This document shows, piece by piece, positions 1-64,000 of a DNA stretch of 64,000 bases. The notes beneath the pieces were generated by a model, which saw nothing but the letters and a program-made list of their open reading frames with translations, was not told the DNA's origin and did no database searches. Numbering within the stretch: position 1 is the stretch's first letter; each line of letters starts with the position of its first letter. The translations under genes and the position numbers were made by a program. Location of the stretch: positions 1 to 64,000 of the forward strand of contig NZ_JAJTHI010000004.1 in assembly GCF_021298855.1 (NCBI RefSeq). The letters run 5' to 3'. This stretch comes from Gemmatimonas sp. Lineage in GTDB: Bacteria > Gemmatimonadota > Gemmatimonadetes > Gemmatimonadales > Gemmatimonadaceae.

Positions 1-151
1 CGGCGACCGCAGCAAGGATGTACTGCGACAGCGTGGAGCCCTTGGCCTTGGCCACGCGCTCCGCGTGACGCTTGAGCAGCGCAGGCATGCGCGTCTCGAA
101 CCGCTCGTCCTGCGGGCTGTCGAGATAGGCGCGAATGGCTGGCGATGTCAT
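1..151 (-). CDS. DUF1778-type ribbon-helix-helix antitoxin, partial (C-terminus beyond window)
   Basis: Only the first 50 residues are present; the gene runs off the left edge. After about 15 residues the sequence reads DERFETRMPALLKRHAERVA and then KGSTLSQYILAAV. This is the basic strand plus helix-turn-helix pattern of DUF1778 (TacA-like) antitoxins, which normally pair with a downstream GNAT acetyltransferase toxin that blocks translation by acetylating aminoacyl-tRNA. The start is set by a strong AGGAGG five bases upstream of the ATG at 151. A perfect palindrome at 183-205 covers the likely -10 element, as expected for an autoregulated toxin-antitoxin operon. The toxin gene would lie just outside the window, so the pairing is inferred. 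Another ribbon-helix-helix regulator cannot be excluded. Confidence 0.7.
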   Translation of the reverse strand, partial: MTSPAIRAYLDSPQDERFETRMPALLKRHAERVAKAKGSTLSQYILAAVA

Positions 152-182
152 GGATACCTCCTGTTTGATCTGGCTAGCGAGT

Positions 183-205
183 ATGTCCGTACACTATACG
201 GACAT
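183..205. promoter_or_regulatory. Palindromic operator over the -10 element of the antitoxin gene
   Basis: The arms ATGTCCGTA (183-191) and TACGGACAT (197-205) are perfect inverted repeats around a 5-base centre. Read on the minus strand, the centre and arm edge give TATAGT (198-193), a good -10 hexamer, placed about 42-47 bases upstream of the antitoxin ATG. A ribbon-helix-helix dimer bound here would exclude RNA polymerase. The geometry is seen; the autorepression is inferred from the family. Confidence 0.75.
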
Positions 206-355
206 CAGCGGAACCGCAAGCTCCGCACGAAGGCGCGGGCACCGTAGGCGGACCGCTTCATACGACGAGCCATATCGCACGAGCCCGTCATAACGCCTCC
301 GCTCGCCAGCGCGTATTTCTCCGGAACCCCTCCTTTCCGTGCCCCCGGAGCCCGC

Positions 356-3013
356 ATGTCCCGTCGTATCCCCCTGCCCTTCGCCGCGCTGCTGCTGGCC
401 GCAGCGCCACTTTCCGCGCAACAGGCGCCCGCCGCCAACGGCTGGGACCCGCAACAGGTCCTGCGCACGGAAACCTTCGTCAAGCCGCCGGCCAACATCG
501 AGCGCATGATCATGGCGCCGCGCGTGGACATCTCGTTCACGAACCCGAGCCCGGACGCGCGCTGGTTCCTGCGCACGAGTGGCGCCGACCGCGGGGACAT
601 CAAGGCGTACGGCGCCCCGCACATCTGGCTGGGCGGGCTGCAGATCGACACGCGCGCCAATCGTGCGCGCAGTGTGACCACCAGCACGCGCACGGGCATC
701 GTGCTCGTGGACCCACGCACCGGCGCCGAGCGCAAGATCGCCGCGCCCGCGGGTACCACGATTTCGTCGCCCGTGTGGTCGCCGCGCGGGACGCATGTGG
801 CGTACCTGGTGAACTTTCCCACGGCCAGCTACGTGCATGTGCTCGACGTGGCGAACGGCCGCAGCACCCGGCTCAGCGAGCGTCCGCTGCTGGCCACGCT
901 GGTGACCGACGTGGACTTCACCGCCGACGGCCGCCACGTGGTAGCCGTATTGGTGCCCGCCAATCGCAGCGCGGCTCCCGTGCTGGGGGGCGACGGCGTC
1001 GCCGACGGTCCCGATGTGCGGCTTACCGAGTCGCGTGCCGTGCCGCAGCCGGTGCACTTCTCCCTGCTGGCCAACCCGCACGAGAAGCGGTTGCTGCAGT
1101 ACCACACCACCGGGCAGGTGGTGCTCATCGACGTGCGCACCCGGGCGCTCAAGACCGTGGGGGCGCCGGCGATGGTGCGCAACGTGGACGCCTCGCACGA
1201 CGGTCAGTTCCTGCGCGTGACGCGCATGACGGAGCCGTTCTCGTACCTCGTGCCGGTGAGCAGCTTCGGGGGCGTGCAGGAGCTGTGGGATGCCTCAGGC
1301 AAGGTGGTGGCCACCCTGGCACGCACGCCCCTGCGCGAGAGTGGGCGTGACGGTGGCGACGCGGCGCCCGCCGTAGCGGCGGCGAGCGATACGGGCAAGC
1401 GCAACATGCAGTGGAACCCCATTGGCCCCGGATTGCTCTACGTGCAGAACGTGCCCGCCCCCGCAGCGCCCGCCACGCCGCCCGCGAACGGTCGCAGCGG
1501 CGCGGAGGGTGGCCCGAGTGCGCGCGCCGGTGCCGCGCCCGTGCAGGTGCGGGCCCCGCGCGGGCAGGTGGTGGTGTGGAAGGCGCCGTACGGCCCCAAC
1601 GACACCACGGTGCTGTACCGCGGCGGCCCGCAGCTGGGCACCGTGCTCTTCAGCCTCGACAGCAGCACCATGTTCGTGAGCGACAGCGGCGCCGTGATTG
1701 CCGTGCGTGTGAACAACCCGACCGAACGCTGGAACCTCGGCCGCAACGTGTCCTTGCCGGTCACCATCACGGCGTTTGGTGGCGCCGGCTTTGGTGGCGG
1801 CCGCAGCAGCAGCGACAGCACCGCCGGCACCCTGGTGAGCCGCAAGGTGGGCAACGCCACGTACGTGGTGCTGGGTACCGACGGCAAGCAGGTGGCGCTC
1901 ACCGGCACGCGCGCGCCCGGCGCCAACTGGTACAAGCAGGCGCCGCGTCCGTGGCTCGACCGCATGGACATCACCACGAAGGTCCGCACGCGGCTCATGG
2001 ACTCGCCGGCCGATGTGTACGAGGAGTTCATGGCGCCGCTCGACCGTGACCTGCAGCAGTTCATCGTCACGCGGGAGAATCGTACGACGATCACCGATGC
2101 GTGGCTGCGCACCGCCAGCAGCACCGAGGCGAAGCAGCTCACGAAGAACGTGGACGTGGGGCCCGAAGTGAGTGGCGCGCAGTTCCGGCGCTTCCAGGTC
2201 ACGCGTCCGCGCGACGGCACGAAGTACTGGGTGGAGGTCACGCTGCCCCGTGACTGGAAGCCAGGCAACCGACTCCCCGGCATCATCTGGTTCTATCCGC
2301 GCGAGTACAGCACGCTCACGGCGTACGAGCAGTCACGGCAGAGCGCAAACATCAATGCGTTTCCCGCCGTGCCGTCGGCCCGCCCAGCGTCCAGCATGCA
2401 GCTGTGGGTGAGCCAGGGCTACGCGTTCATCCAGCCCGATATCCCCATTTACGGCGAAGCCGGGCGCATGAATGACAACTACACGCGCGACCTCGAGGAG
2501 AATCTCGACGCCGTGCTCGACGCCGCCGTGGACAGCGGCTTCGTGGACCGCGACAAGATGGGCATCGGCGGGCACAGCTACGGCGCCTTCAGCACCGTGA
2601 ACGCCATGACGCTCATGCCCAACTTCAAGGCGGGCATTGCGGGCGACGGCATGTACAACCGCACGCTCACGCCCTTCGGCTTCCAGAGCGAGCGCCGCAA
2701 CTTCTTCCAGGCGAAGGAGACGTACATGGACATGTCGCCGTTCCTGCGCGCCGACAAACTGGCGGGGGCGCTGCTGCTCTACCACGCCTGGGAGGACCAG
2801 AATCAGGGCACCGCGCCCATGAGCTCCACGCGGCTCTTTGCCGCGCTGCAGGGGCTGGGCAAGCCGGCCGCGCTGTACATGTATCCGTACGAGGATCACA
2901 GCGTGGCCACCTACGCCAGCGACCTCGATCTGTGGGCGCGGTGGGTGGCGTGGATGGATGTGCACGTGAAGAACGGCGGCAAGGTGGAGGCGGTGAGGGC
3001 GGTGCAGCCGTAA
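356..3013 (+). CDS. Secreted S9-family (prolyl oligopeptidase/DPP-like) serine peptidase
   Basis: An 885-residue exported peptidase. It begins with a signal peptide whose cleavage region reads PLSAQQ, then a long WD40/beta-propeller-like region (about residues 50-600) with a low-complexity Pro/Ala insert near 365-395. The C-terminal third is an alpha/beta-hydrolase domain. The catalytic triad can be placed: Ser741 in GGHSYGAF, Asp814 in AWEDQNQG and His848 in YEDHS. In this family the propeller gates access so that only peptides reach the active site, so a periplasmic or secreted peptide-degrading role is likely. A -10-like TATTTC lies at 314-319. The gene stands alone; a repeat element follows its stop. 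Exact substrate specificity (dipeptidyl versus oligopeptidase) cannot be told. Confidence 0.88.
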   Translation: MSRRIPLPFAALLLAAAPLSAQQAPAANGWDPQQVLRTETFVKPPANIERMIMAPRVDISFTNPSPDARWFLRTSGADRGDIKAYGAPHIWLGGLQIDTRANRARSVTTSTRTGIVLVDPRTGAERKIAAPAGTTISSPVWSPRGTHVAYLVNFPTASYVHVLDVANGRSTRLSERPLLATLVTDVDFTADGRHVVAVLVPANRSAAPVLGGDGVADGPDVRLTESRAVPQPVHFSLLANPHEKRLLQYHTTGQVVLIDVRTRALKTVGAPAMVRNVDASHDGQFLRVTRMTEPFSYLVPVSSFGGVQELWDASGKVVATLARTPLRESGRDGGDAAPAVAAASDTGKRNMQWNPIGPGLLYVQNVPAPAAPATPPANGRSGAEGGPSARAGAAPVQVRAPRGQVVVWKAPYGPNDTTVLYRGGPQLGTVLFSLDSSTMFVSDSGAVIAVRVNNPTERWNLGRNVSLPVTITAFGGAGFGGGRSSSDSTAGTLVSRKVGNATYVVLGTDGKQVALTGTRAPGANWYKQAPRPWLDRMDITTKVRTRLMDSPADVYEEFMAPLDRDLQQFIVTRENRTTITDAWLRTASSTEAKQLTKNVDVGPEVSGAQFRRFQVTRPRDGTKYWVEVTLPRDWKPGNRLPGIIWFYPREYSTLTAYEQSRQSANINAFPAVPSARPASSMQLWVSQGYAFIQPDIPIYGEAGRMNDNYTRDLEENLDAVLDAAVDSGFVDRDKMGIGGHSYGAFSTVNAMTLMPNFKAGIAGDGMYNRTLTPFGFQSERRNFFQAKETYMDMSPFLRADKLAGALLLYHAWEDQNQGTAPMSSTRLFAALQGLGKPAALYMYPYEDHSVATYASDLDLWARWVAWMDVHVKNGGKVEAVRAVQP

Positions 3014-3019
3014 CCACCG

Positions 3020-3167
3020 GCCACTCGACACCCGGAACCGGCAACCCGCAACCCGCAATCCGATACTCCCGGCGGTTCACACGGATCGTGCCCCACGCAA
3101 TCTCTTGTGAATCAACGGGAGTTTCGGGTTTCGAGTTTCGGGTTTCGAGTGGCGGGTGGCGGGTGGC
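3020..3167. repeat. Inverted heptamer-repeat hairpin element, GGGTTTC type
   Basis: The left arm (3020-3080) and right arm (3107-3153) are imperfect inverted repeats around a 26-base loop. Their outer ends (GCCACTCGA / TCGAGTGGC) and inner ends (ACTCCCG..G.TTCAC / GTGAATC..CGGGAGT) match. The middles are runs of 7-bp units: CAACCCG on the left, GGGTTTC/GAGTTTC on the right. Two more GGGTGGC units follow at 3154-3167. The left arm is 14 bases, two units, longer than the right. It fills the space between the S9 peptidase stop and the YdeI-like start. Confidence 0.8.
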
Positions 3168-3190
3168 TTCACCTCGTGCATTGCTCCAGC

Positions 3191-3775
3191 ATGGCGATAC
3201 CCCCCACCTACTTCCCCACCCCCGCTGCCTTCCGCGCGTGGCTGGCCAAGCACCATGGCACGGCCACCGAACTGCTCGTCGGCTACCACAAGGTCAGCAC
3301 GGGTGTGCCCAGCATGACGTGGACCGAAAGCGTGCGCGAGGCGCTCTGCTTCGGGTGGATTGACGGTATCCGCCGACGTGTGGATGACTCGCGCTACACC
3401 ATTCGCTTCACCCCGCGCAAGAAGGGCAGCATCTGGAGCGCGGTGAATGTGCAGCATGTACAAGTGCTGATCGCCGCCGGGCGCATGCAGCCGGCGGGGC
3501 TCCGGGCGTTCGAGGCACGGACGAATGCGAAGTCGGGGGTGTACTCGTTCGAGCGGGACACGGCCGAGCTGCCGGCGCCGTTCATCGCCGCGTTCAGCAA
3601 GCGGAAGCAGGCGTGGGCGTGGTTTTCGGCGAGCGCGCCCAGCTACCGCAAGGCCGCGATCTGGTGGGTGGTGAGCGCGAAGCGCGAGGAGACGCGGGAG
3701 CGGCGGTTGCAGCAGCTCATGCAGTGCTCGGCGGAGAGGGTGCGGCTGCCGCACTTGACGCCGAGTCAGCGGTAG
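3191..3775 (+). CDS. YdeI/OmpD-associated family protein
   Basis: A 194-residue protein resembling the YdeI/OmpD-associated (bacteriocin-protection) family. It opens with PTYFPTPAAFRAWLAKHH, has the family's TWTESVREALCFGWIDG motif near residues 45-62, and a basic region (RFTPRKKGSIWSAVN). The C-terminal part is rich in Arg and Trp (SYRKAAIWWVVSAKR). Members are small soluble proteins, some linked to antimicrobial-peptide resistance, but the biochemical activity is not established. An upstream extension to 3107 in the same frame would translate the repeat element, so I take the ATG at 3191. There is no clear Shine-Dalgarno. It lies between two hairpin elements (3020-3167 and 3792-3916), which may mark it as a small acquired cassette; that is inference. 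Confidence 0.8.
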   Translation: MAIPPTYFPTPAAFRAWLAKHHGTATELLVGYHKVSTGVPSMTWTESVREALCFGWIDGIRRRVDDSRYTIRFTPRKKGSIWSAVNVQHVQVLIAAGRMQPAGLRAFEARTNAKSGVYSFERDTAELPAPFIAAFSKRKQAWAWFSASAPSYRKAAIWWVVSAKREETRERRLQQLMQCSAERVRLPHLTPSQR

Positions 3776-3791
3776 GCTGTGGGCCGTCGAT

Positions 3792-3916
3792 ACTGAAGAC
3801 TGAAGAGTTTCGCTACGTACTTCGAACGCCCCGCCCCCTCGAGATCTCCCTCCGAAGAGAGGCCTCGCCGGCCTCGCGGAGTTCGTAGTGCATAGTTGTA
3901 GTCTTCAGTTGTCAGT
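3792..3916. repeat. Inverted repeat hairpin element, ACTGAAG type
   Basis: Starts with two perfect ACTGAAG heptamers (3792-3805). The left arm (3792-3830) is matched in reverse complement by 3876-3916, which ends GTCTTCAGTTGTCAGT. A nested hairpin, CTCCG with GAGGCC/GGCCTC, occupies the middle (3850-3880). The size and two-arm plan match the element at 3020-3167 but the unit sequence is unrelated. It fills most of the gap between the YdeI-like gene and the aminotransferase promoter. Confidence 0.72.
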
Positions 3917-3939
3917 CCTACCCCTTTTCGACTCGGTCC

Positions 3940-3945
3940 TATATT
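3940..3945 (+). promoter_or_regulatory. -10 element TATATT, leaderless start
   Basis: TATATT ends six bases before the aminotransferase ATG at 3952. There is no Shine-Dalgarno in between, so transcription would begin at or next to the start codon. No good -35 hexamer is seen at 16-18 bases. Confidence 0.55.
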
Positions 3946-3951
3946 GCACCA

Positions 3952-5220
3952 ATGACCGAACCTCTCACGGCTCCCATCCCCGGCTTCCGGCCCGTTCCGC
4001 GCACCGGGGTCATTTATGTCATGGACCGCGCGCGTGAACTGGGCTTTCGCGCCGGCGCCGAGGGGTGGTGCAACCTGGGGCAAGGGCAGCCGGAAACGGG
4101 CGCGCTCCCCGGCGCGCCGGCCCGCCCCAGCGATGTGACAATCAGCGCCGACGACTACGAGTATGCGCCGGTGGGGGGTATCGATGCGCTGCGGCGCGCC
4201 GTGGCCAACCTGTACAACCAGCGCTATCGCCAGGGCAAGGCCAGCCAGTACGGGCCCGAGAACGTGTGCATCTGCGGCGGTGGGCGTTCGTCGCTCACGC
4301 GCGTCGTGGCCTCACTCGGCAACGTGAACCTGGGGCACGTGCTCCCCGACTACACGGCGTACGAGGAGCTGCTGGAAATCTTCGGGACGTTCAGCGCCAT
4401 CCCGCTGCTGCTCGAGCCGGAGGCCGGGTACGCGCTGAGCACCAAGAACCTGCGGCGCGAAATTCTGGGGCGCGGACTGGGGGCGCTGCTGCTCTCCAAC
4501 CCCGCCAATCCCACGGGGCGTGTGCTGCGCGGCAGCGCGCTCAACGCGTGGGTACACGAAGCGCGCGAACTCAAGTGCACGCTGGTGCTCGACGAGTTCT
4601 ACTCCCACTACCTGTGGGATGAGGGGCTCGTGGAAGGCGCGACGGTGAGTGCCGCCGAGTTCGTGGACGACGTGAACAGCGACCCGGTGGTCATTCTCGA
4701 TGGGCTCACCAAGGGGTGGCGCTGCCCCGGCTGGCGACTCAGCTGGATCGTGGGGCCGGCCAGTGTGATCGAAGCGGTCACCAGCGCCGGCAGCTTTCTC
4801 GACGGCGGCGGCAATCGCCCGCTGCAGGAAGCGGCGTGCGACCTGCTGGAACCCGCACGCGCACGGCAGGAGGTGGTGGCCATCCATCAGGCCTTCGCCC
4901 GCAAGCGGCGCCTGCTCATTGATGGCCTGCGCGCCGCCGGGCTCACCGTGGAGCACGAACCCGACGGAGGGTTTTACGTCTGGGCCAGTGTGGCCTCACT
5001 GCCGGCACCGCTCAACGACGGCGAAGCGTTCTTCGAAGCGGCGCTGCGGGAGCGCGTCATCACCGTGCCCGGGCTCTTTTTCGACATCAACCCCGGCAAG
5101 CGGCGCGCGAATCATACCTCGCGCTTCACCCAATACATGCGCTTCAGCTTCGGTCCCGACGAGATTGCCGTGGGCGAAGCGGTAACGCGGCTGCAGCGGA
5201 TCGTGCGCGACGGCCGCTAG
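3952..5220 (+). CDS. Fold-type I PLP-dependent aminotransferase
   Basis: A 422-residue class I/II aminotransferase. Family features in order: LGQGQPETG near residue 43, the YAPVGGIDALRRAVANLY substrate/PLP segment near 67-84, CGGGRSSL for phosphate contact near 105, SNPANPTGR near 183, DEFYSH with the Asp that holds the PLP ring nitrogen near 208, and the Schiff-base Lys254 in DGLTKGWRCPGWR. A conserved Arg for the substrate carboxylate lies near the C-terminus (QYMRFSFG). Amino donor specificity cannot be read from sequence; aspartate/alanine-type enzymes are nearest. The gene is monocistronic and seems leaderless, with TATATT six bases upstream of the ATG. Confidence 0.85.
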   Translation: MTEPLTAPIPGFRPVPRTGVIYVMDRARELGFRAGAEGWCNLGQGQPETGALPGAPARPSDVTISADDYEYAPVGGIDALRRAVANLYNQRYRQGKASQYGPENVCICGGGRSSLTRVVASLGNVNLGHVLPDYTAYEELLEIFGTFSAIPLLLEPEAGYALSTKNLRREILGRGLGALLLSNPANPTGRVLRGSALNAWVHEARELKCTLVLDEFYSHYLWDEGLVEGATVSAAEFVDDVNSDPVVILDGLTKGWRCPGWRLSWIVGPASVIEAVTSAGSFLDGGGNRPLQEAACDLLEPARARQEVVAIHQAFARKRRLLIDGLRAAGLTVEHEPDGGFYVWASVASLPAPLNDGEAFFEAALRERVITVPGLFFDINPGKRRANHTSRFTQYMRFSFGPDEIAVGEAVTRLQRIVRDGR

Positions 5221-5331
5221 CGTCGCTCGGCGTGGCTGGCGTGAGGCCGGGCTGAACGGCCGGGCTGGCATAGGGTGAACTGATCGGGGGAGAATCGGAG
5301 AAAAGGAGAACGGACAAGTGGCAGGGTAGAC

Positions 5332-5359
5332 TTGATTCCTATTTAGTGTAGCCTAATTT
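5332..5359 (+). promoter_or_regulatory. Promoter TTGATT-N16-TAATTT, leaderless start
   Basis: TTGATT (5332-5337) and TAATTT (5354-5359) are spaced by 16 bases in an unusually A+T-rich patch. The -10 ends six bases before the ATG at 5366, leaving no room for a ribosome-binding site. No clear Fur or Zur palindrome is seen. Confidence 0.6.
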
Positions 5360-5365
5360 CTTGTT

Positions 5366-7366
5366 ATGACCCGACACATTACCATTCTTTGCCTCCTCTT
5401 ACCTGCCTCGGCGGCCGCCCAGGCCCGCCCCGACTCGGCCACCCGCACACGCGCCGACAGCGCCCGGGCTGACAGCGCGCGCGCCCTGCCCACCATGCAG
5501 GTCACCGCGTCGGCCGTGGCCACCGACGCCCGCCGCGTGGCCCAGCCCACCGCCATTCTCGACGGCACGGCCCTGCGTCGCACCCAGGGCGCCTCGCTCG
5601 GCGAAACCATGGAGCTCATCCCCGGCGTGCGATCGCTCTCCATGACCACCGGAATCGGCAAGCCGGTCATTCGCGGGCTCACCAACAACCGGGTCGTGAC
5701 CCTGGCCAATGGCCAGCGTACCGAGACCCAACAGTGGGGGCACGACCATTCTCCCAACGTGGAGAGTGCCGACGCCGAGCGGCTGGAAGTGGTGAAGGGC
5801 CCGGCCAGCGTGCTGTATGGCAGCGACGCGCTGGGGGGTGTGGTGAACGTGGTGCGGCGCAAGCTGCCCAGCGCTGAGGGGGCGCAGAACGTGACACGGG
5901 GGCGGATGGCGCTGGCCTACAACTCCGCCAACCTGGCGCCCACCGCCACACTCACCGGAGAAGGCGCCCGTGGGGCGTTTGGCTGGCGGGTGTCCGGCAC
6001 GGGCCGACGCGCGGAGGATCTGCGTACCCCCACCGGCCCGCTCTTCAACAGCGGCAATCGCACCGGCTACCTCGAGGCGGCCGGCGGCTACCATGGCAAG
6101 TCGCGCGATGTGGAGCTCACCGTCTCCAGTCGCGACGAAACCATTCGCATTGCCGACGACCCGGTGAGTTCGCCCGACTACACCGGACGCCAGCGCATCC
6201 GCACGGAGCGGTTCACCGTCGAAAGCAACGCGCGTCGCGGGGCGCACCGCCTGCACATGCAGGCCGGCTACGAAAGCAACCGCCGCAGCGAGTTCGAGGA
6301 TGCCACCACCCGTGACGTGACGCTGGGGCTGCACTCCCGCACGGCGATCGCGTTTGCGAACTGGCATCACGCCCCGTGGCGCGGCGTCACGGGGGTGGTG
6401 GGCACGCAGCTGCAGCACACCGATTTCCGCACCTTCGGCGAGGAAACGCTCATCCCCGACAACACCGCACAGGCCGTTGGCGTGTACGCGTTGCAGCAGA
6501 AGACGGTGGGCGACTGGTCGCTCTCCGGCGGTGCCCGCTACGACTGGCGCACCCTGGACACTCCGGGCAATGACGTGCTGCAGCTGGCGGCCACCTCACG
6601 CCGATTCGACGCACTCACCGGCACGGCCGGCGTGGTGTACAAGGCCACCGCGCCGGTGTCAGTGGCGTTGAACGTGGCGCGCGGCTTTCGGGCACCCAGC
6701 GCCAGCGACCTGTTTGCCAACGGCTTTCACGAAGGCACGCGCGCCTTCGAGATCGGCCGCGCCGACCTGCGCGTGGAAACGAGCCTCAACACCGATCTGG
6801 GGGTGCGGCTGCGCACCTCGCGGGTATTCGGTGAAGTGACAGGCTATGTGAACCGCATTCGCGATTACATCTACCTGGCGCCGGTGGGGCTCCCCGGTCG
6901 CGCCCTCGACTCGCTCGAGGTGCGTCAGGGCAACGCGCGGCTCGTGGGGGCGGAAGCCGCGCTGACCGCGCTGCTGGCCGGCGGGTTCAGCGCCAACGTG
7001 ACCGGCGATATGGTGCACGCCACCAATACCACCGATCGCACCGCCCTGCCCTTCGTGCCGCCCCTGCGCACCACTGGTACGCTGCGGTGGGACGAAGCTG
7101 GGGGTCACGGACGGTCGTTCGCGGTGACCGGTGAATGGAATGCGCGTCAGACGCGCGTGTTCCGCGACGATTTCGCGCCATCGGCGTGGGGAGCGCTGCA
7201 CCTGAGCACCGGCTTCAGCCGCCTCACCAGCCGCGGCCTCGTGCACGTGGACCTCTCGGTGCGCAACGCCACCAACGCGCGCTACCGCGACTTCATGTCG
7301 CGCTACAAGGAGTTTGCCAATGCCGCCGGGCGCGCCCTCGTGCTGCGGGTGACCACCGACCTGTAG
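5366..7366 (+). CDS. TonB-dependent outer-membrane receptor, ZnuD-like
   Basis: A 666-residue outer-membrane receptor. The signal peptide ends near ASAAAQA. A short Asp/Ser/Ala/Arg-rich stretch follows, then the plug domain (about residues 45-170) with PVIRGLTNNRVVTLANGQRT, a WGHDHSPN segment and the usual EVVKGPASVLYGSDALGGVVN. The rest is a beta-barrel ending in a TonB C-terminal motif (NATNARYRDFMSRYKEFA...LRVTTDL). The His/Asp-rich WGHDHSPN loop next to the plug resembles ZnuD-type zinc receptors, so a metal substrate is plausible but inferred. No ABC importer or Zur gene is adjacent. Confidence 0.85.
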   Translation: MTRHITILCLLLPASAAAQARPDSATRTRADSARADSARALPTMQVTASAVATDARRVAQPTAILDGTALRRTQGASLGETMELIPGVRSLSMTTGIGKPVIRGLTNNRVVTLANGQRTETQQWGHDHSPNVESADAERLEVVKGPASVLYGSDALGGVVNVVRRKLPSAEGAQNVTRGRMALAYNSANLAPTATLTGEGARGAFGWRVSGTGRRAEDLRTPTGPLFNSGNRTGYLEAAGGYHGKSRDVELTVSSRDETIRIADDPVSSPDYTGRQRIRTERFTVESNARRGAHRLHMQAGYESNRRSEFEDATTRDVTLGLHSRTAIAFANWHHAPWRGVTGVVGTQLQHTDFRTFGEETLIPDNTAQAVGVYALQQKTVGDWSLSGGARYDWRTLDTPGNDVLQLAATSRRFDALTGTAGVVYKATAPVSVALNVARGFRAPSASDLFANGFHEGTRAFEIGRADLRVETSLNTDLGVRLRTSRVFGEVTGYVNRIRDYIYLAPVGLPGRALDSLEVRQGNARLVGAEAALTALLAGGFSANVTGDMVHATNTTDRTALPFVPPLRTTGTLRWDEAGGHGRSFAVTGEWNARQTRVFRDDFAPSAWGALHLSTGFSRLTSRGLVHVDLSVRNATNARYRDFMSRYKEFANAAGRALVLRVTTDL

Positions 7367-7403
7367 GGCGGGCCCGCCCCACACCATCCGGCTGGCGCGC
7401 ACG

Positions 7404-7409
7404 TAGAAT
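7404..7409 (+). promoter_or_regulatory. -10 element TAGAAT, leaderless start
   Basis: TAGAAT, one mismatch from TATAAT, ends five bases before the ATG at 7415 (the gap reads GCAGC). The same spacing and gap sequence occur before the ATG at 28682 (TAGCGT then GCAGC). No Shine-Dalgarno is present. Confidence 0.5.
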
Positions 7410-7414
7410 GCAGC

Positions 7415-8824
7415 ATGCACACTTCCATTCTCCGTGGCGTCGCGCGTGGCCTGACCGCGGCCCTCCTGCTTCTGCCGGCACCGGGTCAGGCCCAGTCCGC
7501 CCCCGCCTGGGCCCCCGTGCTCGACTCCGTGGTGAACGCCGCCCTGGCCACCTCACGGGCTCCCGGCGCCACCGTGGCCGTGGTGCACAACGGGCGGCTC
7601 GTGTACGCCAGGGGCTACGGCCTGGCCAACGTGGAAACGCGGCAGCCCATGACCGCCGACATGCTGCTGCGCGTGGGGTCGGTGACCAAGATGTTCACCG
7701 GCGCCATGCTCGCGTCGCTGGCGGAGCAGGGGCAGATCGACATGGGCGCCCCCATCAGTCGCTACGTCACGTCGCTGGCCGGCAAGCGCGTGGGGACGGT
7801 GAGTACGCATCAGCTCATGACGCACAGCGCCGGGTGGATCGACAACGCGGTGGCGTACGGGCGCATGGGCGAGGGCGCCCTGGGGGAGGTGATGCGGGAG
7901 GTCGGCGACACGCTCTTCTTCACCGACGCGGGGCGCACCTTCAGCTACTCCAACCCCAGCATCAGCATGGCGGGGTATGTGGGAGAATTGGCGGGCGACA
8001 AGCGGTTCGCCACGCTGGTCGCGGAGCGGGTGCTGCGCCCTGTCGGTATGCCCCTCAGCACCTTCAAGCCGCTCGAGGCGCTCACGTGGCCCACCGCCAT
8101 GGGGCACCTGGCCGGGGCCAACACCCCGCCCACCATCGTGCGGCCGTTCACCGAGAATACGGCGCAGTGGGCCGCCGGCTTTCTCTTCTCGAGTGCACCC
8201 GAGCTGGCGCGCTTCACCATGGCGCTCATGAACGACGGTGAACTGGACGGGGCACGGGTGTTCCCCCAAGGAGTGATCCGGCGCCTGACCACGGGCTACG
8301 TGCCACATCCCGGAGGCAGCGGGCTCGATTCGGCCATGTACGCCTATGGTCTGGTCGTTGGACGCACGGCGCTCTTTGGCCGCTCGGAGCGAGTGTGGAC
8401 GCACGGCGGATCGATCAACGGCTACAATGCCGACGTGTACATGCTCCCCGAGCGCCAGACCGCCGTCGTGACGCTGGTGAACGGGCCGGGCAGTGGCATT
8501 GCCGGCATTCGCCTCAAGGCGCTGGAATTGGCGCTGGCCACCACACCGCAGGGACGTCCGGCCACCGCCACCCGTGAACTCACCGCCGCCGAACGCGCCC
8601 AGCTTGTGGGGCGCTACGCCATGGGACGCAGGGTGGTGGAGGTCAGGGAGGCCGAGGGTGGGCTGGTTCTCGTACAGGACGGGATGTCCGTGCCCCTGTT
8701 GCGCGGTGGTGACAACGAAATCGTAGGACGCGCGCCGGCAACGGTGCGCATGCACACCCGCGTGGAGAACGGGAAGGTGGCCTACCTGTACAGCGGTTCG
8801 CGAGCGCTGGCACGGCAACCGTGA
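7415..8824 (+). CDS. Secreted serine hydrolase, beta-lactamase/class C (PBP4*-like) family
   Basis: A 469-residue exported protein with a signal peptide ending near PGQAQS. It has all three motifs of the serine beta-lactamase/DD-peptidase fold: Ser89-x-x-Lys92 in VGSVTKMF, Tyr178-Ser-Asn in FSYSNPS and His330-Gly-Gly in WTHGGSINGY. A C-terminal beta-rich domain (about residues 385-469) follows, as in many esterase or peptidase members of this family. It may be a peptidase, esterase or D-aminopeptidase; a true beta-lactamase is unlikely, since the third motif is HGG rather than KTG. It follows the TonB receptor by 48 bases but has its own -10. Confidence 0.82.
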   Translation: MHTSILRGVARGLTAALLLLPAPGQAQSAPAWAPVLDSVVNAALATSRAPGATVAVVHNGRLVYARGYGLANVETRQPMTADMLLRVGSVTKMFTGAMLASLAEQGQIDMGAPISRYVTSLAGKRVGTVSTHQLMTHSAGWIDNAVAYGRMGEGALGEVMREVGDTLFFTDAGRTFSYSNPSISMAGYVGELAGDKRFATLVAERVLRPVGMPLSTFKPLEALTWPTAMGHLAGANTPPTIVRPFTENTAQWAAGFLFSSAPELARFTMALMNDGELDGARVFPQGVIRRLTTGYVPHPGGSGLDSAMYAYGLVVGRTALFGRSERVWTHGGSINGYNADVYMLPERQTAVVTLVNGPGSGIAGIRLKALELALATTPQGRPATATRELTAAERAQLVGRYAMGRRVVEVREAEGGLVLVQDGMSVPLLRGGDNEIVGRAPATVRMHTRVENGKVAYLYSGSRALARQP

Positions 8825-8852
8825 GCCGGGGCGGCCGCGCGGTGGCCAACGC

Positions 8853-10211
8853 ATGATCGACCCGTCGCTCACCACGCCGTTCCTCGTGGCGTCGGCCGTT
8901 CCCGTCGACGCCCCGCATCGTTCGGGCACGCTCGAGGCCGCACGGGCCCTGCTGGCGTCGCAGCCGGCGCTCACGGAACACAGTGTGTACGCCGCTGCCG
9001 TGACGGGCAACGCTCCCCTCGTACGGCAGTGGCTGCAACACGATCCCACACTCGCCACAACCCACGGCGGTCCCCACCACTGGGATCCCCTCACGTGGTG
9101 CTGCTTTTCCCGCTGGCTGCGTGACGAGCCGTCGCGGCATGCCGAGTTCGTGGAGGTCGCCCGGGTGCTGCTCGAGGCCGGGGCGCCGGCGAACACCGGA
9201 TTCATGGATCACACGCACGGCGAAACGCCACAGCGGGAGAGTGCGCTGTATGGCGCCGCCGGGGTGGCCTTCTGCGCCCCGCTCACGGCGCTGCTGCTGG
9301 CGCACGGCGCCGACCCGAACGACGAGGAGGTACCGTATCATGCCGCCGAGCAGTATGCGCATGACGTCGTGGCTGCGCTGCTGGCAGCACCGGTACCGCT
9401 CACGCGCGACAGCCTGGCCACCATGCTGCTGCGCGCTGCGGACTGGCATGATGACACCGGCGTGGCACTGCTGCTGCAGCATGGGGTGCTCCCCGATCAT
9501 CCGGGCCGCTGGCCACACTCGCCGTTCGTGCAGGCCGTGCGGCGCGACAACGAGGCGCGCATCGTGGAGCGGATGCTGGAAGCGGGCGCCGACCCGCAGC
9601 GGCGGTTCGGGGAGGTAACGGCGCTGGAGCTGGCGGCATGGCACGGGCGCACCGACCTGCTGCAGCGGTTCGCCGAGCGCGGCGTGCCACTGCCCGACGA
9701 GGGGCTCGCGGCGGTGGCGGTGGATGTCACCCTGGGCGATGCCCATGCGGCGCGGGCGCGATTGTCCCGCGACACCATGGTGCGCGAGGCCTTCCTGGCC
9801 CGCGCCGCGGCCTTTGCCTGTCGCGCCGCCGGCAACGGCATGCTGGCGCCATTGGGTGTGCTGCTGCAGTGGCTCCCCACCGTGGATGCACGGTGGGCGG
9901 AGGGCGACGGCTACTGGGACATCGCCCCCCACAGTACGCCGCTGCATGTGGCGGCCTGGCGCGCGCAGCACGCCGTGGTGCGGCTGCTCATCGAGGCGGG
10001 GGCCGACGTGCATACGCGGGACGGCCGGGGGCGCACCCCCTTGCAGCGGGCCGTCGCCGCCTGCGTGGACTCATACTGGACGGACCGCCGACAGCCCGAG
10101 TCGGTGCGGGCGCTGCTGGAGGCGGGGGCAAGTGCCGAGGGTATTGCGCTTCCAACTGGCTACGACGCGATCGACGCGTTGCTCGCGCGGCGAACGTCTC
10201 GAACGGGCTGA
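8853..10211 (+). CDS. Ankyrin-repeat protein
   Basis: A 452-residue soluble protein without a signal peptide. Degenerate ankyrin repeats run through most of it; typical units are APLTALLLAHGADPNDEEV, TALELAAWHGRTDLLQRFAE and, clearest, TPLHVAAWRAQHAVVRLLIE followed by AGADVHTRDGRGRTPLQ near the C-terminus. Ankyrin stacks bind partner proteins, and no catalytic motif is visible, so the partner is unknown. Its neighbours (serine hydrolase, thioesterase) do not suggest a role. It converges on the thioesterase gene across the repeat element at 10217-10370. Confidence 0.8.
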   Translation: MIDPSLTTPFLVASAVPVDAPHRSGTLEAARALLASQPALTEHSVYAAAVTGNAPLVRQWLQHDPTLATTHGGPHHWDPLTWCCFSRWLRDEPSRHAEFVEVARVLLEAGAPANTGFMDHTHGETPQRESALYGAAGVAFCAPLTALLLAHGADPNDEEVPYHAAEQYAHDVVAALLAAPVPLTRDSLATMLLRAADWHDDTGVALLLQHGVLPDHPGRWPHSPFVQAVRRDNEARIVERMLEAGADPQRRFGEVTALELAAWHGRTDLLQRFAERGVPLPDEGLAAVAVDVTLGDAHAARARLSRDTMVREAFLARAAAFACRAAGNGMLAPLGVLLQWLPTVDARWAEGDGYWDIAPHSTPLHVAAWRAQHAVVRLLIEAGADVHTRDGRGRTPLQRAVAACVDSYWTDRRQPESVRALLEAGASAEGIALPTGYDAIDALLARRTSRTG

Positions 10212-10216
10212 CAGAC

Positions 10217-10370
10217 GGTGAAAGCCCATCGGAGGTCACGGAGCCGCTGAGGCGCGGAGAAAAGCCTTGATGGTTCTTCGTGCCTCCCGCTCCCCCGCCG
10301 TACCCCGACGGGCTGCTCTCCGTGGCTCCGTGCCTCCGACGAGCCGTTCTCGGTGCCTCTCGGCTTCACC
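10217..10370. repeat. Inverted repeat hairpin element, CACGGAG type, copy 1
   Basis: The left arm from 10217 contains CGGAGGTCACGGAGCC. The right arm, ending at 10370, reads in reverse complement GTCGGAGGCACGGAGCCA. Both outer ends read GGTGAA..GCC. Units are about 8 bp (GGAGNCAC). It lies between convergent genes, and the right end includes the stop codon of the thioesterase. A second copy of the same unit type is at 50083-50191. Confidence 0.75.
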
Positions 10371-10794
10371 CCGGATGCATGTACGCCGCGAACAGCTGGA
10401 CCATGTCGGGGGGAATACGGATAATGCGCCCGGTTTCGCGCGAGAGCAGCGTCCAGATGGAGCGCCCGCGGCAGAGCACATGATCGTCGGAGGTGCGCAC
10501 GATTTCGGTGAGGCGCTCGAAGCGGCGGGAATCGACGGTCCCAATCCAGGTGCGCGCCACGATGGGGTCGCCGAGCAGCGCCTCCCGGCGGTAGTCGATC
10601 TCGTGGCGTGTGGCCACCCACCCGTAGGCGTCCTTCATTCCCTGAGGGGCGCTCACGTTCCAGTGTTCGAGCGCCACATCGAAGATCCACTGCAGGTAGA
10701 CCACATTGTTCACGTGGTCGTTGTCGTCGATATCCTGCGGCCGGACTTCAATGGGGATCTCGAAGACCTGCAGGCCATGCTTGGCGAATGACAT
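10366..10794 (-). CDS. Acyl-CoA thioesterase, 4HBT (hot-dog) family
   Basis: A 142-residue hot-dog-fold thioesterase. The diagnostic run RPQDIDDNDHVNNVVYLQW near residues 18-36 matches the YbgC/FcbC-type motif, with Asp as catalytic base and the helix start that binds CoA. Family members of this length hydrolyse acyl-CoA or acyl-ACP thioesters as homotetramers or hexamers. I chose the ATG at 10794 because the family begins about there. An in-frame ATG at 10845 would add 17 residues and lies five bases after a minus-strand TAAATT, so a longer leaderless form is possible. The gene is divergent from the P-loop ATPase and shares its A+T-rich promoter patch. Confidence 0.85.
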   Translation of the reverse strand: MSFAKHGLQVFEIPIEVRPQDIDDNDHVNNVVYLQWIFDVALEHWNVSAPQGMKDAYGWVATRHEIDYRREALLGDPIVARTWIGTVDSRRFERLTEIVRTSDDHVLCRGRSIWTLLSRETGRIIRIPPDMVQLFAAYMHPG

Positions 10795-10850
10795 GAAGAA
10801 AAGCGGAAGGAGACGCGACGCGGGCCTTGAGCAACCCGTGTCCATGACGG

Positions 10851-10856
10851 AATTTA
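10851..10856. promoter_or_regulatory. Shared bidirectional -10 patch (AATTTA / TAAATT)
   Basis: On the plus strand AATTTA ends four bases before the ATG at 10861, with a possible -35 TTGAGC at 10827-10832. On the minus strand the same bases read TAAATT and end five bases before an in-frame ATG at 10845 of the thioesterase gene. One small A+T island thus could serve both divergent genes. This is inferred from sequence only. Confidence 0.45.
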
Positions 10857-10860
10857 GCGC

Positions 10861-11757
10861 ATGCGATTCTCCTCGGGACGCGCCCTGCGCGATCAGCCGG
10901 CCCACGCCGTGACCTTCTTCGGCATGTCGGGCGTCGGCAAAACCACGCTGGCCGGGCTGCTGCAGAAGCACGACTGGTTCCAGTACTCGGTCGACTACCG
11001 CATTGGCACGCGGTACATGGGCGAGCACATCGTGGACAACTTCAAGCGCGAGGCCATGAAGGTCCCCTTCCTGCGCCAGCTGCTGCGCTCCGACTCCATC
11101 TACATCCGCTCGAACATCTCGTTCGAGAATCTGAGCCCGCTGTCCACATACCTGGGGAAGCCCGGCAACGAAGCGCAGGGGGGAATTCCCTTTGCCGAAT
11201 ACAAGCGCCGTCAGGCGCAGCACCGGCAGGCGGAGATCCGCGCGCTGCTCGACGTGCCGGAGTTCATCGAGCGCGCCACCGACATCTACGGCTACGCGCA
11301 CTTCGTGTGTGATTCCGGTGGGAGTCTCTGCGAGGTGGTGGATCCCTTCGATGAACAGGATGCCGTGCTGCAGTGCCTGAGCGCGCACACCATGCTGGTC
11401 TACATTCGCGGCACGGCCAGCCACACGCGCATGCTGGTGGAGCGGTTCCGGAAGCACCCCAAGCCCATGTACTACAACCCGGCGTTCCTCGACGCCAAAT
11501 GGGCGGAGTACAAGGCGGCGCGCGGCATTGACGCCGACGACCAGGTGGATCCCGACGACTTTGCCGTGTGGGGATTCGAGCAGCTGCTCGCCCACCGCAT
11601 TCCGCTCTATGAAGCCATCGCCGAACGGTATGGGTACGTGATCGACATGGAGGCGGTGCCGGACGTGAAGACCGAAGACGACCTGCTGGCGCTGCTGGCG
11701 CGCACCATCGACACCAGCGTGGGTGGTACGGACCGCCGTCGCGAGGAGCGCGCATGA
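10861..11757 (+). CDS. P-loop ATPase of unknown function
   Basis: A 298-residue soluble protein. A Walker A motif GMSGVGKTT lies at residues 21-28, close to the N-terminus, as in kinase-like P-loop NTPases rather than ABC proteins. Later segments (FVCDSGGSLCEVVDPFDEQD near 150-169, then HTMLVYIRG) give a plausible Walker B/acidic strand. The C-terminal half has a conserved-looking KHPKPMYYNPAFLD segment. I do not recognise a characterised family; a small-molecule kinase or ATPase is possible. Its stop overlaps the start of the MHS transporter by four bases (ATGA), so the two are co-translated. That coupling suggests the two proteins act together. Confidence 0.7.
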   Translation: MRFSSGRALRDQPAHAVTFFGMSGVGKTTLAGLLQKHDWFQYSVDYRIGTRYMGEHIVDNFKREAMKVPFLRQLLRSDSIYIRSNISFENLSPLSTYLGKPGNEAQGGIPFAEYKRRQAQHRQAEIRALLDVPEFIERATDIYGYAHFVCDSGGSLCEVVDPFDEQDAVLQCLSAHTMLVYIRGTASHTRMLVERFRKHPKPMYYNPAFLDAKWAEYKAARGIDADDQVDPDDFAVWGFEQLLAHRIPLYEAIAERYGYVIDMEAVPDVKTEDDLLALLARTIDTSVGGTDRRREERA

Positions 11758-13046
11758 GCGGCGGCGTCACGAGCAGTCCGTCGCGGCTGCGATCGATCAT
11801 CGGCGGCAGCATCGGCAACCTGGTGGAGTGGTACGACTGGTACGCCTATTCGGCGTTCTCCCTCTACTTCGCCAAGAGCTTCTTCCCACCGGCCAGCCAG
11901 ACGGCGCAGCTGCTCAACACGGCGGCGGTGTTTGCCGTGGGCTTCTTCATGCGTCCCATTGGCGGATGGCTCATGGGGCGCTACGCCGACCGGCATGGCC
12001 GGCGCGCGGCGCTGACGTTCAGCGTCATCCTCATGTGCGCGGGGTCGCTGCTCATTGCCGTCACGCCCAGCTATGCCACCATTGGTCTGGCAGCCCCGGC
12101 GCTACTGCTCTTCGCGCGGCTGCTGCAGGGACTGAGCGTGGGCGGCGAGTACGGCGCCAGCGCCACCTACCTGAGCGAAATGGCCGGCCAGCGGCACCGC
12201 GGTTTCTGGTCGAGCTTCCAGTACGTCACGCTCATTGGCGGCCAGCTCATTGCGCTGGCGGTACTGCTGGTCATCCAGCGCTACCTCGACAAACCGGCCA
12301 TTGAAGCCTGGGGCTGGCGCATTCCCTTCGTGATTGGCGCGTTGTGCGCGGTGGTGGCCATCTGGCTGCGCCGCAGCATGGAGGAAACCTCCGACTTCGA
12401 AAAGGACCGCGCATCGCGCCCGCAGGCCAGCGCCGCCGCCACGATTCGCGGGCTCATGGAGCACCCCCGCGCCGTGCTCACGGTGGTGGGGCTCACGGCC
12501 GGTGGCACGGTGGCCTTCTACACCTTCACCACGTACGCGCAGAAGTTCCTGGTGAACACCGTGGGCTTTACCGCGCAGCAGGCCACCTTCATCAACGCGG
12601 TGACGCTGCTGGTGTACCTCTGCCTCCAGCCCATCGTGGGGGCCGTTTCCGATGTGGTGGGCCGCCGGCCCGTGCTCACCGCCTTCGGCATCGCGGGCTC
12701 GCTGGGCACCATTCCGCTGTTCCGCGCCCTCGAGAGCACGCAGAGCGTGAGCGGCGCCATCTGGCTGCTGCTGGCCGCGCTGACCGCCGTGAGCGGGTAC
12801 ACGGCCATCAATGCCGTGGTGAAGGCCGAGCTGTTCCCCACCAGCATCCGCGCCCTCGGCGTGGGCTTTCCGTACGCCGTGACCGTGGCGCTGTTCGGCG
12901 GCACCGCCGAGTACATCGCGCTCTACTTCAAGAACATCGGGCGCGAGAGCTGGTTCTACTACTACGTGACCGGCTGCATCGTGTGCTCACTGCTCGTCTA
13001 CGCGACCATGCGCGAATCGTCGAAGCTGGGGCACATGAGCGAGTGA
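11754..13046 (+). CDS. MFS transporter, metabolite:H+ symporter (KgtP-like) family
   Basis: A 430-residue inner-membrane carrier with about 12 hydrophobic helices. The opening GNLVEWYDWYAYSAFSLYFA and the FMRPIGGWLMGRYADRHGRR loop are hallmarks of the MHS family, as is GLSVGGEYGASATYLSEMA near residues 125-143. The family imports Krebs-cycle and related carboxylates or osmolytes (2-oxoglutarate, citrate, proline/betaine, shikimate) with protons. KgtP for 2-oxoglutarate is the nearest named match by motif, but substrate is not certain. The start overlaps the P-loop ATPase stop (ATGA). Isocitrate dehydrogenase, which makes 2-oxoglutarate, lies 1.8 kb away on the other strand; a functional link is only suggestive. 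Confidence 0.85.
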   Translation: MSGGVTSSPSRLRSIIGGSIGNLVEWYDWYAYSAFSLYFAKSFFPPASQTAQLLNTAAVFAVGFFMRPIGGWLMGRYADRHGRRAALTFSVILMCAGSLLIAVTPSYATIGLAAPALLLFARLLQGLSVGGEYGASATYLSEMAGQRHRGFWSSFQYVTLIGGQLIALAVLLVIQRYLDKPAIEAWGWRIPFVIGALCAVVAIWLRRSMEETSDFEKDRASRPQASAAATIRGLMEHPRAVLTVVGLTAGGTVAFYTFTTYAQKFLVNTVGFTAQQATFINAVTLLVYLCLQPIVGAVSDVVGRRPVLTAFGIAGSLGTIPLFRALESTQSVSGAIWLLLAALTAVSGYTAINAVVKAELFPTSIRALGVGFPYAVTVALFGGTAEYIALYFKNIGRESWFYYYVTGCIVCSLLVYATMRESSKLGHMSE

Positions 13047-13080
13047 ATCTCCGAGCGTCGCGCGGGCGCGGGGAACAACA

Positions 13081-13322
13081 GCGTCATGTCTGAAAGCGTC
13101 ACGTCTGACGGCGTCATGATGACGACCGAACCGGTAACAGCGGGAACCCCCGGTCGCAGTCTCCGCTACCGCAGTGACCGGTCCGGCCGTCTTCCATGAC
13201 CCATGACGCCGTTTCCCATGACGCTTTCTCCCGCCGTCCCCCCCGCTGCCGCAGTTACCGGTCCGGCCGTCTCCCATGACCCATGACGCCGTTTCCCATG
13301 ACGCTTTCTCCCGCCGTCCCCC
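13081..13322. repeat. Repeat element: GCGTCATG arm plus two 80-bp direct repeats carrying CATGACGC
   Basis: An arm with GCGTCATG at 13081, GCGTCACG at 13096 and GCGTCATG at 13111 is followed by two near-identical 80-bp direct repeats (13163-13242 and 13243-13322; about three differences). Each carries CATGACGC twice, again 15 bases apart (13202/13217 and 13282/13297). The GCGTCATG words are thus inverted between the arm and the repeats. It lies between the convergent MHS transporter and GHL10 genes. Confidence 0.75.
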
Positions 13323-13329
13323 GCCCCCG

Positions 13330-14862
13330 TCACGGCCTCCAGACGGCGTCCCCTGACGCGTTCCCGGCCCGGTCCACCGCGTTCACGACGATGCCGTCCA
13401 CACCGGCGGCGGGCACCTCGACGGTAGTCTGGGCAATGGACACGAGCCGCTGACGCCACACGCTGTTGGCGCGCCAGCGCACCAGGTACCACCAGCTGTC
13501 GGCGCTCCCCGGCGAGAGGGAGACGGTGTGGCCGGTGGTCCCGACCGCCACGCGAATCACAGGCGTTGCGGGAGGCGCGGCATCGAGCCAGGGGCTGGCA
13601 GGCGGAATGGCACCGCTGGCGTACAGCCCACCCGCCAGCGTGGTGGCAAAGCCGCCCAGATTGTTGCGGACGCTGCTGGCGTTGTACAGAATGCTGCCGC
13701 TTGCCCCACCGCTGGCGGGGGTAGCGGCTCGCGTGAGCGCCACCTGCGAGGGGATTTCCGCCGCGTTGAACGGCGACACCCCGGTGCCGATGCGATACGA
13801 CGCGAGCCCCGGCCAGAGATGACGGCGCATGCTGTTCTGCTGCGCCCACCAGTCCAACAGCGCCGGGAAACTCTGGCCGCTGCTGGCGATGCTCCAGTAC
13901 AGCTGCGGCGCGAAGTAATCCACCCACCCGCTTTGCAGCCACCGGCGCGAGTCGGCAAAGATGGTCGTGAAGGCATCGAGCCCCACGATGCCGGCGGGAT
14001 TGCCGGGGCGCCAGATGCCGAACGGACTCACCCCCACACGCGCCAGTGGCGAGACGGCGTGCGTCTCGCGGTAGAGCCGCTCGACAAAGCGGTTCACGTT
14101 GTCACGGCGCCAGTCACCCAACGACAGCGTGCCCCCGCCCTGCGTGTAGCGCCGGTAGGTGGCGCTGTCGGGAAAGCTCGTGCAGACGTCGGGGTACGGA
14201 TAGAAGAAGTCGTCGATGTGCACCGCGTCCACGTCGTAACGGCGCACCACCTCGCGCACCACCGCAATGGCCTGATCGTGCACGGCCGGCTCCCCCGGAT
14301 CGAACCAGAGCTGGCCGCACCGGCGCACCAGGTCGGGGCGTCGCACCGCGAAGTGCGACGGCGCCAGCCGCGCCGTGTCACTCAGATTGCCCGCGCGGAA
14401 CGGGTTGAACCACGCGTGCAGTTCGAGCCCGCGCAGCCGCGCCTGCTGCACCGCAAAGGCGAGCGGGTCATAGCCCGGGTCGCCCCCCTGCGTGCCCGTG
14501 AGTACCCGTGCCCAGGGCTCGAGCGTGGAGGGGTACAGCGCGTCGCCCGCGGCGCGTACCTGCAGAATGACCGCGTTGAGCCCCGTCTGCTGCGCCACAT
14601 CGAGCAGCAGCCCCAGTTCCGCCTGCTGCTGGGCGGCGGTGAGCCCGCTGCGCGATGGCCAGTCGATATTGGCCACCGTGGCGATCCACATGCCGCGGAA
14701 TTCCCGCGCGATGGGCGGTACCGTGAACGCCACGGGCGGCGGCGGGGGCGGGGGTGGGGGCGGCGGCGTGCTCCCCCCGGCAGGGTCGGTGGTGGTCCCA
14801 CCGCACGCGGCCGCACCGAGCATGGCCAGCGCCACGCCGGCGCGGCACGCGCGCCACTTCAC
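13330..14862 (-). CDS. GHL10-family (DUF187/YngK-like) glycoside hydrolase lipoprotein
   Basis: A 510-residue lipoprotein. A GTG start at 14862 overlaps the isocitrate dehydrogenase stop (GTGA). The signal peptide ends in a lipobox-like AAAC with the lipid Cys at residue 20, then an eleven-Pro linker. The GHL10 domain follows: EFRGMWIATVANIDWPSR near the start, TGLNAVILQVRAAGDALYPS, GLELHAWFNPFRAG, DAVHIDDFFYPYP with likely catalytic acids, and GVSPFGIWRP. A beta-rich C-terminal part (from about residue 415) looks like a Fn3/Ig domain. Relatives act on cell-wall-type or extracellular glycans; the substrate is not known here. Translational coupling to a Krebs-cycle enzyme is unexpected. Confidence 0.85.
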   Translation of the reverse strand: MKWRACRAGVALAMLGAAACGGTTTDPAGGSTPPPPPPPPPPPVAFTVPPIAREFRGMWIATVANIDWPSRSGLTAAQQQAELGLLLDVAQQTGLNAVILQVRAAGDALYPSTLEPWARVLTGTQGGDPGYDPLAFAVQQARLRGLELHAWFNPFRAGNLSDTARLAPSHFAVRRPDLVRRCGQLWFDPGEPAVHDQAIAVVREVVRRYDVDAVHIDDFFYPYPDVCTSFPDSATYRRYTQGGGTLSLGDWRRDNVNRFVERLYRETHAVSPLARVGVSPFGIWRPGNPAGIVGLDAFTTIFADSRRWLQSGWVDYFAPQLYWSIASSGQSFPALLDWWAQQNSMRRHLWPGLASYRIGTGVSPFNAAEIPSQVALTRAATPASGGASGSILYNASSVRNNLGGFATTLAGGLYASGAIPPASPWLDAAPPATPVIRVAVGTTGHTVSLSPGSADSWWYLVRWRANSVWRQRLVSIAQTTVEVPAAGVDGIVVNAVDRAGNASGDAVWRP

Positions 14863-16301
14863 TGCCCCTGCCCCAGTGAGAAGCCGGTCTGCCCGTCGAA
14901 GGTGTAGAGGTGCTCGGTCTTCACGAAGTCGAGGTCGGCGTTCCCCACCCGCATGAGCAGCGACAGCACCTGCGCGCGGGTGACCGTCTTGCCGGGGGGC
15001 GCCTGGAAGCGGCACCGCCAGTGATCGGTGCAGAACGTTTCCGGCAAGCCGTCCGGATACACCTTGACACCGCGATTGGTGACCATGGAGAGCGTGAGTC
15101 CGTCACCATCGAGCGCCGCGAGCTGCGGCCCCAGCACGTCGGGGCGCCCACGCCAGTGGAGAAACACATCCACTCCGGTGAGCTCCTTGCGCGACGGATG
15201 CAGCGTGGACACCCGCCCCGCCACGGCAATGGGCGAGCCGCCGGCGTACGCCACCGGCGCAAAGCGCTGCGGCACCCGGCCCAGCCGATCGATCACCGCC
15301 TGCGCAAACGCGTCGGTGCCCACCTTGAGCTCCGACACCTTCTCGTGGTAGATGTCGCCGGTGTGCACGCCATCTTCCAGCGTGGCCAGCCACGCGTTGT
15401 GGATCTTCTCGGCCACCTCGCCCTGGCCGATGTGCACCAGCATCATCACCGCGGCCAGCAGCAGCCCGCTGGGATTGGCGATGCCCTGCCCCGAGATGTC
15501 GGGGGCGCTGCCGTGGACCGCTTCGAACATGGCGCAATGGTCGCCGATGTTGGCCGACCCGCCCAGCCCCACCGAACCGGTCACCTCGGCCACGATGTCG
15601 GAGATGATGTCCCCGTAGAGATTGAGCGTGACGATGACATCGAACGTCTCGGGGCGCGTGGCCAGCCGCGCCGCCCCGATGTCAATGATCATGTGATCGC
15701 TGGCAATGTCCGGGTACTCCTTCGCGATCTCGTTGAAGACCTGGTGAAAGAGGCCGTCGGTGAGCTTCATGATGTTGTCCTTCGTCATGCATGTGACGCG
15801 CTTGCGGCCGTTCACGCGCGCGTACTCGAAGGCGTAGCGCACGATCTTCTCGCAGCCGGGGCGCGACACGAGCTTGAGGCACTGGTACACCTCGTCGCTC
15901 TGCCGGTGCTCGATGCCGGCGTAGAGGTCTTCCTCATTCTCGCGCACGATCACCACGTCCACCCCGGGGTGCTTCGTGGCCACGTAGGGGTCGTAGCTCA
16001 CGCTGGGGCGTACGTTGGCGTAGAGGCCAAGCGTCTTGCGCACCGTCACATTGAGGCTCTTGAAGCCGCCGCCCTGCGGGGTGGTGATGGGCGACTTGAG
16101 AAACACCTTGGTGCGCCGGAGGCTGTCCCAGCTGGCCGCATCGATGCCGCTGGACTGCCCACGCTTGTAGACGGCCTCGCCGATTTCGATGGTTTCGGGG
16201 GCAATGCGCGCCCCGGCCGCCTCCAGCACACGGAGGGTGGCACGCATGATCTCGGGGCCGATGCCGTCGCCGTAGGCCACGGTAATGGGGACGTTCTGCA
16301 T
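14859..16301 (-). CDS. icd: NADP-dependent isocitrate dehydrogenase, alpha (rickettsial) type
   Basis: A 480-residue enzyme that converts isocitrate to 2-oxoglutarate, CO2 and NADPH. The N-terminal 330 residues are the isocitrate/isopropylmalate dehydrogenase fold: AYGDGIGPEIMRATL at residues 9-23, the substrate loop KSPITTPQGGGFKSLNVTVR, RENEEDLYAGIEHR, and the metal-binding region TLNLYGDIISDIVAEVTGSV. HGSAPDISGQGIANPSGL contacts the nucleotide. The extra C-terminal domain of about 140 residues identifies the ICDH_alpha group rather than E. coli Icd. Upstream in-frame codons to 16580 would run into the ROK gene region, so I use the ATG at 16301. It is divergent from the ROK kinase and overlaps the downstream lipoprotein. 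Confidence 0.9.
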   Translation of the reverse strand: MQNVPITVAYGDGIGPEIMRATLRVLEAAGARIAPETIEIGEAVYKRGQSSGIDAASWDSLRRTKVFLKSPITTPQGGGFKSLNVTVRKTLGLYANVRPSVSYDPYVATKHPGVDVVIVRENEEDLYAGIEHRQSDEVYQCLKLVSRPGCEKIVRYAFEYARVNGRKRVTCMTKDNIMKLTDGLFHQVFNEIAKEYPDIASDHMIIDIGAARLATRPETFDVIVTLNLYGDIISDIVAEVTGSVGLGGSANIGDHCAMFEAVHGSAPDISGQGIANPSGLLLAAVMMLVHIGQGEVAEKIHNAWLATLEDGVHTGDIYHEKVSELKVGTDAFAQAVIDRLGRVPQRFAPVAYAGGSPIAVAGRVSTLHPSRKELTGVDVFLHWRGRPDVLGPQLAALDGDGLTLSMVTNRGVKVYPDGLPETFCTDHWRCRFQAPPGKTVTRAQVLSLLMRVGNADLDFVKTEHLYTFDGQTGFSLGQGQ

Positions 16302-16426
16302 GGGTGGGAAAGGTCGGTGGGGGAGTGGGAAGTCCCGGAGGATGCCAAGCAGCACGCCGTCGTGCCAGTCCCTGCGGTGGGCGCCCCCCTTGCCCGTGGC
16401 GCCCGCGCCCCCCATCGTCGCCCCCC

Positions 16427-17374
16427 ATGTCCGTCTCCCCGCCTCCGCCGGTTCCGGCCCCCCCCGTTCCGCCAGCGCCCCGTCTTCGCCTCGGCATCGA
16501 TTTGGGGGGTACCAAGATCGAGGCCGTGGCCCTCGACCCTGGGGGCAGCGTCGTGGCTCGGCAGCGCGTCCCCACGCCACGTGACTACCTGGGTACGGTC
16601 CGGGCGTTGACCGACCTGGTCGCGGCGCTCGAGCGCCCCCTTGGTGTGCAGGCCACGGTGGGCATGGGTATTCCCGGGGTCGTGGTCCCCGAGACGGGGC
16701 TCGTGAAGAACGCCAACTCCACCTGGCTCATTGGGCAGCCGCTCAAGCGCGACCTCGAAGCGGCCCTCGCCCGCGAGGTACGCATCGAGAACGACGCCAA
16801 CTGCTTCGCGCTCTCGGAAGCCAGCGACGGCGCGGCGGCCGGGGCCCGCGTGGTGTTCGGCGTGATCATGGGCACCGGCTGCGGCGGCGGCATCGTGGTC
16901 AACGGCCAGCTGCTGACCGGTCGCAACCTCATTGCCGGCGAATGGGGGCACAACCCGCTGCCGTGGCCGCAGCAGGACGAGATCCCCGGCCCCCCCTGCT
17001 ACTGCGGCAAGCAGGGGTGCATCGAGACGTGGATCTCCGGCCCGGCGGTCGCGGCCGACCACACGCGTGTGACCGGCCAGGCGCTCACGGCACCAGAGAT
17101 CATGGCGGCCGCATCGCGCGGGGAGCCGGGCGCCGTGGCCACACGCGCGCGCCTCGTGCACCGGGCGGCGCGCAGCCTGGCCACCATCATCAACGTGCTC
17201 GACCCCGATGTCATCGTGCTGGGAGGTGGCCTCTCGAACACCGACGGGTTGGCCGCCGATCTCGAGCGCGAGGTGGCACCGTGGGTCTTCTCCGACCGTG
17301 TGACCACGCGCGTGGTCGTGAACCAGCACGGCGATTCCAGCGGCGTGCGCGGCGCGGCGTGGTTGTGGGGGTGA
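16427..17374 (+). CDS. ROK-family sugar kinase (fructokinase/NagK-like)
   Basis: A 315-residue ROK kinase. After a Pro-rich start, RLGIDLGGTKIEAVALD is the ATP phosphate-binding motif. GMGIPGVVV and NANSTWLIGQPL contact the sugar, IENDANCFALSEA contains the catalytic Asp of the ROK family (DAN), and GTGCGGGIVVNGQLL follows. The zinc motif is complete: Cys191, Cys193 and Cys198 in CYCGKQGC, with a His in AGEWGHNPL. These features favour fructokinase or N-acetyl-hexosamine kinase (Mak/NagK) over glucokinase. The enzyme is cytosolic. The start at 16427 is the first ATG before the Pro-rich stretch; longer in-frame versions would overlap the isocitrate dehydrogenase 5' region. Confidence 0.85.
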   Translation: MSVSPPPPVPAPPVPPAPRLRLGIDLGGTKIEAVALDPGGSVVARQRVPTPRDYLGTVRALTDLVAALERPLGVQATVGMGIPGVVVPETGLVKNANSTWLIGQPLKRDLEAALAREVRIENDANCFALSEASDGAAAGARVVFGVIMGTGCGGGIVVNGQLLTGRNLIAGEWGHNPLPWPQQDEIPGPPCYCGKQGCIETWISGPAVAADHTRVTGQALTAPEIMAAASRGEPGAVATRARLVHRAARSLATIINVLDPDVIVLGGGLSNTDGLAADLEREVAPWVFSDRVTTRVVVNQHGDSSGVRGAAWLWG

Positions 17375-17565
17375 GACCGGGTTCAGCAGACCGAGGCGTG
17401 CACGGTACTGACCTCCGGCAACCATCACGCGCGACTGCAAGCGCCCCGCCGTCCAAGTCGCGACCAGCCGCTTCAACAACCGACGACACCCCCCCGCCGG
17501 TCACGAGATCTCGCGCCTGGCGGGGAGTCGGTCGTGTGCAGAGCCGGTCGGCGGAGCGCGGTGAC
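17375..17565. other. Intergenic, no gene seen
   Basis: Between the ROK kinase stop and the TAGTCAT repeat. No supported reading frame, RNA or strong hairpin is visible. Confidence 0.5.
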
Positions 17566-17649
17566 TAGTAACTAGTCATTAGTCGTTAGTCGTTAGTCAT
17601 TAGTCACTAGTCATGAGTTACCAGTCACTAATCACTAGCAACTAATGGC
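17566..17649. repeat. Tandem heptamer array, TAGTCAT type (12 units)
   Basis: Twelve consecutive 7-bp units: TAGTAAC, TAGTCAT, TAGTCGT twice, TAGTCAT, TAGTCAC, TAGTCAT, GAGTTAC, CAGTCAC, TAATCAC, TAGCAAC, TAATGGC. The period is exact across 84 bases. The last five units are more diverged, and some words recur in reverse complement (GTTAC/GTAAC), so a weak fold-back is possible. It is A+T-rich in a G+C-rich region. It lies between the ROK kinase and tRNA-Gln. Confidence 0.85.
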
Positions 17650-17702
17650 AGGTAAGCCGTTCCCCGGTTCTACTCCGCCATCTCCGGCGATGGTCAAGCG
17701 GA

Positions 17703-17774
17703 TAGGCCCACTTGGAATCGAACCAAGATCTTCGGCTCCAAAGGCCGAGGTAATAGCCGTTATACGATGGGCCA
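17703..17774 (-). tRNA. tRNA-Gln (anticodon TTG)
   Basis: Seventy-two bases fold as a cloverleaf on the minus strand. The acceptor is TGGCCCA against TGGGCCT, the anticodon arm CTCGGCC-TTTGGAG-CCGAAG shows anticodon TTG, and the T arm carries GGTTCGATTCC. Anticodon UUG reads CAA and, by wobble, CAG. Positions 1 and 72 are U and U, an unpaired end; a weak 1-72 pair is a known identity feature of tRNA-Gln. CCA is not encoded (the next bases are TCC), so it must be added by the tRNA nucleotidyltransferase. Confidence 0.9.
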
Positions 17775-17831
17775 CCGGACAACGCCGGAAAGTAATGCGA
17801 CATGGCGAAACCGGGGAAGGGAGCACGCGAA

Positions 17832-17867
17832 ACGGCGTCAGGGGCAACGTGCTGCCCCTGACGCCGT
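17832..17867. terminator. Perfect 15-bp hairpin, likely terminator of the TonB receptor gene
   Basis: The arms ACGGCGTCAGGGGCA (17832-17846) and TGCCCCTGACGCCGT (17853-17867) match perfectly around a six-base loop. The hairpin starts 40 bases after the receptor stop on the minus strand and lies before tRNA-Gln. No U-tract follows on either strand (TTTCGCG on the minus side), so termination efficiency is inferred from stem strength. Confidence 0.65.
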
Positions 17868-17906
17868 CGTGGTGACGCCTTCGCTCCTGGCGCCGCCTCG
17901 CGGGCC

Positions 17907-20900
17907 TCAGAACTCGTAGCGCATGCCCAGCTGCATCTGGTAGCGGTTCCCCGCGCGCACGGCGCGCCCGAAGTTCGGGTTCACCCGGTACCGGTACTCG
18001 CGCGACGCCTGGTCGAAGCCGATCACGTTGAGCAGCGTCTGGTTGGCGCCCGGCACCACCCGCACCGCGCCCCAGTTGTGATTGATGAGCGCGGCGGCGT
18101 TGAACACGTCGAGGGTGAGCAGCGCGTTCTGCCCGCGAATGCTGGGCAGCTTCTGCGTGAGGCGCACGTCCACCTGCGTCACGAACGGGTTACGGATGGT
18201 GTTGCGGTCGGCAATGCGCCCGATGTTGTCGCGCAGGTACGCCCCGCCGAGGTTGGCTGGGTTGTTGTACACCAGGCGCAGCGAGTCGGCGAAGCCCTGA
18301 CGCAGCCCCGGCGTGGCGGGGTTGAAGATGAACGCCAGGTCGTTCTGGTTGCCGAACGCGCTGCCGGCGCCCACGTCGTCCCCGTTGATGTCCTGCGCCA
18401 CCGTGGCGCTCCACGGCGTGCCCGACTGTCCAATGATGCGCGCGCTGAACTGGAAGCCGGCAATCTCCGGCGTGGCCCCGTACAGCACGAGCTTGTGACG
18501 GAAGTCGGTGTTGCTGGCGCCCCAGGTGGCGACGCGCGGGTCGCTCGGCACCGGCGTGAACACCGACGTGATGGCAATGCAGCAGTTGAACGAGCTGTTG
18601 TCGCGCGTCTCGTTCCAGGTGAAGGAGCCGCTGAGCGAGCCGTTGCGCGGCAGGCGCAGGGCACCGTCGATCACGAAGGCCTTCTGGTGCTGGGCCGCGT
18701 CGCTGCGCAGCTCGAGCACACGCTGGAACTGCGAGAAGGGACGAGCCAGCACCGGATTGCGGCCGCCGGTGGCGGTGATGCTGCTCGCCGGCACGAACAC
18801 GCTGCGCCCGGCCTCGTTGGCGAGCGTGAACTCCGGATTGGCGCGCAGGTTGAGGTCGTAGTAGCGGTACAGCTCACTCGTGTGCGAGTACTGGGCCGAC
18901 GCGCCGAGGGTGAGGTTGCCGTTGAAGAGGCGACGCTGGTACGCCACGTCACTCTTCCAGGTGCGCGGCACCTTGAAGCTTTCGTCGAACATGTTGATGT
19001 ACGCCGGGCGCTGCGCGCTCCCCTGCGGGATGCCCGGCACGTTGGCGAACGACTGGCGGTACGACAGGAAGTCGGGGGTGGGCACGGCGGCCCCCGTGAG
19101 CAGCACGTCGGCGAGCTGCGTGCCGTCGTTCAGCATGTGATTGATCTGCACCATGTAGTGCGGCTGCGCGGTGAAGAAGCCGCTCCCCACGCGGAACAGG
19201 TTGCGCCCCGCCTCGCCAGGCTGCCAGGTGAGCTGCGCACGCGGCTGCAGCGCGAAGTCGGCCGGCGTGACATCGGTGCGGCGGCCGAACGCCTGCTCGA
19301 CGGCCGGGTTGGGGTTGGCGCCGGTGAGGAACGCCGACAGGTCGGCGCGCAGGCCGCCGGTGAGGTTCAGGTTGGGGCGGATCCGGTACTCGCCCTGCAC
19401 GTAGGCGCCGCCATCGTATACCCACTGGCGCATGCGCGGTTCGAGATTCTGCAACGGCACCAGTCGCGCGAAGCTCGACGGCCGCCGCGCCTCGAGCGCC
19501 GCGAGATTGGGGAACTGGAAGAGTCCATCCGTTTCGATGGACACGAACATGGACAGGTTGTTGATCGAGTGGTCGGTACCCACGGTGAACGCCGACTTCT
19601 CACCGTCCCAGCGCAGCACGTTCACGAGCTGGTACGACTCCTCGGTCTGCAGCTCCGGGCTGGTGCGCTGGCCACCGAATTGCAGGATCTGGTTGGTGCC
19701 CGTCCCGCCGCTCGGCAGCGCCGACGACACGTTCACCCACGCGCGCGGCAGCCGCACGTTCGCTTCGTTCTCCAACACCCGGTTGGTGTAGGCCAGGCGG
19801 AAGTCGTTGGTGAGCGCGGTGCCGAAGTTGCTCTTCACGCTGCCCATGACCTGCAGTTCGTTCGACTTCTGGTTGCCGCGGCTTTCCAGCACCGACAGCT
19901 CGCGGTCGGGGATGGAGTTGCTGTAGAACCAGTTCGAGTAGGTCGTGCGGAGCGTGGCGCGGTGCGCGTCGCTCAGCTGCCAGTCGAGACGCCCGAAGAG
20001 GGTGTTGAGCGTGTTGCTGCGGTCGAACAGCCCCACCTGCCGTCCGGTGGGGAGGCCGTACTGCGCCGACAGGATGTTGAGGAAGCGCGCCACCGAGTCG
20101 GGGGCCACTTGGAGGCGGGCCCAGTCGGCGGCGTTGTCCACCTGCAGCGTGCTGAACGGCTCGGCCACCTGCTGGCGGTCGTAGGCCACGAAGTAGTGCA
20201 GCTTGTCCTTCTTGATGGCGCCGCCCATGGCCCCGCCGAACTGCCAGTTCTCGAAGTTGGTGTTGCGCTGGCCGAGGAAGTTGGTGTTGGTGGTGAAGGC
20301 CTGATTGCGGTTGTACGCGAAGAGCGACCCCTTGGTCTCGTTGGTGCCGGCGCGCGTGGCCACGTTCACCGCGCCCGCGCCCTGCCGGCCCTGCGTCACG
20401 TCGTACACGTTGGTGACGACTTCGAACTCCCGCACCGCTTCCACGGAAATGGAGTACGGCCCCCGTCCGAAGCCGGCACCCCAGAGGGTGTTCTTGGCCT
20501 GCACGCCGTCCACGCGAATGTCGGTGCTCGTCACGCGGCCGCCAGCAATGGAGGAACTCGACGTGATGATGCCGCCGGTACCGGCGCGGCTGGTGGTGGG
20601 AGCGATGATGGCCAGATCAGCGAAGGAGCGATCCTGAATGGGAAGCTGCTTGATCTCCTTCTCACCCACCACGATGCTGCCCCCCACGCGTTCGGTGCGC
20701 TTGTTTTCGCGGTCGGCACGCACATCGACGGCGCTCAGCTCCTGGGCGGCCTGATCGAGCGTGATGTCGAGCGGCACGCGATCACCGAGATTGAGCATGA
20801 GCCCCGTGCGCCGGACCGGGCGATACCCCAGCTGGCGCACGGAAATGGTGTAGGGGCCGCCGATCGGCAGCTGGGGGAAGACATAGCGCCCGCGGGCGTC

Positions 20901-21110
20901 CGTGGTACGCGTCTGCTGGGTGCCGGTGGCCTCATTGCGGGCGGTCACTGACGCGCCCACCACGGGGGCCCCGGCGGCGGTGCGCACCTGGCCGGACACG
21001 AACCCTTCGGTGGCCTGGGCCGGGAGGCGCGCAGGGAAGCAGGCGAGCGGGAGGGGCGCCGAGGCGAGCAGCAGGGCTGCCGCGACTTTGCGAAGACGAT
21101 CGGGGATCAT
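17907..21110 (-). CDS. TonB-dependent receptor with N-terminal carboxypeptidase-regulatory-like domain
   Basis: A 1067-residue outer-membrane protein. A signal peptide ends near ARLPAQA. A CarboxypepD_reg-like beta domain (about residues 33-115) reads GFVSGQVRTAAGAPVVGASV and RGRYVFPQLPIGGPYTISV. The plug domain then contains SIVVGEKEIKQLPIQDRSFA and EAVREFEVVTNVYDVTQGRQ, and a very large beta-barrel follows. It ends MQLGMRYEF, with the terminal aromatic residue typical of Bam substrates. This architecture (OAR-like) is common in oligopeptide or polysaccharide uptake, though no SusD partner is adjacent. I chose the ATG at 21110, just before the signal sequence; an upstream ATG at 21170 would add 20 non-hydrophobic residues. 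Confidence 0.87.
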   Translation of the reverse strand: MIPDRLRKVAAALLLASAPLPLACFPARLPAQATEGFVSGQVRTAAGAPVVGASVTARNEATGTQQTRTTDARGRYVFPQLPIGGPYTISVRQLGYRPVRRTGLMLNLGDRVPLDITLDQAAQELSAVDVRADRENKRTERVGGSIVVGEKEIKQLPIQDRSFADLAIIAPTTSRAGTGGIITSSSSIAGGRVTSTDIRVDGVQAKNTLWGAGFGRGPYSISVEAVREFEVVTNVYDVTQGRQGAGAVNVATRAGTNETKGSLFAYNRNQAFTTNTNFLGQRNTNFENWQFGGAMGGAIKKDKLHYFVAYDRQQVAEPFSTLQVDNAADWARLQVAPDSVARFLNILSAQYGLPTGRQVGLFDRSNTLNTLFGRLDWQLSDAHRATLRTTYSNWFYSNSIPDRELSVLESRGNQKSNELQVMGSVKSNFGTALTNDFRLAYTNRVLENEANVRLPRAWVNVSSALPSGGTGTNQILQFGGQRTSPELQTEESYQLVNVLRWDGEKSAFTVGTDHSINNLSMFVSIETDGLFQFPNLAALEARRPSSFARLVPLQNLEPRMRQWVYDGGAYVQGEYRIRPNLNLTGGLRADLSAFLTGANPNPAVEQAFGRRTDVTPADFALQPRAQLTWQPGEAGRNLFRVGSGFFTAQPHYMVQINHMLNDGTQLADVLLTGAAVPTPDFLSYRQSFANVPGIPQGSAQRPAYINMFDESFKVPRTWKSDVAYQRRLFNGNLTLGASAQYSHTSELYRYYDLNLRANPEFTLANEAGRSVFVPASSITATGGRNPVLARPFSQFQRVLELRSDAAQHQKAFVIDGALRLPRNGSLSGSFTWNETRDNSSFNCCIAITSVFTPVPSDPRVATWGASNTDFRHKLVLYGATPEIAGFQFSARIIGQSGTPWSATVAQDINGDDVGAGSAFGNQNDLAFIFNPATPGLRQGFADSLRLVYNNPANLGGAYLRDNIGRIADRNTIRNPFVTQVDVRLTQKLPSIRGQNALLTLDVFNAAALINHNWGAVRVVPGANQTLLNVIGFDQASREYRYRVNPNFGRAVRAGNRYQMQLGMRYEF

Positions 21111-21440
21111 CCTGAGAGGTGTGGAGGGTAGACGAGCCGCCGGGGGTCCCGTGCGGCCTCTTATCGTCACCGCGCTCCGTCACGAGCCGGTCGCCGTATT
21201 CCCCGACAACGGCGACGGGAGTGTCACAGCTCCGCTTGTCACGAGGTGGAATGGCGCCGGGTGGTCCGCGCGCGGCTGCCGGACGGCTGCCGGACCGGAC
21301 CGTTTGGGTTCCACTCTCCGCCCAAGTCGCCTATCTTTCGAGGCTGCGGGTCCAGACGCGTTCCAGCAGATGGGAATGTGCGGTCTGCCCGGTTCTGCCC
21401 GTCGCTTCCGTTCTGCCACCTTCACTCGCGCGAGCATCGC
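21111..21440. other. Divergent intergenic region and prs leader
   Basis: No gene is supported here. It holds the promoters of the TonB receptor (minus; GATAAG near 21164-21159) and prs (plus; TATCTT at 21332-21337, giving a leader of about 100 bases). An 11-bp direct repeat GGCTGCCGGAC occurs twice in tandem near 21270-21295. No riboswitch fold is recognisable. Confidence 0.5.
21332..21337 (+). promoter_or_regulatory. -10 element TATCTT of prs
   Basis: TATCTTTCGAGG resembles the -10 regions of ychF (TAGCTTTCAAGG) and rpsF (TAGGCTTCAAGG) in this window, including the bases just downstream. No clear -35 is seen. Confidence 0.45.
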
Positions 21441-22409
21441 ATGAGCGCCGCATCGGACGTCCCCTCCACGTCCAATCCCCGCGGATTCAAGATCCTCTCC
21501 GGCACGGCCAACCGGCCGCTGGCGGAAGAGGTGGCGCGCGCGCTGGGCGCGGAGCTGTGCAAGGTCACCTGCACGCGGTTTGCCGACGGCGAGGTGTTCG
21601 TGCGCATCGACGAGAACATCCGCGGCGCCGACGTCTTCGTGGTGCAACCCACGAATCCGCCCGGCGAGAACATGCTGGAACTGCTGCTGCTCATCGACGC
21701 CGCGCGGCGGGCATCGGCAGCGCGCGTGACCTGCGTGCTCCCGTACACCGGCTATGCGCGACAGGATCGCAAGGACCAGCCGCGCGTGGCCATCGGCGCC
21801 AAGCTCATGGCCAACCTCATCGAAACGGCCGGTGCCGACCGCGTGCTCGGGCTCGACTTCCACGCGCATCAGCTGCAGGGCTTCTTCGACGTGCCGGTCG
21901 ATCACCTGTACGCGGCCCCGGTCTTCACCAGCTACTTCCGCCGGAAGGAGCTCAAGGACCTCGTGGTGGTGGCCCCCGACGTCGGCTCAGCCAAAATGGC
22001 GCGCGGCTTCGCGAAGCGGCTCGACGCCACCTTCGCCATCATCGACAAGCGCCGTCCCAAGGCCAATGTGGCCGAGGTCATGAACGTGGTTGGTGAAGTC
22101 GAAGGGCGCGACTGCCTCATTCCCGACGACATGATCGACACGGCCGGGACCGTCTCCGAGGCGGCGCGGGCGCTCAAGAATCTCGGCGCCAACGACATCT
22201 ACGTGTGCGCCACGCACGCGCTCTTCAGCGGCCCGGCCGTGGAGCGCCTGTCGAATGCGCCCATCAAGGAAGTCGTGGTGACCGACTCCATCAATCTTCC
22301 CCCCGAGCGCCGCTTCGACACGCTGCGTACGCTGTCCGTGGGCGATCTGCTCGCCAAGGCCATCCGCTTCACGCATGCGGATCAGTCGGTGAGTGTGCTC
22401 TTCGAGTAG
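21441..22409 (+). CDS. prs: Ribose-phosphate pyrophosphokinase
   Basis: A 322-residue cytosolic enzyme making PRPP from ribose 5-phosphate and ATP, the precursor for purine, pyrimidine, histidine, tryptophan and NAD synthesis. Family motifs in order: FADGEVFVRIDENIRGADVF near residues 39-58, YTGYARQDRKDQPRVAIGAK with the catalytic-loop residues, DFHAHQLQGFF, a flexible loop with IDKRRPK, and the PRPP-binding PDDMIDTAGT near residue 230. Length is normal for class I PRPP synthetase. The ATG at 21441 is chosen because longer in-frame versions start before conserved sequence. It leads the prs-rplY-pth cluster, a well-known arrangement. A heptamer array begins at its stop codon. Confidence 0.95.
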   Translation: MSAASDVPSTSNPRGFKILSGTANRPLAEEVARALGAELCKVTCTRFADGEVFVRIDENIRGADVFVVQPTNPPGENMLELLLLIDAARRASAARVTCVLPYTGYARQDRKDQPRVAIGAKLMANLIETAGADRVLGLDFHAHQLQGFFDVPVDHLYAAPVFTSYFRRKELKDLVVVAPDVGSAKMARGFAKRLDATFAIIDKRRPKANVAEVMNVVGEVEGRDCLIPDDMIDTAGTVSEAARALKNLGANDIYVCATHALFSGPAVERLSNAPIKEVVVTDSINLPPERRFDTLRTLSVGDLLAKAIRFTHADQSVSVLFE

Positions 22410-22443
22410 GACGCAGGACGCAGGACGCAGGACGCTGGACCGG
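22409..22443 (+). repeat. Tandem heptamer array, GGACGCA type
   Basis: GGACGCA occurs three times without change (22409-22429), followed by GGACGCT and GGACCGG. The first base is the last base of the prs stop codon. No inverted arm is seen, so this is a simple one-armed array in the space between prs and rplY. Confidence 0.8.
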
Positions 22444-22496
22444 CCGGGACGACCACTTCCGGTTACTCCCGAACCACTTTTTCAGAGGCACTACGC

Positions 22497-23126
22497 ATGA
22501 CCAACGCTACACTCACCGCGAACGTCCGCGCCGAGACCGGCAAGGGCGCCGCGCGCAAGATTCGCCAGGCGGGCGACATTCCCGCCGTGATCTACGGTCA
22601 CAACCGTGAGCCGCAGTCGCTCGTGCTCAACGCGCGTGAAACCGAGAAGCTCGTGAAGAGCATCCCCGTGAGCAGCACGGTGATCGAGCTCTCCATCAAC
22701 GGCACGACGGCCCGCACGCTCATTCGCGAGATCCAGCGCCACCCGTTCAAGCGCACCATCCTCCACATCGACTTCCAGGAGCTGGTGGCGGGCGAGACGG
22801 TCACGGTGAAGTGCCCGATCGTGTACATCGGCACCCCCGAAGGCGTGCGCCTGGAGGGCGGAATCCTCGACCAGATCATGCACGAGCTGCAGATTCAGGT
22901 GGATCCGTCGAACATCCCCAACCACATCGACGTCGACATCTCGGCGCTCAAGGTGGGCAAGTCGCTGCACGTCTCCGACCTCACGGTGCCCGCGGGCATC
23001 AAGATCGTCGACGACGGGACGAGCACGGTGTGCATCGTGCAGCAGCCGAAGCAGGCGGCCGCCGCGCCGGCCGACGGCGCGGCCGAGCCGGAGCTCATCC
23101 GCAAGCCGAAGCCCGACGACAAGTAA
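22497..23126 (+). CDS. rplY: 50S ribosomal protein L25/general stress protein Ctc
   Basis: A 209-residue L25 of the long CTC type. The N-terminal domain (about residues 1-92) binds 5S rRNA: AETGKGAARKIRQAGDIPAVIYG is the classic start, and HPFKRTILHIDFQELVAGE ends the domain. The C-terminal TL5-like domain (about 95-185) follows, then a short Ala/Pro/Glu tail. Longer Ctc forms are stress-associated in Bacillus and form part of the central protuberance. The position between prs and pth is typical across bacteria. The ATG has only a weak upstream purine stretch (CAGAGG). Confidence 0.95.
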   Translation: MTNATLTANVRAETGKGAARKIRQAGDIPAVIYGHNREPQSLVLNARETEKLVKSIPVSSTVIELSINGTTARTLIREIQRHPFKRTILHIDFQELVAGETVTVKCPIVYIGTPEGVRLEGGILDQIMHELQIQVDPSNIPNHIDVDISALKVGKSLHVSDLTVPAGIKIVDDGTSTVCIVQQPKQAAAAPADGAAEPELIRKPKPDDK

Positions 23127-23219
23127 GCCTTGTCGGCAGTCACGAACGGGGCGCGGCGTCCGTCCGGCATGGTCACTCCACGCTGGCGCATTCCGCGCCC
23201 CGCGCGTCTTCCCCTTCGC

Positions 23220-23792
23220 ATGAAAATCATCGTGGGCCTGGGCAATCCCGGGCGCGAATACGAAGCCACACGCCACAACGTGGGGTGGTGGCTCGTCGAT
23301 CACCTGGCACACCGCTGGCACTTCGACCCCTTCCGCAAGGACGGCGAGGCCATGAGCAGCACCGGTGTGGTGGGCGGCAAGAAGGTCAAGCTGGTCAAGC
23401 CGCAGACCTACATGAACCGCAGTGGTGAAGTGCTGCGCCCCTATCTCAAGCGCGAGGGGTGGCGCGCGGCCGACGACCTGCTGGTCGTTGTCGACGAGGT
23501 GGCGGTACCGGCCGGCGAGTACCGCCTGCGCGCCGCGGGCAGTCCGGGCGGGCACAATGGGCTCAAGAGCGTGGAGGCGCATCTCAAGAGCGCCACGTAC
23601 CCGCGCCTGCGCATCGGCATCAGGCCGGTGGATGAACGGCGCCAGATCGGCGACCTCGCCGACTTCGTGCTGCACCCCATGCCGCGCGACGAGCGTGAAC
23701 TGGTGGAGGCGCAGTACGAGCGCATGTGCACCGCCGTCGAACTCTGGATTGCCGACGGCACGGAGAAGGCCGTCAGCACCATGGGGCGCTGA
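23220..23792 (+). CDS. pth: Peptidyl-tRNA hydrolase
   Basis: A 190-residue enzyme that releases peptides from prematurely dissociated peptidyl-tRNA. MKIIVGLGNPGREYEATRHN opens the protein with Asn10 and catalytic His19; KPQTYMNRSGE, VVVDEVAVPAG and GSPGGHNGLKSV carry the remaining active-site and tRNA-contact residues. Length is normal. The start is the ATG at 23220, exactly before the conserved first strand. An in-frame extension to 23130 has no similarity to the family. It follows rplY by 93 bases and converges on an M28 peptidase gene with a 17-base gap. Confidence 0.95.
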   Translation: MKIIVGLGNPGREYEATRHNVGWWLVDHLAHRWHFDPFRKDGEAMSSTGVVGGKKVKLVKPQTYMNRSGEVLRPYLKREGWRAADDLLVVVDEVAVPAGEYRLRAAGSPGGHNGLKSVEAHLKSATYPRLRIGIRPVDERRQIGDLADFVLHPMPRDERELVEAQYERMCTAVELWIADGTEKAVSTMGR

Positions 23793-23809
23793 CGGCCGTT
23801 CTGCGGTGG

Positions 23810-25441
23810 CTAGCGAAGCCGCGGATTGGTGACCCGCGGCGCCTGCTGGCAGGTGGGCCACGCGAAGGCGCCGGCGCCGTTCCGCCCCGGCGCAATCTGC
23901 TCGGCCGTGGCGCGCTCCCGCGTGATCTTCGTGTCATCTTCGCTGGCGAGATAGGCCAGCATGGCCACCAGCGTCGCGTTGTGCTTGAGATCGTCCCACA
24001 CGACCTTGTCGTACGTGTCGCGGTTGGTGTGCCAGGTGTAGCTCCCGTATTCCCAACTGGTGCCGCCCATACCGAAGGCCGGCGCCCCGTGGCAGGCAAA
24101 ACTGGCGTCGTCGCTGCCACCGCCAGACGGTGACCCCGGGATGCGCGGCGTCACCACGCTCGTGAATTCGCTCGGCAGTCTCGCCATCCACTGCTGCAGA
24201 TGCACACCGGCATTGGGAAGCCCACCGGCACCGATGCTGAGAATGCGGCCCGTGCCGGCATCCTGGTTGAACAGGGCCTGCAGCCCCTCCACCACCTCGG
24301 GGTGATCCTCGGTGAAGGCGCGCGAGCCCACGAGACCATGTTCTTCGGCGGTCCAATGCCCCACAAGAATGGTGCGCTTGGGCTTGGGGTACACGACGGT
24401 CAGCAGGCGGAACGCTTCCAGCATGGCGAGTGACCCGGTGCCATTGTCGGTCGCCCCGCTCCCCCCATCGAACGAGTCGAAGTGGGCCGAGAGCAGCACG
24501 TACTCCTCGGGCTTCTCGGTGCCCCTGATGGTGCCGATGGTGTTGAAGATGGGCTGCTCACCCGGCAGCTCCGCGTCGAGGTTGAGGCGGAGACGCGGCG
24601 ACTGAGTGTTCTCGGTGAGCCGGAAGACGAGCCCGTAATCTTCACACGACAGCGCGACGGCCGGCGCCACCGTGTTGTATGTCTCGAACACGTCGATGGT
24701 CCCCCAGGCGTTCTTGGGGCGCGACGTGATCACGCCGGCCACACCGCCCTGCTCGAGGCGCACGCCCAGACTGCCGGTCCCGAGGGCGTTGCTGTAGCCG
24801 GTACCGCGCACATTCGTGCCGCCCCATTCACGCTGCACATCGGCCCGCAGACTGTCCATGCGCGCCTTGCTGGCCGGGGTGGCGTTGGCCACCCAGCTGT
24901 CGGTGGGGCGGCAGGTGGGCTGTGGTGCGGACACGAGCACGAACTTGCCCTTGGCCTGCGGCAGCCAGCGCGCGAATTCCGTGCTGTCGGCAAAGCGCGG
25001 CAGGATGACCGTGGTGGCGGTCACGTCCTTCGACTTCGTGCCGGGGCTCCAGGCCAGCATCGTGCCTTCCAGTGTGCGCACCCGCGGTGACACGAGATCG
25101 ATGTGCGAGTGGCCGCGGCGCCACCCGCGCCAGGTGCCGACGCGCTCGTTGCGCCCCGTCGCCCCCCACTGCTGGTAGAGCGACACGAGCCAGTCGTTGG
25201 CGGCCTTCTGCCGGGCCGTGCCCGTGAGTCGTGGACCAAGAGAATCGAGCAGCACCTGCCCCAGTCGCTGCACCTGCGAGCTGTCCATCCCCAGGCGCCA
25301 GAGACGCTCGAGCGTGGGCTCCGGCGCGGGGAAGCTGGCCGGCGTCTGCGCCGAGAGTGGTTGCGGAGCCACGGCCAGCAGGAGGGCGGCCCCGATGCGG
25401 AGCCTGGCAGCAGCGGGAGGAGTCACGAGGGAGGAATTCAT
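23810..25441 (-). CDS. Secreted M28-family zinc metallopeptidase
   Basis: A 543-residue exported peptidase with a signal peptide ending near PLSAQT. A protease-associated-like insertion spans about residues 110-270. The M28 zinc site is complete: His320 and Asp332 (AHFDSFDGGSGATDNG), Glu366/Glu367 (HWTAEEHGL), Asp394 (NQDAGTG) and His471 (YTWHTNRDT). M28 enzymes of this plan are aminopeptidases or carboxypeptidases that trim peptides outside the cytoplasm. The ATG at 25441 directly precedes the signal sequence. There is no Shine-Dalgarno; a minus-strand TAAAGT (25481-25476) may be its -10. It is divergent from the beta-propeller lipoprotein gene. Confidence 0.87.
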   Translation of the reverse strand: MNSSLVTPPAAARLRIGAALLLAVAPQPLSAQTPASFPAPEPTLERLWRLGMDSSQVQRLGQVLLDSLGPRLTGTARQKAANDWLVSLYQQWGATGRNERVGTWRGWRRGHSHIDLVSPRVRTLEGTMLAWSPGTKSKDVTATTVILPRFADSTEFARWLPQAKGKFVLVSAPQPTCRPTDSWVANATPASKARMDSLRADVQREWGGTNVRGTGYSNALGTGSLGVRLEQGGVAGVITSRPKNAWGTIDVFETYNTVAPAVALSCEDYGLVFRLTENTQSPRLRLNLDAELPGEQPIFNTIGTIRGTEKPEEYVLLSAHFDSFDGGSGATDNGTGSLAMLEAFRLLTVVYPKPKRTILVGHWTAEEHGLVGSRAFTEDHPEVVEGLQALFNQDAGTGRILSIGAGGLPNAGVHLQQWMARLPSEFTSVVTPRIPGSPSGGGSDDASFACHGAPAFGMGGTSWEYGSYTWHTNRDTYDKVVWDDLKHNATLVAMLAYLASEDDTKITRERATAEQIAPGRNGAGAFAWPTCQQAPRVTNPRLR

Positions 25442-25475
25442 CACCGTGGGTTGTGAAGGGGCGGAACGGCCCCGC

Positions 25476-25481
25476 ACTTTA
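25476..25481. promoter_or_regulatory. Shared A+T patch (ACTTTA / TAAAGT) between divergent genes
   Basis: On the plus strand ACTTTA ends four bases before the ATG at 25486, fitting the leaderless pattern seen elsewhere. On the minus strand TAAAGT lies about 35 bases before the M28 start. Both hexamers are poor matches to TATAAT, so the call is weak. Confidence 0.35.
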
Positions 25482-25485
25482 GTGC

Positions 25486-26763
25486 ATGCGCCGTCCCCCT
25501 AATCTGCTGACTGGCCGCGGTCGCGGCGCCTCCCGGCGTCGTGTGGCGGGCTTGCTGTCCCTGGCGCTGCTTGGCGGCTGCGACCGCGCCGGCACGTCGC
25601 GCGACGGCACGCTGGCCGTGGCCGACACCGTGATCGCGATGCCGTCGCCCGCGACCACGGGCAGCAGCACCCCGCACCTGGCGCTCGACGCAAGTGGCCG
25701 CGTGCTGCTCTCCTGGACGCAGCGGCTCCCCGATTCGTCGGTCGCCGTGCAGATGGCCACGTGGAACGGCAGCACGTGGGACAGTACGCGGACCATCTCC
25801 CAGGCCCGTGACTACTTCGTGAACTGGGCCGACTTCCCCGCCATCACGGCGCTGGGCAATGGCGACCTGGCGGCGCACTGGCTGGAGCGCGAGGCGGGGG
25901 GCAAGTACACCTATGGTGTGCGCGTGGTGCGCTCGAGTGACGAGGGGCGCAGCTGGAGCGCCCCCGTGACCCCGCACACCGACGGTCTTGCCGCCGAGCA
26001 CGGGTTCGTGTCGCTGTGGAGCGAGGGGGCGAGTGACGTGGGGCTGGTGTGGCTCGACGGCCGCAAGAGCGCCATGGCCGACAGCGCGCGCGAAATGACC
26101 ATTCGCACGGCCTTGGTATCGAGCACAGGCGCCATCACGCGCGAGGCGCTCATCGACGCGCGCAGTTGCGACTGCTGCCAAACGGGCACTGCGGCCACGC
26201 GCGGCGGACGCGTGCTGGTGTACCGCGACCGCAGTGAGGCGGAGATTCGCGACATCGCCATCGTGCGGCAGACCCCTACCGGCTGGAGTGCGCCCATGCG
26301 GGTGCACGCCGACGAATGGCACTATCCGGGGTGCCCGGTGAACGGCCCGCAGGTCGCGGCCACGGGAGACACCGTGGTGGTCGCGTGGTACACGGCGGCG
26401 CGCGATACGGCGCGCGTGAACATCGCCCGCTCCGTGGACGGGGGCGCCACCTTCGCCCCCCCGGTGCGCGTGGACGACGGCGACCCCATGGGCCGCGTGG
26501 ACGTGGTGCTCGATGATGCCGCCAACCCGGTCGTGGTGTGGCTCGAGCAGCGCGGCCCCGACGTGGCCGAAGTGCTCGCGCGCACGGTGCATGGCAACGC
26601 CCCTGGACCCGTTCGGGTCATATCCCGTACGTCCGGCGCGCGGCAGAGCGGTTTCCCGCGAATCATCCGGCAGGGTGCCCACGTAGTGGTCGCGTGGACC
26701 CGCGTCAATCCGCTGCAGGTGCACGTCGCCCGTTTCCCGCTCTCTCACACACCGACTCGATGA
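25486..26763 (+). CDS. Beta-propeller (BNR/sialidase-fold) lipoprotein
   Basis: A 425-residue predicted lipoprotein with lipobox LLGGC. Repeated Asp-box-like segments (SSDEGRSWSAPV, SVDGGATFAPPV) and repeated W-x-x-R/K blade ends mark a sialidase-type propeller. A tight cysteine motif, Cys228-Asp-Cys230-Cys231 (SCDCCQTG), lies in mid-domain; a metal or disulfide role is possible but unproven. Sialidase catalytic Arg triad and Tyr cannot be assigned with confidence, so I do not call it a sialidase. The stop overlaps the next start (ATGA), so it is co-translated with an M28 peptidase. That suggests a secreted protein-processing unit. Confidence 0.78.
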   Translation: MRRPPNLLTGRGRGASRRRVAGLLSLALLGGCDRAGTSRDGTLAVADTVIAMPSPATTGSSTPHLALDASGRVLLSWTQRLPDSSVAVQMATWNGSTWDSTRTISQARDYFVNWADFPAITALGNGDLAAHWLEREAGGKYTYGVRVVRSSDEGRSWSAPVTPHTDGLAAEHGFVSLWSEGASDVGLVWLDGRKSAMADSAREMTIRTALVSSTGAITREALIDARSCDCCQTGTAATRGGRVLVYRDRSEAEIRDIAIVRQTPTGWSAPMRVHADEWHYPGCPVNGPQVAATGDTVVVAWYTAARDTARVNIARSVDGGATFAPPVRVDDGDPMGRVDVVLDDAANPVVVWLEQRGPDVAEVLARTVHGNAPGPVRVISRTSGARQSGFPRIIRQGAHVVVAWTRVNPLQVHVARFPLSHTPTR

Positions 26764-28502
26764 TCTCGCTCACTTCGCGCCATCGCCTGATCGTGGCGTT
26801 GGCGCCACTCTGTGTCGCCGCCGCCACGGCCGACGCTCAGGACGCCCCCAGAAAGCAGCCGGTGGACGCCGGCGTGAACAGCGCGCCGCTGCCGCTCAAA
26901 CACACGCCGCGCCCCACCACGGGCGCCATTACGTCGCAGGACCTGATGACGCGGCTGTACATCTTCGCCGATGATTCGCTCGCCGGCCGCGACGTGGGCA
27001 CCGAGGGGCACTTCAAGGCCACCGAGTACCTGGCGCGTGAGATGCAGCGCCTCGGGCTGCGGCCGGCCGGCGACAGCGGCACCTACTTCCAGACGCTGCC
27101 CCTCAAGTCGCGCAAGGTGGACCGCCTGTCCAGCTTCGTGGCGGGGGGCACCAACCTCACGCTCGGCCAGGCGTGGGGCTTCAGCGGACCCGCCAACATC
27201 AGCATCGACGACGCCGAAGTGTTCTTCGCGGGCCCGTTGACCGAAGAGGGGATGCCGGCCGTGACCCCCGAGCAGGCGAAGGGGCGCGTGGTGGCCTACA
27301 GCATCACCAGCAACGGGGCGCTGCAGCGCGCCGTGGTGGGGCGCATCGAGGCGCCGGCCGGCGCGGCCGGCGTGCTGTTTCTCATGCCGCAGCAGGCGCG
27401 CGGTGTGCTGAACTACGTGCTGCAGGGTGGCCTGTCACCGGTCGACCCCACGCAACCCGCCGACGCGCGGCTCTTCGTGACCGACTCGGCCACCATGCGC
27501 ATTTTCGGGAACGGCATGCAGCTGCTCGTGCCGGGCGCGCTGGGGGCCAAGGTGAATGTGAAGGCGCTGGTGGAAATGCAGTCCCCGCCGTTCGCCGCAC
27601 GCAACGTGGTGGCGCTGCTCCCCGGCAGCGATCCCACGCTGGCATCGCAGTATGTGGCCATTGGCGCCCACAGCGACCACGTGGGGACCGCGCGGCGCGG
27701 CCTCGATCACGACTCGGTGTTCGTGTTCAACCGCATCGTGCGCCCGGCCGGTGCGGAGAACGACGACAAGATGGGGAACGCCGAACAGTTCGCGCAGATC
27801 AACGCCGAGTTGGCCGAGCGCCGCAAGAACGGCCCGGGACGACGTGACTCCATCTTCAACGGCGCCGACGACGACGGCTCAGGGTCGATGGCGGTGCTGG
27901 AGATGGCCGAGTACTTCGCGACGCAGAAGGTGAAGCCCAAGCGCAGCCTGCTCTTCGTGTGGCACGCCGGCGAGGAAAAGGGGCTGTGGGGGTCGGCGCA
28001 CTTCACCGAGCACCCCCCCGTCCCGCGCGACAGCATCGTGGCGCAGCTCAACCTGGACATGGTGGGGCGCGGCAGTGCCACCGATCAGACGGGGATGAGC
28101 GCCGACGGCAAGGAACTGCGCGGCGGCCCGGATTACCTGCAGCTGGTCGGCTCGCGTCGCCTGAGCACGGAGCTGGGCGACCTCGTGGAGCGCGTGAATA
28201 CGGGCAAGAAGCACAACTTCTCGTTCGACTACGCCATGGACGCCAACGGGCATCCCATGAACATCTACTGCCGCAGCGACCACTACGAGTACGCCAAGTG
28301 GAACATCCCGGTGACCTTCTTCACCACCGGTGGCCATTCGGCGTACCACCAGCTCACCGACGAGCCGCAGTACATCGATTACCCGCACATGCAGCGCGTG
28401 ACGCGACTGGTGGCGGATATCGCCGCCGAGCTGGGGAATCGGGCGAATCGACCGGCGGTGGACGGCAAGAAGATGGATCCGCGGGGGAGCTGCAAGCAGT
28501 AA
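26760..28502 (+). CDS. Secreted M28-family metallopeptidase with PA-like insert
   Basis: A 580-residue exported peptidase. The signal peptide ends near ATADAQD. The zinc site reads His304 (GAHSDHVG), Asp371 (NGADDDGSG), Glu405/Glu406 (HAGEEKGLWG), Asp433 (NLDMVGRG) and His526/His530 (GGHSAYHQLTDE). A protease-associated domain of about 150 residues sits before the first ligand. YCRSDHYEYAKWNIP is typical of this secreted M28 subgroup. The ATG overlaps the upstream lipoprotein stop, so longer in-frame versions are not needed. Together with the divergent M28 gene at 23810-25441 it makes a peptide-degradation locus. Confidence 0.87.
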   Translation: MISLTSRHRLIVALAPLCVAAATADAQDAPRKQPVDAGVNSAPLPLKHTPRPTTGAITSQDLMTRLYIFADDSLAGRDVGTEGHFKATEYLAREMQRLGLRPAGDSGTYFQTLPLKSRKVDRLSSFVAGGTNLTLGQAWGFSGPANISIDDAEVFFAGPLTEEGMPAVTPEQAKGRVVAYSITSNGALQRAVVGRIEAPAGAAGVLFLMPQQARGVLNYVLQGGLSPVDPTQPADARLFVTDSATMRIFGNGMQLLVPGALGAKVNVKALVEMQSPPFAARNVVALLPGSDPTLASQYVAIGAHSDHVGTARRGLDHDSVFVFNRIVRPAGAENDDKMGNAEQFAQINAELAERRKNGPGRRDSIFNGADDDGSGSMAVLEMAEYFATQKVKPKRSLLFVWHAGEEKGLWGSAHFTEHPPVPRDSIVAQLNLDMVGRGSATDQTGMSADGKELRGGPDYLQLVGSRRLSTELGDLVERVNTGKKHNFSFDYAMDANGHPMNIYCRSDHYEYAKWNIPVTFFTTGGHSAYHQLTDEPQYIDYPHMQRVTRLVADIAAELGNRANRPAVDGKKMDPRGSCKQ

Positions 28503-28555
28503 CCGCCTGAAGCGGGGGTGAGCGGGTCCGCGCGATTCAGAAGCTGTCGATGCCC

Positions 28556-28606
28556 GAAGCTCCCGGCGATTCACTGGGAGTTTCGGGTTTCGAGTTTCGA
28601 GTGGCG
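28556..28606 (+). repeat. GGGTTTC heptamer arm, left flank of the four-helix-bundle gene
   Basis: CTCCCGGCGATTCAC (28561-28575) is followed directly by GGGAGTTTCGGGTTTCGAG and TTTCGAGTGGC (28577-28606). Both words occur in the hairpin element at 3020-3153, where they flank a 26-base loop; here the loop is nearly absent. The matching inverted arm is at 29070-29116, on the other side of the gene. Confidence 0.75.
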
Positions 28607-28670
28607 GATGCTTGCGTCGCCATGACCCGCCGCGCACGGAAACGGTACGCCTTCCATTGGTCGCCACGGC

Positions 28671-28676
28671 TAGCGT
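28671..28676 (+). promoter_or_regulatory. -10-like TAGCGT, leaderless start
   Basis: TAGCGT then GCAGC then ATG at 28682. The gap sequence and length are the same as before the serine hydrolase gene (TAGAAT-GCAGC-ATG at 7404-7415). The -10 match is only fair. Confidence 0.35.
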
Positions 28677-28681
28677 GCAGC

Positions 28682-29230
28682 ATGCAGGACTTCCGGAAGC
28701 TCCGAGTGTGGCAACAGGCGCAGGACCTTGCCGTTCGCATCAACGCCATGCCTCCCCGCGCTGGTGGGGAATCGGGCGGATCATGGCGAGGGCAGTTGCG
28801 GCGCTCTTCCTCGTCGATCGCGGCGAACATCGCGGAGGGGGCCATGCGCGATACGCCTCGACAGTTCGCGCACTTTCTGGAGATCGCGATCGCATCTGCC
28901 TCCGAGACCGAGAATCATCTCGATTTCGCGCTGCGAACCCGGGCGATCTCCGGCGTAACGGCGACCGCACTCCTTTCTGAACTCGTGATCATTCGCCGGA
29001 TGCTGGTGGTGCTCCGTCGGCGTGTGCTCGAGTCGACAGGTCGCGACGGCAGCAGACCGCGCCTCCCCCCCGAAACCCGAAACCCGGAACCCGAAACCCG
29101 GAACCCGAAACTCCCCGTACGTCGCCGGACCTCCCTGCCCCTATTCGATCAGCCAACCGCCGACAGTAAACCCACGTCGCCCCCGATCCCATTAGCTTTC
29201 AAGGCTGCCCCCAAACTCCAGCCTCGAATC
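28682..29230 (+). CDS. Four-helix-bundle protein (S23/IVP, Avd-like), no stop before ychF
   Basis: The first 120 residues match the four-helix-bundle family of 23S rRNA intervening-sequence proteins: MQDFRKLRVWQQAQDLAVRI, QLRRSSSSIAANIAEGA, RQFAHFLEIAIASASETENH and ELVIIRRMLVVLRRRV. This basic fold is shared with Avd of diversity-generating retroelements; S23 function is unknown, with nucleic-acid binding likely. No stop codon follows. The frame continues through a repeat-encoded tract (ETRNPEPETRNPKLP, residues 131-145) and 38 more residues into the YchF ATG at codon 184. The gene lies between inverted GGGTTTC heptamer arms. I end the feature at the ychF start; a fused 549-residue product is possible. 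Confidence 0.75.
29070..29116 (-). repeat. CCGAAAC heptamer array, right flank of the four-helix-bundle gene
   Basis: Six exact-period units: CCGAAAC, CCGAAAC, CCGGAAC, CCGAAAC, CCGGAAC, CCGAAAC (29070-29111), then TCCCC. In reverse complement this reads GGGGAGTTTCGGGTT..., the inverted partner of 28577-28606. Because 7 bp times 3 is 21, the array is translated in frame as repeated ETRNPE. Confidence 0.8.
29193..29198 (+). promoter_or_regulatory. -10 element TAGCTT of ychF
   Basis: TAGCTTTCAAGG lies about 33 bases before the ychF ATG. It is very similar to the rpsF and prs -10 regions. It would give ychF its own transcript independent of the upstream reading frame. Confidence 0.45.
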
Positions 29231-30331
29231 ATGCTTCGTCTCGGTATCGTCGGTCTCCCCAACGTCGGCAAGTCCACGCTCTTCAATGCCCTCACGGCGG
29301 CGAAGGCGGAAGCCGCGAATTATCCGTTCTGCACCGTGGAGCCCAATGTGGGCATGGTGGAGGTCCCCGATCCGCGGCTCGATACGCTGGCGAAGATCGT
29401 GCAGCCCAAGCGCACGGTCCCGGCGGTGGTGCAGTTCGTGGACATCGCGGGGCTGGTGAAGGGCGCGTCGCAGGGGGAGGGGCTGGGGAACAAGTTCCTG
29501 CAGAACATCCGCGAGACCGACGCGATCGTGCATGTCATCCGCTGTTTTGCCGACGACGACGTGACGCACGTGATGGGGCAGCCCGACCCGGCGCGCGACA
29601 AGGAGATCATCGAGCTCGAGCTCGCCCTATCCGACCTGGCGCAGGTGGAGAAGCGCCTCGACAAGGCGCGTCGTGCGGCCAAGGCCAACGACAAGGAGGC
29701 GCTCGCCGAGTTGCCGGCGCTCGAGGCCGCCAATGCCGCGTTGTCCGAGGGCAAGCCGCTCTGGCGCGCCGGGCTGTCGGCCGACGACCTGGAGAAGCTG
29801 GCCGGGTTGCAGCTGCTCACCGCCAAGCCGGTGTTGTATGCCGCCAATGTCACCGATGCCGAGCTGTCGGGCGACGAGGGGGCGTATCTCACGGCGCTGC
29901 GGGCGGCGGTGGCCGCCGGCGGGGAGAACGCGCAGATCGTGCCCTTCTCGGCCAAGATCGAAAGCGAGCTGGCCGAACTGGGCGCCGAGGAGCGCGCCGA
30001 GTTCCTCGCGTCGCTGGGCATTGAAAGCGCGGGGCTCGACCGCCTCATCCGGGCCGGGTACTCGCTGCTGGGGCTGGAGACGTATTTCACCGCCGGCGAG
30101 CAGGAAGTGCGCGCCTGGACCATCCACAAGGGCGACACGGCCCCCAAGGCGGCCGGCGTCATTCACACCGACTTCGAGAAGGGGTTCATCCGCGCCGAAA
30201 CCGTGGCCTACGAGGATTTCGTGACGCACGGCGGCTGGAAGGGCGCGAAGGAAAAGGGGGTCGCGCGCGCGGAAGGGAAGGAATACGTGGTGCAGGACGG
30301 CGACGTGATGCTGTTCCGCTTCAACGTCTGA
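29231..30331 (+). CDS. ychF: Redox-regulated ATPase/GTPase YchF (OLA1 family)
   Basis: A 366-residue Obg-like P-loop NTPase. Walker A GLPNVGKST is at residues 8-16, followed by switch regions with NYPFCTVEPNVGMVEVPDPR and the DIAGLVKGASQGEGLGNKFL signature. The specificity loop shows NVTDAEL rather than NKxD, which explains ATP over GTP preference in this family. A coiled-coil insert occupies about 130-200 and the C-terminal TGS domain carries FTAGEQEVRAWTIHKGDTAP and DFEKGFIRAE. YchF binds ribosomes and is linked to stress responses. Length is standard, supporting the ATG at 29231 as the main start. The frame is open upstream into the four-helix-bundle gene. Confidence 0.93.
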   Translation: MLRLGIVGLPNVGKSTLFNALTAAKAEAANYPFCTVEPNVGMVEVPDPRLDTLAKIVQPKRTVPAVVQFVDIAGLVKGASQGEGLGNKFLQNIRETDAIVHVIRCFADDDVTHVMGQPDPARDKEIIELELALSDLAQVEKRLDKARRAAKANDKEALAELPALEAANAALSEGKPLWRAGLSADDLEKLAGLQLLTAKPVLYAANVTDAELSGDEGAYLTALRAAVAAGGENAQIVPFSAKIESELAELGAEERAEFLASLGIESAGLDRLIRAGYSLLGLETYFTAGEQEVRAWTIHKGDTAPKAAGVIHTDFEKGFIRAETVAYEDFVTHGGWKGAKEKGVARAEGKEYVVQDGDVMLFRFNV

Positions 30332-30355
30332 CCTTCCGCCGCATACCGGTTGAGA

Positions 30356-30386
30356 ATGGCGCCATTGGCAACACCAATGGCGCCAT
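30356..30386 (+). terminator. Perfect 13-bp hairpin after ychF
   Basis: ATGGCGCCATTGG (30356-30368) and CCAATGGCGCCAT (30374-30386) pair perfectly around CAACA, 25 bases after the ychF stop. No U-tract follows. Each arm contains the self-complementary ATGGCGCCAT. Confidence 0.65.
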
Positions 30387-30455
30387 CGGTGAATGCCCGC
30401 GACGCCCGCGGGCCACATCGTGCGGAAGATGGTCTTTCCCTCAACCCGCACGAAC

Positions 30456-31280
30456 ATGTCCCCGACGATCTTCATTACCGGCGCCTCGAGTGGTATCGGT
30501 CTCGCCACCGCCCGGCACTTCCAGCAGGCCGGCTGGAACGTGGCGGCCACCATGCGCTCCCCGGAGCGCGAGACGTCGCTCACCGGTCTCGAGCGCGTCC
30601 TCGTCACGCACGCCGACGTGCAGGACAACGCCAGCATCGTGTCGGCTGTCGATGCAGCTGTGGCGCGCTTCAGCCGCATCGACGTCTTGCTCAACAATGC
30701 CGGCTACGGTGCCTATGGACCGCTCGAGGCCGTCAGTGACGCGGCGATGGAGCGGCAGTACGATGTGAACGTGTTCGGCCTGATGCGCACCACGCGGGCG
30801 GTGCTGCCTCACTTCCGCCGCCAGCGGAACGGGCTGGTCATCAACGTGTCCTCGATGGGCGGACGCATGGCGTTTCCGCTGGGCACCCTGTATCACGGTA
30901 CGAAGTTCGCCGTCGAGGGGCTGTCCGAGGCGCTGCAGTATGAGCTGGCGCCGCTCGGCGCGCGGGTCAAGATCATCGAACCCGGCGCGACCCGCACGGA
31001 CTTCGCTGGTCGTTCGTTCGACTTCATGAACGATGACGCGCTGACGGAGTACCAGCCGCTGGTCGCAACGTTCATGGACGTACTGGCGCCGCTGATGACC
31101 AACGCCGTCTCGCCGGACGTGGTCGCATCGGCCGTTTTCGAGGCTGCCACGGACGGGAGCCCGCAGTTCCGCTATGCGGTGGGCGCTGATGCCACGGCGA
31201 TTCTGGATGCGCGACGACAGCTCGACGATGCGTCGTTTCACGCCATGATCGGCGGGCAGTTCGGAATCGTACCGGCCTGA
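30456..31280 (+). CDS. Short-chain dehydrogenase/reductase, classical SDR
   Basis: A 274-residue Rossmann-fold oxidoreductase. The cofactor motif TGASSGIG is at residues 8-15; NNAG follows in DVLLNNAGYGAYG, and the catalytic residues are Ser in INVSSMGG and Tyr-x-x-x-Lys in YHGTKFAVEG. The C-terminal third (about 190-274) is longer than minimal SDRs, as in the retinol-dehydrogenase-like group. The AraC-type regulator gene begins 35 bases after its stop and may control it. Substrate unknown. Start choice is uncertain: ATG codons at 30429 and 30393 are also in frame, and none has a good Shine-Dalgarno. Confidence 0.85.
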   Translation: MSPTIFITGASSGIGLATARHFQQAGWNVAATMRSPERETSLTGLERVLVTHADVQDNASIVSAVDAAVARFSRIDVLLNNAGYGAYGPLEAVSDAAMERQYDVNVFGLMRTTRAVLPHFRRQRNGLVINVSSMGGRMAFPLGTLYHGTKFAVEGLSEALQYELAPLGARVKIIEPGATRTDFAGRSFDFMNDDALTEYQPLVATFMDVLAPLMTNAVSPDVVASAVFEAATDGSPQFRYAVGADATAILDARRQLDDASFHAMIGGQFGIVPA

Positions 31281-31315
31281 GCGCTCGCCGCCTTTCCCCG
31301 GATCCGTCACCGCTC

Positions 31316-32335
31316 ATGCACACCAGACACGACGGGCGCTTCGCGATCGATGCCGCGTGGCGGGTGCTGCTTGTCGATTTGGACATCCGGGCAGAGGATG
31401 CGTTCAGGCTGGCACAGCTCCCGGAAGCGCTCTGGCACGCCACACCGGCGCGGATCGATGCGGACGCCTTCTATCGCCTATGGGCCGCCCTCGAGCAGCT
31501 TGCGGGGCCGGTCCCCCTCCCCGTGCGCGCCGCCTGCGCGCTTCGTGGTGATGCATTCTCCCCGCTGCTCTTCGCCGCCCTGTGCAGCCGGGATCTCGCG
31601 CAGGCGGTCTCACGCGTCGCACAGTACAAGTCGCTCACGGCGCCCCTGCGCATCGCCACGAAGAGCACGGCCACACGATTCGTCGTCACGCTGCATGCCG
31701 GCGCCGGTATTCCACCACTTCCGACGTCCTTCGGCGTTGCCGAGCTGATGTTTCTGGTGGCGCTGGCCCGGCTGGCGACGCGCAGGCGGATTCCGGTGTT
31801 GCGCCTGACCGCGCCCGCGTCGCTGGAACATCACGACGCGTACGCCGAGTACCTCGGCGTGCCCATCGAGCATGGCCCCGACTTCTCCCTCACGCTGCCG
31901 GCCGAGGAGGCCTCGCGCCCGTTTCTCACGAACGATGACGCCCTGTGGGCCGCGTTCGAACCGGATCTACGCCGTCGTCTCTCACGGCTTGGCGAGTCAC
32001 CACTGGTCGCCGAGCGCGTGCGGTCGGTCCTGATGGAAGCCCTGCCGGGTGGTACCGCCGATGCGGCGCACGTGGCGCGGGCTCTTGCGATGAGTCGTCG
32101 GACCATGCAGCGCCTGCTCGAACAGGAAGGGACCTCGTTCGCGGTCGTGCTCCGTGACGTGCGCGCCTCACTGGCGCGCCACTATCTCGAGCGCACGTCG
32201 CTCTCCATGCAGGAGATTGCCTTCCTGCTCGGATTCGCGCAGCCGACCTCGTTCTTTCGCGCGTTCCGCGACTGGACGGGATTCACCCCAGCCGCCATCC
32301 GCGCGGCAAGCCACCGTGCGCACGACCGGCGGTGA
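31316..32335 (+). CDS. AraC-family transcriptional regulator
   Basis: A 339-residue DNA-binding regulator. An N-terminal arabinose-binding-like domain of about 200 residues is the type found in OruR/ArgR-like AraC proteins. The C-terminal HTH_18 domain (about 235-330) contains two helix-turn-helices: VARALAMSRRTMQRLLEQEG and SMQEIAFLLGFAQPTSFFRA, followed by FRDWTGFTPAAIR, the usual AraC signature. It lies just after an SDR gene and just before a small membrane protein gene, so these are likely targets. No direct repeats typical of operators were identified. Confidence 0.88.
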   Translation: MHTRHDGRFAIDAAWRVLLVDLDIRAEDAFRLAQLPEALWHATPARIDADAFYRLWAALEQLAGPVPLPVRAACALRGDAFSPLLFAALCSRDLAQAVSRVAQYKSLTAPLRIATKSTATRFVVTLHAGAGIPPLPTSFGVAELMFLVALARLATRRRIPVLRLTAPASLEHHDAYAEYLGVPIEHGPDFSLTLPAEEASRPFLTNDDALWAAFEPDLRRRLSRLGESPLVAERVRSVLMEALPGGTADAAHVARALAMSRRTMQRLLEQEGTSFAVVLRDVRASLARHYLERTSLSMQEIAFLLGFAQPTSFFRAFRDWTGFTPAAIRAASHRAHDRR

Positions 32336-32367
32336 CCCTGACCGTCCTCACCACGCCAGGAGCGTCC

Positions 32368-32883
32368 ATGTCTCCATTGCCTTCGTTCGTCACCAGCTAC
32401 TTCGGCGGCGAGCTGCGCGAATCCTTGATCTTCATCTTGCCGGGAGGCCTGCTGAGCCTCGTGTTCGGGCTGTGGCTGTGGCTCGATACGCCCTCCTCGT
32501 TCACGCGCGGTGTCGCCATCCCGTTTCTCGTAATGGGACTCGCCATGAGTGCGATCGGTGCCACGGTGGGTTTTCGCACGCCATCACAGGTGCAGCGACT
32601 GGCGGCCGAGGTGCGCGCGAACCCAGCCGACGTGCAGGCCCGGGAATCCACCCGAATGGCCGGGGTGAATGCACGCTGGAACGCCTACCTCGTCGTCTGG
32701 GCCGCGTTCGGCGCCATCGGGTTGGCGCTGCGCTTCGGATGGCAGCATCCGGGCGCGCGCGGCGTCGGCGTGGCGCTGGTGTTCTTCTCGGGGGTGGGGT
32801 TGCTGGTCGACGGCTTTGCCGAACGCCGGGCCCGGGATTATGCGCGAGCCCTCGCGGGGTGGCAGACCGCGCGCGGCGGCTGA
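32368..32883 (+). CDS. Small integral membrane protein of unknown function
   Basis: A 171-residue protein with about four hydrophobic helices: LIFILPGGLLSLVFGLWLWL, AIPFLVMGLAMSAIGATVGF, YLVVWAAFGAIGLALRF and GVALVFFSGVGLLVDGFAE. Between helices 2 and 3 is a charged loop of about 35 residues. I do not recognise a family. The ATG at 32368 has a good AGGAG seven bases upstream; a GTG at 32332 overlapping the AraC stop would add 12 residues. It is probably co-transcribed with the AraC gene. Confidence 0.65.
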   Translation: MSPLPSFVTSYFGGELRESLIFILPGGLLSLVFGLWLWLDTPSSFTRGVAIPFLVMGLAMSAIGATVGFRTPSQVQRLAAEVRANPADVQARESTRMAGVNARWNAYLVVWAAFGAIGLALRFGWQHPGARGVGVALVFFSGVGLLVDGFAERRARDYARALAGWQTARGG

Positions 32884-32903
32884 CCATTTTCGAGGGAAGC
32901 GGG

Positions 32904-32909
32904 TATTTA
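32904..32909 (+). promoter_or_regulatory. -10 element TATTTA, near-leaderless start
   Basis: GGGTATTTATCGGGAT lies directly before the ATG at 32917, leaving seven bases after the hexamer. CTGACC at 32880-32885 is a possible -35 with 18-base spacing. The word GGGTATTTNTCG also precedes the GTG at 40761. Confidence 0.5.
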
Positions 32910-32916
32910 TCGGGAT

Positions 32917-33723
32917 ATGATCTTCCGTCCACCCCTCTTCCGAAATCTGGTTGTGGCTGGCATGGTGCTCGCCGTTGGCGCGGCGACCATGTCGGCGAAT
33001 GGCCAGAGTGCGGTCGCCCCCTTCCCCTCGGCGTCACGGTCGCTTGCCGAATCGTCGACCCCAGTGCCGGTCCCCTTCGCCGTCGGCGAGCGCCTCGAGT
33101 ACGAGGTGAAGTTCGGTTCGCTGAAGGTGGGGAACGGCACGATGGAGGTGAAGGAGATCACCGAGGTGCGCGGGCGGCCGGCGTGGCACACCGTGTTCAC
33201 CATCAAGGGCGGCATCCCGCTCTACCGCGTGAACGACGTGTACGAGTCGTGGTTCGACACGAGCACGCTCAACACGCTCCGCTATCATCAGGATGTCGAC
33301 GAGGGGAGCTACGAGCGCAGGCGACGCTACGAGATCTACCCCGAGCGCGGCATGATGCGCGAAGGCGAGCGTGAGGAGGAGCCGACCGTGCCCAATCCGC
33401 TCGACGAGGGGTCGTTCCTGTACTTCGTGCGCACCCTCCCGCTCGAGGTGGGCAAGACCTACGAGTTCCAGCGCTACTTCAAGGCGCAGGGCAACCCGGT
33501 GCGCATTCGCGTGCTGCGCGCGGAGACGGTCACCGTACCCGCCGGCACGTTCCAGACGGTGGTACTGCAGCCCACCTTCCAGACCAAGGGCATCTTCAGC
33601 CAGAATGGCCGGGCCGAAGTGTGGATCACCGACGACGACCGGCGCATGATGGTGCAGATGAAGTCGAAGCTCAGCTTCGGCAGTCTCAACCTGTACCTGC
33701 AGCGGGCGAAGGGGACGAAATAG
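32917..33723 (+). CDS. DUF3108 domain-containing periplasmic protein
   Basis: A 268-residue exported protein. An N-terminal hydrophobic segment (FRNLVVAGMVLAVGAATMSA) is a signal peptide or anchor. The DUF3108 domain fills the rest: PFAVGERLEYEVKFGSLKVG, a YRVNDVYESWFDTSTL segment, LPLEVGKTYEFQRYFKAQGN and a final AEVWITDDDRRMMVQMKSKL. The repeated beta-strand/turn pattern is typical. Members are periplasmic and of unknown function; the fold recalls lipid-carrier beta-sheets, which is inference. The HMCES-like gene starts three bases after its stop. Confidence 0.82.
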   Translation: MIFRPPLFRNLVVAGMVLAVGAATMSANGQSAVAPFPSASRSLAESSTPVPVPFAVGERLEYEVKFGSLKVGNGTMEVKEITEVRGRPAWHTVFTIKGGIPLYRVNDVYESWFDTSTLNTLRYHQDVDEGSYERRRRYEIYPERGMMREGEREEEPTVPNPLDEGSFLYFVRTLPLEVGKTYEFQRYFKAQGNPVRIRVLRAETVTVPAGTFQTVVLQPTFQTKGIFSQNGRAEVWITDDDRRMMVQMKSKLSFGSLNLYLQRAKGTK

Positions 33724-33726
33724 GCG

Positions 33727-34398
33727 GTGTGCGGGCGCTATGGTTTCGGGAATCCCGCTCGCCTTTCCACCCTGCCCCTTGGTGTCGACCTCCCGGCCCT
33801 CGCAGCGCGCTTCAATGTTGCGCCGTCGCAGGCGGTGCCTATCGTGTTCCACGATGCGGCGGGGCGCCACGCGATCCTGGCGCGCTGGGGGCTGGTCCCG
33901 TTCTGGGCCGATGACCCGGCCATTGGCAACCGGCTGGCCAATGCCCGCGGCGAGACGGTGGCGAGCAAACCCAGCTTCCGGGGCGCCTTCAAGGCCCGGC
34001 GGGCGCTCCTCCCGGCCGACCGCTTCTACGAATGGCAGCCGCTCCCCGGCCAGAAGGTCAAGCAGCCCTGGTGCATTCAGCTCGAGGATGCGGCCCCCTT
34101 CTGCTTTGCCGGTCTTTGGGAGCGGTGGGTGCCCAAGGGACAGCCCGATGCCGAGCCGCTGCTGAGCTGCTGCCTGGTCACCACCGAGCCCAACGCGGTC
34201 ATGGCGCCCATTCACGACCGGATGCCCGCGATCGTGCCGCCGACCGCCTACGACCTGTGGCTCGATCCGGGCACGCCCGCGGCGGCGGCGCAGGCACTGA
34301 TCCGCCCCTATGGCGGGCCCATGCGGGCCTACCCGGTGAGCACCTATGTCAATGCCCCCCGGAACGAGGGTCCCGCTTGCTCTGCCCCCCTGTCCTGA
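33727..34398 (+). CDS. SOS-response-associated protein, HMCES/YedK (SRAP) family
   Basis: A 223-residue SRAP protein. The GTG start gives Met-Cys2-Gly-Arg-Tyr; Cys2 is the conserved catalytic residue that forms a thiazolidine crosslink to abasic sites in single-stranded DNA, shielding them. Other active-site residues are visible: Asn72 in ANARGET, Glu102 in DRFYEWQ and His163 in IHDRMP. The start cannot move, since Cys must be residue 2 after Met removal. It follows DUF3108 closely. The rpsF promoter overlaps its 3' end. A second base-lesion enzyme (a uracil-DNA glycosylase) lies at 58973-59635. Confidence 0.92.
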   Translation: MCGRYGFGNPARLSTLPLGVDLPALAARFNVAPSQAVPIVFHDAAGRHAILARWGLVPFWADDPAIGNRLANARGETVASKPSFRGAFKARRALLPADRFYEWQPLPGQKVKQPWCIQLEDAAPFCFAGLWERWVPKGQPDAEPLLSCCLVTTEPNAVMAPIHDRMPAIVPPTAYDLWLDPGTPAAAAQALIRPYGGPMRAYPVSTYVNAPRNEGPACSAPLS

Positions 34399-34405
34399 CT
34401 AGGCT
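34377..34405 (+). promoter_or_regulatory. Promoter of the rpsF operon, TTGCTC-N17-TAGGCT
   Basis: TTGCTC (34377-34382) and TAGGCT (34400-34405) have ideal 17-base spacing. Transcription would start near 34412, giving a leader of about 115 bases. The -10 region TAGGCTTCAAGG parallels those of ychF and prs. Confidence 0.55.
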
Positions 34406-34526
34406 TCAAGGCTCATCCGGAACCGGTCGCCTTTGGGCGGCGGGTCCCGCCATACCCTCCGCCCGCGGCTCGGCACTGCGGGTGGCTTATCGACCGCCAG
34501 GTCCAGACCACAGGGAGGATTGCCGA

Positions 34527-34919
34527 GTGGCAAAACTCAAGATCCGCCGCAACCCCACGCGGCGGTACGAAGCCGTGTACATCTTCGACAGTGCGCTCGA
34601 AGACACGGCCATCGCCGAGAAGCTCGAGAAGCTGCAGGGGCTGCTCCATCTCGCCGAGCCGGCGACGATCGAGCATTGGGGCCGCCGTCAGCTCGCGTAC
34701 AAGATCGGCCGTCACGAGAACGGCTACTACGTGATCAGCAACTTCACCGCCGTGCCGGCCGTGCTGCCCGAGTTCGAGCGTGCGCTCAAGCTCGACGAGA
34801 GCGTGGTGCGCTACCTGGTGACGCTGTATGAGCACGAGCTTGGCGCGCCCAAGCTCTCCGACGAAGAGCTCGCCTCGCGCCGTCGCGCGGGTGATGACGA
34901 CGACGACGACGAGGATTAA
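34527..34919 (+). CDS. rpsF: 30S ribosomal protein S6
   Basis: A 130-residue S6. The GTG start has GGGAGGAT six bases upstream, one of the best ribosome-binding sites in the window. The ferredoxin-like core reads RYEAVYIFDSALEDTAIAEK, then WGRRQLAYKIGRHENGYYVI (contacts with S18 and rRNA). It ends in an acidic tail (DDDDDDED), similar to the poly-Glu tail of E. coli S6. S6 pairs with S18 on the 30S platform; rpsR follows three bases later. Longer in-frame versions from 34032 are artefacts overlapping the HMCES gene. Confidence 0.95.
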   Translation: MAKLKIRRNPTRRYEAVYIFDSALEDTAIAEKLEKLQGLLHLAEPATIEHWGRRQLAYKIGRHENGYYVISNFTAVPAVLPEFERALKLDESVVRYLVTLYEHELGAPKLSDEELASRRRAGDDDDDDED

Positions 34920-34922
34920 CCC

Positions 34923-35144
34923 ATGCGCCGCCAGAAGAAGCCCTGCCCGATCACTGAAGCGGGCATCCGCTACGTGGACTACAAGGACGACCGTCTCCTT
35001 GCCCGATTCATCACCGACTACGGCAAGATCCTGCCGAGCCGTCTGAGCGGGGTGGACGCGCGTCACCAGCGCCAGCTGTCCAAGGCCGTGAAGAAGGCGC
35101 GGTTCCTTGCGCTGCTGCCGTACGTGAAGGGCCAGACGGCCTGA
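34923..35144 (+). CDS. rpsR: 30S ribosomal protein S18
   Basis: A 73-residue S18. The conserved core is present: [20 protein letters not shown] and [20 protein letters not shown], then the basic C-terminal [13 protein letters not shown] single Cys (residue 8) means this is not the four-Cys zinc form. The gene starts three bases after rpsF and partners S6 in the platform. Confidence 0.96.
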
Positions 35145-35146
35145 GC

Positions 35147-36310
35147 ATGAACGGAGCGGTCGCGCCGGGACCCGCCGCGACTGCTCCTGCAGGAGCGGCT
35201 CCGCAGGAGCGCGGGTGGCGTTGGTTCGTGTTGGGCATGGTGCTCATGGTTGCCGTGACGGCGGCCCCCGCCTGGCCGCCGGCCCTCGCGCTGCTGGCGG
35301 GCGCCGTGCGCTTGCTGTTGCCCGTGGAGCAGTTCGCCCTGCTGGTGCTGGTGGCCATTGCCGCGTGTGCGGTGGTGGGCTGGTGGGCCGGTGGTCGTCT
35401 CACGCTGGGGTTGGTGTGGGCGGCGGCGGCCACGTGGGTGGTGTGGCGCGTACCGTTACCGCTGTCGGGGTACGGGGCGTTCCTGCGCGGCTGGGCCGTC
35501 ACGGCCGGCGCCGCGTTCGGACTCGTTTGTCTGGTCACTGCCGCCAAGCCGTTCCTGTCGCGGGCCCTCGCGGCCACGGCGCTGGCGGGAGTGGTGACCA
35601 TTGGTGGGCTCTCCACCCGGGCGGCTGGTCGCGGCGCCTTCGACGGGGCGGCCATCATGTTGTCGCAGGAGTACCAGCAGCGCCTCACGGCGTCGCTCGA
35701 TCTCTGGCGGTCGCGCACCAGTTCGCCCTCGTGGCAGGCCTTTGCGGCCCGGTTGCCGGAAGCGGCCGCGCGGGCCGATCGCATGGAGTCGCTGCTGCAC
35801 CGGCTGGCGGACCCGCAGCCGGCGTCGGCAGCGGTGGGCGGGGTGAAGCTGGCCCCGCTGGTGCGTCTGGCCCCGGCGCTGCTGGGACTGGAAACCCTGT
35901 TGGCGTTGGCGTTGGGGTGGGCGGCATACCACCGGCTGGCCCGGGCGCGCATTGGCCCGCCACTGGCGGCCTTGCGCCACCTGCGCTTCAACGACCAGTG
36001 GGTGTGGGGGTTGATCGTCGGCTTCACCGCGTTGCTGCTGCCCACCATGGCGGAGTGGCGCACGGCGGGCATCAATCTCGTGGCGTTTTTCGGGACGCTG
36101 TACGCCCTGCGGGGCGCCGGGGTCCTCACGTGGTACATCCCCGATCGGGCTGCGGTGTGGGCGCCGCTCGGGCTGCTGGTGCTGGTGCCGGTCCTCGGAC
36201 CGGTGTGGGTGCTCGTTGCGCTGCTGACGGTCACCTTCGCGCTCGGTCTGGGCGACACCTGGCGTGATTTTCGGGCCGGTGCGGAAGCACGCCGGCCCTG
36301 GTCATCCTAG
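35147..36310 (+). CDS. Multi-pass membrane protein, DUF2232/YybS-like position
   Basis: A 387-residue polytopic protein starting two bases after rpsR. About eight to nine hydrophobic helices are visible, in two blocks separated by a soluble segment (about residues 165-240) with predicted helices. Genes of the DUF2232 (YybS) family occupy this exact place between rpsR and rplI in many bacteria, and the topology agrees. Function is not known; roles in cell-wall or ribosome-linked processes have been suggested only by context. Sequence similarity is too weak by eye for more than a tentative call. Confidence 0.7.
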   Translation: MNGAVAPGPAATAPAGAAPQERGWRWFVLGMVLMVAVTAAPAWPPALALLAGAVRLLLPVEQFALLVLVAIAACAVVGWWAGGRLTLGLVWAAAATWVVWRVPLPLSGYGAFLRGWAVTAGAAFGLVCLVTAAKPFLSRALAATALAGVVTIGGLSTRAAGRGAFDGAAIMLSQEYQQRLTASLDLWRSRTSSPSWQAFAARLPEAAARADRMESLLHRLADPQPASAAVGGVKLAPLVRLAPALLGLETLLALALGWAAYHRLARARIGPPLAALRHLRFNDQWVWGLIVGFTALLLPTMAEWRTAGINLVAFFGTLYALRGAGVLTWYIPDRAAVWAPLGLLVLVPVLGPVWVLVALLTVTFALGLGDTWRDFRAGAEARRPWSS

Positions 36311-36368
36311 GGGCATCCCCGCCCTTCCTTCTTTCTGTTTTCCTTTACCGGTTCGACCCGGAGTTCCC

Positions 36369-36812
36369 ATGGAAGTCATTCTCCGCAACGCCGTCGACAA
36401 GCTCGGACATCCTGGTGACATCGTCTCCGTGTCGCCGGGATACGCCCGCAACTTCCTCCTGCCGCGCGGCCTGGCCTACGAGGCCACGGCGGGCAACCGC
36501 AAGCGCATCGCGGCCGAAAAGAGCCGCCTCGAGGCGCTCGAGAACGAGCGCAAGGCGGCGGCACAGGCCGTGGCCGACAAGCTGGCCGAAGTGTCGGTCA
36601 CCTTCGCCGCCCGCGTGGGTGAAGAAGGCAAGCTCTTCGGTTCGGTGACCACGTCGGACATCGCGCACCAGCTGGAAGCGCAGGGCTTCAAGATCGAGAA
36701 GCGCCAGATCGAGCTCAACGAGCCCATCAAGGCGCTCGGCATGTACAAGGTGCCCATCAAGCTGCACGCCGACGTGCACCCCGAAATCAAGGTGTGGGTC
36801 ATCAAGCAGTAA
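36369..36812 (+). CDS. rplI: 50S ribosomal protein L9
   Basis: A 147-residue L9. The N-terminal domain (VILRNAVDKLGHPGDIVSVS then GYARNFLLPRGLAYEAT) binds 23S rRNA near the L1 stalk. The long connecting helix is Lys/Glu/Ala-rich, and the C-terminal domain includes GKLFGSVTTSDIAHQLEAQG and VPIKLHADVHPEIKVWVI. Length is normal. The ATG at 36369 starts exactly at the family N-terminus. It ends the rpsF-rpsR-DUF2232-rplI operon. Confidence 0.95.
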   Translation: MEVILRNAVDKLGHPGDIVSVSPGYARNFLLPRGLAYEATAGNRKRIAAEKSRLEALENERKAAAQAVADKLAEVSVTFAARVGEEGKLFGSVTTSDIAHQLEAQGFKIEKRQIELNEPIKALGMYKVPIKLHADVHPEIKVWVIKQ

Positions 36813-37037
36813 CTGGCCGTTTCGCTGCCGGCCCTGCGAACGCGGGATCGGCCGTGGATGCGCCGAGGGGGGGTCCGCACGCCGGGCGCCCCCTCGATTC
36901 TTTCCCCGATCGGCAGACTGGGCATAGTGCCCCCTGTCCGTGTCGTGCTTTTCGCAGCAACCTTCATCATGACGGCGGGGTACCGGAGTTGCGCTTGGAA
37001 CTCGCGGCCCGCCACGATGCCCTTACCCGCAATTCCC

Positions 37038-37418
37038 ATGGCTGAACGACGCCCGAGCCCCGGAGAACCCATCGCCCGCCGCGCTGCTGCGCTGGCCAGC
37101 GACCTCAAGGCCACCGATATCGTGGTCCTCGATCTCCGCGGGGTGACGGACATGACCGACTTTTTTGTTATTGCGTCCGGGACCTCCGACACCCACGTCC
37201 GGGCGGTCGCCGAGCACATCCAGGCAGGGTTGAAGCAGGGTGGCGTGTCTACCACCATGACCGAAGGACTCACGCAGGGGCGGTGGGCGCTGCTCGACTA
37301 TGCCGACTGCGTGATTCACGTTTTCCATCCCACCTTGCGGCAGTTCTACCAGCTCGAACGGTTGTGGGGCGATGCCACACCGGTGCAGCTGGACGCCGAA
37401 ATCACGCAGGGAGCATAA
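37038..37418 (+). CDS. rsfS: Ribosomal silencing factor RsfS (Iojap/DUF143)
   Basis: A 126-residue RsfS. Family motifs: DLKATDIVVLDLRGVTDMTD, FFVIASGTSDTHVRAVAEHI, then GRWALLDYADCVIHVFHPTL and RQFYQLERLWGDA. RsfS binds L14 and blocks subunit joining during starvation. I chose the ATG at 37038, before the conserved helix; an upstream in-frame extension is not family-like. Its stop is followed four bases later by a large metallopeptidase/barrel gene, so they are likely co-transcribed. Confidence 0.92.
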   Translation: MAERRPSPGEPIARRAAALASDLKATDIVVLDLRGVTDMTDFFVIASGTSDTHVRAVAEHIQAGLKQGGVSTTMTEGLTQGRWALLDYADCVIHVFHPTLRQFYQLERLWGDATPVQLDAEITQGA

Positions 37419-37422
37419 ACGC

Positions 37423-40400
37423 ATGGCGCAGGCGACGCGGTGGTCTCGATTCGGCAGGGTACTCTTGGTCGCGGCCGCCGCGCTCGGTGCCTCGGCGTCG
37501 CTCACGCCGGCGCAGGCCCAGTTCTTCGGGCAGAACCAGGTCCAGTATGACCGCATGGATTGGCGGGTCATCGAGACCGAGCACTTTCTGGTGCACTACT
37601 ACCCGCAGATCGCCGACGTCGCCCCCGACGCCGCGCGCATGTCGGAGCGGGCCTACGCCCGGCTGTCGCGGCTCACGGCACACCAGTTCCGCGAAAAGAA
37701 GCCCATCCTCATCTTCGGCTCGTCGGGTGACTTCGCCCAGAGCAACGTCTTTGGCGACCTGGGTGAAGGCACCGGCGGTGTGACCGACCCGCTGCGCCAG
37801 CGCATGGCGCAGTTCTTCAGCGGCGACTGGGCCAGCTTCGAACACGTGCTCATTCACGAAATGGTGCACGTGTTCACCTTCGATATTTTCTCGCGCGGGC
37901 GCGCGGGGGCGGGGCTGCAGAACCTCGCCATGGTGAACCCGCCGCTTTGGTACATGGAAGGGCTCGCCGAGTATCTCTCGATCGGGCCCGTTCATCCATG
38001 GACCGACGCCTGGGTGCGCGACGCGATCGTGAACAACACGCTCCCCACCATCGCACAGATGACGGAGCGCCCCGACAAGTACTTCCCCTACCGCTACGGC
38101 CTCGCGCTCTGGCAGTACGTGGGCGCGCGCTGGGGCGACGAGGTCATTGGCGAGATCATGAACGCCACGCCCAGCCTCGGCATCGACCGGGCGTTCCGTC
38201 GGGAGATCGGCCTGTCGCTGGATGAACTGAGCGCCGACTGGAAGGCGGCCATGCAGGCCAAGTACCTCACGGCGGTCGCCAACCTCGACCGTCCGCGCAG
38301 CTTCGCCGAACCGCTGCTCACGCAGCCGCGCACGGGCGGCTTTGCCAACACGTACGTGGCGCCGGCGCTCTCCCCCGACGGCAAGTACATCACGTACGTG
38401 GGCTACGGCAGCCTCCTGCGCGGCGAGGTGTTCCCCGAGCTGTATCTGGCCGACGTGGCCACCGGCAAGCGCCTCAAGCGGCTGGTCAAGACCACCACCA
38501 ACCCCGACTACGAGCAGCTGCGTTTCATTTACTCGCAGCCCTCGTTCAGCCCCGATGGCAAGCTGCTGGCCTTCACCGGGCAGCGCGGGGGACGCGATGT
38601 CCTGTACGTGCTCGATGTCGCGCGTCGCAAGGTGGTGAAGGACTTCGACTTCGAAATGGACCAGGTGCTGAGCCCCAGCTTTTCACCCGACGGGCGTCGC
38701 ATCGTGTTCAGCGGCATGCGGCGGGGCACCAGCGATCTGTACGTCGCCTCCATGGATACCCCGGGCTTCGTGCAGCTCATGAAGGACACCTACGGGGACC
38801 TGTCGCCGTCGTGGTCGCCCGACGGCCGGCAAATCGCGTTCGTGACCGAGCGCGGCCCCGACACGGACATGGAGATTCTCAAGGTCGGACCGTGGCGGGT
38901 GGCGATCTACGATTTCGACACGCAGAAGACCACGCTGCTTCCCAACCAGGGCGGGCGCAACATCAATCCGCAGTGGGCGCCCGACGGCAAGTCGCTGGCG
39001 TTCATCTCCGATCGGACGGGGATCGCCAACATCTTCCTGTACGACTTCGCCGATGGCGAGCATTACCAGCTGACGAACGTGCTGGGGGCCGTGACCGCCA
39101 CGGCCGAGCAGTCACCGGCGCTCACCTGGGCGCGCGGCGCCGATCTCATGGCGTTCGTGTATTACGAAAAGACCGACCACTCGATCTGGAAGATCGAGAA
39201 CCCGCGCAAGCTCAGGAAGCAGCCCTATCGCGACCCGGTGGTGGTGGCGCAGGCGCAGCGGGCGGCGCAGCTGGGCGCGCGGCCCACCGTGCCGCTGGAT
39301 CCCACGGCGCACCTGCGTCGCGCCACCGTGCAGGACACGGCGGCCGCGCGCCAGTCGTTCTATCGCCCCGTCACGGGCGCCACGGCGCGTCAGTCGTCGG
39401 AGCTCCCGGCCACGCTGCTGGCCCGGCAGGCCGAGACGATCAGCGTGAAGGCGATGCTCGACAGCTTCGACTTCAACCTGCCCGATACCACGCGCCTGTC
39501 GGACTCGCGCTACAAGGGGAAGCTCACCCCCGAGTACGTGGCGCAGCCCAGCATCGGCTTTCAGCAGGGCGGATTCGGCCAGGGGACCTTCGGCGGCACC
39601 ACCATCGTGCTGAGCGACCTGCTGGGGAACCGGCGGCTGGCGCTGTCGGGGTCCATCAACGGACAGCTGAGTGATGCGCAGGTGTTCGTGGGGTACACGA
39701 GCCTGGGGCGCCGGCTGCAGTACACCACCGGCGTCATTCAGCAACCGCTCTATCTCGTGTCGGGGTTCTTCGAAACGCCGCAGCAGGGCAGCCAGACGCA
39801 GTTCGTGCAGACGCAGGAGATTACGCGCCTCGTGGTCCGGCAGATGTTCGCGGCGGGGCTGTATCCGCTCAACCGGTTCACCCGCTTCGAACTGGGCGCG
39901 CGCTTCCAGAACGTGGACCAGCAGGTGTTCTCGTTCAACCGTCTGGTGGACTACAACCTCGGGTTCGCGACCGGGTTCGAACGCGGGCCCACGCGCAACG
40001 TGGCCTCGGCCAACACCGTGTCCCCGTACCTGGCGTGGGTTACCGACAACACCATGTTCGGCTTCACGGGGCCCATTTCGGGACGACGGGCGCGCATCGA
40101 GGTGGAACCGAGCGTGGGCACGTGGCGATGGACGGAGTACATGGCGGACGCCCGCTCGTACGTGCCCATCCTCTTCAACTACGTGACCTTCGCCACGCGC
40201 TTCACCACCAGCATGTCGGTGGGCCGTGACGAGGCGCGTTTCCCCAAGTGGATTGGGCGCCCCGATTTCGTGCGCGGCTACAACCGCGAGGATATCGGCA
40301 CGGTGGGGTGCACCGGGCTCCCCAGCGACAACGGCAGCAGCTGCAGCAGTGCGGAGCTGATCGGCAGCCGCGTGGCCTTCGGCAACGCGGAGCTGCGCTT

Positions 40401-40692
40401 CCCCATCCTGCGCCGCTACGGCAACCGCACCAACCTGCTGGGCGGCCTCCCGCCGGTGGATGGCCTGTTCTTCTACGACGCCGGTGTGGCGTGGTCGCAG
40501 GGGCAGAGCGTGACGTTCACGCGCGGGGACCGCTACAACGTGGACACCCAGCGTGCCCTGCTCCAGAGCTATGGCTTCGGCCTGCGCATGAACCTGTTCG
40601 GGATTGCCATCATCCGCTGGGATTGGGCGGTTCCGGTCAGCCGACCGGGGGCGCGCGGCTTCGGGACCTGGTTTTTCGGCGCCTCGTACTGA
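37423..40692 (+). CDS. Metallopeptidase-propeller-BamA-like barrel fusion protein
   Basis: A 1089-residue exported protein with three parts. After a signal peptide (ends near PAQAQF), residues 50-270 resemble MA-clan peptidases with His145-Glu-Met-Val-His149 and Glu179 in WYMEGLAEY. Residues about 300-620 hold TolB-like PD40 propeller repeats (SPDGKYITYVG, SPDGKLLAFTG, SPDGRRIVFSG, SPDGRQIAFVT, APDGKSLAFIS). The last 380 residues look like an Omp85/BamA-type barrel, with GRPDFVRGYN and a final strand ending in Tyr (WFFGASY). It is probably surface- or periplasm-exposed, anchored in the outer membrane. Substrate unknown. The metal-site assignment is firm; barrel class is moderately sure. Confidence 0.82.
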   Translation: MAQATRWSRFGRVLLVAAAALGASASLTPAQAQFFGQNQVQYDRMDWRVIETEHFLVHYYPQIADVAPDAARMSERAYARLSRLTAHQFREKKPILIFGSSGDFAQSNVFGDLGEGTGGVTDPLRQRMAQFFSGDWASFEHVLIHEMVHVFTFDIFSRGRAGAGLQNLAMVNPPLWYMEGLAEYLSIGPVHPWTDAWVRDAIVNNTLPTIAQMTERPDKYFPYRYGLALWQYVGARWGDEVIGEIMNATPSLGIDRAFRREIGLSLDELSADWKAAMQAKYLTAVANLDRPRSFAEPLLTQPRTGGFANTYVAPALSPDGKYITYVGYGSLLRGEVFPELYLADVATGKRLKRLVKTTTNPDYEQLRFIYSQPSFSPDGKLLAFTGQRGGRDVLYVLDVARRKVVKDFDFEMDQVLSPSFSPDGRRIVFSGMRRGTSDLYVASMDTPGFVQLMKDTYGDLSPSWSPDGRQIAFVTERGPDTDMEILKVGPWRVAIYDFDTQKTTLLPNQGGRNINPQWAPDGKSLAFISDRTGIANIFLYDFADGEHYQLTNVLGAVTATAEQSPALTWARGADLMAFVYYEKTDHSIWKIENPRKLRKQPYRDPVVVAQAQRAAQLGARPTVPLDPTAHLRRATVQDTAAARQSFYRPVTGATARQSSELPATLLARQAETISVKAMLDSFDFNLPDTTRLSDSRYKGKLTPEYVAQPSIGFQQGGFGQGTFGGTTIVLSDLLGNRRLALSGSINGQLSDAQVFVGYTSLGRRLQYTTGVIQQPLYLVSGFFETPQQGSQTQFVQTQEITRLVVRQMFAAGLYPLNRFTRFELGARFQNVDQQVFSFNRLVDYNLGFATGFERGPTRNVASANTVSPYLAWVTDNTMFGFTGPISGRRARIEVEPSVGTWRWTEYMADARSYVPILFNYVTFATRFTTSMSVGRDEARFPKWIGRPDFVRGYNREDIGTVGCTGLPSDNGSSCSSAELIGSRVAFGNAELRFPILRRYGNRTNLLGGLPPVDGLFFYDAGVAWSQGQSVTFTRGDRYNVDTQRALLQSYGFGLRMNLFGIAIIRWDWAVPVSRPGARGFGTWFFGASY

Positions 40693-40748
40693 TTTCGCAC
40701 CGCCCGGGGCGCCGGGCGCAACCCCTCCCTTCCCTCCCCCGAGGCGGG

Positions 40749-40754
40749 TATTTT
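40749..40754 (+). promoter_or_regulatory. -10 element TATTTT, leaderless GTG start
   Basis: GGGTATTTTTCGACT precedes the GTG at 40761; six bases separate the hexamer from the start. It heads the SPOR-SPOR-smc gene string. Confidence 0.5.
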
Positions 40755-40760
40755 TCGACT

Positions 40761-42251
40761 GTGCGCACGCTCATCGCGTCGGCGCTCGTGCTCCTCGCGT
40801 GCGGCTGCGGTGACGGCTCGTCCCGCCCCTCTGGAGCCGACGCCCCTCCCAGCATCCCCGGTGGTCCCGATCCCATTGTGCTGCGCGTCGCGCGCACTGG
40901 GGGCGTGCTCACGGCTGCGCGCTATCCGGCCCTCGACAGTACCCTCTGGCGCTCTGCCGCCCGCCTGCCGGCGCTCGGGCACATCGTCGGGTTCGGGGCG
41001 GACGACGGCTATCTGGCGGCCGTCGACACCAGCGGGGCCCCGGTCCGGGTGGACCTGCGGCTCGGCACAGTGAGCCCCGTGCGCGGCGACACCGTACGCA
41101 CCGTCTCGTCGGCCGACGGCGGTTCCATTTTCGGACTCATGGCGAACGGCGAGATCGCCCGCTTCACGCCCAGCGGGAGCGACTGGCGCATGACCCCGCC
41201 GCTCCCGGCGCAGGCCCTCTACGCCCAGGCCGACGGGTCCCTCATTGTTGCCGGCGCACGCAACGACTGGGTGGTGGTGTGGCGCGTTCGCCCGCCGCAG
41301 CGCACCGTTTCCGACAGCCTCTCCTTTGCCGTGGGGAGTACCGAGGCTGCCATTGCGCAGGCGCTGCAACGCACCGCCGGGAGCGTGGGCGACCGGGTCT
41401 TTGCCGGCGCCGGCGATCGGGTGCTGGCCGTGCGGGTGCGCGATCTGGGGCAGGCGCTCGATGTGGACATCGGCGATCCGGTGCAGGCCATTGCGGCCAC
41501 CCCCAGCGGTGACCGCCTCTTCGTCGCGGTGGCCGGCGAGGCGGAGCTGCGCGTGGTCGACCGTTTCCAGGAGGGCGTGACCGGCACCATCGATCTCCCC
41601 GGCGCCGTGCGGGCATTGCGCATGGATCCCCTGGGGCGGGTGCTGCTGGCCCGCGGGAACGGCGACTCGGTGTTCGTGGTGAGCCTGGCCAGCGACGACG
41701 TGATCGGCGTGGTGCGTTCCGAGTGGCGCGGCGACCTGCCGCTGGTGCTCCCCGACGCGGCCATCGCCATCACGCGCGGGGCGGATGTGGTGTTTGCCCA
41801 TCCGCGCACGCTCAAGGACATGCAGGTGGTGGCCGATGGTGCACGGAGCTTCTGGCACACGTTGCGGTGGAACGGCTTCCGTCCGCGGGCCGCCGGGCTC
41901 GACCAGCCGGTGCAGTTCCGTACGAGTGCGCCCCGCGATTCGGCCGATCTGCTCCCCGACAGCCTGCGCGCGCCCGCCGACAGCGCGGCCATGCCCACCG
42001 ACAGCACGTCGCCGGTCACGGTCGCCGCGCAGTACACGGTATCGTTTGCGGCCAGTCTCGACGAGGCACAGGCCCGGGCGCTGGCCGCGCGCATTCGCGT
42101 GGACGGGCAGACCCCGCGCATCACGACGTCTGAACGTGAGGGCAAGACCCTGTATCGCGTCGTGCTCGGTCCGTTCCCCACGCGCGCCGATGCCGACCGC
42201 GTGGGCAAGGCATCAGGACAGAGTTATTGGGTCTTCGGGGGGGTGCCATGA
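40761..42251 (+). CDS. SPOR-domain lipoprotein with propeller-like domain
   Basis: A 496-residue predicted lipoprotein. A GTG start is followed by a signal sequence with lipobox LACGC. The central region (about 60-400) has repeated beta segments such as GDRVLAVRVRDLGQ and GDRLFVAVAGEAELRVVDRF that suggest a propeller. The last 75 residues are a SPOR domain (YTVSFAASLDEAQARALAAR, then YRVVLGPFPTRADADRVGKA), which binds denuded glycan strands of septal peptidoglycan. The stop overlaps the next gene's ATG (ATGA). Location in the envelope at the division site is therefore likely. It is in one string with smc. Confidence 0.8.
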   Translation: MRTLIASALVLLACGCGDGSSRPSGADAPPSIPGGPDPIVLRVARTGGVLTAARYPALDSTLWRSAARLPALGHIVGFGADDGYLAAVDTSGAPVRVDLRLGTVSPVRGDTVRTVSSADGGSIFGLMANGEIARFTPSGSDWRMTPPLPAQALYAQADGSLIVAGARNDWVVVWRVRPPQRTVSDSLSFAVGSTEAAIAQALQRTAGSVGDRVFAGAGDRVLAVRVRDLGQALDVDIGDPVQAIAATPSGDRLFVAVAGEAELRVVDRFQEGVTGTIDLPGAVRALRMDPLGRVLLARGNGDSVFVVSLASDDVIGVVRSEWRGDLPLVLPDAAIAITRGADVVFAHPRTLKDMQVVADGARSFWHTLRWNGFRPRAAGLDQPVQFRTSAPRDSADLLPDSLRAPADSAAMPTDSTSPVTVAAQYTVSFAASLDEAQARALAARIRVDGQTPRITTSEREGKTLYRVVLGPFPTRADADRVGKASGQSYWVFGGVP

Positions 42252-43654
42252 CCGCCCCCGGTTCGTTGCTTGCCCCCTGGGAAGTAGAGGGGCGTCGTCA
42301 GGCGCCGCTGCTCGACGGGGTGTGCGCGGTGGTCATCGCGGCCACTGACCCGTCCATTGCCGTGAGCATGGCCGTGGGGATCGCCCGCGCGCAGGGGCAG
42401 CGCCGCCGAGTCGCCATCGCCGATCTCATCGGCGAGGCACCGGCCATTGAATCGCAACTCATCGGCGACGACCCGCACGGTATTGCGGACAGCTTCCTGT
42501 ACGGGGTATCGCTCAACAGGATCGCGCGCCCCATGCAGGGCACCGACCACGTGTTCCTCATGCCCAGCGGCACCGAAGCGGTGGATCACCGCGAGATGTA
42601 CGCGCACGAGCGGTGGCGTCGCCTCGCCGCGGGCTTCCATCAGGTGGGCGCGCTGCTGGTGGTGGTGGCCCGTCCGCAGGTTGACGGATTCGCCGAGTTG
42701 TGCGGACACATCGGGGCCCTCATGCCAGTGGGTGACACGGTCTTTCCCACCCCCGCCGGCATTCCGCTCATTGCCCCGCCGGCGCCGCCACCGCCGCCAC
42801 CGCCGCCAGTGGAAGGCGAGGCCACTCCCCCCAAGCGCGAAAGCAAGGCGCGCGCCCGTGAAGTGGCGCAGCAGCCGGTGGAAAGCCGGTCGCGGCTGCG
42901 CTGGGTGCTGCTCATCGTCGTGGCGGCCGTGGCCGTGGCGGTGGGTGCCCTGTGGCCGCAGATCGTCGAGCGGCTGCCGGCCTCTTTGACGGCGTTCTTC
43001 GCCACCGCGGTGCCCCCGGTCGACAGCACGGCGGTCGTGGTGCCGCCCACGCCCATGGACACGGTGCCGCAGGCCGACCGCAGCGCCAGCGACTCCGCGG
43101 CCGTCGAGAGCGATTCCGCCCGCAGCGACAGCGCGGCCACAGAGGGGTCCGCCGCCACGACGCTGAGTGTGGGCAATCCCGCGGACTCGGCCAACGCGTC
43201 GCGCTTTGCGGTGTACTTTGCCACCGCGAACACGCGGGCCGGCGCCATGCCCGACCCCAAGGTGCGGGCCCTCGAGGCCGTGGCGTTGTCGCCCGTCATG
43301 GAGGGCAACGAGCAGTGGTATCGCGTCACGGTAGGCGCCGCCTCGGCGCGCACCGACGCGGAACAGCTGCTGGCGCGGCTGCGCGCCGACAAGGTGATTG
43401 GCTCGGGGAGCATCGTCTCGGTCCCCTTTGCCTTCCGTATTGAATCGAAGGTCACCGAATCGCTGGTGCCCACACGCCTCGCCGTGCTGGCCACCCGTGG
43501 CATCATGGCCTACGCGCTCCGTCAAGCCGACGGGAGTGCCACCATCTACACCGGCGCGTTCGAGTCGCCCACGCAGGCGACCGCGCTGGCGGATTCCCTG
43601 CGCGTCGCCGGTGTCGCGCCGGTGCTGGTCTATCGAACGGGGAGAGGGTTCTAG
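42248..43654 (+). CDS. Membrane-anchored SPOR protein with degenerate MinD/ParA-like N-terminus
   Basis: A 468-residue protein. Residues 20-165 look like a MinD/ParA-type Rossmann domain (VCAVVIAATDPSIAVSMAVG, RRVAIADLIGEAPAIESQLI, VGALLVVVARPQVDGFAELC). The Walker A is missing: where KGGVGKT is expected it reads AATDPSIA. A Pro run (178-187), a basic linker and one transmembrane helix (217-236) follow. Then comes an Asp/Ser-rich linker and two SPOR-like repeats (about 319-395 and 405-465). The N-terminus would be cytosolic and the SPOR part periplasmic. Both ends overlap neighbours (ATGA; TAGTG with smc). The MinD comparison is by eye and tentative. Confidence 0.7.
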   Translation: MTAPGSLLAPWEVEGRRQAPLLDGVCAVVIAATDPSIAVSMAVGIARAQGQRRRVAIADLIGEAPAIESQLIGDDPHGIADSFLYGVSLNRIARPMQGTDHVFLMPSGTEAVDHREMYAHERWRRLAAGFHQVGALLVVVARPQVDGFAELCGHIGALMPVGDTVFPTPAGIPLIAPPAPPPPPPPPVEGEATPPKRESKARAREVAQQPVESRSRLRWVLLIVVAAVAVAVGALWPQIVERLPASLTAFFATAVPPVDSTAVVVPPTPMDTVPQADRSASDSAAVESDSARSDSAATEGSAATTLSVGNPADSANASRFAVYFATANTRAGAMPDPKVRALEAVALSPVMEGNEQWYRVTVGAASARTDAEQLLARLRADKVIGSGSIVSVPFAFRIESKVTESLVPTRLAVLATRGIMAYALRQADGSATIYTGAFESPTQATALADSLRVAGVAPVLVYRTGRGF

Positions 43655-46600
43655 TGCGTCTGACGAAGCTCGAGGTCCATGGCTTCAAGGCCTTTGCCGA
43701 TCACCTGGAGTTCGTGTTCGAGAAAGGGGTGACGGCGATCGTCGGCCCCAACGGCTCCGGCAAGTCGAACGTCTCGGACGCGGTGCGCTGGGTGCTGGGC
43801 GAGCAACGGGCGCGCGCGATGCGTGGCGCCAAGATGGAAGACGTCATCTTCCACGGCTCCTCGGCGCGCAAGCCGGTGAACATGGCGGAAGTGTCGCTCC
43901 ACTTCGACAACACCGAAGGCGAGCTGCCCATTCCGTTCAAGGAAGTCGTGATCACCCGGCGCCTGCTGCGCAGCGGCGAAAGCGAGTATCTGCTCAACCG
44001 TGCCCCGTGCCGGCTGCGCGACATTCAGGATCTCGTGCGCGGAACCGGTCTGGGTGCCGATTCCGGGGTGGTGATCGAGAGCAAGATGATCGACGCGCTG
44101 CTCTCCGACCGCCCCGACGAACGGCGTGAGCTGTTCGAGGAAGCGGCGGGGGTGGGGCTCTATCGCGACCGCCGCCGCAGCGCCGAGCGGCGTCTCGAGG
44201 AAACCACCACCGACCTCGCGCGCCTCGACGACCTGATCAACGAAGTGCAGAGCCAGGTGCGTTCGCTCGCGCGGCAGCGCCGCCGCGCCGAACGTCACGC
44301 CGAACTCACGTCGCGCCGCTTCGCCGTGGAGATCTCGCTGGCCGTGCGGGAGATGGCCGCGTGGAAGGACGAACTGGAAGCGCTCGACGGGCGCCTCGAG
44401 GTGCTGCGCGGCGAACTGCCGGGAGCGGACGAGGCCATTGCCGCCGCCGAGCTGCAGCGCGAGGACGCCCACGCCGCGCGCGGGGCCGCCGAAGCGCGCC
44501 GCGTGGAGCTGGCGCGGCTGGCTGCGGAGCAGCGGGACACGACGCAGCGCCTCGAGCGGGATCTGGCCGTGGCGGAAGAGCGCCAGCGCAGCACGACCAT
44601 GCGCAAGCAGCGGGCGGAGCAGGAACGCGAGGAGAACGAGGCGTTCGGACGCCGGCTGCGCGAGGATCGTGAGAAGGCGGCGACGGACCGCACCACCTTG
44701 GAGCAGGAGCTGCGCGATGCCGGGGAGGCCCTGCAGCAGCGCCTCGCGGCCGAGCAGCTGGCGCGTGAGTCGGTGCAGCGCGCCCGCGCGGCCCTCGACC
44801 AGCTCGAACGTCAGGTGCGCGAGCACCGTGATCAGGCCCGGCGCATCGAACTCGATCGTGACGGCGCGGCGCGTGAACAGGGCGACACGCAGCAGCGCCG
44901 CGAAGCGCTCGACGTGGAACGGCAGAACCTGGCCGACGCGCTCGATGCCATTGAACGGGAGCTGATCAGCGCACGCGAGCAGGTGCAGCTGACGCACGAG
45001 GCGGCGCAGGACGCCATGCACGAGCTGGAAGGCGCGCGTCTCGCCGCCGCCACCGCGCGCACCGCCGACGCGGAGTCGCGCGCCATGCTGGCCAACGCCG
45101 TGGCGCTGCGCACCAACCTCGAAGGCAAGCGGAATGCGCTGGCCGCCCTCGAGCGGGAGCGCGTGGGGCTGGCGCCGTCGGCCGCGAAGCTGCTCAAGGA
45201 GCGCGAGCGCTTCGGCGACGGGGCCGTGCTGGGGCCGCTCACCGACTTCCTCACCGCCGACGGCGACACGGCGAGGCTGGTGGAGCGGTATCTCGGGGCC
45301 ACGATGCACGCCATCGTCGTGCGTGATGCCCGTGCGGCCGCCGCCGTGCGCCAGTGGCATGCGCAGGCGCAGCCCGGCCCCATTCTGCTGCTGCCGCTCG
45401 ATGTGGTGGCGGAGATGGGGGCGCTCGAGGGAGCGCTGGCGGGGAGCGTGCAGTCGCAGGGGCCGGCCGCGCGCTGGGTGCAGGCGCTGCTGGGCAAGGT
45501 GCGCGCCCTCGACGGTGGCGATGCCTTCGTGGACGAGCGCGGCGCCGTGTACCTGCCGGGCAATGCGGGCGGTCCGGGACCGCTGCAGCGTCGCGCCGAG
45601 CTCACGCGCCTGGAAAGCGACCTCGCCGCCGCCGATGCGCAGCGCGATGAAGCGGCGCTCGCGGCCGACGCGGCGCGCCTCGCCCTCACCGAGGCCGAGC
45701 GCACGCAGCAGCTGGCCATGGAGAACAACAACCGGGCGCAGCAGGAGGCGCGGCGCGCGGTGGAAGTGCAGAACGAAGTGGAGCGGCGGCGCGAGCGTGC
45801 CGAGCGGGAACTCGCGCAGTCCAGCGCGCTGGCCGAGCGGCTGGTGGCGCGCCTGGAAGAGCTCGAGTTGCGCACGCGGCAGCTGGCGCAGCAGGCCGAG
45901 GCGCTGCACGCCCGCGCCGGCGAAGCCGACACCGACATCACGACCGCCCGCGAAGCGTTGAGCGTGGCCGAACGCGAACAGGAGCAGGCGCGTGAAGGGC
46001 GGGCCACCTGGCAGGTGGCGCAGGCACAGGCCCAGGCGCGGCTCAGCGTGGCGGTCGATCGCGAGAAGCGATTGCTGGAAGAAGACAGCACGGCGGCGGC
46101 GCGCATGGCCGCGCTGGCCACTGAGCTGTCCACGTTGAGCGAGGCCGATCAGCACCTGGCGCAGCAGCTCGACGGCTGGCGCACGGAGCTCGAGACGGAG
46201 CAGAAGAACCTGGCCGACGCCGACGGGCGCCTGGCGGAGGCGGAGCGCGCGGTGGCCGCGGCTACGCACGCCAGCGACCGCTGCGAGAGCCTGCTGGATG
46301 AGGCGCGGCGTCGGGCCACCGCCCTTGGCGAGCAGCTGCATGGCGCGCAGTTGCGCCATACGGAGCTGGCTGGTCGCCGGGAGAACATCACGTCGCGCCT
46401 CGAAACCGAGTGGCGCCGCTCGCTCGACGACCTGCTTGCCGGCTTCGCGGAGCTGGAGCTCACGACCGACGAATTGCGCACCGAGGCGGCCACGTTGCGC
46501 AGCGCGCTCGACGAGTTGGGTCCCGTGAATCCACTGGCCATCGAGGAGCACGAGGAGGAGCAGCGGCGCCTCGAGTTCCTCACGAGCCAGCGCAACGACC

Positions 46601-47214
46601 TGGTCGCGGCCAAGCAGTCGCTGCACCAGGCCATTCGCGAAATCGACAGCACGGCGCGCGAACTCTTCCTGGCCACCTTCTCGCAGGTGCGCGAGAATTT
46701 CCGGCAGATCTTCCTGCGCATGTTCGGCGGTGGCGAGTGCGACCTGCGGCTCGAGAACCCCGACGCGCCGCTCGACTGCGACATCGAGGTGCATGCGTCG
46801 CCGCGCGGCAAGAAGACGCAGCGCATTCACCTGCTCTCCAGTGGGGAACGTGCCCTCGTGGCGCTGTCGCTGCTCTTCGGCATCTTCCTCACCAAGCCCA
46901 GCCCCTTCTGCCTCATGGACGAAGTGGACGCGCCGCTCGATGACCAGAACATCGGGCGCTTCGTGAAGATGCTCAACGACTTCAAGACGCGGACACAGTT
47001 CATCGTCATCACGCACAATCCGCGCACCACGTCGGAAGCGGCCGATGCCGTGTACGGCGTGACGATGCAGGAGCCCGGCGTGTCGAGCATCGTGAGCGTG
47101 CGGCTGCGCAACGGGCCGTCCATCGACGAGGACGGCGCCGACACGCCCGAAACGGCCACCGACGGGGACGGTGAGGCCGACGTGGCCCCGGAAGCGGAAC
47201 CCTCGCCGGCGTGA
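43654..47214 (+). CDS. smc: Chromosome segregation protein SMC
   Basis: A full-length 1186-residue SMC. MRLTKLEVHGFKAFADHLEF and Walker A GPNGSGKS (residues 31-38) form the N-terminal head. The coiled coil has an Arg/Glu/Ala-rich heptad pattern, with the hinge at about 500-640 (GPLTDFLTADGDTARLVERY). The C-terminal head has the ABC signature LLSSGERALVALSLLFGIF and Walker B PFCLMDEVDAPLDDQN, then D-loop and H-loop sequence FIVITHNPRTTSEAA. SMC with ScpAB organises and segregates chromosomes. The GTG start overlaps the preceding stop by one base (TAGTG); the stop overlaps the next start (GTGA). No scpA or scpB is in view. Confidence 0.96.
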   Translation: MRLTKLEVHGFKAFADHLEFVFEKGVTAIVGPNGSGKSNVSDAVRWVLGEQRARAMRGAKMEDVIFHGSSARKPVNMAEVSLHFDNTEGELPIPFKEVVITRRLLRSGESEYLLNRAPCRLRDIQDLVRGTGLGADSGVVIESKMIDALLSDRPDERRELFEEAAGVGLYRDRRRSAERRLEETTTDLARLDDLINEVQSQVRSLARQRRRAERHAELTSRRFAVEISLAVREMAAWKDELEALDGRLEVLRGELPGADEAIAAAELQREDAHAARGAAEARRVELARLAAEQRDTTQRLERDLAVAEERQRSTTMRKQRAEQEREENEAFGRRLREDREKAATDRTTLEQELRDAGEALQQRLAAEQLARESVQRARAALDQLERQVREHRDQARRIELDRDGAAREQGDTQQRREALDVERQNLADALDAIERELISAREQVQLTHEAAQDAMHELEGARLAAATARTADAESRAMLANAVALRTNLEGKRNALAALERERVGLAPSAAKLLKERERFGDGAVLGPLTDFLTADGDTARLVERYLGATMHAIVVRDARAAAAVRQWHAQAQPGPILLLPLDVVAEMGALEGALAGSVQSQGPAARWVQALLGKVRALDGGDAFVDERGAVYLPGNAGGPGPLQRRAELTRLESDLAAADAQRDEAALAADAARLALTEAERTQQLAMENNNRAQQEARRAVEVQNEVERRRERAERELAQSSALAERLVARLEELELRTRQLAQQAEALHARAGEADTDITTAREALSVAEREQEQAREGRATWQVAQAQAQARLSVAVDREKRLLEEDSTAAARMAALATELSTLSEADQHLAQQLDGWRTELETEQKNLADADGRLAEAERAVAAATHASDRCESLLDEARRRATALGEQLHGAQLRHTELAGRRENITSRLETEWRRSLDDLLAGFAELELTTDELRTEAATLRSALDELGPVNPLAIEEHEEEQRRLEFLTSQRNDLVAAKQSLHQAIREIDSTARELFLATFSQVRENFRQIFLRMFGGGECDLRLENPDAPLDCDIEVHASPRGKKTQRIHLLSSGERALVALSLLFGIFLTKPSPFCLMDEVDAPLDDQNIGRFVKMLNDFKTRTQFIVITHNPRTTSEAADAVYGVTMQEPGVSSIVSVRLRNGPSIDEDGADTPETATDGDGEADVAPEAEPSPA

Positions 47215-48257
47215 CCGGACTGCCGCGGGGGAAAGGACGGGGGGCGATCCTGCGGCGATGGCTGCTGGCGGGGCTCGCCCCCTCCGCGTTGGAGGCGCAG
47301 GCGGTGTTCGTGGATGGCCCCACCACGCAGCCGCTGCCTTCCATCACGCCGGCGCTGCAGGTGCGTGCCGTGGGCCTGGGGCCGGGCCCCATTCAGTACA
47401 CGGTGCAGATTGCCACGGTGGCCGACTATTCGGCGCTGGTGCTCGACAGCACTTTCACCGCCACCGACACCGCGCTCACCGTCCAGGTGACGCGGCCGCT
47501 GCCCAGCGAGGCTACCGTGTACTGGCGGGTGCTGGCCCGGGGGGCACTGGGGGCCCAGGCAACCTCGGTGAACTCCGGGGCACGTGTGGTGCCACCGTGG
47601 CTCACGCTCGTCTCCCCCAATTCGCCCGCCGGCAACGCCTTCGACATTCGGCGGCCGCTGTTCGTGTGGCGCAGTGCCCGCGTCACCCCCGCCGCGGGAT
47701 CATGGCGCTACGATCTCGAGGTCCTGGGGGCCGGACGACCGGAACTCGGCGTCACCAGCCTGCGCGATACCACCTATCGTCCGGCCACCGACCTGCAGGC
47801 CAACACCTCGTATCGCTGGAACGTGCGGGCCTCCCTGGGCAACGGCGAGAGCGTTCGCGTGGCGAGCGTGGGCTCGTTCGTGATCACCGACCCGCCGCTC
47901 CCCACCACGACGCTGCTGTACCAGAACTTTCCCAATCCGTTTCCCAGTGCGGCCTCGTTCGTCACCTGCTTCTGGTTCGACGTGGGAGCACCGGGTGCGC
48001 GCGTGGCGCTCGATGTGCTCGACCTGCGCGGCAACCTGGTGAAGAACATCGTGCCCGGCTCTGATGGCGTGAGCCGGTTCGACGCCGGGCGCTACGGGCG
48101 CGGCGCCGCCGGCTCGGCCAGCAACTGCGACAACCGATTCGTCTGGGACGGGACGGGGACCGACGGCCGCACCGTGGCGCCCGGGGTGTACCTCGCGCGT
48201 TTTCGCGCGGACGGAGGGGCGCCCACCTTCCGGCGCATCGTGTTCCGCGGGCGCTGA
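47211..48257 (+). CDS. Secreted protein with FlgD-like C-terminal domain
   Basis: A 348-residue protein that begins at a GTG overlapping the smc stop. The N-terminus is basic then hydrophobic (RRWLLAGLAPSALEAQA), a probable signal peptide. Fn3-like beta domains fill about residues 35-225. The C-terminal 110 residues contain YQNFPNPFPSAASF and a closing APGVYLARFRADGG, a FlgD-Ig/type IX-sorting-like module common in secreted proteins of Bacteroidota and Gemmatimonadota. It may be a surface protein. Why it is coupled to smc is unclear. Confidence 0.72.
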   Translation: MTGLPRGKGRGAILRRWLLAGLAPSALEAQAVFVDGPTTQPLPSITPALQVRAVGLGPGPIQYTVQIATVADYSALVLDSTFTATDTALTVQVTRPLPSEATVYWRVLARGALGAQATSVNSGARVVPPWLTLVSPNSPAGNAFDIRRPLFVWRSARVTPAAGSWRYDLEVLGAGRPELGVTSLRDTTYRPATDLQANTSYRWNVRASLGNGESVRVASVGSFVITDPPLPTTTLLYQNFPNPFPSAASFVTCFWFDVGAPGARVALDVLDLRGNLVKNIVPGSDGVSRFDAGRYGRGAAGSASNCDNRFVWDGTGTDGRTVAPGVYLARFRADGGAPTFRRIVFRGR

Positions 48258-48268
48258 GTCAAGAGCAC

Positions 48269-49027
48269 ATGAAGCTCACCACCATTGGCACCGGGACAGC
48301 GGCACCGCATGCGTCGCGTGTCGCTTCGGCGCATCTCGTGGAGGCCGGCGACGTGCGGCTGCTGCTCGACTGCGGCAGCGGCGCCGTGCATCGCATGGCC
48401 AATCTGGGTATCGAGTGGGGCGACATTACGCACGTGGCGCTCACGCATTTCCACGCCGACCACATCGCCGATCTGCCACTGCTCGTCATGGGGTGGCGCT
48501 GGGGCCAGCTGCCCGCGCGCACGGCCCCGGTAACGATCTATGGCCCGGTGGGCACGGGCGCGCTGCTGGAGCGCATGGCGGCCGTGTACGGCGACTGGCT
48601 GCTGGCTCCCGGCTTTCCGCTCACGGTCCGAGACATCGGTCCGGACGACAGGGTGCGGCTCCCCGGTGACGTGACACTGCAGCCCTGTGCGGTACCACAC
48701 ACCGCAGAGAGCATGGCATATTCCGTGAGTGATGGAGCACGGCGACTCGTCTACACCGGGGACACCGGGGTGAGCGAGGCGCTGGGGCGGTGGGCGCAGG
48801 ACTGCGACCTGCTGCTGGCCGAGTGTTCCCTGCCCGACACCATGGCCATCCGCGAACATCTCACGCCGCGGCAGGCCGGTGCGTTGGCCGCTCAGGCCAG
48901 AGCACGCCAACTGGTGCTCACGCATTTCTATCCGCCGGTCGAAGCCGTCGACATTCTGGCCGAGGTCGCGGAGCAGTACGCGGGCCCGGTGGTGTGTGCC
49001 ACCGACGGGTGGTCCGTCGACTTCTAG
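48269..49027 (+). CDS. MBL-fold metallo-hydrolase, RNase Z-like
   Basis: A 252-residue metallo-beta-lactamase-fold enzyme. The metal motif THFHADHIADLPLL is complete, and further ligands appear in PHTAESMAYS, YTGDTG (Asp) and TFFHFYPP-like HFYPPVEAVD. The opening TIGTGTAAPHASRVAS matches RNase Z/ElaC-like members rather than glyoxalases. No exosite arm for tRNA is seen, so a phosphodiesterase-like function is possible but not assigned. It starts 11 bases after the FlgD-like gene and ends 21 bases before DAHP synthase. Confidence 0.82.
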   Translation: MKLTTIGTGTAAPHASRVASAHLVEAGDVRLLLDCGSGAVHRMANLGIEWGDITHVALTHFHADHIADLPLLVMGWRWGQLPARTAPVTIYGPVGTGALLERMAAVYGDWLLAPGFPLTVRDIGPDDRVRLPGDVTLQPCAVPHTAESMAYSVSDGARRLVYTGDTGVSEALGRWAQDCDLLLAECSLPDTMAIREHLTPRQAGALAAQARARQLVLTHFYPPVEAVDILAEVAEQYAGPVVCATDGWSVDF

Positions 49028-49048
49028 AGTCTTTCCCGAGGATGTGAC

Positions 49049-50077
49049 ATGCTGGTCGTGATGCAGCCCAACGCTTCTTCCGCCGATATCGATCGGGTCT
49101 GCGAAGAGATCACGCGTCAGGGCTTCAAGCCCCTTCCCTTGCCGGGCGAAGTGCGCACGGCGATCGGTCTTCTTGGCGACGACGCCAAGGTGGATTGGTC
49201 GTACATCGAGGGGCTGCCGGGTGTGTCGAGCGTGCTCATCGTGCAGAAGCCGTTCCGTCAGGCGTCGCGCGAATGGAAGCCGGAAACCACCATCGTGGAG
49301 ATCGCGCCGGGCGTGCGTTTCGGCGGCACGGACGTGCCGGTGGTGGCCGGCCCGTGCTCGGTGGAAAGCGAGCAGCAGATTCTCGCGGCGGCGCGTCAGG
49401 TGAAGGCGGCCGGCGGGTCGGCGCTGCGCGGTGGCGCCTTCAAGCCGCGCTCGTCGCCATACGCCTTCCAGGGGCTCGGCAAGCAGGGGTTGGAACTGCT
49501 CGCGCTCGCGCGCGCCGAAACGGGGTTGGCCATCGTGACGGAGGCCATGGACGAACGTGGCGCCGACATGGTCGCCGAGTACGCCGACTGCATCCAGATC
49601 GGCGCCCGCAACATGCAGAACTACTCGCTGCTGCGACATGTGGGCACACTCAGGAAGCCGGTGCTGCTCAAGCGCGGCATGGCGGCCACCATCAACGATC
49701 TGCTGCTCAGTGCCGAGTACATCCTGGCCGAGGGGAATCCGAACGTGATTCTCTGCGAGCGCGGCGTGCGCACCTTCGACAGCGCGACGCGCAACCTGTT
49801 CGATCTCACGGCAGTGCCGGTGGTGCAGAAGCTGTCGCACCTGCCCATCGTGGCCGATCCCAGCCATGGCACCGGCCTGCGCGACAAGGTCACCCCCATG
49901 GCGCGTGCCGCCGTGGCGGCGGGCGCCGACGGCATTCTCGTGGAGATGCACCCCACCCCCGACAGGGCGCTGAGCGATGGGGCCCAGTCACTCTATCCTG
50001 ACCAGTTCGGCGAGCTGGTGAAGCAGCTGCGCACCATCGCGGCGGCGATTGGGCGCTCCGTAACTGAGATGGCATAA
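49049..50077 (+). CDS. aroF: 3-deoxy-7-phosphoheptulonate synthase, type I-beta with regulatory domain
   Basis: A 342-residue DAHP synthase, the first step of aromatic amino acid synthesis (PEP plus erythrose 4-phosphate). Residues 1-68 form a ferredoxin/ACT-like regulatory domain ([20 protein letters not shown]), as in Thermotoga DAHPS, which makes it sensitive to tyrosine. The TIM barrel follows with [85 protein letters not shown] and DPSHGTG. Metal and PEP residues (Cys in GPCS, His in DPSHG) are present. The symbol is by convention; aroG would fit as well. Confidence 0.92.
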
Positions 50078-50082
50078 GGGAT

Positions 50083-50191
50083 GGGAAACAGCCCGTCGGA
50101 GGCTCGGAGCCGGGGAGATGCGGAGCACAGCGCCTTTGCGTGGTGGTGCTCCGTGACTCCGTGCCTCCGTGGCTCCGACGAGCAGTTTCCC
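50083..50191. repeat. Inverted repeat hairpin element, CACGGAG type, copy 2
   Basis: The arms 50083-50128 and 50146-50191 are inverted around a 17-base loop. Both begin (on their own strand) GGGAAAC.GC.CGTCGGAG and end CGGAGCAC. The right arm shows clear 8-bp units in reverse complement: GGAGCCAC, GGAGGCAC, GGAGTCAC. It is the same family as 10217-10370. It lies between DAHP synthase and lolA, and could also act as a terminator. Confidence 0.82.
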
Positions 50192-50229
50192 CAAGGGCAC
50201 TCGCGTTGGCGCACCGGGTATACGAGCAC

Positions 50230-50904
50230 ATGACGAAACTCACGCACGCCGCCGCGGTGATGGCGCTCACGTTCGTTGTCTCGGCGCCGCTCACGGCCCA
50301 GAACGGCGCCGAGACGGCCTATGACCGCATCGCCAAGGCCTGGAAGGACACGCGCACGCTCGAGGCGAACTTCGACCAGAAGATCACCAACCCGCTGCTC
50401 GGCCGTTCGGTGACCTCGAAGGGCGTGTTCCTGCAGGAGCGACCCGGGAAGGTGTCCATCACCTTCACGCAGCCGGCAGGCGACCGCATCGTGGGTGACG
50501 GCAAGACCCTGTGGGTGTATCTGCCCAGCAGTGCGCCCGGACAGGTGCTCAAGCTGCCGGGCGACGCCGACGGCGCGGTCGTGGCCGACCTGCTGGGCCA
50601 GCTCCTCGAGACACCGAAACGCGCCTTCATCATTTCGGGGGGCGACGCGGTCACGATTGACGGCCGTGCCACGCGCCGGGTGCAACTGCTGCCGCGTAAC
50701 CCCGACGCCGTGCCATTTCAGAAGGCCACGCTGTGGCTCGACGAACAGTCCCCGCGTCCGGTGCGTGTGCAGGTGATCGACGGTCAGGGGGTCGATCGCC
50801 TGATCACGCTCACGTCGTGGACCCCGGGCGCCACGCTGCCGCGCGATGCGTTCCGGTTCAGCGTGCCGAAAGGGGTGAAGGTGGCCACGAAGCTGCCCAT
50901 GTAG
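50230..50904 (+). CDS. lolA: Outer-membrane lipoprotein carrier protein LolA
   Basis: A 224-residue periplasmic chaperone. The signal peptide ends near APLTAQN. The LolA core reads TLEANFDQKITNPLLGRSVT, SKGVFLQERPGKVSITFTQP and DGKTLWVYLPSSAPGQV, all typical strands of the open beta-barrel that carries lipoproteins from LolCDE to the outer membrane. The end matches the family helix/strand (LPRDAFRFSVPKGVKV). It supports a diderm envelope for the many lipoproteins here. The ATG at 50230 follows the repeat element; an upstream in-frame start would translate it. It converges on ctpA with an eight-base gap. Confidence 0.88.
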   Translation: MTKLTHAAAVMALTFVVSAPLTAQNGAETAYDRIAKAWKDTRTLEANFDQKITNPLLGRSVTSKGVFLQERPGKVSITFTQPAGDRIVGDGKTLWVYLPSSAPGQVLKLPGDADGAVVADLLGQLLETPKRAFIISGGDAVTIDGRATRRVQLLPRNPDAVPFQKATLWLDEQSPRPVRVQVIDGQGVDRLITLTSWTPGATLPRDAFRFSVPKGVKVATKLPM

Positions 50905-50912
50905 CCGCGCGC

Positions 50913-52556
50913 TCAGGGCACGGTGGCCGTGCGCGGACGCTCGAGGTTGCCGAACACGTCCCGCGGCGAACGCGCACTCTGGAGCAGCTGGGCCGCCCGT
51001 TGCAGCGTGGCATCGTCCTGGGTGCGACGCAGAAACTCCGCGTCACTGCCAAAGGCCACGCGCGCCATTTCGTAGCCCAGCGAGCGGGCAATCCACGGGC
51101 CTGCCGCGTCGAAGATGGCACGCGGCGGCGCCACGTTGCGGCGCACGAGATCGTCGTAGAGCGCGTCGAGCTCCGCGCGTGTGACGATGTCCCCGGCCGA
51201 CTGCATCGTGCGCTTGCGCTGCTGGGCCAGCTTGCTGAGGGCATCGCGATAGGCACCGAGGTTCTTCCCCATCGCGCGCGCCAGCGCCTGCACCGGCGGC
51301 GGCGTGAGCGTGTCGCCCACGACCACATCCGGCGTGATGCCCCCCCCGCCGAATACGGTACGCCCCGCATCGGTGCGGAAGCGCGGTTTGATGGTATCGG
51401 GGAGGGTGACATCGCCGGTGTCACTGGCATCGAGGTCGTCGGCCCGGCGTTCGGGCGGACGATTGATGCTGCGGCCCACCGGCGTGTACCAGCGGGCAAT
51501 CGTGAGGCGCAGCGCCCCGCCGTTGGAGAGGGGATACACGTTCTGTGCGCTCCCCTTGCCAAAACTGGTCACGCCCAGCACCACGGCGCGATCGTGATCC
51601 TGCAGCGCCCCCGCCACGATTTCCGAGGCACTCGCGCTCGCGCGATCGAGCAGCACGGCCAGCGGCAGCGTGGGCCACCGCTGCGGCTGCGAATCAGTGA
51701 ACGTTTGCGGCGGTGATCCGGCTCGGCCGCGCAGTTGCACGATGCTCTGTCCACGGTCGAGGAACAGCTCCGCCACGGCCACGCCCTGCTCCAGCAGGCC
51801 GCCCGGATTGCCGCGCAGGTCGAGTACCATCGACCGCGCGCCCATCTTCACCAGCGAATCCACCGCGGCCGACAGCTCGGTGGCCGTGAAGGCATTGAAG
51901 ACGTTCACGTCCACGTACCCCACGCCGTTCGGCAGCAGCGCCACGCGCTGCACCGCGCGCAGGTGCACCTTGTCGCGCACGAGGGTGAACGTCTGCCGCT
52001 GGCTCTCACGCTCCACGGTGAAGGTGACCGGCGTGCCGGAGGGCCCGCGCAGTCGCTTGAACACTTCGTCGCGATCGAGGTCCCTGGTGCTTTCCTTGCC
52101 AATCAGCACGATGCGATCGCCGGCCAGGACGCCCGCCCGCTCCGACGGGCCGCCCACCAGCGGCTCGATGACCACCGGCCAGCCGTCGCGGATGTCCACC
52201 TGCATGCCGACGCCCGAGAAGGTCCCGTTCATCTGCTCGTTGAGCCGGCGCAGGCGCTCCTCGGGGAGGAAGGAAGTGAACGGGTCATCGAGCTCGTTCA
52301 GCATTCCCGCCACCGACTTCGCGAAGATCGTGTCGGCGGGAAGGGAGTCGACGTACTTCTGCGCCACGGCGGCGGCGACCTGATCGAACAGCCGGGCCCC
52401 GCCCAGGGGCGCGCGCACCGGTTGCGTAGCCGAGGTGAGGTCACGGCCGGCCCACCAGCCGCCTACCGCCAGCACACCGCCAAAGCCCACGGCGGCGACG
52501 AGCGCGCGCACGGGACGGCGCGGGGCGGGAGGTGCGTCGGGAAGCATGTCAGGCAT
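50913..52556 (-). CDS. ctpA: S41-family C-terminal processing peptidase
   Basis: A 547-residue CtpA/Prc-type protease. One N-terminal helix (ALVAAVGFGGVLAVGGWWAG) anchors it to the membrane. A PDZ domain lies at about 105-185 (GVGMQVDIRDGWPVVIEPLV, AGVLAGDRIVLIG). The catalytic dyad is Ser311 in ASASASEIVAGAL and Lys334 in TSFGKGSAQ. A C-terminal helical region of about 130 residues is extra compared with short CtpA. It would process or degrade periplasmic proteins. It is the last gene of the prfA-prmC-YlbF-tmk-ctpA run and starts 15 bases after tmk. Confidence 0.92.
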   Translation of the reverse strand: MPDMLPDAPPAPRRPVRALVAAVGFGGVLAVGGWWAGRDLTSATQPVRAPLGGARLFDQVAAAVAQKYVDSLPADTIFAKSVAGMLNELDDPFTSFLPEERLRRLNEQMNGTFSGVGMQVDIRDGWPVVIEPLVGGPSERAGVLAGDRIVLIGKESTRDLDRDEVFKRLRGPSGTPVTFTVERESQRQTFTLVRDKVHLRAVQRVALLPNGVGYVDVNVFNAFTATELSAAVDSLVKMGARSMVLDLRGNPGGLLEQGVAVAELFLDRGQSIVQLRGRAGSPPQTFTDSQPQRWPTLPLAVLLDRASASASEIVAGALQDHDRAVVLGVTSFGKGSAQNVYPLSNGGALRLTIARWYTPVGRSINRPPERRADDLDASDTGDVTLPDTIKPRFRTDAGRTVFGGGGITPDVVVGDTLTPPPVQALARAMGKNLGAYRDALSKLAQQRKRTMQSAGDIVTRAELDALYDDLVRRNVAPPRAIFDAAGPWIARSLGYEMARVAFGSDAEFLRRTQDDATLQRAAQLLQSARSPRDVFGNLERPRTATVP

Positions 52557-52571
52557 GATCTCTCTACGGAC

Positions 52572-53297
52572 TCAGAGGGCGGCAAGTGCCGCCGTGGCGG
52601 CCGAAGCAAAACGGACCGGCCACTGGGCCACCAGCGCCTCGAGGCACCGTACCGTGACCACATCCACCGGCCGGTTGGCGTCGATGGCGATGACCGGTCC
52701 GATTTCCGGATGGGCTGCCTGCCAGTCGGCGGCAAGCGCGGCGTCGAAGGCGTCCCGCACCCGCTGGTGGAAGGGGGCGTCCTCCTGCTCCATGCGATCG
52801 GCCGGCCCGCGCACCTCGAGGCGCGCCTGCGCCACCTCGGCGGGCACCGACAGCAGCAGCGTGAGATCAGGCGCCACCCCCTGCGTGGCGACCGCGTTCA
52901 CCGCGCGCAGCAACGATTCGGCGATGCCCCGCCCCGCCCCCTGATACGCGTAGGTGCTGAGCAGGAAGCGATCGACCAGCACCACGGCCCCGCGGGAGAG
53001 GGCCGGAATCACCACGTCGCGTACCAGCTGCGCGCGCGACGCGGCGAAAAGCAGCGCCTCGCTTTCGGGGGCCAGTTCACTGGCAGGGTCGAGCAGCATG
53101 GCGCGTATGGCGTCGCCGGCCGCCGTGCCGCCGGGCTCCCGCACCGCCACCACATCGTGGCCCACGGCGCGCAGCGTGTCGGCAAGACGCGTCCACTGCG
53201 TGGTCTTGCCCACCCCTTCGCCCCCCTCGAGCACCAGAAAGAGACCGCGCGAGTGCTCGCCAGCCCCATCGCCCGGCACGTTCACCGGCTCAGCCAA
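52572..53297 (-). CDS. tmk: Thymidylate kinase
   Basis: A 241-residue dTMP kinase. The P-loop GGEGVGKT is at residues 25-32, then VREPGGTAAGDAIRAMLLDP (DRX/EPGGT substrate motif), LFAASRAQLV and VLVDRFLLSTYAYQGAGRG. The lid region and LLLSVPAEVAQARLEVRGPA follow. It phosphorylates dTMP to dTDP for DNA synthesis. The C-terminal tail (about 20 Ala-rich residues) is a little longer than usual. Its start overlaps the YlbF gene stop by eight bases. Confidence 0.93.
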   Translation of the reverse strand: MAEPVNVPGDGAGEHSRGLFLVLEGGEGVGKTTQWTRLADTLRAVGHDVVAVREPGGTAAGDAIRAMLLDPASELAPESEALLFAASRAQLVRDVVIPALSRGAVVLVDRFLLSTYAYQGAGRGIAESLLRAVNAVATQGVAPDLTLLLSVPAEVAQARLEVRGPADRMEQEDAPFHQRVRDAFDAALAADWQAAHPEIGPVIAIDANRPVDVVTVRCLEALVAQWPVRFASAATAALAAL

Positions 53298-53640
53298 GGA
53301 TGATCTGGCTGGTGGCGCCGGTGCGAATGCCGTCGGCGATCCATTGGTTCACACGCAGCATGAGCTTGTCGAAGTTGTCCTGCGCCGAGATGGCCGCCTG
53401 ATACGCCGGGTTGCCCTGCACCTGCTGCAGGAGCGCGTCGAGCTGCTGCTCCATCTCGCCGGTGGGCTCCTCGCCACGGTCGATCATGGCCTGCGCGTCG
53501 GTGCGGATCTTCTCCATCTGCCGCAGGATCGTCGTGGCCTCGCGGTCGTTGTTGAGCGCTTCGCTCGAGCGCTTGACGGCCTTGTATTCGTTGCTCTGGC
53601 CAATCGATCGGCCAAGGTCCTTCGCCTTGTCTTCAAGCAT
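53290..53640 (-). CDS. YlbF/YmcA (DUF964) family protein
   Basis: A 116-residue helical protein: LEDKAKDLGRSIGQSNEYKA, DREATTILRQMEKIRTDAQA and GNPAYQAAISAQDNFDKLML. This matches the YlbF/YmcA family. In Bacillus such proteins form the Y-complex that aids RNase Y mRNA maturation, and affect biofilm and competence. No RNase Y gene is in view, so the role here is inferred. It is coupled to tmk by overlap. Confidence 0.82.
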   Translation of the reverse strand: MLEDKAKDLGRSIGQSNEYKAVKRSSEALNNDREATTILRQMEKIRTDAQAMIDRGEEPTGEMEQQLDALLQQVQGNPAYQAAISAQDNFDKLMLRVNQWIADGIRTGATSQIILG

Positions 53641-53702
53641 GGTGCCGGCCTCCCGGCCGTGTAGAGCTGCGTGAATGCGCGCCCGGCCCCGCACTGCGGC
53701 CA

Positions 53703-54584
53703 CTACGCTACCGGCGATTGTGCCAGCAGCACCCGGTCACGTCCTGCGAGATCCTGTGCCACCTGCACCTGCTCGTACCCCGCGGCAGCAGCCATGGCCA
53801 CCACCGGGGCGGCGCGGTTGGCGTCGAGTTCGAGCACCAGCCACCCACCACCTTCGAGATGCCTCCGTGCCCCGTGCACGAGCACCTCGTACCGCGCCAA
53901 CCCGCCCTGCGCCGCAAAGAGGGCCACGGGGGGCTCCCAGTCGCGCACGGAAGCCGGCAGGGCTGCCGCTTCGTCGTACGCAATGTACGGGGGATTCGAG
54001 ACAATCACACGGGCCTTGACGGTGCCGAGGGGCGCCAGATCCGCCCCATGACGGAGCTCGACCGGCGGGTGAGACGACCGCAACAGCCGTTCGGCATTGG
54101 CCCGGGCCACGGCCAGCGCGTCGGCCGACACGTCGGTTGCCAGGACCTGGTCGAAACGCCCCTCGGTGGCCAGGGCCAGGGCGATGGCGCCGGAGCCGGT
54201 GCCGATATCCACCGCCACCCCACCCGGCCGGCCGGCCGTGACGCGCAGCGCCGCCTCCACCACCAGCTCTGTCTCCGGGCGGGGAATGAGCACGCGCTGA
54301 TCGACCTGCAGCACGAGTTCGCGGAAGGCGGCGTGCCCCACCGCATACGCAAGCGGTTCGCCGCGCAGTCGCCGGTGCAGCGCCTGCTCGATGGCGTCGG
54401 CCTCTCCCGGACGCAGGCCGGGCTCCACGAGCATCCGCTGGGCGAGGCCGCCGGTGGAGAGGTGCAACACACCGGCTACGAGCACCCGCCCTTCGCGCGC
54501 CGCGTCGGCCCGCACCTCCGGCTCGAGCGCCAGGCATTCGCCAACGAGGGTGACCACGCGCTGGACCACTTCACGCAGCGTCAC
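53703..54584 (-). CDS. prmC: Release factor glutamine methyltransferase PrmC (HemK)
   Basis: A 293-residue SAM-dependent methyltransferase. The N-terminal helical domain (about 1-95) precedes [16 protein letters not shown], the SAM motif [18 protein letters not shown] and the catalytic NPPY in [15 protein letters not shown]. PrmC methylates the Gln of the GGQ motif in RF1 and RF2. Its gene overlaps prfA by four bases, so enzyme and substrate are co-translated, the usual arrangement. Confidence 0.95.
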
Positions 54585-55651
54585 CCGGCGAGGCTCTCCT
54601 CGGCGTTCGCCAACTGGATGGCGTCGATGAACCCGCCAATGTCGCCGTTCATCACCCCGTCGATATCGTACAGTGTGACCCCCACCCGGTGATCGGTCAC
54701 GCGCCCCTGCGGAAAGTTGTAGGTGCGAATCTTGGCCGACCGGTCACCGGTGCTCACCTGTGACTTCCGCAGGCGTGACCGTTCGGCCTCCTGCTCGGAC
54801 AACCGCAGGTCGAGCAGGCGCGCGCGCAGCACTTCCATGCCCTTGGCCTTGTTCTGCAGCTGCGACTTCTGATCCTGCTGCGACACCACGATGCCCGTGG
54901 GAATGTGCGTGATGCGCACCGCCGAATCGGTGGTATTCACGCTCTGTCCACCGGGCCCCGAGGAGCGGAAGACATCGATGCGCAGATCCTTGTCCTCGAT
55001 GCGCACGTCGACCTCTTCCGCCTCGGGGAGCACCGCCACCGTGGCCGCCGACGTGTGAATGCGCCCCTGCGATTCGGTGGCCGGAACCCGCTGCACCCGG
55101 TGCACGCCGCTTTCCCAGCGCAGCACGCCGAAGGCGCCGTCCCCGATGACCTTGAACACCGCCTCCTTCACGCCGCCCATGGCGCCGTCGGAGTACGAGA
55201 TGTGCTCGATGCGCCAGCCCCGCCGCTCGATGAAGCGGGTGTACAGGCGCAACAGATCGCCGGCAAACAGGGCCGCTTCGTCACCGCCGGTCCCGGCGCG
55301 GATTTCCACGATGGCGGGGCGATCGTCGAGCGGGTCGCGGGGAATGAGCAGCGGCAGCAGCGCCTTCTGCAGCGCGTCCACCTCGGCATCGAGTCGCGCC
55401 ACCTCCGCGCGGGCCTCGGCCGCGAACTCGGGGTCGTCGCCATCGGCCAGCTCGCGCGCCTCGGCCAGCTCCTGCTCGGCTTTGGTCAGGCGGGTGGCCT
55501 TCACCACCACCTCGGCGAGACGATGGTGCTCGCGCCCCAGCTCGGCCAGCCGCGGCGCGTCCCTGGTGGTTTCGGGATCGGCGAGCAGCTGCTCCACTTC
55601 GGTGGCGCGACGAAGCGCATCGGCCATACGGTCGCGGAGGTGATTCAGCAT
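54581..55651 (-). CDS. prfA: Peptide chain release factor 1
   Basis: A 356-residue RF1. The GGQ motif lies at residues 234-236 ([20 protein letters not shown]) and the anticodon-like region near 185 reads [19 protein letters not shown], containing the PAT motif (RVPATE) that reads UAA and UAG. Length is normal. RF1 ends translation; its Gln236 is the PrmC target. A CRP-type palindrome at 55675-55690 lies 24 bases upstream of the ATG, so transcription may respond to the divergent Crp/Fnr regulator. Confidence 0.95.
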
Positions 55652-55674
55652 ACGAATTGCGATGGGACGAGTTG

Positions 55675-55690
55675 CGTGATATCAGTCACA
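55675..55690. promoter_or_regulatory. CRP/FNR-type binding site between prfA and the Crp-like regulator
   Basis: CGTGATATCAGTCACA has half-sites GTGA and TCAC separated by six bases, matching the CRP consensus TGTGA-N6-TCACA at nine of ten defined positions. It lies about 74 bases upstream of the Crp/Fnr-type gene and 24 upstream of prfA. Autoregulation is the simplest reading. The site is seen; binding is inferred. Confidence 0.6.
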
Positions 55691-55763
55691 GCGGCTGGTT
55701 GCCGTGCGTGGTTACGCTACCGTACGGAAGCCCCAAAGATACATCAGGCGAGGTGGAGGAATC

Positions 55764-56498
55764 ATGGTCACTTTCAGAATGCCGCCGATGCGCTACGCGC
55801 CGTCCACCATGAGCGTTTCGCTCGACCGGATCACCGACTTCCTGAGCACCGTGCCCCTGTTCCGGGAGCTCGACCGCGCCGCCGTGCGCGGATTCGCCGA
55901 GTACACCCGGGAACGCAAGTTCAGCAAGGGGGCCATGATCGTGGCCGAAGGTGACCCGGGCGATGCCCTGTTCGTGGTGCGCTCGGGCGAGGTGAAGGTC
56001 GTTCTGGCCGGGGAAGACGGACGCGACGTCATCCTGAACGTGCTGAATGTGGGAGATCACTTCGGCGAACTGGCGCTCATTGACGGGCGGCCACGTTCCG
56101 CGCACGTGATCGCCACGCAGGCGAGCAGCCTGCTCACGTTGAGCCGGGCCGATTTCCGCCGGCAGGTGGAGCAGAGTCCGCAGGTGGCGTGGGGGCTCAT
56201 GGTGGAACTCTCCCGGCGACTGCGGCAGGCGGATGGTACCATTGGCAGCCTCGTGCTGCTCGACGTGCCCGGCCGCGTGGCCAAGGTGCTGCTCGAACAC
56301 GCCACGCCGGGCGAGCCGGCCACGCTGGTCAAGCAGCTCACCCATCAGGTCATCGCGCAGATGATCGGCGCGAGCCGGGAGACGGTATCGCGGGCCATGG
56401 CGGAGTTCCAGGAGAAGGGGATCATTTCGGTGCAGCGCCGCATCGTGACGATCACCGACCGGACGGCGCTGGAAGCCAGGGCGCGCCCGCGCCTCTGA
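55764..56498 (+). CDS. Crp/Fnr-family transcriptional regulator
   Basis: A 244-residue regulator. A cyclic-nucleotide-binding-like beta-roll (about 25-135) contains VAEGDPGDALFVVRSGEVKV and GDHFGELALIDGRPRSAHVI; the Glu and Arg pair at the phosphate-binding cassette (FGELALIDGRPRSA) resembles true cAMP binders. No Cys cluster for Fe-S is seen, so FNR-type oxygen sensing is unlikely. The C-terminal HTH_Crp reads HQVIAQMIGASRETVSRAMA. The start ATG at 55764 has GGAGG four bases upstream. A CRP-type palindrome lies in its promoter. Confidence 0.9.
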   Translation: MVTFRMPPMRYAPSTMSVSLDRITDFLSTVPLFRELDRAAVRGFAEYTRERKFSKGAMIVAEGDPGDALFVVRSGEVKVVLAGEDGRDVILNVLNVGDHFGELALIDGRPRSAHVIATQASSLLTLSRADFRRQVEQSPQVAWGLMVELSRRLRQADGTIGSLVLLDVPGRVAKVLLEHATPGEPATLVKQLTHQVIAQMIGASRETVSRAMAEFQEKGIISVQRRIVTITDRTALEARARPRL

Positions 56499-56519
56499 GC
56501 GCGAGCGCGTCGTTCCACC

Positions 56520-57398
56520 ATGGCGGCCAGCGTCCCTCCACGCGCCCGCATCCGATTCTGGGGCACGCGTGGCACCTGCCCCTCCCCTGGCCCCCGTACC
56601 GTCCGGTATGGGGGCAACACGCCGTGCATCGAAGTGCGGGGCGCCGACGAGGCCCTCATCATCCTCGATGCGGGGACGGGGATTCGCGCCCTGGGGGTGC
56701 ATCTCGTGGAGAGCGGGCATACGGCGCCCATTCACCTCTTCCTCACGCATCGCCACAGCGATCACGTGCTGGGACTGGCCCACTTCGCCCCGCTCTTCGA
56801 TCGCACGCAGCGCATTCGCGTCTGCTGCGGCGACGGCGAAGCGGAATCGCTGGCCGCGTTCACCCGGAGCATGCTCACGCCCCCGCTGTTTCCATATGTC
56901 GACGGCATGAGCACGCGGCTGGACCTCATGGAATGGGACGTCTGCCGCGATCCGCTCGTGGGCTCACTGGCCATCCGTCGCTTTACGGCGCGGCATCCGG
57001 GGGAGGCGGCCATCTTCCGTCTCGATGATGACACCGGCCCGCTCGTGGCCTACGCCCCCGACAATGAGCTGTCGTATCACGACGGGACCGACGCCGTGCG
57101 CGCATGGCGACGGGCGCTGGGCGACTTTCTGGCCGACGTGCCCGTGCTGGTGCACGACGCGACCTATCGCGACGAGGAACTGCCGCGCCACATCGGCTGG
57201 GGGCACTCGTCGCATCTCGAGGCGGCCCGGCTGGCCCTCGAATGCGGCGCCCGTACGCTGGTGCTGTTCCATCATCATCCCGACCGCGACGACGACAGCG
57301 TGGAACGCATGCTCGACGAGTGCCGCACGGTGGTGAGCCAAGAAGGCGCGCCGCTGCGCGTCCTGGCGGCGTGGGAAGGGTTGGCGCTAGCGGTGTAG
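56520..57398 (+). CDS. MBL-fold metallo-hydrolase (PhnP/RNase Z-like)
   Basis: A 292-residue metallo-hydrolase. IRFWGTRGTCPSPGPRTVRY then GGNTPCIEVR is the typical N-terminus of this group, and LFLTHRHSDHVLGL is the HxHxDH metal motif. Other ligands come from YAPDNEL (Asp), VHDATY and HSSHLEAARLALECGARTLV. FHHHPDRDDD ends the site. Similar genes are often next to Crp-like or adenylate-cyclase genes and may act on cyclic nucleotides; here it is 21 bases after the Crp-like gene. Substrate remains unproven. Its 3' end overlaps the convergent hyuB gene by 12 bases. Confidence 0.82.
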   Translation: MAASVPPRARIRFWGTRGTCPSPGPRTVRYGGNTPCIEVRGADEALIILDAGTGIRALGVHLVESGHTAPIHLFLTHRHSDHVLGLAHFAPLFDRTQRIRVCCGDGEAESLAAFTRSMLTPPLFPYVDGMSTRLDLMEWDVCRDPLVGSLAIRRFTARHPGEAAIFRLDDDTGPLVAYAPDNELSYHDGTDAVRAWRRALGDFLADVPVLVHDATYRDEELPRHIGWGHSSHLEAARLALECGARTLVLFHHHPDRDDDSVERMLDECRTVVSQEGAPLRVLAAWEGLALAV

Positions 57399-58976
57399 GG
57401 CTGGGCCCCAGCCGCCGCCACCCGGGGTTTCGATGGTGAGCACATCGCGGGCGTGCATGGCCACCCGCGTCTTGGCGGGAAGCAACTGGTCGTTGAGCAG
57501 GTTGCGCCCCGTGGCACCGGCCGCGCCACCGTTCGCCCCCGGCGGGGCCACGCGCCGGCGCTCGGTGAGCAGCGTGGCGGTGCACGGCACCAGCGCCTGG
57601 TACCGGCGCACCACGCCATCACCACCGCGGTGCGTGCCGGCTCCACCACTGCCGCGGCGCACCGCATACTCCACCACACGCAGGGGATAGGCGCGCTCGA
57701 GGCTCTCCACCGGCGTGTTGCGCGTATTGCTCATCCCCACGTGCACGGCGTCGGGGCCGGGGCCGCGCCAGGTGGCCCCCTGCCCGCCCCCCAGCGTTTC
57801 GTAGAAACTCCAGCCAGGCGCGCCCAGCGTGACGTTGTTCATCGTCCCCTGACCGCAGGCGGGGATCACGAGATCGTGCACGCCAATGCGCGCCGCCGCC
57901 TGCGCGAGGGCCGCGAAGCACACATCCGTGAGGCGCTGCGACAGCTCCACGTTGCCCGCCGCCACGGCACTCGGCCGCTTCGCGTTCGCCACGCAGTCAT
58001 CGGGAATCGTGAGCGCGAGTGCGCGCGCCACGCCGTCGTTCACCGGCACGTCGTCGTCGCAAAGCACCCGCAGCACGAACACCGCCGCCGCCCGCGCCAC
58101 GGCGGGCGGCGCGTTCACGTTGCCGCGCACGGCAGGCGACGTGCCCGTGAGGTCGAGGTGCAGCGTGCCATGCTCCACGCGCGCGTGCACCACCACGGGA
58201 ATCGCCTCGTCGCTCACGCCATCGCCTTCGAGCGCGTCAGCGGCATGCCCCTCCGCACCGTCGAGAAGTGCGAGCCGTGCGCGCACGCGTCGCTCGGTGT
58301 AATCGAGCAGCGCGTCCACGGCGGCCGTGAGTGTCTGCTCGCCAAGCCGCAGGAACAGCGCCTGCCACCCGGCACGTCCGGCGGCACACGCCGCCCGCTG
58401 CGCACGCAGGTCGCCCTCACGCTCGGCCGGGGTACGCACATTGGCCAGCAGCAGCGCCAGCAGATCACGCTGCACCACGCCCCCCGTCTCGAGTCGCACC
58501 GGCGGCACGATGAGGCCTTCCTGATAGAGCTCGGTGGCACCGAACGGCATGCTGCCGGGACTCATGCCTCCCACGTCGGCATGGTGCGCCCGCACGGCCG
58601 CGTAGCCGATGATGCGCTCGGCATCGTGCGGATGCGCGATGGCCTCGACCATGGTGAGATCGGGGAGATGCGACCCACCGTGCGACGGGTCATTGAGCAG
58701 GAACAGGTCGCCGGCGCGCGCCCCGGCGGCGCGCACCGCCGCCACCGACTCGGGCATGGCGCCCAGGTGCACGGGAATGTGCGCCGCCTGCGCCACCATG
58801 CGCCCCGCGTCGTCGAAGAGCGCGCAGGAGGCATCGCGCCGTTCGCGGATGTTGGGCGAAATGCTGCTGCGCTCGAGCAGCCCGCCCATCTCCTCGGCCA
58901 GCATGGCCACGCCCTGCGAGAAGACCGTAAGCTCGAGCGCATCGAAGGGGCCCGCTGCCGTGGTGGAGGTGTTCAC
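57387..58976 (-). CDS. Hydantoinase B/oxoprolinase family protein (HyuB)
   Basis: A 529-residue HyuB-type subunit. A GTG start at 58976 overlaps the uracil-DNA glycosylase stop (GTGA). Family segments: ELTVFSQGVAMLAEEMGGLL, SPNIRERRDASCALFDDAGR, VHLGAMPESVAA, LFLLNDPSHGGSHLPDLTMV and, near the C-terminus, GAGTHRGGDGVVRRYQAL. With HyuA it forms an ATP-dependent amidohydrolase acting on hydantoins, 5-oxoproline or acetone-carboxylase-like substrates. The exact substrate cannot be told. Unusually, a DNA-repair gene separates it from hyuA. Confidence 0.88.
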   Translation of the reverse strand: MNTSTTAAGPFDALELTVFSQGVAMLAEEMGGLLERSSISPNIRERRDASCALFDDAGRMVAQAAHIPVHLGAMPESVAAVRAAGARAGDLFLLNDPSHGGSHLPDLTMVEAIAHPHDAERIIGYAAVRAHHADVGGMSPGSMPFGATELYQEGLIVPPVRLETGGVVQRDLLALLLANVRTPAEREGDLRAQRAACAAGRAGWQALFLRLGEQTLTAAVDALLDYTERRVRARLALLDGAEGHAADALEGDGVSDEAIPVVVHARVEHGTLHLDLTGTSPAVRGNVNAPPAVARAAAVFVLRVLCDDDVPVNDGVARALALTIPDDCVANAKRPSAVAAGNVELSQRLTDVCFAALAQAAARIGVHDLVIPACGQGTMNNVTLGAPGWSFYETLGGGQGATWRGPGPDAVHVGMSNTRNTPVESLERAYPLRVVEYAVRRGSGGAGTHRGGDGVVRRYQALVPCTATLLTERRRVAPPGANGGAAGATGRNLLNDQLLPAKTRVAMHARDVLTIETPGGGGWGPALHR

Positions 58977-59635
58977 GACAATGCCTCCGGGGGAGCGGGA
59001 TAGCCGGCCCGCATGATGGCACGCTGGCAGCCTACCATCCACACCTCCTGCAACGCCGCCATCTTCGCACCCTTGCCGCGGTCGGGCGCCATGGAGAGCA
59101 GCCCCTGCGCCGAGGGGTGCGGCAACGCCTGTCGCGCCAGCGTGGGGCGCGGCTTCTGCGCGAGCAGCACGTCCACCGTGCGCGTGGCCACGCGCCCCAG
59201 CGTGACGATGCCCTTGAGCCCGTGCGTCACCAGCTGATCGAGGTCGCGGTTGAGCCGCGCCAGGTTGCGCGGGCTCTCCAGTTCGGCGCGAAGCGGTGCC
59301 CGGAACGACGCGCCATCATTGGTGGGGCAGCGGTCGTAGGCGTTGCCGAGCGCCACGCCGTGCGCGATGGGCGCGAGGCCGGCCGCGGTGAATGCGGCGC
59401 CGTCCCACGGCAGCGTGTCGACCTCAGGGGGCAGGACCACCGCCCCCAGTCGCTGCAGCGCGCCGTAGAGATGCTTGCCGGCGGCGTCACCGAAGAAGGG
59501 CACACCGCTCTTGTCGGCGCCGCGCGGCCCCGGCGCTTCCCCCACGATGAGCACATGCACGGCGCCCTCCGGCGGAAGCAGCATGGGCACGGGAGTCCCC
59601 AGTATGCGGCCGGTGTTGACCCGCTGCGCGCTCAT
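58973..59635 (-). CDS. Uracil-DNA glycosylase superfamily protein
   Basis: A 220-residue UDG-fold protein. Motif 1 is VGEAPGPRGADKSGVPFFGD, the GEAPG form of family 4/5-like enzymes; NAYDRCPTN and the closing ALPHPSAQG give further active-site segments. No four-Cys Fe-S pattern of family 4 is visible (only a few Cys), so a family 5-like or uncharacterised branch is likely. It would remove uracil or a related base from DNA, or act on a modified nucleobase. It is 31 bases after hyuA and overlaps hyuB. Confidence 0.8.
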   Translation of the reverse strand: MSAQRVNTGRILGTPVPMLLPPEGAVHVLIVGEAPGPRGADKSGVPFFGDAAGKHLYGALQRLGAVVLPPEVDTLPWDGAAFTAAGLAPIAHGVALGNAYDRCPTNDGASFRAPLRAELESPRNLARLNRDLDQLVTHGLKGIVTLGRVATRTVDVLLAQKPRPTLARQALPHPSAQGLLSMAPDRGKGAKMAALQEVWMVGCQRAIMRAGYPAPPEALS

Positions 59636-59666
59636 GCTCGCCCCTCGTGTGTGGCGTATGTCCCGA

Positions 59667-61646
59667 TCATGTGAGCTCCAGCAGCCATCCACCCACGTCG
59701 AGTGCGCGCGCCGTCCAACCCGGCGCCACGCGCATGGTGGCATCGGGGAGTCGCACCACGGCGGCCCCGCGCAACGTCCGCTCCATGGCGCGTCCGTCAT
59801 CCCTGTCGTGCGGCAGGGCGCCGTGGCCGGGCTGGCGCGCAAACTGCACCGGCCAGGGAGCACTGCTGCGGGTGGTCCGCACGCTGATGAACTCCACCGG
59901 TCGGTCGAGGGTGAACCCCACGCGCGCGTCATGTCGCGCCGCGAAGCGCGCGGTCACCTCCGTCACGCGGTCGCCCGGCTGGACCGGGATATCCAGTTCA
60001 TAGCCCTGGCCCACGAAGCGACTGCGCAGCCACCAGCGCGTGGCCAGCTGGGCCGAGTCGCCACCGAGACGCGTGGCACTGTCGGTGAGCAGGGCGGCCA
60101 ATGCGTCGTCGCCCAGCGCATCGGCGTGCACGACGCAGCCGGTGAGCTGCTCGCGACGTTCGGGGGCGAGCGCGAGTCCCACGGCGCTGAGGACGCCGGC
60201 GTGCGGTGGTACGATGACCTGCCGCATGCCGAGGCGTTCGGCGAGGCCGCACGCGTGCAGGGGCCCGCCACCGCCGAAGGCGATGAGCGGGATGCCGCGC
60301 GGGTCGATACCGCGCTCCACCGACACCCGGCGCAGCGCCCGCGCCATGGTCGCGTCGGCGGTGGCAATGATGGCCTCGGCGGCGCGCTCCACCGACACGT
60401 TGAGCGGCTCGGCGATGCGTGCCACGGCCGCCACCGCGCGATCACGGCTGATGTGCACGCCGCCGCTCCATTCACCCGCGGCGATGGTGCCCAGCACCAC
60501 GTGCGCGTCGGTCACGGTGGGGCGCTCGCCACCGCGGTCGTAGGCCGCCGGCCCTGGCGCCGCGCCGGCGCTCTCCGGGCCGGCGCGCAGGGCGCCGCCA
60601 TCGTCGAGCCACGCGATGCTGCCACCACCGGCGGCCACCGCTTCCACCAGCACGCGTGGCAGCGCAATGGGAATGCCGGCCACGCCGCCGCCGCGCTCCA
60701 CCAGCGGCTCGCCGTCGTCCACGAGCCCCACGTCGGCGCTGGTCCCGCCAATGTCGATGGTGAGGGCGCGGGCCATGCCCAACGCGCGAGTAATGGCCGC
60801 GGCTCCCGTGACGCCGCCGGCCGGACCGCTGAGCGCCAGCGCGGCCGCGTGCTGCACGGCGTCATGCGCCTCGAGCGTGCCACCGGCGGAGGTCATGACC
60901 CGCGGCGCGGGGTAGCCGCGCTCGCCCAGGCGTGAGGAGAGCCCCGCGAGATAGCGACGCACCGACGGCCGCGCGTACGCCTCGGCCACCGTGGTGGCCA
61001 TGCGCTCGTACTCGCGGATCTCCGGGAGCACCTCGTGACTGGTCACCACGTCGATCGACAGGGCGCGCGCGGCAATGGCCTCGCGCAGGGCGGCGCCCAG
61101 GCGCTGCTCATGCGTGGCATCGCCGTAGGCATGCAGCAAGGTCACGGCAATGGTGTGCGCGCCGGACGCCGCGGCCATGGCGAGCGCCTCGTCCACCACC
61201 TGCGCGGCACCGGCCTCCGTGAGCGGCTCCACGACCTCGCCGGGCGCCACCCGTTCCGGCACGGCCACGATGTGTTCACGCGACACCAGCGGTGCCACAT
61301 GCTGGCGCGACAGGTCGTAGAGCGCCGCCCGTTCTTGCCGGCGCAGTTCGAGCAGATCGGTGAAGCCGCGCGTCGCACAGGCCACCACCGGGGAGCCACG
61401 CCGTTCGAGCAGCAGATTGGTGACCACGGTGGTCCCGTGGGCGATGTAGACCAGCCGGTCGGGGGGCAGCTCGGCGGCGGCGAGGGCATCGAGCACGCCC
61501 TGCGCGCGGTCAACAGGCACGCTGAGCACCTTGGTGGTGTGCACCGTGCCGTCGGCATGCAGTGCCGCGAGATCGGTGAAGGTACCGCCCACATCGATCC
61601 CCACCGCGACGCGCTGTCCTGCCGCCACCCCCGAGGACGCCGTCAT
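59667..61646 (-). CDS. Hydantoinase A/oxoprolinase family protein (HyuA)
   Basis: A 659-residue HyuA-type ATPase subunit. The actin-like ATP domain shows VAVGIDVGGTFTDLAALHAD near the start, YIAHGTTVVTNLLLERRG, LTIDIGGTSADVGLVDDGEP and IAFGGGGPLHACGLAERLG. The start ATG at 61646 overlaps the DUF4105 gene stop (ATGA). It works with HyuB in ATP-driven ring opening of hydantoin-like substrates or 5-oxoproline. Its C-terminal third is the usual beta-rich domain. Confidence 0.9.
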   Translation of the reverse strand: MTASSGVAAGQRVAVGIDVGGTFTDLAALHADGTVHTTKVLSVPVDRAQGVLDALAAAELPPDRLVYIAHGTTVVTNLLLERRGSPVVACATRGFTDLLELRRQERAALYDLSRQHVAPLVSREHIVAVPERVAPGEVVEPLTEAGAAQVVDEALAMAAASGAHTIAVTLLHAYGDATHEQRLGAALREAIAARALSIDVVTSHEVLPEIREYERMATTVAEAYARPSVRRYLAGLSSRLGERGYPAPRVMTSAGGTLEAHDAVQHAAALALSGPAGGVTGAAAITRALGMARALTIDIGGTSADVGLVDDGEPLVERGGGVAGIPIALPRVLVEAVAAGGGSIAWLDDGGALRAGPESAGAAPGPAAYDRGGERPTVTDAHVVLGTIAAGEWSGGVHISRDRAVAAVARIAEPLNVSVERAAEAIIATADATMARALRRVSVERGIDPRGIPLIAFGGGGPLHACGLAERLGMRQVIVPPHAGVLSAVGLALAPERREQLTGCVVHADALGDDALAALLTDSATRLGGDSAQLATRWWLRSRFVGQGYELDIPVQPGDRVTEVTARFAARHDARVGFTLDRPVEFISVRTTRSSAPWPVQFARQPGHGALPHDRDDGRAMERTLRGAAVVRLPDATMRVAPGWTARALDVGGWLLELT

Positions 61647-62968
61647 GCCGTTGGCTGCCCCGGCGAGCGACGGCCGTTGGCCACGATCGCGAGGGCCACG
61701 TGCACCGGCACCATGGTCATGAACAGCAGCATGCTCCCCTGCGTGAAGCCCGGGAGGTGCATGAGCACGAGCCCCACGAGGGCCATGCCGGCCACGAGTG
61801 CCGCAAGCGCCCGCGCCCCGCGTCCGGTTCTGCTGGGGCGCGCCCGCCACCACCAGAGCGCGGCCGCCAGCAGCAGCAGCGGCGACAGGATGGTGAGGTT
61901 GAGATTGCTCCCCATGTACGGCACATGCTTGGTGACGGTCCCGGCGAGCAGCAGCGCCGTGCCCAGGACGCCGCTCACCCCGTACCAGAGGACGCCGAAG
62001 AGGCTCAGGCCCACCGGGAGCAGCCGTGCAAGGGCAAAGACCAGCACCCCCAGCCCCAGCCCCGCCGCCAGCGCCGGCATGATGCGCTGCGGCGCCGCGG
62101 CGGCCATGGACTCGCGTTGTGCCGTGAACAGCACGGTGTCGTGCGCCACCAGGCGCACGCCGGCCACCGGAACGGCGGCGAGGTGCTGCGCGAAGTAGTC
62201 GGGGAGGAACGCCTGCTGCCACCGGGTGAGGGGTCGGTCGGCGTTGCGCCCCAGCGCGATCTGAATGCCGGTGTACACCGGCAGATTGTCGGCCGTGATG
62301 CGCGCCGTTTCGCCGCGCCAGGTGTGATACCCCACCACCGTATCGAGCGCGGGGCGCAGCGCCCCGTTCAGCACCCAGTCGAGCGCATCGCGCACGCGGG
62401 TACTGCAGTTGTCGTTGTAGTAGTCGTAGCGGTAGTAGCGATTGGCTTCCTGCGCCTTCCACGCCAGAAAATCGTAGAGCGCGCCGCGCTGCGTGGCGGT
62501 GAGGTTCAACTGCTGCCGGCGAATGGTGCGGTTCTGCGACTGGTACAGCGCATTGAATTCCACGGTGCGGTAGCCGGCCATCCAATAGCGCGTATCGCCG
62601 GTGAGGAAGCGCCCCAGGAAGTTCGGCTGGTCGAAGTCGAACATACCCCAGTTGAAGGCGGTGTCTTCGCCGGTATTCGCGTCGGAGACCGCCAGCGCAA
62701 TGTGCCCGAAGCGTTCGAACACCTCGTCGCCGGGACCGTAGGTGTAGAGGGTGAACTGCAACGCCGCGCCACGCAGCGCCCGTGCGCTGTCGAGTGCGGC
62801 ATCGGTTCCGGGGGCCGGTGGTGGTGGCGTTTGCGGTACGTTGTCGGGGAGCGGTGCCCCGGCCACCTGTGCCAGCAGTGGCGAGGGCGCGCCCATCGCA
62901 ACGGAGAGCGCGCCGGCTGTCACGCCGAGGGCGATGACAACACGGCGCGTCCACGCCTGCCGCAGCAT
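61643..62968 (-). CDS. DUF4105 membrane protein
   Basis: A 441-residue exported or membrane protein. A signal or anchor helix is at the N-terminus (VVIALGVTAGALSVAMGAPS). The soluble DUF4105 domain follows (about 50-280), with YGPGDEVFERFGHIALAV, NWGMFDFDQPNFLGRFLTGD and the conserved YDYYNDNCSTRVRDALDW carrying a Cys that could be catalytic, as in papain-like folds. Four to five transmembrane helices form the C-terminal part. Function unknown; the fold suggests a peptidase or amidase. The start ATG at 62968 was chosen next to the signal sequence. Confidence 0.82.
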   Translation of the reverse strand: MLRQAWTRRVVIALGVTAGALSVAMGAPSPLLAQVAGAPLPDNVPQTPPPPAPGTDAALDSARALRGAALQFTLYTYGPGDEVFERFGHIALAVSDANTGEDTAFNWGMFDFDQPNFLGRFLTGDTRYWMAGYRTVEFNALYQSQNRTIRRQQLNLTATQRGALYDFLAWKAQEANRYYRYDYYNDNCSTRVRDALDWVLNGALRPALDTVVGYHTWRGETARITADNLPVYTGIQIALGRNADRPLTRWQQAFLPDYFAQHLAAVPVAGVRLVAHDTVLFTAQRESMAAAAPQRIMPALAAGLGLGVLVFALARLLPVGLSLFGVLWYGVSGVLGTALLLAGTVTKHVPYMGSNLNLTILSPLLLLAAALWWWRARPSRTGRGARALAALVAGMALVGLVLMHLPGFTQGSMLLFMTMVPVHVALAIVANGRRSPGQPTA

Positions 62969-62979
62969 GCGCCCGGGGG

Positions 62980-63984
62980 TCAGAACCGGACTTCCTTGCC
63001 GTCGTCGGCGGCCTTGTAGATGGCTTCGACGATCTTCTGTACCGCCACCTGATCGGTGGGCGGCTCGTACGGCGTTTCGCCGCGAATGACCGCCAGGAAG
63101 TGCGCGATTTCGGCGCGATAGCTCTGCAGGAACGGGCTCTCGCGCACCCCGGCCCCGCTGGGCGACACGTCGACCGCGCGGCCGTTGAGCTCCTTGGTCA
63201 CCCGCAGCGGCGCGAGCCGCGCGGAGCCGCGGGTGGCGTGCACTTCGAACCACCAGCGGTCTTCGTCACCCACGTACGACCACGACACGTCGATATTGAC
63301 CACGAGGCCATTGGCGCACTCGAGGAAGAGCTGCATGGCGTCTTCCACGGCCCCGGCGCCGCGGCCACGCCGCATGCTCGACGACACGCGCACGGGGGCC
63401 GGGCCGTCGGCCAGCCAGAGGGCGAGGTCGAGCAGCGGGAAGCCGTGCTCCAGGAATACGCCGCCCCCCGACTCGGCTCGCCGGTTGCGCCAGCCGTCGG
63501 CGTTCTTCTTCACCTGCAGTGACCCGCAGCGAATGCTGGTGACCTGCCCCAGCTCACCGTTGCGGATGAACTGGTCGAGCGCCTGCGTGTCGCTGCGGAA
63601 GCGGTGATTGTGCCCCACCACCAGCCGCACGTCGGCCTTCTGCGCGGCCGCGAGGCACCGCTCGATGCCACGCGACGACAGCGCCAGCGGCCGCTCACAG
63701 AGTACGTGCAGCTTCTTGCGCAGCGCACTCAGCACGTGCGGCTCGTGCAGGTGATTGGGGGTGGCAATGACGACCGCGTCGAGCTCATCGCTGTCGAGCA
63801 GCTCCTCGAAGTCGGTGAAGACGTCGGGTACCCCGAACCGGTCGGCCAGCGCGCGCGCCTTGGCGGCATCGTTGTCGCACAGGGCAACGAGCTGGGCACC
63901 GCGCAGCTTGGAGAGAACAGGGATGTGCGTCAGCTGGGCAATGGCACCCGTGCCGACGACGGCGATGCGTACGCCGTCCTTCAT
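62980..63984 (-). CDS. Gfo/Idh/MocA-family oxidoreductase
   Basis: A 334-residue NAD(P)-dependent oxidoreductase. The Rossmann motif is IAVVGTGAIAQLTHIPVLSK; VVIATPNHLHEPHVLSAL and LHVLCERPLA follow. The family's EKP motif is here ERP: the catalytic-site Lys is Arg. The C-terminal domain (about 125-300) has the usual open beta-sheet, GGGVFLEHGFPLLDLALWLA. Enzymes of this family act on sugars, inositol or sugar nucleotides. It is the first of five genes running left on the minus strand; the next starts 11 bases on. Confidence 0.88.
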   Translation of the reverse strand: MKDGVRIAVVGTGAIAQLTHIPVLSKLRGAQLVALCDNDAAKARALADRFGVPDVFTDFEELLDSDELDAVVIATPNHLHEPHVLSALRKKLHVLCERPLALSSRGIERCLAAAQKADVRLVVGHNHRFRSDTQALDQFIRNGELGQVTSIRCGSLQVKKNADGWRNRRAESGGGVFLEHGFPLLDLALWLADGPAPVRVSSSMRRGRGAGAVEDAMQLFLECANGLVVNIDVSWSYVGDEDRWWFEVHATRGSARLAPLRVTKELNGRAVDVSPSGAGVRESPFLQSYRAEIAHFLAVIRGETPYEPPTDQVAVQKIVEAIYKAADDGKEVRF

Positions 63985-64000
63985 TCACGCCTCCGGGGAG

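Follow-up and report, generated by a model that had tools for sequence, protein, structure and literature searches.

We find that the gene directly upstream of smc in a 64,000-nucleotide stretch of a Gemmatimonas sp. genome (contig NZ_JAJTHI010000004.1, positions 1 to 64,000; hereafter the window) encodes a bitopic protein, here referred to as gene 2, whose cytosolic domain is, as judged by sequence profiles, a BY pseudokinase that is joined by a single transmembrane helix to a pair of periplasmic SPOR domains. The explanation that we favor, with moderate confidence, is that gene 2 is a septum-anchored scaffold of the FtsN/DedD/DamX type, in which the pseudokinase would serve as the cytosolic adaptor.

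Gene 2 (42248..43654, + strand; ATG start, TAG stop; 468 aa) is the middle one of three genes that overlap by one to four bases, as an earlier sequence-only reading of this DNA had noticed. It shares the 4 nt ATGA (42248..42251, +) with the preceding gene 1 (40761..42251, +; GTG start, TGA stop), an overlap that is kept in relatives, and a single nucleotide (43654..43654, +) within TAGTG with the following gene of the chromosome condensin (smc; 43654..47214, +; GTG start), whose product is a full-length bacterial SMC (TIGR02168, 5.3e-259). A gene for ScpA is present elsewhere in the same genome (C64). The gene downstream of smc, which starts at 47211, overlaps it by 4 nt as well; this gene (47211-48257, +) is a conserved neighbor of smc in the genus and, by eye, has a C-terminal FlgD-like Ig domain. 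Antisense to nearly all of smc runs an open frame of 1121 aa (43651-47016, −), probably a by-product of codon usage at high G+C. Upstream of gene 1 lies the gene of a 1106-aa protein (37372-40692, +), in which a zinc-protease-like motif (HEMVH), TolB-like propeller repeats, and an outer-membrane-barrel-like C-terminal end are visible by eye; it is a member of the operon through the order and is lost in parts of the class.

The cytosolic domain of gene 2 comprises residues ~25-165 (42320..42742, +), as delimited by profile searches, hhalign, and a motif table. Its relationship is revealed by family profiles only; the single sequence of the domain matches nothing, and the window protein alone, searched against Pfam and the PDB, yielded SPOR or chance matches only. 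The profile of the N-domain (A4) matched the BY-kinases BceF (2.7e-11), Wzc (1.7e-9), VpsO (3.5e-8), Etk (2.4e-7), and CapB (~1e-5) in the PDB, and more weakly ParA (7e-4) and the MinD-like proteins FlhG and FleN (0.0045-0.018). The tyrosine autokinase model TIGR03018 of NCBIfam was matched by 24 of 46 gene 2 homologues scanned singly (best 5.6e-8) and by 20 of the 27 N-domains of a broader collection; in the reverse direction, the BY-kinase model TIGR01007 found the gene 2 loci of two genomes (G042 and G044) in whole-genome scans. An hhalign comparison of the N-domain with the BY-kinases of Gemmatimonadota gave 98.1% over 140 columns, with 20 column shuffles and the reversed alignment at ≤0.4% and four unrelated families at ≤4.5% as controls, whereas ParA, considered as the closest relative, reached 8.7% and was rejected. 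By its profile the domain is thus placed in the MinD superfamily, on the BY-kinase (Wzc/CapB/BceF) branch. The sequence-only reading had described a MinD/ParA-like domain and had made its proposal dependent on a fold of the ParA/MinD family: the superfamily holds, whereas the branch has to be revised, as the BY-kinases are closer than ParA and MinD.

The same reading had stated that the P-loop is missing, and this extends to the whole family: in a joint alignment of 61 homologues, the Walker A lysine (mostly replaced by alanine) and the Walker B aspartate are retained in 0/61 each, which led us to reject gene 2 as an active ATPase. Neither the Walker A motif GxxGxGK[ST] of BY-kinases in these 61 homologues nor the deviant Walker A motif KGGxGK[ST] of MinD/ParA ATPases in any of the homologues compared was found; a P-loop regex match in one homologue (L112) lies, by alignment position, in a region of the domain unrelated to the motif. 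The first aspartate of Walker A′ (D59) is kept in 61/61, and the second is lost in most and kept in L103. The N-domain of the window protein contains only two tyrosines (FLYGVS and EMYAHE), followed by a Pro-rich stretch, and the C-terminal tyrosine cluster of BY-kinases was not found in this protein. D59, G78, D81, G108, and W123 are invariant across families, so the surface of the N-domain is under selection without catalysis.

The one strong hydrophobic helix of gene 2, in agreement with the single membrane helix read from the sequence earlier, spans residues ~218-239 (42899..42964, +; hydropathy peak 2.53, charge count); a weaker hydrophobic stretch at residues 21-46 corresponds to the first core strand of the cytosolic domain. 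Because the 23 residues before the helix contain 8 K/R versus 3 D/E, the protein is assigned an N-in/C-out topology, and residues 1 to ~217 are cytosolic according to the positive-inside rule. Behind the helix, a Pro/Ser/Asp-rich linker leads to the predicted periplasmic SPOR pair (residues ~319-466; 43202..43645, +), which Pfam detects as two stretches (3.7e-10) and which matches the structures of DedD, FtsN, DamX, and CwlC; the orthologues of G103 and G051 give two clearly separate SPOR matches each, as anticipated by the two repeats of the sequence-only reading. Gene 2 has the layout of the bitopic SPOR proteins, with an N-in single helix and periplasmic SPOR. Orthology to FtsN was rejected: the equivalog model TIGR02223 gave 16.2 bits versus a cut-off of 107.65, and matched the SPOR part only. 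Three SPOR proteins were found in the genome of the window, namely gene 1, gene 2, and a secreted TPR-SPOR protein whose gene adjoins a mutS-like frame; the other readable SPOR proteins in 32 further genomes have a signal peptide and TPR-like repeats, and none is bitopic. No bitopic SPOR protein of the FtsN/DamX kind other than gene 2 was seen, at the sensitivity of Pfam, in any genome inspected.

Gene 1 has a lipobox at residues 11-14 (LLAC; +), with lipobox-like motifs in 41 of 55 homologues, and a C-terminal SPOR domain at residues 424-481 (42030-42203, +; Pfam 3.9e-12). Its family profile (A3) matches the propeller structures of the surface-layer protein 1l0q (4.6e-22) and BamB (~1e-4), and the C-terminal part of this profile matches the SPOR domains of FtsN and DedD. 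Taken together, lipobox, propeller profile, and SPOR matches point to gene 1 most likely being a peptidoglycan-binding lipoprotein with a beta-propeller.

Gene 2 is widespread in the phylum. A protein search found it in 47 of 61 near relatives, and of 121 genomes from the phylum 101 matched its profile; about ten of these matches are weak or are SPOR matches to gene 1 only, which leaves a true count of around 90/121. In named genomes, 61 loci were confirmed, all of them in records labelled Gemmatimonadota/Gemmatimonadetes/Gemmatimonas, Longimicrobiales, or Roseisolibacter, or in unnamed or doubtful MAGs, in a scan with one peptide pattern that relatives outside the phylum could escape. One operon of the Gemmatimonadota type (L133, CALQGY020000074.1) stands on a contig that was deposited under the name Candidatus Kuenenia stuttgartiensis, which is likely a mislabelled or contaminated MAG. 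The operon reads rplI-rsfS-(tolB-like)-(gene 1)-gene 2-smc, and the conservation of gene order on which the sequence-only reading had relied was borne out: every genome of the class in which both genes were mapped, among them 19/19 outside the order, has gene 2 immediately upstream of smc. Across ~50 loci the overlaps show a constancy that exceeds chance: gene 1 and gene 2 almost always share 4 nt, and gene 2 and smc almost always 1 or 4 nt, with 23 of the 49 complete loci showing 1 nt and another 23 showing 4 nt at the gene 2/smc junction.

Gene 2 is also absent from some lineages (family, class, and genus are given by anonymous f- and g-numbers): in genera g11, g13, g21, and others of the order, gene 1 stands directly before smc, and in several f5 genera rsfS does. 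It is consequently no universal division protein and no indispensable FtsN, and we conclude that gene 2 is old, widely kept, and not indispensable. Partial losses demonstrate that its two halves can be parted: the orthologue of G030 (L041:4578-5285, −) has lost the whole pseudokinase domain and kept the helix and SPOR pair, and four f5 proteins (L104, L105, L108, L111) comprise the pseudokinase and helix with no detectable SPOR, still directly before smc. The homologues in class f9 (L099, L100, L101, L115, L116) are 991-1208 aa long, with a very long acidic linker.

The individual parts of gene 2 resemble well-known systems, and their arrangement differs from each of them. FtsN, DedD, and DamX of E. 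coli share the N-in single helix, the long linker, and the C-terminal SPOR domain, and in DamX the cytosolic domain, too, is large and probably folded (PMC7642682), whereas gene 2 has tandem SPOR units, a cytosolic BY-pseudokinase domain, and a gene coupled to smc. With the BY-kinases Wzc, Etk, VpsO, BceF, and CapB/CpsD, its cytosolic domain is homologous over ~100-150 residues and retains the first Walker A′ aspartate together with neighboring Gly and Asp motifs, but it lacks the Walker A lysine, the Walker B aspartate, the tyrosine tail, and the Wzz/PCP part. EcpK of Myxococcus and HfsB of Caulobacter likewise combine a BY-kinase fold with the lack of both catalytic motifs and tyrosine tail, and a scaffold action has been proposed for them (for EcpK, PMC12004946); both are stand-alone partners of polysaccharide co-polymerases, whereas the pseudokinase of gene 2 is fused to a helix and SPOR pair beside smc. 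MinD, ParA, MipZ, and PomZ belong to the same SIMIBI/MinD superfamily at a weaker profile match; gene 2 differs in being fixed in the membrane by its helix and in having no deviant Walker A motif, so it should not perform an ATP-driven dimer cycle or membrane/DNA cycle.

As a septal scaffold, gene 2 would work as follows: The periplasmic SPOR pair would bind the amidase-denuded peptidoglycan of the closing septum, as is known for the SPOR domains of E. coli proteins, which localize at the septum and bind glycans that have been denuded (PMC7642682). The single helix would cross the inner membrane, and the cytosolic domain, with a BY-kinase fold that would have lost ATP binding and autophosphorylation, would offer a fixed surface on which proteins bind, and would thereby recruit a cytosolic partner with a role in the cell cycle to the septum; candidates are FtsA/FtsZ, ParA/ParB, an active BY-kinase, or SMC. 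Gene 2 would be translationally coupled to smc and to gene 1, whose product would probably label this site too, from the side of the outer membrane. The septal location is proposed by analogy with the SPOR family and the scaffold action by analogy with BY pseudokinases. The earlier idea of a device that couples chromosome and septum thereby gains good backing from family knowledge for its septal half, that of a bitopic SPOR protein.

The chromosomal half of this idea is a special case of the scaffold, in which the pseudokinase would bind SMC or origin-near ParB/ParA and the chromosome would be tethered or sensed at the SPOR-marked septum. It draws on the 19/19 adjacency and, within the order, on the translational overlap with smc; moreover, the gene to the left of gene 2 may be rsfS, a tolB-like gene, or gene 1, whereas the one to its right is constantly smc, and in class f9 gene 2 is still found ~3.8-4.5 kb from smc with rplI and rsfS absent from the stretch around the two. 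These f9 genes, however, are convergent on opposite strands with two or three genes (dehydrogenase-like) between them, and a heptosyltransferase-like gene adjoins gene 2 in f9 only. Support from outside comes from the BY-kinase CpsD of Streptococcus pneumoniae, which is found at the division site, binds to ParB, and influences the segregation of chromosomes (PMC4574921), and from the apparent lack of Min, MipZ, PomZ, MapZ, and SsgAB in Gemmatimonadota (PMC11271474); CpsD, though, is an active kinase without SPOR that works in capsule synthesis, and its homology to gene 2 is distant. Furthermore, smc keeps its place after rsfS, in the same operon, where gene 2 has been lost. As gene neighborhood is the sole evidence for SMC, a contact between gene 2 and SMC is possible, and we regard direct coupling as unlikely. 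Its phylum-wide version, in which the pseudokinase would dock SMC or the ParB-origin complex and the SPOR pair would read denuded septal glycans, replacing the missing Min/MipZ/MapZ-type systems, is likewise doubtful.

The same neighborhood could have been inherited with a housekeeping operon, gene 2 being a passenger of the rplI-rsfS-...-smc order with no functional link to smc, which would be compatible with a septal scaffold. The persistence of rplI-rsfS upstream of smc at loci that have lost both SPOR genes (L090-L093) speaks for such a history, but the proximity of gene 2 to smc in f9 away from rplI and rsfS does not, nor do the 4-nt and 1-nt overlaps kept over large divergence, and we consider it a tentative alternative that is rather less than even. 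We think it quite improbable that the cytosolic domain is what remains of a Wzc-like co-polymerase partner and that gene 2 controls the production of wall or surface polysaccharide at the septum, with no role in the cell cycle: the exopolysaccharide tyrosine kinases are the closest families to its N-domain, and EcpK and HfsB, BY pseudokinases already described, work for polysaccharide co-polymerases, but gene 2 has no Wzz/PCP domain, and a partner PCP in a polysaccharide cluster, as EcpK and HfsB have it, was not found, the operon in the class consisting of rplI-rsfS-tolB-like-gene 1-gene 2-smc with the f9 heptosyltransferase-like neighbor as the exception.

A septum-anchored scaffold with a pseudokinase adaptor is, in our assessment, the best account of gene 2, which from its sequence is a good candidate for a link between the division wall and a protein of the cell cycle. 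No earlier report of a fusion between a BY pseudokinase and SPOR was found in the open-licence papers searched: within this literature, BY pseudokinases and SPOR divisome proteins are already known and the fusion is a new combination, which probably takes BY pseudokinases beyond polysaccharide export to cell division. Gemmatimonadota divide by FtsZ-based fission at unusual division-plane positions, and none of the known systems for placing the division site appears to be present in them (PMC11271474). Gene 2, a conserved bitopic protein that pairs a dead MinD-superfamily domain with domains predicted to bind the septal wall and that is encoded directly before smc, offers a concrete candidate for the question of how the division site is chosen in this phylum.
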